13,791 nt of DNA from Pseudomonadota bacterium. Lineage in GTDB: Bacteria > SAR324 > XYD2-FULL-50-16 > JAHJRI01. Of the stretch, positions 1 through 13,791 are shown one piece after another (within the stretch, counting starts at the first letter, position 1; each line of letters begins with the position of its first letter). A model generated the notes under the pieces. It worked only from the letters and a program-made list of their open reading frames with translations. It ran no database searches and was not told the DNA's origin. The stretch spans positions 1-13,791 of the forward strand of contig JAKSDL010000202.1 in the NCBI GenBank assembly GCA_022360105.1. The letters are read 5' to 3'. Made by a program: the position numbers and the translations under genes.

Positions 1-125
1 CGAATGCTGTCGGATTCCAAGCCATAGTTGCCAGCAATGCCCAAACGAAACACTTTTTTCTTTAACACCGGTAACTGGGTATAAGAAAAATCATTTGATG
101 ACTGAAAGGTTTGTTTTGGTTCCAT
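1..125 (-). CDS. Aldo/keto reductase family protein, N-terminal fragment (runs off left edge)
   Basis: The reading frame opens at an ATG (123-125) and continues without a stop to the left edge, giving about 41 residues. After a short polar leader the sequence reads KKKVFRLGIAGNYGLESDSI. This resembles the first beta strand and following loop of aldo/keto reductases (the 'v.rLGl.g.yGl..e.v' pattern that precedes the NAD(P)H-dependent TIM barrel). Enzymes of this family reduce carbonyl compounds with NAD(P)H in the cytoplasm. The catalytic Asp/Tyr/Lys/His tetrad lies outside the window, so neither activity nor subfamily can be judged. No strong ribosome binding site precedes the ATG; an A-run sits there instead. 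The family call is an inference from a short match. Confidence 0.55.
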   Translation of the reverse strand, partial: MEPKQTFQSSNDFSYTQLPVLKKKVFRLGIAGNYGLESDSI

Positions 126-205
126 TTTTTTTTGATGTCCGGGGTTGTCTGAAAATGGGGTCAGAAGTCAGGAGCTACCATAATCCACCCCTCTCCAAAG
201 GTCTG

Positions 206-234
206 ATAAAAATATCCTAACCCGGATTTGTAAA
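206..234 (-). promoter_or_regulatory. Possible sigma70-type promoter for the aldo/keto reductase gene
   Basis: On the minus strand TTTACA (229-234) is followed after 17 bases by TTTTAT (206-211). These match 5 of 6 bases of the -35 consensus and 4 of 6 of the -10 consensus. The site lies about 80 bp upstream of the ATG at 125 in a region without genes. The match is modest and could arise by chance in AT-rich DNA. Confidence 0.22.
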
Positions 235-408
235 GGAAGTATTAGCCCTCATGTAAAGTTCGATCTTTTTTGCCTCAGAAACTATCGTACTTTTGATATT
301 GGATCATATCGCCAGGATTGCGGAAAATCCAGAAATAATGACAGATTATGGACAACGCAACTATAGGATGAGCCAGCGTCCTGCCTAAGCAGACAATATT
401 AGGTTGAG

Positions 409-1920
409 TCATTGTTGTGATAACATTTTAATTCTGTTATCGAATGCGATGATGGTGTCTTCAAAGTGGTCTTTGCCAAATAGTTTGTCACCATTAAATT
501 TCTCAATATTAACGGCTTCCATCTCCATCTCAGCAGCAAGTGTCTGGATATCTTTTACAATCCTTTCTTTTTCTGCATTTCTAGCCCCTCGCAGTTTCAT
601 ATCTCGCAAGGTGAGCAGCATCGATCGCAGGGTCTCGTTCCTCCAGGAGGTAAGTTCTTTGAAAAGAGGAACAGGGGGGCAGGGTTTGATATAATATGGG
701 GTGTCTTTTTTTCTTTGCTGGGGAAGCGGATCTCCCTTGTCTTTCAAGGCATCTACAACGTAAGGAAAATTAGAGTCAAAATAGTGATGGTAACCAACAA
801 TCATGCTAAAGAGGCGATAGGGCTCTTCCTTGTCCTCAATTGATTTACGTGCATCGTAAGCTGTCGCATTGTGGGTGGCTATGGCTGTTCCGCTCATGGA
901 TTTTTTGTCCAGGGTTTTATCATCGTTGAGCCAGTGTTCCAACTTTTTCAACTCAGCGCTAATACTGGCTTTTTTAACCAACTGGTTAAACACAGTGACA
1001 ACTTGATGTTCAATGTTGGACGCCATCATGGTCCGACTATCCTTACTACCGGAAATACTCAGTCTTTCAAATAGTTTTGACAACTTTTCTTTAATGTTTT
1101 CAGAAGTTTTCAGCATTGAATAGGTCTGATAAAAATTAACATTGTCCCACTCTTTTTGATTTGGGAATGCGATCAATGTGGCATCAAAGATCAATTGATA
1201 GACAATTTTATCAACCTTATAGTCGAGACTCGCATCAACCGGCTTTTTGTCTTTTTCCGCCGCAAGCGGAACCTCGGCAGGCACGCTTGAGGCTTCCTGA
1301 TTCAATTCTTCCGCCTGTTCCTTGCTAAAATCGTCCTTCAGAATTTTAAAGCCAACCTCTTCCGAATAGATTAGAAACAGATCTTTTCCCGATTCGGCTT
1401 TAACGTGGTAGGTAAGATATTTATTGCCTTCAACAATTTCAGGGGGAGTTTCTACTTGTTCCGAAATATGAGCGACGATCTGCTCCAATGAATCCCTTTC
1501 CGGTTCACAATTGTAGTAGTCAATAATTATTTCTCCGGAATTGTGGCTAAGAATTTCTTCCATGATGTAGGTATCTTCCTGAATGATTGCTTTAGCCTTT
1601 TCGATAAAAGCAAGCCTTTCCTCAAACCCCTGGTAATCGTTATTTAGTTTGTTCTCGTTTTGTATTGTCTCCTTCCTTTTTCTTTCTTCGGCTATCAGCA
1701 TGGTTTCATATTTCTTCCTAACACCGCCGGTATCTACATTTAAAATTGCAGTACCTCCGCCGACAAATTTAGGTGATGGGTTGTTTGAAAGCCCGGCAAT
1801 CAGCTCCTCCAATTTGGCAATTTTACTATCAATGATACTGAGGTCGTGACATCGCTCTACTTTGAATTCCTTTGAAGGTTCGGTTATTTCCCAAACCGGA
1901 GGATTTTCAGAACTATTCAT
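409..1920 (-). CDS. Hypothetical coiled-coil protein, 503 residues
   Basis: I do not recognise this family. The protein is soluble in appearance, with no signal peptide or membrane segment. Residues ~28-50 and ~70-125 are rich in K, E and L with heptad-like spacing (for example ETMLIAEERKRKETIQNENK), which suggests coiled coils. Residues ~200-230 form a low-complexity E/A/P/K linker. The C-terminal half (~235-503) looks globular and helical, includes a P-rich stretch (KPCPPVPLFKELTSW), and ends in another charged helical section. The start is the ATG at 1918-1920; only a weak purine stretch precedes it. Neighbours are unrelated and give no functional clue. The gene is monocistronic by spacing (about 280 bp downstream and 550 bp upstream are free of genes). 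A structural or scaffold role is possible but not shown. Confidence 0.8.
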   Translation of the reverse strand: MNSSENPPVWEITEPSKEFKVERCHDLSIIDSKIAKLEELIAGLSNNPSPKFVGGGTAILNVDTGGVRKKYETMLIAEERKRKETIQNENKLNNDYQGFEERLAFIEKAKAIIQEDTYIMEEILSHNSGEIIIDYYNCEPERDSLEQIVAHISEQVETPPEIVEGNKYLTYHVKAESGKDLFLIYSEEVGFKILKDDFSKEQAEELNQEASSVPAEVPLAAEKDKKPVDASLDYKVDKIVYQLIFDATLIAFPNQKEWDNVNFYQTYSMLKTSENIKEKLSKLFERLSISGSKDSRTMMASNIEHQVVTVFNQLVKKASISAELKKLEHWLNDDKTLDKKSMSGTAIATHNATAYDARKSIEDKEEPYRLFSMIVGYHHYFDSNFPYVVDALKDKGDPLPQQRKKDTPYYIKPCPPVPLFKELTSWRNETLRSMLLTLRDMKLRGARNAEKERIVKDIQTLAAEMEMEAVNIEKFNGDKLFGKDHFEDTIIAFDNRIKMLSQQ

Positions 1921-2472
1921 AGGTCTTTTCTACAATGGTTTCCGTTTACTTCTGCTTAAAAGTTATGACCAATCATTTACCGATAATGGTATTGATTACT
2001 GTTTACAATAGTATACAACATTTGGGGAGAGTCTGAAAAGATTTTGTAAAATCCCATTCCACACCGTTTCCTATAGATGACATTTTCATTTTCATAAATC
2101 CAAATAACAGGTTTTATGTGTCTTTCTTTCACCAATCGGTAAATTCCTGATCAGGTAAGTTGTTTTGCCAACTTTCTCTTCCCGCGAAAGCTGGCCCCAA
2201 CGGCTTTTGCATACGGGATAGGCTGCCTGCTATGTAAGCTTTAAAAAGCTATAAAATGTCTGATATTTTAAGGTTGGTGGATCTGATTTTTTGATTTATC
2301 TTGTAATCAGTATTATCAAATTGACATTTCAAGTACTGTTATTTGTGCCTTATAGCTATTAATTCACAGAGCCCTTGTTAATTCAAAACTGTACTCTATT
2401 TAACACTTGTGAATATGAATTCGTAGATCAAGTAATTATCAATAAGCTGAACGATATAAAGCCATTTTAAAA
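1921..2472. other. 552-bp AT-rich intergenic region between divergent genes
   Basis: No open frame with coding character, tRNA or rRNA-like segment was found here. The region separates the minus-strand coiled-coil gene from the plus-strand acetyltransferase gene, so promoters for both should lie inside it. A short inverted repeat, AGCTTTAAAAAGCT (2237-2250), is present but small. A TTGACA at 2321 has no acceptable -10 element at the usual spacing. Confidence 0.6.
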
Positions 2473-3039
2473 ATGGGAACCGGATCGATCATTGACGAGA
2501 GAGCCCTGGCAGTTGGAGAGCGCGTTTTCATCCGCAAACCTGGTTTTTCTGATGAAAAAGAATTTATGCACAATGTGGCTCGTAGTCGAAAATTCCATTA
2601 TCCATGGATTGTGAATAAAACGAATAACTCTTTTTTTACCGCCTATTTGCTGCGATTTGAACGAGGTAGTGAAGGTCACCTGGTATGTTCCAACGAAACA
2701 GGTGCTATTGTGGGGGTTATCAATATTAACGACATCGCAAGAGGCGCTCTGCAAAGTGGGTATTTAGGTTTTTATTCGTTTTTACCATATGCCCGCAAGG
2801 GTTACTTGTCTGAGGGGTTGCAGCTGATCATCGAGCGGGCGTTTTATACCTTAAACCTGCACCGGCTTGAAGCCAATATTCAACCTCAAAACACAGCATC
2901 GAAAAGTTTTATCATGCGCCATGGATTCAGTCGAGAAGGTTATTCGAGACGTTACCTCAAAGTAAATGGGCGCTGGAAAGACCATGAACGCTGGGCGCTT
3001 TTAAAAGATGAGTGGACAGGCAATAAAACGATTTATTAA
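2473..3039 (+). CDS. GNAT-family N-acetyltransferase, RimJ/RimL type
   Basis: At 188 residues the protein matches the usual RimJ/RimL length. These enzymes transfer an acetyl group from acetyl-CoA to an alpha-amino group, in the founding members that of ribosomal proteins S5 or L12; the substrate here is unknown. The sequence opens with a beta strand (VFIRKPGFSDEKEF) and carries the acetyl-CoA pyrophosphate loop YARKGYLSEGL (~106-116, the R-x-G-Y/H-x-x-E-G/A pattern). It continues with LHRLEANIQPQNTAS (~129-143) and HGFSREGYSRRYLKVNGRWKD (~150-170), the typical C-terminal signature of the subfamily. An in-frame stop directly upstream (2467-2469) leaves the ATG at 2473 as the first possible start, although no clear Shine-Dalgarno sequence precedes it. 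The DUF523 gene begins 39 bp downstream on the same strand, so the two may be co-transcribed. Confidence 0.88.
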   Translation: MGTGSIIDERALAVGERVFIRKPGFSDEKEFMHNVARSRKFHYPWIVNKTNNSFFTAYLLRFERGSEGHLVCSNETGAIVGVININDIARGALQSGYLGFYSFLPYARKGYLSEGLQLIIERAFYTLNLHRLEANIQPQNTASKSFIMRHGFSREGYSRRYLKVNGRWKDHERWALLKDEWTGNKTIY

Positions 3040-3078
3040 CAAAGGTATTCTTTTCACACATTTTAAAACCACTGCAAG

Positions 3079-3567
3079 ATGATGCAAAAAATCCTTATCA
3101 GTTCCTGTCTGCTGGGAGAGCAAGTGAAATACAACGGCGGAGACAATTTGATCCAATCGACACTTTTAGAAAAGTGGCAGGATGAGGAAAGACTTGTAGC
3201 TGTTTGTCCGGAAATGGCCGGCGGTCTGCCGGTTCCCAGAAACCCTGTCGAAATTCAACAAGGGGAAGGAGCAGATGTTTTACTCGGCAAAAGCATTGCT
3301 TTAGACACCAATAACAAAGATGTAACCGACTATTTTATTAAAGGGGCATACGCCGCACTTGAGCTGGCAAAAAAAAACGACATCTCAATTGCAATTCTAA
3401 AGGAACGCAGCCCTTCCTGTGGCAGTAACATGATTTACACAGGAGACTTTTCCGGCAAGTTGAAAGAGGGAAAGGGTGTCACTGCCCGTTTATTGGAACA
3501 GAACGGGATTCGTGTATTCAGCGAGGATCAGTTGGAAGCAGTCGATAACATTTTGGATCAATCTTAA
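3079..3567 (+). CDS. DUF523 family protein
   Basis: This 162-residue cytoplasmic protein shows the complete DUF523 pattern: ILISSCLLGEQVKYNGG near the N-terminus (Cys10), VCPEMAGGLPVPRNPVEI (Cys43), LKERSPSCGSNMIY (Cys114) and GKGVTARLLEQNGIRVFSED near the C-terminus. The three conserved cysteines are all present, which fits a metal- or sulfur-binding role. The family has no role I can state with confidence, though it is widespread. Two adjacent ATG codons (3079 and 3082) could serve as the start; both are plausible and neither has a strong ribosome binding site. The gene follows the acetyltransferase by 39 bp. It ends only 5 bp from the convergent phosphatase gene, so no separate terminator space exists between them. 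Confidence 0.92.
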   Translation: MMQKILISSCLLGEQVKYNGGDNLIQSTLLEKWQDEERLVAVCPEMAGGLPVPRNPVEIQQGEGADVLLGKSIALDTNNKDVTDYFIKGAYAALELAKKNDISIAILKERSPSCGSNMIYTGDFSGKLKEGKGVTARLLEQNGIRVFSEDQLEAVDNILDQS

Positions 3568-3572
3568 TCGAG

Positions 3573-4127
3573 TTATTGCCCCTGCTTCCAGTTCCTGACG
3601 AAATTTATTTGAAGATCATTTTGGGGTGATATCCCGTAAGCTGTCGTACCTTGGGCATGTCTGATGTTATAAAGTTCCTGCAACGCCTCACCACCTTCCA
3701 TACCATGCCGGACCAACCAACATCCGGCCACCGTCCCTGTTCTGCCAAGTCCTGCATAACAATGAAAGTAGACCCTCCTTTGATTTTCCAGATTCATGTC
3801 AATGCAGTTTAGTATATCAATCATTTCCGGTTTTGAAGGAATACCAAAATCCACAATCGGAAAACGGATACACTCAACATTCAATCCTTTTCTCTCACCC
3901 GCATCTTTTAATTCATTGGAATAATCAGGATAATTGCTATGAGCAAAAGTACGTTTCTCAAATTCATCGCTTTCCAGCAGGTTAATGTAGGTTTCTATTC
4001 CGGCATTGAGCAAAGATTCGATTTTCCCGGATGCCTCCATTTGGATTGTTGAAATTGGCAACTCACCAGCTGCGATTTGATCGGGTTTGAGCCAATAACT
4101 GGCCGGAAACGGCTTTTCAGGGTACAT
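3573..4127 (-). CDS. Dual-specificity/tyrosine-type protein phosphatase
   Basis: This 184-residue cytoplasmic protein carries the Cys-dependent phosphatase signature HCYAGLGRTG (~122-131), with nucleophile Cys123 and phosphate-binding Arg129 (the HCxxGxxR loop). Asp93 in FPIVDFGIPS is positioned as the general acid. The N-terminal ASYWLKPDQIAAGELPIS (~9-26) resembles the opening of bacterial DSP-like phosphatases ('W..pg.l.aGeyP'). The reaction is hydrolysis of phosphate from Tyr or Ser/Thr, or possibly from a small phosphorylated substrate; the substrate cannot be read from sequence. The start is the ATG at 4125-4127, preceded only by a weak AGGT. Two palindromes lie about 90-120 bp upstream of the start and could be regulatory. 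The gene is convergent with DUF523. Confidence 0.87.
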   Translation of the reverse strand: MYPEKPFPASYWLKPDQIAAGELPISTIQMEASGKIESLLNAGIETYINLLESDEFEKRTFAHSNYPDYSNELKDAGERKGLNVECIRFPIVDFGIPSKPEMIDILNCIDMNLENQRRVYFHCYAGLGRTGTVAGCWLVRHGMEGGEALQELYNIRHAQGTTAYGISPQNDLQINFVRNWKQGQ

Positions 4128-4216
4128 ATCTAATTACCTGTAAAATTAGAATTGCTGTCACAATCGTTGTGGTTTCAAATTGATGTTAATGCCTATTGAT
4201 CCTTTCTTTCAATACA

Positions 4217-4246
4217 AATTATTGATAATTATAGGTATCGGATACC
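4217..4246. repeat. Two adjacent palindromes upstream of the phosphatase gene
   Basis: AATTATTGATAATT (4217-4230) is an inverted repeat with 6-bp arms and a 2-bp centre. GGTATCGGATACC (4234-4246) is an inverted repeat with 6-bp arms and a 1-bp centre. They are three bases apart and lie 90-120 bp upstream of the phosphatase start on the minus strand. Such symmetry is typical of dimeric regulator sites, but no family can be named and chance is possible for the AT-rich one. Confidence 0.35.
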
Positions 4247-4414
4247 AATCTGATTTGCAACATCCGGTGATGTTTCATTCAAATACCGCTCCTGTCGTTC
4301 CATTTTAGCTTCAGAAATGGTCTCGAAGACAAAAGGATTGGACAGTAACGGTTTTAACGGCAGGCAACGCGTCTCGTCCAACTCGCTATTCCGGGGGAAG
4401 ATTGGATAGAGCAA
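4229..4414 (-). CDS. Doubtful 61-residue frame, possibly a gene remnant
   Basis: The frame starts at a TTG (4412-4414) with no ribosome binding site and encodes a hydrophilic peptide with segments such as AKMERQERYLNETSPDVANQ. I recognise no family. It occupies part of the 403-bp stretch (4128-4530) between the phosphatase gene and the end of the large operon. Its composition looks protein-like, so it may be the tail of a decayed gene, but a chance open frame is at least as likely. Confidence 0.18.
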   Translation of the reverse strand: MLYPIFPRNSELDETRCLPLKPLLSNPFVFETISEAKMERQERYLNETSPDVANQIGIRYL

Positions 4415-4490
4415 AGGTGGGAGGAAGATTTACGTGATTTGAATTTGGTGTTTACGATAAATATTTCAGGTAGGGTAATAGACAGAGGAG

Positions 4491-4521
4491 AAAAACCAGC
4501 AACATTGTGCTGCCGGTTTTT
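4491..4521 (-). terminator. Hairpin terminator closing the Rnf/cytochrome operon
   Basis: Read on the minus strand, AAAAACC and AGCA pair with TGCT and GGTTTTT across a short loop, with a three-base bulge, and the 3' arm ends in five T. It starts about 10 bp after the stop codon of the NrfD-like gene, the expected place for an intrinsic terminator. The A/T ends of the stem would let it act on both strands. Confidence 0.6.
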
Positions 4522-4530
4522 ATTAATTGT

Positions 4531-6384
4531 TTATTGTGAAGCTATTGCAGTAGATTCTACAGCAATTGGTAATTTGTGACAGAACAGGCAATTTCCCTCA
4601 CCAACAGGATCTGCCTTTGTGGTTTCACCACGCTGACGGTGGCAAGTCAGACAATTCCCATGCATGGCATGTTGATAACCCGGAGCATTATGATCAAATC
4701 CTTTTGCTTTGTAACTAGCCAAACCTTTCATATTATTTTCATGGCAGTCAAAACAAGCAGCAAAATTTTGCTTCCTGCTGGAAAGATTCAGTTCCCGGAA
4801 AGCTTCCAGATCTGCTGCTGTTTCAAATCTTTCCTCATGATTAACGAGGCTGAACATAGGTGTGGAAGCTTCCATATCGTTATGACAAAGCCTGCAGTTG
4901 GAAGCATTATCTTTGGGTAGATTCAAATGATGACATTTCTCGCAGGTAGCTTCTGCACTGAGCCCATATTCTTTGGCAATGGTTGTTTTATGAAGGGTGT
5001 GATTAAATTCAACGCCGTCGCCATTTACATTGCCATCAATCAAGAGCTTGTCTCTGACGGCATCAATTCCGATCACAGCAGCGCTTACCGGTTGAGCAAT
5101 TGACTTATAAGGTCCTGTTGCCTGGTTTTGAAACAGAAACCAGGTTCCCGGCACCACAATGACCAATGTAGCAACAACTTTTTTAAATCTGGCTCCAAAG
5201 AAATAGGGTACCGCTTCTTCCTTGGACCATAACTTTAAGGGTTCTCCGTCTTCGTGTCCGTGTCCGGCCGGTTCTTTGAAGATATAAAACCGCTCGACAA
5301 AGAAAAAGAACAACAACCCGGCTCCGGCAAGAATGCCGAATCCCAGCAGGAACTCACCAACATTCGGAACATAGATTTCACCTGCACTACGATAATACCC
5401 GATGATGCCTGTGTTTAAACGATGCATGACGATCCCGACCAGTGCAGAACTGGTTCCAATCATCAATCCCCAGATTTTGTTTCGCAAAGCCGGGGTAAAA
5501 TAAATTGCCAGCGGGATAATTACCTGTAGCAGGATTTCCACATGGAAAAGATAAGATTCCCAGGTTACATCGGCACCGAAGACAAATCCCCACTTTCCAT
5601 TGATAGTAAAGTCGGCGATTTTTACAATCAAGTACAATAAGAGCAATCCGGCTGAACCTTTAATCAACCCTGTTAGTATCGACATATTAATTTCCTGACG
5701 ATACAGCCAGGAAAAAATGATCATCAGCAGTACTATCACTGAAAGTCCGGCACCCATGGCCGAAATAAAAAACTCGGGGGGTATCCATAGACTATACCAG
5801 AGCGGATGCAATCTGGTGGGAGAGGCTAAAAACAGCGACCCTAAAGAACTGTGATGCATGGTCGAAAGCGTTATCCCCAAAATCACCACCGGCAGCATGA
5901 TCTCATGAATAAAATGGGTCAGCTTGGGGAAAGGAAATCGTTCAGTGATAAGCGGAAACAATTCAAAAGCTGTGACGCTCCAGTAAACAGAAACACACCA
6001 GAATACTTCAAATAAAAATGAGTGAGGATTCCACATGAAGAAAGGATGCCACCCGCGATGGGGCAGGCCAATATCAAACAACAGCGCAAACAGACTTGAA
6101 CCGTATCCTAAAAAGCCTATGACGATTGAAAAGCGGGCTACTTTTCTATACTTATCCATTTGGAAAATATAGATAATTGCGGCCACAACAAAACCGCTGG
6201 TTGCCAAGGCAGCTCCTGCAACCATGTTGAAAACCTTCCAAAAGCCCCATGGTAACAAGTCTGTCATATTGGTAGCTGCGCCCAACCCATTAACGAAGCG
6301 CCCTACTCCAACCACCATTCCGGCAATCAGGATTACCCACAACGCATCTTTAATTCGATCAAGGATCGGTCTACTATTTACCAT
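4531..6384 (-). CDS. HybB/NrfD-type integral membrane protein with C-terminal penta-heme cytochrome c domain
   Basis: This is a 617-residue protein. Residues ~10-430 form a HybB/NrfD-like membrane domain of about ten helices, with family features such as RFVNGLGAATNMTDLLPWGFW, WNPHSFLFEVFW and IVMHRLNTGI. Such subunits exchange electrons with the quinone pool. After a polar basic stretch (GARFKK) and one last helix (VATLVIVVPGTWFLF), a ~190-residue tail carries five CxxCH heme sites at 481, 497, 544, 578 and 599, plus a c3/c7-like axial-ligand motif FNHTLH. The basic side before the last helix places the tail in the periplasm, as cytochrome c maturation requires. The start is the ATG at 6382-6384 because GGAGG (6391-6395, minus strand) lies six bases before it. 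A longer frame to 6489 exists but would lie inside the upstream gene, which overlaps this one by 11 bp. It is the last gene of the operon. Fusion of the heme tail to NrfD/HybB is unusual. Confidence 0.93.
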   Translation of the reverse strand: MVNSRPILDRIKDALWVILIAGMVVGVGRFVNGLGAATNMTDLLPWGFWKVFNMVAGAALATSGFVVAAIIYIFQMDKYRKVARFSIVIGFLGYGSSLFALLFDIGLPHRGWHPFFMWNPHSFLFEVFWCVSVYWSVTAFELFPLITERFPFPKLTHFIHEIMLPVVILGITLSTMHHSSLGSLFLASPTRLHPLWYSLWIPPEFFISAMGAGLSVIVLLMIIFSWLYRQEINMSILTGLIKGSAGLLLLYLIVKIADFTINGKWGFVFGADVTWESYLFHVEILLQVIIPLAIYFTPALRNKIWGLMIGTSSALVGIVMHRLNTGIIGYYRSAGEIYVPNVGEFLLGFGILAGAGLLFFFFVERFYIFKEPAGHGHEDGEPLKLWSKEEAVPYFFGARFKKVVATLVIVVPGTWFLFQNQATGPYKSIAQPVSAAVIGIDAVRDKLLIDGNVNGDGVEFNHTLHKTTIAKEYGLSAEATCEKCHHLNLPKDNASNCRLCHNDMEASTPMFSLVNHEERFETAADLEAFRELNLSSRKQNFAACFDCHENNMKGLASYKAKGFDHNAPGYQHAMHGNCLTCHRQRGETTKADPVGEGNCLFCHKLPIAVESTAIASQ

Positions 6385-7237
6385 CTTTCCCCTCCTTTCC
6401 ACTTGACTTGTCAGCCGCTTCTTTTTCCCGGGCCAGTAGTTTTTTTCTGCGATACAACCAGATACCTGATAATCCGGCTGAAACAGCAACGAACTGCACC
6501 GGTGTCACCCAAATCCAGGGTTCCACCAAAGCTGGCACTGACTTTTTCGTCAATTGAGGCAATCTCATTTTTTCAAATTGATCTTTTGTCGGGATATTCA
6601 GAACGTCTCCTATGGGGATGTCGGAGAGATACATTACGGAAGTTCCCCCAAATTCGTGCTCCCCGTAAATATGGTTGACATATTTTCCAGGATTTTCCTT
6701 GAGCCTTTTTTTAGCGATCTTTAAAAGATTTTCCCTGGTATCAAAAATGGTCGCTCCCGTAGGGCAAGCCGACACACATGCGGGTTTTCCGCCAGCTACC
6801 CGGCATTCATGATTCATTTTGCACTTACGAATGTAAGGCAAAGGTTTGTCATATTCATAACGAGGAATAGAGAAAGGGCAAGCCAGCATGCAATAGCGGC
6901 AACCAATGCACATACCTGCGTCATATTCAACCGCTCCGTCAGGGCTTTTAGTAAAGGCTCCGACCAGGCACGCTGCAGAGCAAGAAGGATCCAGGCAATG
7001 CAAACAATGTTTTCGCACCATATGCCATTTTCCGGTTTCCTCATTTTTGGTTTTTACAATGGAAGTAAAGCGATTTCCGGACAAACCGTCTTTGGCCTTG
7101 AAATATGACAGGAAATCGCGAGGCAGTTTGTTTTTCTTAACGCAACCCTCAACACATCTCTCACAACCGATGCATTTGGTAACATCAGTCAGCATGCCCT
7201 TTATTTTTGATGAATCGCTTGTTTGTGTACTGCTCAT
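6374..7237 (-). CDS. HybA/HmcB-like four-cluster [4Fe-4S] ferredoxin subunit with C-terminal membrane anchor
   Basis: This is a 287-residue electron-transfer subunit. Four cysteine sets fit four [4Fe-4S] clusters: C22/25/28/32, C78/81/86/90, C110/113/116/120 and C139/145/154/158, the arrangement of HybA, HmcB and DsrO-type proteins. A single hydrophobic helix at ~241-262 is followed by RRKKLLAREK and a basic tail. By the family pattern it wires the multiheme cytochrome to the NrfD-type subunit encoded directly downstream, with which it overlaps by 11 bp. The cytochrome gene ends 18 bp upstream. The N-terminus begins MSSTQTSDSSKIKG and has no twin-arginine or Sec signal. An in-frame stop, that of the cytochrome gene, rules out a longer start. 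This is odd because the basic C-terminal flank would place the cluster domain in the periplasm. The ribosome binding site (GAGGG, 11 bases from the ATG) is loosely spaced. Confidence 0.93.
   Translation of the reverse strand: MSSTQTSDSSKIKGMLTDVTKCIGCERCVEGCVKKNKLPRDFLSYFKAKDGLSGNRFTSIVKTKNEETGKWHMVRKHCLHCLDPSCSAACLVGAFTKSPDGAVEYDAGMCIGCRYCMLACPFSIPRYEYDKPLPYIRKCKMNHECRVAGGKPACVSACPTGATIFDTRENLLKIAKKRLKENPGKYVNHIYGEHEFGGTSVMYLSDIPIGDVLNIPTKDQFEKMRLPQLTKKSVPALVEPWIWVTPVQFVAVSAGLSGIWLYRRKKLLAREKEAADKSSGKEGKDGK
6391..6395 (-). promoter_or_regulatory. Ribosome binding site that fixes the start of the NrfD-like gene
   Basis: GGAGG on the minus strand lies six bases upstream of the ATG at 6384. 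This supports that start over the 35-residue longer open frame, whose extra residues are polar and unlike the family. Confidence 0.75.
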
Positions 7238-7255
7238 ATTGCGGTTTTCCCTCTT

Positions 7256-8728
7256 TTACAGTTTAAAATACTCTTCCCAGGCTTGAGGTCCTATTTCGAG
7301 TTTCTGATGACAATTGGTACAAATGGTTTGATAGATTTCATCCCTGGATTTGGCATCAGTACCTTGAGCAACGCTTCCAGCGACGGGACCTTCCGGTCCA
7401 TGGCATTTACTGCAGTTTTGAATATGGCCTGCCGTTCCTGTCCAGGCTTTGCCGACTTTTTCGGCTGTTACATAAAGCCCGTCCTTAATGAGTGTATTGT
7501 GATGACAATTTCTGCAGGATAACGATGTGTCCACGGCATGGAATTTATGATCCCACCAGAAGGCGCCATCCGGTCCTTCATATTTGTAATACCCACCTGT
7601 TACATCGTTTACAAGCATACTAGCCAGGGTCGTCAAACCAACTTTCTCCTTGGTATGACATTCCAGGCAGGTTTGATCCAAGGAAGCCTTGAGATCCAAT
7701 TCCACATCCGGATCTTTGCCATGACAACTGCTACATGCAACCATAGGTGCACCGGGAGCCTCCGTATGATGACAGGTCTGACATTCAACCGTACCAAATT
7801 CTCCATGTCTCCTATGATCCCAGGCTACAGTACCAAAGTTGGGGATCTGTATTCTCGAAGGATCAGGTTTATGGCAATCCGTGCAAATTCCCGGAGATGC
7901 CAGGTTCAGCTTGGATTCTTCCGAATTGTGGCAGGTAGCACAGCGTTGATGAACAGCTTGTTCCAGACTTGGATTGGTCACGTCAAAATCGACCTCCAGC
8001 CCTTTGTGACATTCAGTACAGCCAACGTTGTCTTCTTCAGGATTAAATTCCACATGGCATTCCACACATTGACCGTGTTTATAGTCGGCATGATCCTTAA
8101 ATCCTGTAGCAATCTCCAATCCCTTGGCTATAACCGGTTTGTGACAAGTACCGCACGCCCGGTAATCAGCTTCCGTTTTTGCTTCAAAGTCCTTGTGGTG
8201 ACAAGTTACACAATCGTCATCAAATTCCTGGTCTTTATCCATTTCCAGTTTTCTGGAATGGAGAGTATGATCCCACACTACCATACCATGCGGACCGGTG
8301 AATGTTTGTTGATGACAATCCCGACAAATGACCGGGCCCTGATTCATGGCCTTGTGACATCCCATGCAGCTTGCATGAAGAGCCGTCATCGGTGGAGGTC
8401 CATTTTCTCCTTCATAAATCACAGGCGTCACTTCAGCGAACAACTCCGGAGTGATCAAGCTTTCAACGTTAGTAAGAGGAGTATGACATTCACTGCAAGG
8501 TTTTAAATCCATTGCACCTTGCTTTTCCGTATGATGGCAAACATTGCAGTTTGAAATTTCTTTCATACGGGCATGCAATTCATGATTCCAGGAAACATCA
8601 CCGAATCGATTCTCTAAAACATTATCCGGTTCCCGTTCGGGAGGCACCATCATTGCCACACCACCCAGCAAAACCAGTAGCAGAGCAATTCCCAACAGCT
8701 TTTTGATATCGACTATTCTACCTTTCAA
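7256..8728 (-). CDS. Sixteen-heme c-type cytochrome (HmcA-like, class III repeats)
   Basis: This 490-residue protein has 16 CxxCH heme-attachment sites, with first Cys at 61, 78, 121, 135, 173, 192, 221, 237, 263, 282, 316, 332, 354, 405, 439 and 470. One hydrophobic segment (~11-28) directs export and has no clear cleavage site, so it may remain as an anchor. A W-(D/N)-H motif recurs at ~47, 152, 303 and 392, each followed by another His and then a CxxCHH, marking four tandem cytochrome c3/c7-like units. Heme number and length resemble HmcA of Desulfovibrio, also a 16-heme protein working with an HmcB ferredoxin and an NrfD-type HmcC. The start is a TTG (8726-8728), since no ATG or GTG is available before the signal segment and AAGGA lies six bases upstream. 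Predicted role: periplasmic electron wire between Rnf and the downstream FeS/NrfD pair. Homology to HmcA proper is inferred from layout, not alignment. Confidence 0.93.
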   Translation of the reverse strand: MKGRIVDIKKLLGIALLLVLLGGVAMMVPPEREPDNVLENRFGDVSWNHELHARMKEISNCNVCHHTEKQGAMDLKPCSECHTPLTNVESLITPELFAEVTPVIYEGENGPPPMTALHASCMGCHKAMNQGPVICRDCHQQTFTGPHGMVVWDHTLHSRKLEMDKDQEFDDDCVTCHHKDFEAKTEADYRACGTCHKPVIAKGLEIATGFKDHADYKHGQCVECHVEFNPEEDNVGCTECHKGLEVDFDVTNPSLEQAVHQRCATCHNSEESKLNLASPGICTDCHKPDPSRIQIPNFGTVAWDHRRHGEFGTVECQTCHHTEAPGAPMVACSSCHGKDPDVELDLKASLDQTCLECHTKEKVGLTTLASMLVNDVTGGYYKYEGPDGAFWWDHKFHAVDTSLSCRNCHHNTLIKDGLYVTAEKVGKAWTGTAGHIQNCSKCHGPEGPVAGSVAQGTDAKSRDEIYQTICTNCHQKLEIGPQAWEEYFKL

Positions 8729-8761
8729 TTCCGTTCCTTTGTTGAATGCTTGACAGAAGGA

Positions 8762-8782
8762 AGGTGTATCCCACTTACACCT
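8762..8782 (-). other. Intercistronic hairpin in front of the cytochrome gene
   Basis: AGGTGTA (8762-8768) and TACACCT (8776-8782) form a perfect 7-bp stem with a 7-base loop, extendable by two GC pairs past one bulged base. It sits in the 95-bp gap between rnfB and the cytochrome gene and is not followed by a T-run, so it is more likely an mRNA stability or processing element than a terminator. Confidence 0.45.
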
Positions 8783-8803
8783 CCCGAGTTTAGTTTTTTA
8801 ACT

Positions 8804-8829
8804 GAATAACTTCCCAACAAGGGTTATTC
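8804..8829 (-). other. Hairpin overlapping the rnfB stop codon
   Basis: GAATAAC (8804-8810) and GTTATTC (8823-8829) form a perfect 7-bp stem around a 12-base loop. The TAA stop of the rnfB fusion lies in the stem. The following minus-strand sequence has an A-run rather than a T-run, which argues against a terminator. It may protect the 3' end of the upstream rnf message. Confidence 0.4.
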
Positions 8830-10962
8830 AGGAGAAACCACCAGTAACTCTTCCACCTTTTCAGTCATACTCTTTTCAGAATAAAACTTGTCTTTCTGGT
8901 TGTCAGAGAAATAACACAGCGTACCGCAACGCATGCACCGATCTGCTTCCGCCTGCATCAATTCGGGCGTAACTGTTAAATCAACTTCATCAAATGTTTT
9001 GATTCTCTCTTTAACGGGAAGTTCAGGCTGTTCAACCTTTGGCTTTCTCGCCACGCCATCCAGTGGAACATCGCCTGATTCAGGAACTCGTTGCGGAGCT
9101 TTGTATGTACCGTAAGGATGAGTGAGATCCTGTCCGTTCAGGAACCGATGAATGGACCGGGCGGCCCTGCGACCAGTTCCTACGGCGTCAATCAATAGTG
9201 CGGGACCACTCCACAAGTCTCCTCCGGTGAATACGTGGGGGATATCGGATTGTAAAGTTTCCTCATCCGCCTCAATGGTGTCCCAACGGGTCAGTTTCAT
9301 ACCTCGTTCTTTCAGATCATCGGTATACCAATCAGTTAATGGCCGCTGACCAATGGCAGAAATCACTACGTCCACATCAATTGTTACTTCCGAACCTTCA
9401 ATCGGAACAGGCCGTCTTCTACCGGAAGCATCCGGCTCACCGAGTTCCATGCGCAGGTACTCGATTTGCTTGAGAACACCGTTTTCATCTCCTATCAGGC
9501 GAGTCGGTGCAGCAAGCAGTTCATATTTGATACCTTCATGCTCGGAAGCCACAATTTCCACCTCGTTGGCCGGCATTTCGTTTCTGGTTCTTCGGTATAA
9601 CAAGGTGACTTCGCTAGCTCCTTGCCTTAAAGAACTTCGGCAGGCATCCATGGCAGTATTACCGCCACCGACAACCACCACTCGTTTTCCCTTAAGATCA
9701 ACATCAATCCCCAGTTCTCTTTTTTGCAGAAATTCGGTTCCCTTCCAGACGCCTTCCAGCTCTTCGCCTTCACAGCGCAAAGAAGTATTATCCCACGCTC
9801 CCATGGCCATGAGGATAGCATCGAATTCATCTTCCATGCCTTGAATACTTATATCTGTCCCCAGGGATTTATTGCACTCTTCCTTAACTCCCATATCCAG
9901 TATCTGCTTGATCTCAAAATTCAATACTTTCTTGGGAAGTCTGTATTCCGGGATTCCATAGCGAAGCATGCCACCCAGCTCCGGTTTGGAATCGTAGATG
10001 GTGATATCATGTCCCATTCTACGGAGATAGTAAGCTGCGGAGAGACCACAAGGCCCTCCTCCAACGATGGCAACCTTCTTTCCCGTATCTGGCAAGATCA
10101 TTGGTTTGAGTGGTTCGGGAAGATTCATTTCCCAATCGGCCACAAAGCGCTTAATGTAATTGTGATGCACCGGTTCGTCTTCAATAGCGACTCTTCGGCA
10201 ACCCACTTCACAGGGAGCCGGGCAAACGCGACCGCAAATCAACGGCAGAGGATTTCGCTCCTTGATCAGGGCAATGGCACCGGCAAAATCACCTTCTTTG
10301 GCCAATTGCACATAGCCTGGAATATCGATTTGGGCCGGACATAATTGTTTGCAAGGTGGCAGGCATTCATCTTCTTTGTTAAAATGAAAGAGTCTATCCG
10401 TCATATTGTATACGTTGATGACACCTGTAGGACAAACACGCTCACAATTACCACATCCCACGCAACGATCCGGAATGACTTCAGGTACACCTTCCTCTCC
10501 CATCTCCAGGGCATCAAACGGACAGCTAGCTACGCACGTACCAAGACTCAGGCAGCCGACTTTGCAGACCAGATCCCCCCCGTGCAGGGCAAACATGGCT
10601 CGACAATCGTTGATGCCTTCGTAATGATACTTTGGAACAGCCCGATAGCCGCCTTCACAATAATGTGTTGCGACTTTTGGTTCCTGGAAGCCAATTTCTC
10701 CACCCATTACTTTCGCCACTGCAGCAGTAGTAGTATCTCCACCTGCGATACAAGCGTTAACCGGCGCTTTACCTTCCACAATTGCTTCAGCACAGGCTGT
10801 ACAACCTGTATATCCGCATCCACCGCAATTTGCTCCCGGAAGGGCATCTTCAACATCTGTAATTCTTGGATCCACTTCCACATGAAACACCTTTGCCGCG
10901 ACCGCCAGGACAACCGAAGCGCTGAGTCCCACACCCAGCATGACAATTGAAGGTACTAACAT
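8824..10962 (-). CDS. rnfB: RnfB fused to a GltD/NfnB-like FAD, NAD(P)H oxidoreductase
   Basis: This is a 712-residue fusion. Residues 1-~190 are RnfB: an N-terminal membrane helix (~5-25), the RnfB cluster motif NCGGCGYTGC (Cys46, 49, 54, with Cys71), then two ferredoxin-type clusters (C133/137/143/147 and C167/170/173/177). Residues ~197-615 match the small subunit of glutamate synthase and NfnB: an N-terminal cysteine domain (C200/204/208 and C243/247/251/255), an FAD Rossmann loop GGGPCG (~301-306), and a nicotinamide loop GGGNTAMD (~432-439). The latter is followed by YRRTR (456-460), whose arginines favour NADPH. A C-terminal CxxCxxxC (C676/679/683) may hold a further cluster. RnfB normally takes electrons from ferredoxin and is usually about 170-330 residues. 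The fusion would let NAD(P)H exchange electrons at the same point. The start ATG (10960-10962) follows GAGGGAAAGG. The gene lies 189 bp after rnfA. Confidence 0.95.
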   Translation of the reverse strand: MLVPSIVMLGVGLSASVVLAVAAKVFHVEVDPRITDVEDALPGANCGGCGYTGCTACAEAIVEGKAPVNACIAGGDTTTAAVAKVMGGEIGFQEPKVATHYCEGGYRAVPKYHYEGINDCRAMFALHGGDLVCKVGCLSLGTCVASCPFDALEMGEEGVPEVIPDRCVGCGNCERVCPTGVINVYNMTDRLFHFNKEDECLPPCKQLCPAQIDIPGYVQLAKEGDFAGAIALIKERNPLPLICGRVCPAPCEVGCRRVAIEDEPVHHNYIKRFVADWEMNLPEPLKPMILPDTGKKVAIVGGGPCGLSAAYYLRRMGHDITIYDSKPELGGMLRYGIPEYRLPKKVLNFEIKQILDMGVKEECNKSLGTDISIQGMEDEFDAILMAMGAWDNTSLRCEGEELEGVWKGTEFLQKRELGIDVDLKGKRVVVVGGGNTAMDACRSSLRQGASEVTLLYRRTRNEMPANEVEIVASEHEGIKYELLAAPTRLIGDENGVLKQIEYLRMELGEPDASGRRRPVPIEGSEVTIDVDVVISAIGQRPLTDWYTDDLKERGMKLTRWDTIEADEETLQSDIPHVFTGGDLWSGPALLIDAVGTGRRAARSIHRFLNGQDLTHPYGTYKAPQRVPESGDVPLDGVARKPKVEQPELPVKERIKTFDEVDLTVTPELMQAEADRCMRCGTLCYFSDNQKDKFYSEKSMTEKVEELLVVSPE

Positions 10963-11104
10963 CCTTTCCCTCTTGATACCTTGTGATCAAAAAACCGTAT
11001 CATCTAATTCCGGTTTGGATTTAATTTCCCGAAAGGGAATCTTTTAAGCAAACATGAGGTTGCTCGCTGATACTCACGTCAGCTGTCGGGTTTTCAGTTT
11101 TCTC

Positions 11105-11133
11105 CCCATGAAAGAATAGATCTCATTCACGGG
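11105..11133 (-). other. Hairpin in the 189-bp rnfA-rnfB gap
   Basis: On the minus strand CCCGTGAA (11126-11133) can pair with TTCATGGG (11105-11112), giving eight pairs including one G-U, with a 13-base loop. A second small stem, TTCCC/GGGAA, lies at 11026-11039 nearer the rnfB start. The gap is long compared with the 2-13 bp spacing of the other rnf genes and contains no open frame. No T-run follows either stem. Confidence 0.35.
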
Positions 11134-11151
11134 TACGAGCATGAAATTAGT

Positions 11152-11727
11152 TTAAACCATTCCCTTGAACGCAAAGAAACACAGAGCCATTAGTCCGGCT
11201 GTGACCAAACCAATACCTGTTCCTTCCAGTGGTTTGGGAATACGAGTGATTTCAAATCGTTCCCTGATTCCGGCAAAAAGAATTAGGGCTAACCCGAATC
11301 CGAAAGCGGAAGCCACGGAAAACACAATGGTTTCCAGCAAATCAAACTCTTCCTGAATATTGATTATCGCTGAACCCAGCACCGCACAATTGGTTGTGAT
11401 CAAGGGCAGAAAAATGCCCAACGACTTGTAAAGTACTGGAATTGCCTTTCGCAAAAACAGTTCTACAAACTGCACCAGGGTGGCTATTATAAGAATAAAC
11501 GCCAGCGTTCGAATAAAAGTTATTTCCAGCCATTCCAACAAATACCAGTTGAGTACCCAGGTAATCACCCCGGCCAGTGTGAGCACAAAAACAACGGCTG
11601 CCGACATACCGATGGCAGTGTCCATTTTTTTGGAAACCCCGAGAAACGGGCATTGCCCCAGGAATTTTGCCAGCAGAATATTATTGATAAAGATGGCGGC
11701 TATGATCAGTTCAAAGTAGTGAGTCAT
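11152..11727 (-). CDS. rnfA: RnfA, integral membrane subunit of the Rnf complex
   Basis: This 191-residue protein has about six membrane helices and is of normal length. RnfA and RnfE are homologous, inverted partners that hold a [2Fe-2S] cluster in the membrane, passing electrons from RnfB on the cytoplasmic side to the RnfG flavin outside. The family cysteines are present: Cys26 in FLGQCPFLGVSK and Cys114 in LPLITTNCAVLG. Further conserved pieces are the N-terminal INNILLAKFLG and FGFGLALILFAGIRER. The ATG at 11725-11727 follows AAGGAGCG at good spacing, within the intergenic space after rnfE (13 bp). The E-A order and tight spacing fit the canonical rnf operon. Confidence 0.97.
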   Translation of the reverse strand: MTHYFELIIAAIFINNILLAKFLGQCPFLGVSKKMDTAIGMSAAVVFVLTLAGVITWVLNWYLLEWLEITFIRTLAFILIIATLVQFVELFLRKAIPVLYKSLGIFLPLITTNCAVLGSAIINIQEEFDLLETIVFSVASAFGFGLALILFAGIRERFEITRIPKPLEGTGIGLVTAGLMALCFFAFKGMV

Positions 11728-11740
11728 ATTGCTTCGCTCC

Positions 11741-12343
11741 TTATCTTTCGACCAGTCGACCGAGAATGTTTATAACTCCAAGCAGTAACCCCAATACAAC
11801 AAAGGCTCCCGGCGCCTGCTGCAAAAAGTCAAAGGGTTCAGCAATGAACTGGGCATCCCCAAACAAGAGTCCTAGTTTACCGGCACCAAAAACCTCACGA
11901 ATAATACCGATCAAAGTGAGGGAGATGGTAAATCCGAGTCCCATACCCATCCCGTCTGCGAATGATCTGGCCACGCCGTTCTTTCTGGCAAAGGCTTCTG
12001 CCCGTCCCAGGATGATACAATTCACCACGATTAGCGGAATAAAAAGGCCCAGACTTTCCGAAAGTTGGAAGAAATAGGCTTTGGTAATCATTTCCACGCA
12101 AACCACAAAGGTGGCAATCACGACGATATAGCACGCTACCCGCACCTGATCAGGTATAAGATTGCGCAGGGCTGAGATCAATACATTGGAGCAAACCAAC
12201 ACAAAAGTAGCCGAAAGCCCCATTCCCAGACCGTTTTCCATGGTGGTGGTTACCGCTAAAACCGGACACAATCCTAAAACCAGCCGGAAAGGAGGGAGTT
12301 CTTTCCATAATCCTTTGGTAAATTCGCTAAAAATCGAATTCAT
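11741..12343 (-). CDS. rnfE: RnfE, integral membrane subunit of the Rnf complex
   Basis: This 200-residue protein has about six membrane helices. It pairs with RnfA to bind the intramembrane [2Fe-2S] cluster; the expected cysteines are Cys26 in LGLCPVLAVTT and Cys109 in IPLIVVNCIILGRAEAFA. The C-terminal half contains GMGMGLGFTISLTLIGIIRE, typical of RnfE/NqrD. The ATG (12341-12343) is preceded by AAAGGA and lies 12 bp after rnfG. Where many RnfE proteins have 'NPvf' before the first cluster motif, this one reads ELPPFR, a small departure. Otherwise it is ordinary and should be functional. Confidence 0.96.
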   Translation of the reverse strand: MNSIFSEFTKGLWKELPPFRLVLGLCPVLAVTTTMENGLGMGLSATFVLVCSNVLISALRNLIPDQVRVACYIVVIATFVVCVEMITKAYFFQLSESLGLFIPLIVVNCIILGRAEAFARKNGVARSFADGMGMGLGFTISLTLIGIIREVFGAGKLGLLFGDAQFIAEPFDFLQQAPGAFVVLGLLLGVINILGRLVER

Positions 12344-12355
12344 ATGACAAGTCCT

Positions 12356-12976
12356 TTATCGTGTGAGAGCGATTTTAATCTGCTCCTGATGTTTTTCGTA
12401 ATACTCTTTGGCCTGTTCTGCGGCAAGGGCCACGGCCCTGCATGATATTGTGGCTCCAGCAATGGCATCAATGTTACCTCCGTCCTTTTTTACTTTTAAT
12501 ATCGCGTTTGCAGGCAAGGTTTTGAACTGATCAACGAAGATCTGCTCGGTGACACGGGTTCCGACTCCGGGTGTTTCAGCCATTGTTGTGATGCCTATTC
12601 CCACTATGCTGCTATCTTCAATCTTAAATCCCATCATCACACCCAGATCACCGCCGTAACCGGGGCCGAATTTTTCAAGCGCCACTGCATAAGGAGCACC
12701 ATCCTTTTTGATAACAAAAACCAGCAACGGTTCCTTTTCACCCAGGTCAACGGACAGCTTTTCCGCCAGCAACTCAGTTTCCAGGGCTGTTTTTTGTTCT
12801 TGATCCAGCTGCCCCACAAGACCTTCATAAATGGTTGCGACAGCAGGAATTTTCTTGAATTTGAGAACGTTGTTTTCCGCCGTCTCATAGGTCAGTTCGT
12901 TTAATGCGCCCAGCGCTAACCCGCTAACGAGGGTAATCGCTGACAGTACTATCACCATACGAATATAGTTTGCCAT
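12356..12976 (-). CDS. rnfG: RnfG, extracytoplasmic FMN-carrying subunit of the Rnf complex
   Basis: This 206-residue protein has a single N-terminal membrane helix (~7-25) and an extracytoplasmic FMN-binding domain. FMN is attached covalently through a phosphoester to a Thr in the 'SGAT.T/S' motif by the ApbE transferase. Here the motif reads DAIAGATIS (170-178) with Thr176 as the acceptor and Ala in place of the usual Ser/Thr two positions before the second Ala. The family segments GPGYGGDLGVMMGF and TMAETPGVGTRV (~104-142) are intact. In the related Nqr/Rnf path this flavin takes electrons from the RnfA/E cluster, and here it is the likely donor to the periplasmic cytochrome. The start ATG is two bases after the rnfD stop, so translation is probably coupled. 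Confidence 0.96.
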   Translation of the reverse strand: MANYIRMVIVLSAITLVSGLALGALNELTYETAENNVLKFKKIPAVATIYEGLVGQLDQEQKTALETELLAEKLSVDLGEKEPLLVFVIKKDGAPYAVALEKFGPGYGGDLGVMMGFKIEDSSIVGIGITTMAETPGVGTRVTEQIFVDQFKTLPANAILKVKKDGGNIDAIAGATISCRAVALAAEQAKEYYEKHQEQIKIALTR

Positions 12977-12978
12977 AA

Positions 12979-13791
12979 TCAGGTAGCCATCTTAATTACT
13001 TTAGGTTTAATACGATCCAACAACGGAGATACGACATTCATTAACAACACGGCAAAGGGAACCGCATCCGGCCAAACACCAAACGCACGGATCAAGATGA
13101 TCAGAAATCCGATTCCGATTCCGTAAATCCACATGGCCAGTTTATTAGCCGGTGAGCTGGTTGCGTCTGTCGCCAGAAAGAATGCCGCAAGAAATACATG
13201 CCCGGAAAAAAACTGTTCACCGATTCCTCCGCCTCCCAGGCTTTCCTGCATCAGGAAACCAAACAGCAAAGTACCGATAATAACGCCGAGCGTGATTTCA
13301 AACCTGATATAACCGGTCATCAACAGACCGATTCCTCCCAGGATGGTCATTACGATTACAGCAGTATTGAACCCTGCGATACTGGCTGTGCCTATGGGAT
13401 ATACATATTGGGGCCAGGAAAGATAAACAACCAGCCATCCAACCAGGGCAGGGTGCATAGGGTAACCACCAATACCACCAAACACCTGTTTTGCCATAAA
13501 AATAGCAACAGCAACTGCAACCAACATAATCCAGGCAGGTACAGAAGGAGGCATTAACAAGGCAATGATCAACCCCATCAAAGCACCATGACCGTTCGTT
13601 GCATAATAAGGCTGACGCATCAAGACTTGACAGGCATATTCGATCAGAAGCCCCAAACCCATTCCAAAGAGCACCGTTCCAAATACTCCGGAAAACCACA
13701 AAAATCCGGTGTCCAATCCCATTTCAAGAGTCAGTGTTCTCAATACACTACTAACTGAAGTGATTGACGCATCCAGTTCAACAGCTTGTGA
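12979..13791 (-). CDS. rnfD: RnfD, membrane subunit of the Rnf complex (N-terminus beyond right edge; lacks the FMN loop)
   Basis: The frame is open to the right edge: codons upstream of a TTG at 13743 continue in frame without a stop, so the true start is outside and 270 residues are visible. Family segments are clear: GALMGLIIALLMPPSVPAWI, AKQVFGGIGGYPMHPALVGW (matching 'KqlyGGLGqNPFNPA'), AAFFLATDATSSPANK and PDAVPFAVLLMNVVSPLLDR. RnfD normally carries a covalent FMN on Thr in a 'SGAT/SQATP' loop between the second and third of these segments. Here the stretch between YLSWPQ and the next helix is only about ten residues (YVYPIGTASIAGF) and has no such motif. The protein is therefore shorter than E. 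coli RsxD by roughly the length of that loop. The C-terminus is intact. It is the first visible gene of the operon, and rnfC is expected upstream. Confidence 0.94.
   Translation of the reverse strand, partial: SQAVELDASITSVSSVLRTLTLEMGLDTGFLWFSGVFGTVLFGMGLGLLIEYACQVLMRQPYYATNGHGALMGLIIALLMPPSVPAWIMLVAVAVAIFMAKQVFGGIGGYPMHPALVGWLVVYLSWPQYVYPIGTASIAGFNTAVIVMTILGGIGLLMTGYIRFEITLGVIIGTLLFGFLMQESLGGGGIGEQFFSGHVFLAAFFLATDATSSPANKLAMWIYGIGIGFLIILIRAFGVWPDAVPFAVLLMNVVSPLLDRIKPKVIKMAT

What the first reader, a model, noticed from the sequence alone, without database searches (positions are those of the whole stretch)
4531..13791. Rnf complex and Hmc/NrfD-type cytochrome module in one operon
Seen: rnfD-G-E-A-B is followed on the same strand by a 16-heme cytochrome, a four-cluster ferredoxin subunit and a NrfD/HybB protein, with gaps of 2-189 bp and one terminal hairpin. 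Known: Rnf couples ferredoxin to NAD+ with ion transport; multiheme cytochromes next to rnf are known in Desulfovibrio and Methanosarcina; HmcA-B-C links periplasmic cytochromes to the membrane. Inferred: this operon encodes a hybrid machine that moves electrons between ferredoxin/NAD(P)H and quinone through a 21-heme periplasmic wire, with ion translocation at Rnf.
Basis: partly seen in the sequence, partly recalled or inferred. Interest (0 to 1): 0.8.

Follow-up and report, generated by a model that had tools for sequence, protein, structure and literature searches.

The report
Cytochrome-wired Rnf with dead NAD arm
This gene cluster encodes an Rnf ion pump that seems to have been rewired: it appears to have lost the parts that normally hand electrons to NAD, has gained an NAD(P)H-type input domain, and sits next to cytochrome genes with 21 heme motifs and a membrane protein that could carry the electrons to quinone instead.

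Summary
In detail: rnfD-G-E-A-B, a 16-CXXCH cytochrome, a 16-Cys ferredoxin-like protein and an NrfD protein with five CXXCH lie on one strand before a strong hairpin. Linkage recurs: genome G001 carries the set with a 43%-identical cytochrome, 23 RnfB/cytochrome pairs share a contig length, 58 of 69 homologues keep exactly 16 CXXCH. In a census of 65 Rnf clusters both flavin motifs are lost in one clade (RnfD 53 of 53, RnfC 50 of 50 readable) and kept in the other 12; a multiheme cytochrome is near 46 of 53 against 1 of 12. Best reading: ferredoxin/NAD(P)H electrons leave through RnfG into the cytochrome and NrfD to quinone, with ion pumping at RnfA/E. Large RnfB and NADH-less RnfC are already described (Desulfobacula toluolica type); I found no mention of the RnfD loss or the Hmc-like module. 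The window's own RnfC, quinone, direction and co-transcription are unproven.

The parts
12979..13791 (-). rnfD, 5' end beyond the window; covalent-FMN threonine loop (A-T-P) deleted
   Evidence: Pfam PF03116 182.8 bits; alignment with 12 Rnf and 8 Nqr-type clusters that all keep A-T-P
12356..12976 (-). rnfG, periplasmic FMN subunit; FMN-threonine motif GATIS kept
   Evidence: Pfam FMN_bind 55.2 bits; motif; N-terminal hydrophobic helix
11741..12343 (-). rnfE; Cys26 and Cys109 kept (their role as RnfA/E [2Fe-2S] ligands is recalled)
   Evidence: TIGR01948 over cut-off; Cys positions, conserved in 72 and 67 of 72 clusters
11152..11727 (-). rnfA; Cys26 and Cys114 kept (their role as RnfA/E [2Fe-2S] ligands is recalled)
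   Evidence: TIGR01943 over cut-off; Cys positions, conserved in 72 of 72 clusters each
8824..10962 (-). rnfB fused to an NfnB/GltD-like FAD/NAD(P)H flavoprotein (residues about 199-690)
   Evidence: rnfB TIGR01944 80 bits over cut-off 68.7; PRK12771 model 504.7 bits (cut-off 516); PDB relatives
7256..8728 (-). 16-CXXCH c3/c7-type cytochrome with N-terminal signal or anchor helix
6374..7237 (-). HybA/HmcB-like protein with 16 Cys, a C-terminal hydrophobic segment and no Tat signal
4531..6384 (-). NrfD/HmcC-like membrane protein with an extra C-terminal helix and a 5-CXXCH domain
   Evidence: PF03916 43.5 bits; HmcC model 229 bits; 15 of 16 homologues with 5 CXXCH; helices (the latter a poor model)
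4491..4521 (-). terminator-like hairpin after nrfD
   Evidence: z -5.1

Best explanation
A rewired Rnf. Cytoplasmic electrons (ferredoxin at RnfB, NAD(P)H at the flavoprotein fused to RnfB) run through RnfB clusters to the RnfA/E [2Fe-2S] centre in the membrane, driving ion export there, and on to the FMN of RnfG on the periplasmic face. In a normal Rnf they would return through two flavins of RnfD and the FMN of RnfC to NAD+; here that arm has lost flavin sites. RnfG therefore passes electrons to the 16-heme cytochrome, and from there through the 5-heme domain and the NrfD protein to (mena)quinone. Shown: gene content, recurrent linkage, loss of the RnfD FMN loop in the window, no Pfam-detectable FMN/NADH domain in the RnfC of the relative G001, retention of RnfG and RnfA/E motifs. 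Inferred: RnfC of the window organism itself, cytochrome as acceptor, quinone as end point, ion pumping, direction.
For: Linkage in G001 (on two contigs, taken as one split operon) and 23 shared-contig pairs. RnfD A-T-P motif absent in the window and in 53 of 53 clusters of the clade, present in 12 of 12 other Rnf and 8 of 8 Nqr-type clusters; RnfC GxGGxxFxT motif absent in 50 of 50 readable, present in 12 of 12. Pfam Complex1_51K 161-183 bits in four canonical RnfC against none in G001, L003 and L018 and 26-43 bits in L015, L017, L019. RnfG GAT kept in the window and G001; over the added Desulfovibrionaceae-type regions in 33 of 35. G001 carries a second, unfused Rnf with all motifs (L097). 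A. woodii structure places FMN on RnfD Thr156 between RnfG and RnfC (PMC11889175, passages). Precedent: M. acetivorans Rnf passes electrons to a cytochrome and methanophenazine and does not react with NAD(P) (PMC4023990, PMC11024163, passages).
Against: The co-loss is probably one phylogenetic event (clade support 100), so the counts are not independent. The losses are graded: RnfC of L017 and L019 still scores over Pfam's cut-off for the FMN-binding domain (35.1 and 43.3 against 31.2); L011, L017 and L019 have a Thr at the RnfD site without the Ala, and L003 has SAT one residue off the aligned place. RnfG has GAS, not GAT, in L017, L018, L181 and L190. In Desulfovibrio alaskensis the decaheme gene co-transcribed with rnf was not needed when Rnf was (PMC4215793, passages); that species' RnfC/D could not be tested (0 of 288). 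Seven of 53 clade clusters show no multiheme cytochrome in the stretch held, L011 and L019 with 22 kb. In G001 rnfB and the cytochrome are parted by an opposite-strand rseC-like gene. RnfC keeps both [4Fe-4S] motifs, so it may still carry electrons; for M. acetivorans a RnfB-RnfC-RnfD-RnfG order has been proposed. The FeS subunit has no export signal.
Confidence: 0.55

Rival explanations
1. Same wiring run backwards: quinol, or periplasmic electrons, feed the cytochrome, and an ion gradient drives them uphill through RnfG and RnfB to reduce NADP+ and ferredoxin for biosynthesis.
For: The GltD-type domain binds NADP(H) in Nfn and Stn; G001 holds a second canonical Rnf, so a division of labour is possible; Rnf runs in reverse elsewhere (PMC11889175, abstract listing and passages).
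Against: No sequence feature found here sets the direction either way.
Confidence: 0.2
2. The cytochrome is an outlet to periplasmic or extracellular acceptors; the NrfD module feeds quinol electrons into the same cytochrome, so both supply an external acceptor.
For: A multiheme cytochrome next to Rnf (MmcA) reduces external acceptors (PMC11024163, passages); the cytochrome model is a chain of c3/c7 modules like periplasmic carriers.
Against: No outer-membrane conduit was recognised among the window's ORFs that were scanned; the genome is not held, so this is weak.
Confidence: 0.15
3. Two separate complexes that happen to be neighbours: Rnf with an unknown acceptor, and an Hmc-like complex that serves other periplasmic enzymes.
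For: dhcA is dispensable where Rnf is needed in D. alaskensis; opposite-strand rseC-like gene between rnfB and cytochrome in G001; in 35 fused-RnfB loci no FeS or NrfD match was found at E 1e-5 and the cytochrome matched only weakly in 10 (45-54 bits).
Against: Linkage of this RnfB group with one cytochrome family in 23 contig pairs and in G001; the flavin-site losses call for another outlet.
Confidence: 0.1

Closest known systems
Desulfobacula toluolica Tol2-type Rnf (Rnf2 of Desulfococcus multivorans; PMC5109826, passages)
   Same: RnfB of about 700 aa with NAD-binding sites; [quoted passage not shown] authors say the acceptor/donor must be other than NAD and is unknown.
   Different: The passages seen do not mention the RnfD FMN site or a 16-heme/NrfD module; in 35 related loci no FeS/NrfD module matched.
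Methanosarcina acetivorans Rnf with MmcA (PMC4023990, PMC11024163, passages)
   Same: Rnf with a linked multiheme cytochrome, RnfG proposed as donor to it, no NAD(P) reaction.
   Different: MmcA is a heptaheme related to the OTR family; here a 16-CXXCH c3/c7-type protein plus FeS and NrfD subunits and a GltD-type domain on RnfB.
Hmc complex of Desulfovibrio
   Same: 16-heme cytochrome, HmcB-like FeS protein and HmcC-like NrfD protein, side by side.
   Different: All three score far below the equivalog cut-offs (90.9 of 400, 238 of 420, 229 of 550); NrfD carries five CXXCH of its own; no further Hmc-type gene lies between nrfD and the hairpin.
Desulfovibrionaceae rnf operon with dhcA/CbcC-type cytochrome (PMC4841214, PMC11434368, passages)
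   Same: Cytochrome beside rnf; RnfC and RnfD flavin motifs lost in the family of G185.
   Different: Cytochrome before rnfC in the five loci checked, with 4-10 CXXCH; many members have an unfused RnfB.
Na+-NQR as a descendant of Rnf (PMC4014512, passages)
   Same: RnfC homologue NqrA lost its NAD, FMN and FeS sites, and a new NADH input module was recruited.
   Different: NqrB keeps the FMN threonine (8 of 8 Nqr-type clusters); here RnfB stays, RnfC keeps its clusters and the RnfD site is lost.

Membership tests
Rnf complex | RnfA, B, D, E, G subunits encoded together | tested here: met
   (A, E, B over NCBIfam cut-off; G and D clear but below it)
Rnf complex | RnfC present | tested here: inconclusive
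   off the window; present but divergent in relative G001, L099 498-1961 (RnfC_N only 21.3 bits, below cut-off)
Ferredoxin:NAD+ oxidoreductase (canonical Rnf) | FMN/NADH site in RnfC | tested here: inconclusive
   window RnfC not held; motif absent in G001 and in 50 of 50 readable clusters of the clade, but L017 and L019 still pass Pfam's cut-off for the FMN-binding domain
Ferredoxin:NAD+ oxidoreductase (canonical Rnf) | covalent-FMN threonine in RnfD | tested here: not met
   loop deleted in the window and G001
D. toluolica-type Rnf | large RnfB with pyridine-nucleotide flavoprotein domain | tested here: met
   one clade with the other fused clusters, support 100
D. toluolica-type Rnf | RnfC without NADH and SLBB domains | tested here: inconclusive
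   met in the relative G001, window RnfC not held; L019 of the clade keeps an SLBB match (38.3 bits)
Hmc complex | HmcA, HmcB, HmcC equivalogs | tested here: not met
   scores below cut-offs
HmcA-like fold | chain of c3-type modules with 16 hemes | tested here: inconclusive
MmcA | heptaheme OTR-related cytochrome | tested here: not met
   16 CXXCH and c3/c7 Pfam families
Rnf complex | ion translocation | not testable with these tools
   none

The most novel reading that the evidence does not exclude
A whole branch of bacterial Rnf, including the window's and the Desulfovibrionaceae-type ones, is not a ferredoxin:NAD+ oxidoreductase at all: the flavin return arm (RnfD FMN, RnfC FMN/NADH) was lost, and electrons leave through RnfG to periplasmic multiheme cytochromes. 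The window group completes it with a dedicated route to quinone. Unfused Desulfovibrionaceae-type members, with no GltD-like gene found in the stretches held, would then have no NAD(P) site and be pure ferredoxin:cytochrome c ion pumps, against their usual annotation. (Lowered from 0.5 to 0.45 on checking, because L003, L011, L017 and L019 keep traces of the sites.)
Probability: 0.45. Interest if true: 0.85.

Novelty: new variant of a known kind. Interest (0 to 1): 0.7.

Why it matters
Rnf in sulfate reducers is described as a ferredoxin:NAD(H) oxidoreductase in the papers whose passages I saw. If the flavin arm to NAD is dead in this branch, energy budgets built on it change, and the acceptor left open for the D. 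toluolica-type Rnf becomes testable: look in the periplasm. The window adds a bacterial counterpart of the archaeal Rnf-cytochrome route, with a ready-made possible link to quinone.

Tried and rejected
Rejected: that the GltD fusion by itself explains the lost RnfC/RnfD motifs. In the family of G185, clusters with an unfused RnfB show the same losses: 14 of 16 unfused, all but L207 and L208, which have no cytochrome in the stretch held and keep both motifs. One of the 14 (L181) is probably a fused RnfB cut by its 6.3-kb contig; another (L206) shows no cytochrome.

Rejected: strict membership in Hmc (cut-offs). The NrfD model was poor (pLDDT 58.8) and served only for a helix count; no fold search was made with it.

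Led nowhere: the window's genome is not held. Surveys around G001: RnfB at E 1e-150 in 1 of 149 genomes of its phylum, the cytochrome in 2 of 12 of its order and the same 2 of 41 of its class, so the set is rare there. In G154 rnf and the cytochrome module lie on pieces divided by 100-N gaps, so adjacency there is not shown. A search for the D. alaskensis rnf operon by a published primer found nothing in the loci held and 0 of 288 genomes. Ten literature searches gave no listing that names Rnf with a 16-heme/NrfD module or the RnfD loss; only open-licence papers are held, and the D. toluolica paper itself was not seen; a 2011 comparison of sulfate reducers was not held. Papers were seen as listings, abstracts and passages only, none in full.
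Full report
Observation. On the minus strand the window holds rnfD (cut by the window end), rnfG, rnfE, rnfA, rnfB, a cytochrome with 16 CXXCH, a ferredoxin-like protein with 16 cysteines, and an NrfD-family protein with five CXXCH. The NrfD start is better placed at 6384, giving 617 aa as in its homologue P0190. A hairpin at 4491-4521 follows nrfD (z -5.1).

RnfB is 712 aa: an RnfB part with its FeS domain and clusters (about residues 1-195), then an FAD/NAD(P)H flavoprotein of the NfnB/GltD family (PRK12771 model 504.7 bits, just below its cut-off of 516; PDB relatives include NfnI, NfnA and 8oh5_C; 8oh5_C is taken to be StnC from its 1172 aa). The second Rossmann motif GGGNTAMDACR...YRR matches these relatives, and the Stn paper calls its GltD-like domain NADPH-binding (PMC10482914, abstract and passages). 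Nucleotide preference here is inferred. Proteins with such an N-terminal part are common: 733 at E 0.001 or better in the length class searched, the best 120 listed.

Recurrent linkage. G001 (its contig titled Acidobacteria bacterium bin100110) carries rnfC-D-G-E-A and RnfB up to residue 277 on one contig, and RnfB from residue 328, the 16-CXXCH cytochrome (43% identity), FeS and NrfD with 5 CXXCH on another; I take these as one operon split by the assembly. Among database proteins, 23 RnfB/cytochrome pairs have the same longest-contig length, five of them on contigs of 4.1-8.2 kb; 6 cytochrome/NrfD pairs do too (77 of 120, 66 of 69 and 16 of 16 rows entered). Equal contig length is a proxy, not a map. 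58 of 69 cytochrome homologues have exactly 16 CXXCH, and 15 of 16 NrfD homologues exactly 5. Against a strict operon: in G001 an RseC/MucC-family gene (73.6 bits) lies on the opposite strand between rnfB and the cytochrome. In 35 fused-RnfB loci no FeS or NrfD match was found and the cytochrome matched only weakly in 10, so the module belongs to a subgroup.

Flavin sites. In A. woodii the electrons run RnfB, RnfA/E, RnfG FMN, RnfD FMN (on Thr156) and riboflavin, RnfC clusters and FMN, NAD+ (PMC11889175, passages). In the window RnfD the loop that carries this threonine is gone; RnfG keeps GATIS. RnfA Cys26 and Cys114 and RnfE Cys26 are conserved in 72 of 72 clusters and RnfE Cys109 in 67 of 72 (their ligand role is recalled). 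In G001's linked RnfC, Pfam finds the C-terminal 4Fe-4S motifs but neither RnfC_N (21.3 bits, below cut-off) nor the Nuo51 FMN-binding domain. The same genome has a second Rnf with unfused RnfB and all motifs (L097).

Census. I collected clusters, from 15 genomes searched for RnfD (regions) and from 59 genomes of the family of G185 (30 of 59 with a match, 39 places; 38 regions fetched, the 39th being L015). L144 was dropped from the RnfD count because an N run cuts it. Eight clusters without an RnfB were set aside as Nqr-type (my label): all eight keep A-T-P in the RnfD homologue, and the five readable RnfC homologues lack the flavin motif, as known for NqrA. Of the remaining 65, 53 lack A-T-P and 12 have it (two of these, L133 and L143, with no RnfB seen). 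RnfC lacks the flavin motif in 50 of 50 readable of the first set (window, L016 and L036 not readable) and has it in 12 of 12 of the second (L133 only with the looser motif, the stricter one missed it). Traces remain: L011, L017 and L019 have the Thr without the Ala, L003 has SAT one residue off, and RnfC of L017 and L019 still passes Pfam's cut-off for the FMN-binding domain (35.1 and 43.3 against 31.2; canonical ones 161-183; L015 25.6; L003, L018 and L099 none). In RnfG the threonine is a serine in L017, L018, L181 and L190. An ORF with 4 or more CXXCH lies in the stretch held in 46 of 53 against 1 of 12, and that one (L133) is across a scaffold gap. The stretches differ in length (two of the 12, L097 and L143, hold under 7 kb). 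The seven without are L005, L011, L016, L019, L036, L099 and L206; for L099 the other contig of its genome carries the cytochrome.

Phylogeny. On RnfA+RnfE, 54 minus clusters (L144 included) and 18 others (10 Rnf, 8 Nqr-type; L133 and L143 not in the tree) are split with support 100. Window, G001 and G154 group with support 100. So the losses are probably one old event kept since; the counts must not be read as independent trials. In this unrooted tree the unfused Desulfovibrionaceae-type members lie among fused ones (branch supports there range widely, some under 50), which fits later loss of the fusion; no GltD-like ORF lies in the stretches held for them.

Mechanism. With the return arm lost and RnfG intact, a periplasmic acceptor is the simplest outlet, and this cluster supplies a 16-CXXCH cytochrome and an NrfD protein whose extra C-terminal helix would place five hemes beyond the membrane (the model is poor, and NrfD quinone chemistry is recalled). 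The cytochrome model (pLDDT 80.4) matches c7/c3 modules. The archaeal precedent is the M. acetivorans Rnf-MmcA route. The main evidence against is the dispensability of the co-transcribed decaheme in D. alaskensis, though other periplasmic cytochromes could stand in. RnfC keeps both cluster motifs, so a partial role for it is open.

Known and new. The large RnfB and the NADH-less RnfC are in print for D. toluolica and D. multivorans; replacement of rnfB by an FAD-dependent oxidoreductase is noted in Desulfovibrionaceae; and loss of the RnfC sites is known from NqrA. I found no mention of the RnfD loss or of the 16-heme/NrfD module in ten searches of an open-licence library. I rate it a new variant of a known kind.

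Noticed in passing
L176, L177, L188, L191-L193, L198, L199, L201, L203-L206: Thirteen unfused Desulfovibrionaceae-type Rnf clusters lack the RnfC and RnfD flavin motifs and show no GltD-like gene in the stretch held, so no NAD(P) site is recognisable.
   Followed up: partly
L020 1170-1646 minus: RseC/MucC-family gene on the opposite strand between rnfB and the 16-heme cytochrome in G001.
   Followed up: partly
window 6374-7237: HybA/HmcB-like FeS protein without a Tat signal, also in G001 and G154, yet with a C-terminal hydrophobic segment followed by arginines; its side of the membrane is unclear.
   Followed up: partly
L035, L065: RnfB-GltD-like fusion proteins beside a NuoF-like frame with the motif RGRGGAGFPTG.
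   Followed up: no
window 11002-11151 minus: 150 of the 189 nt between rnfA and rnfB fold better than shuffles (z -2.85).
   Followed up: no
window 409-4127: Neighbours: an ORF of 503 aa with no Pfam match, a GNAT acetyltransferase, a 2-thiouracil desulfurase-family protein and a dual-specificity-type phosphatase.
   Followed up: no
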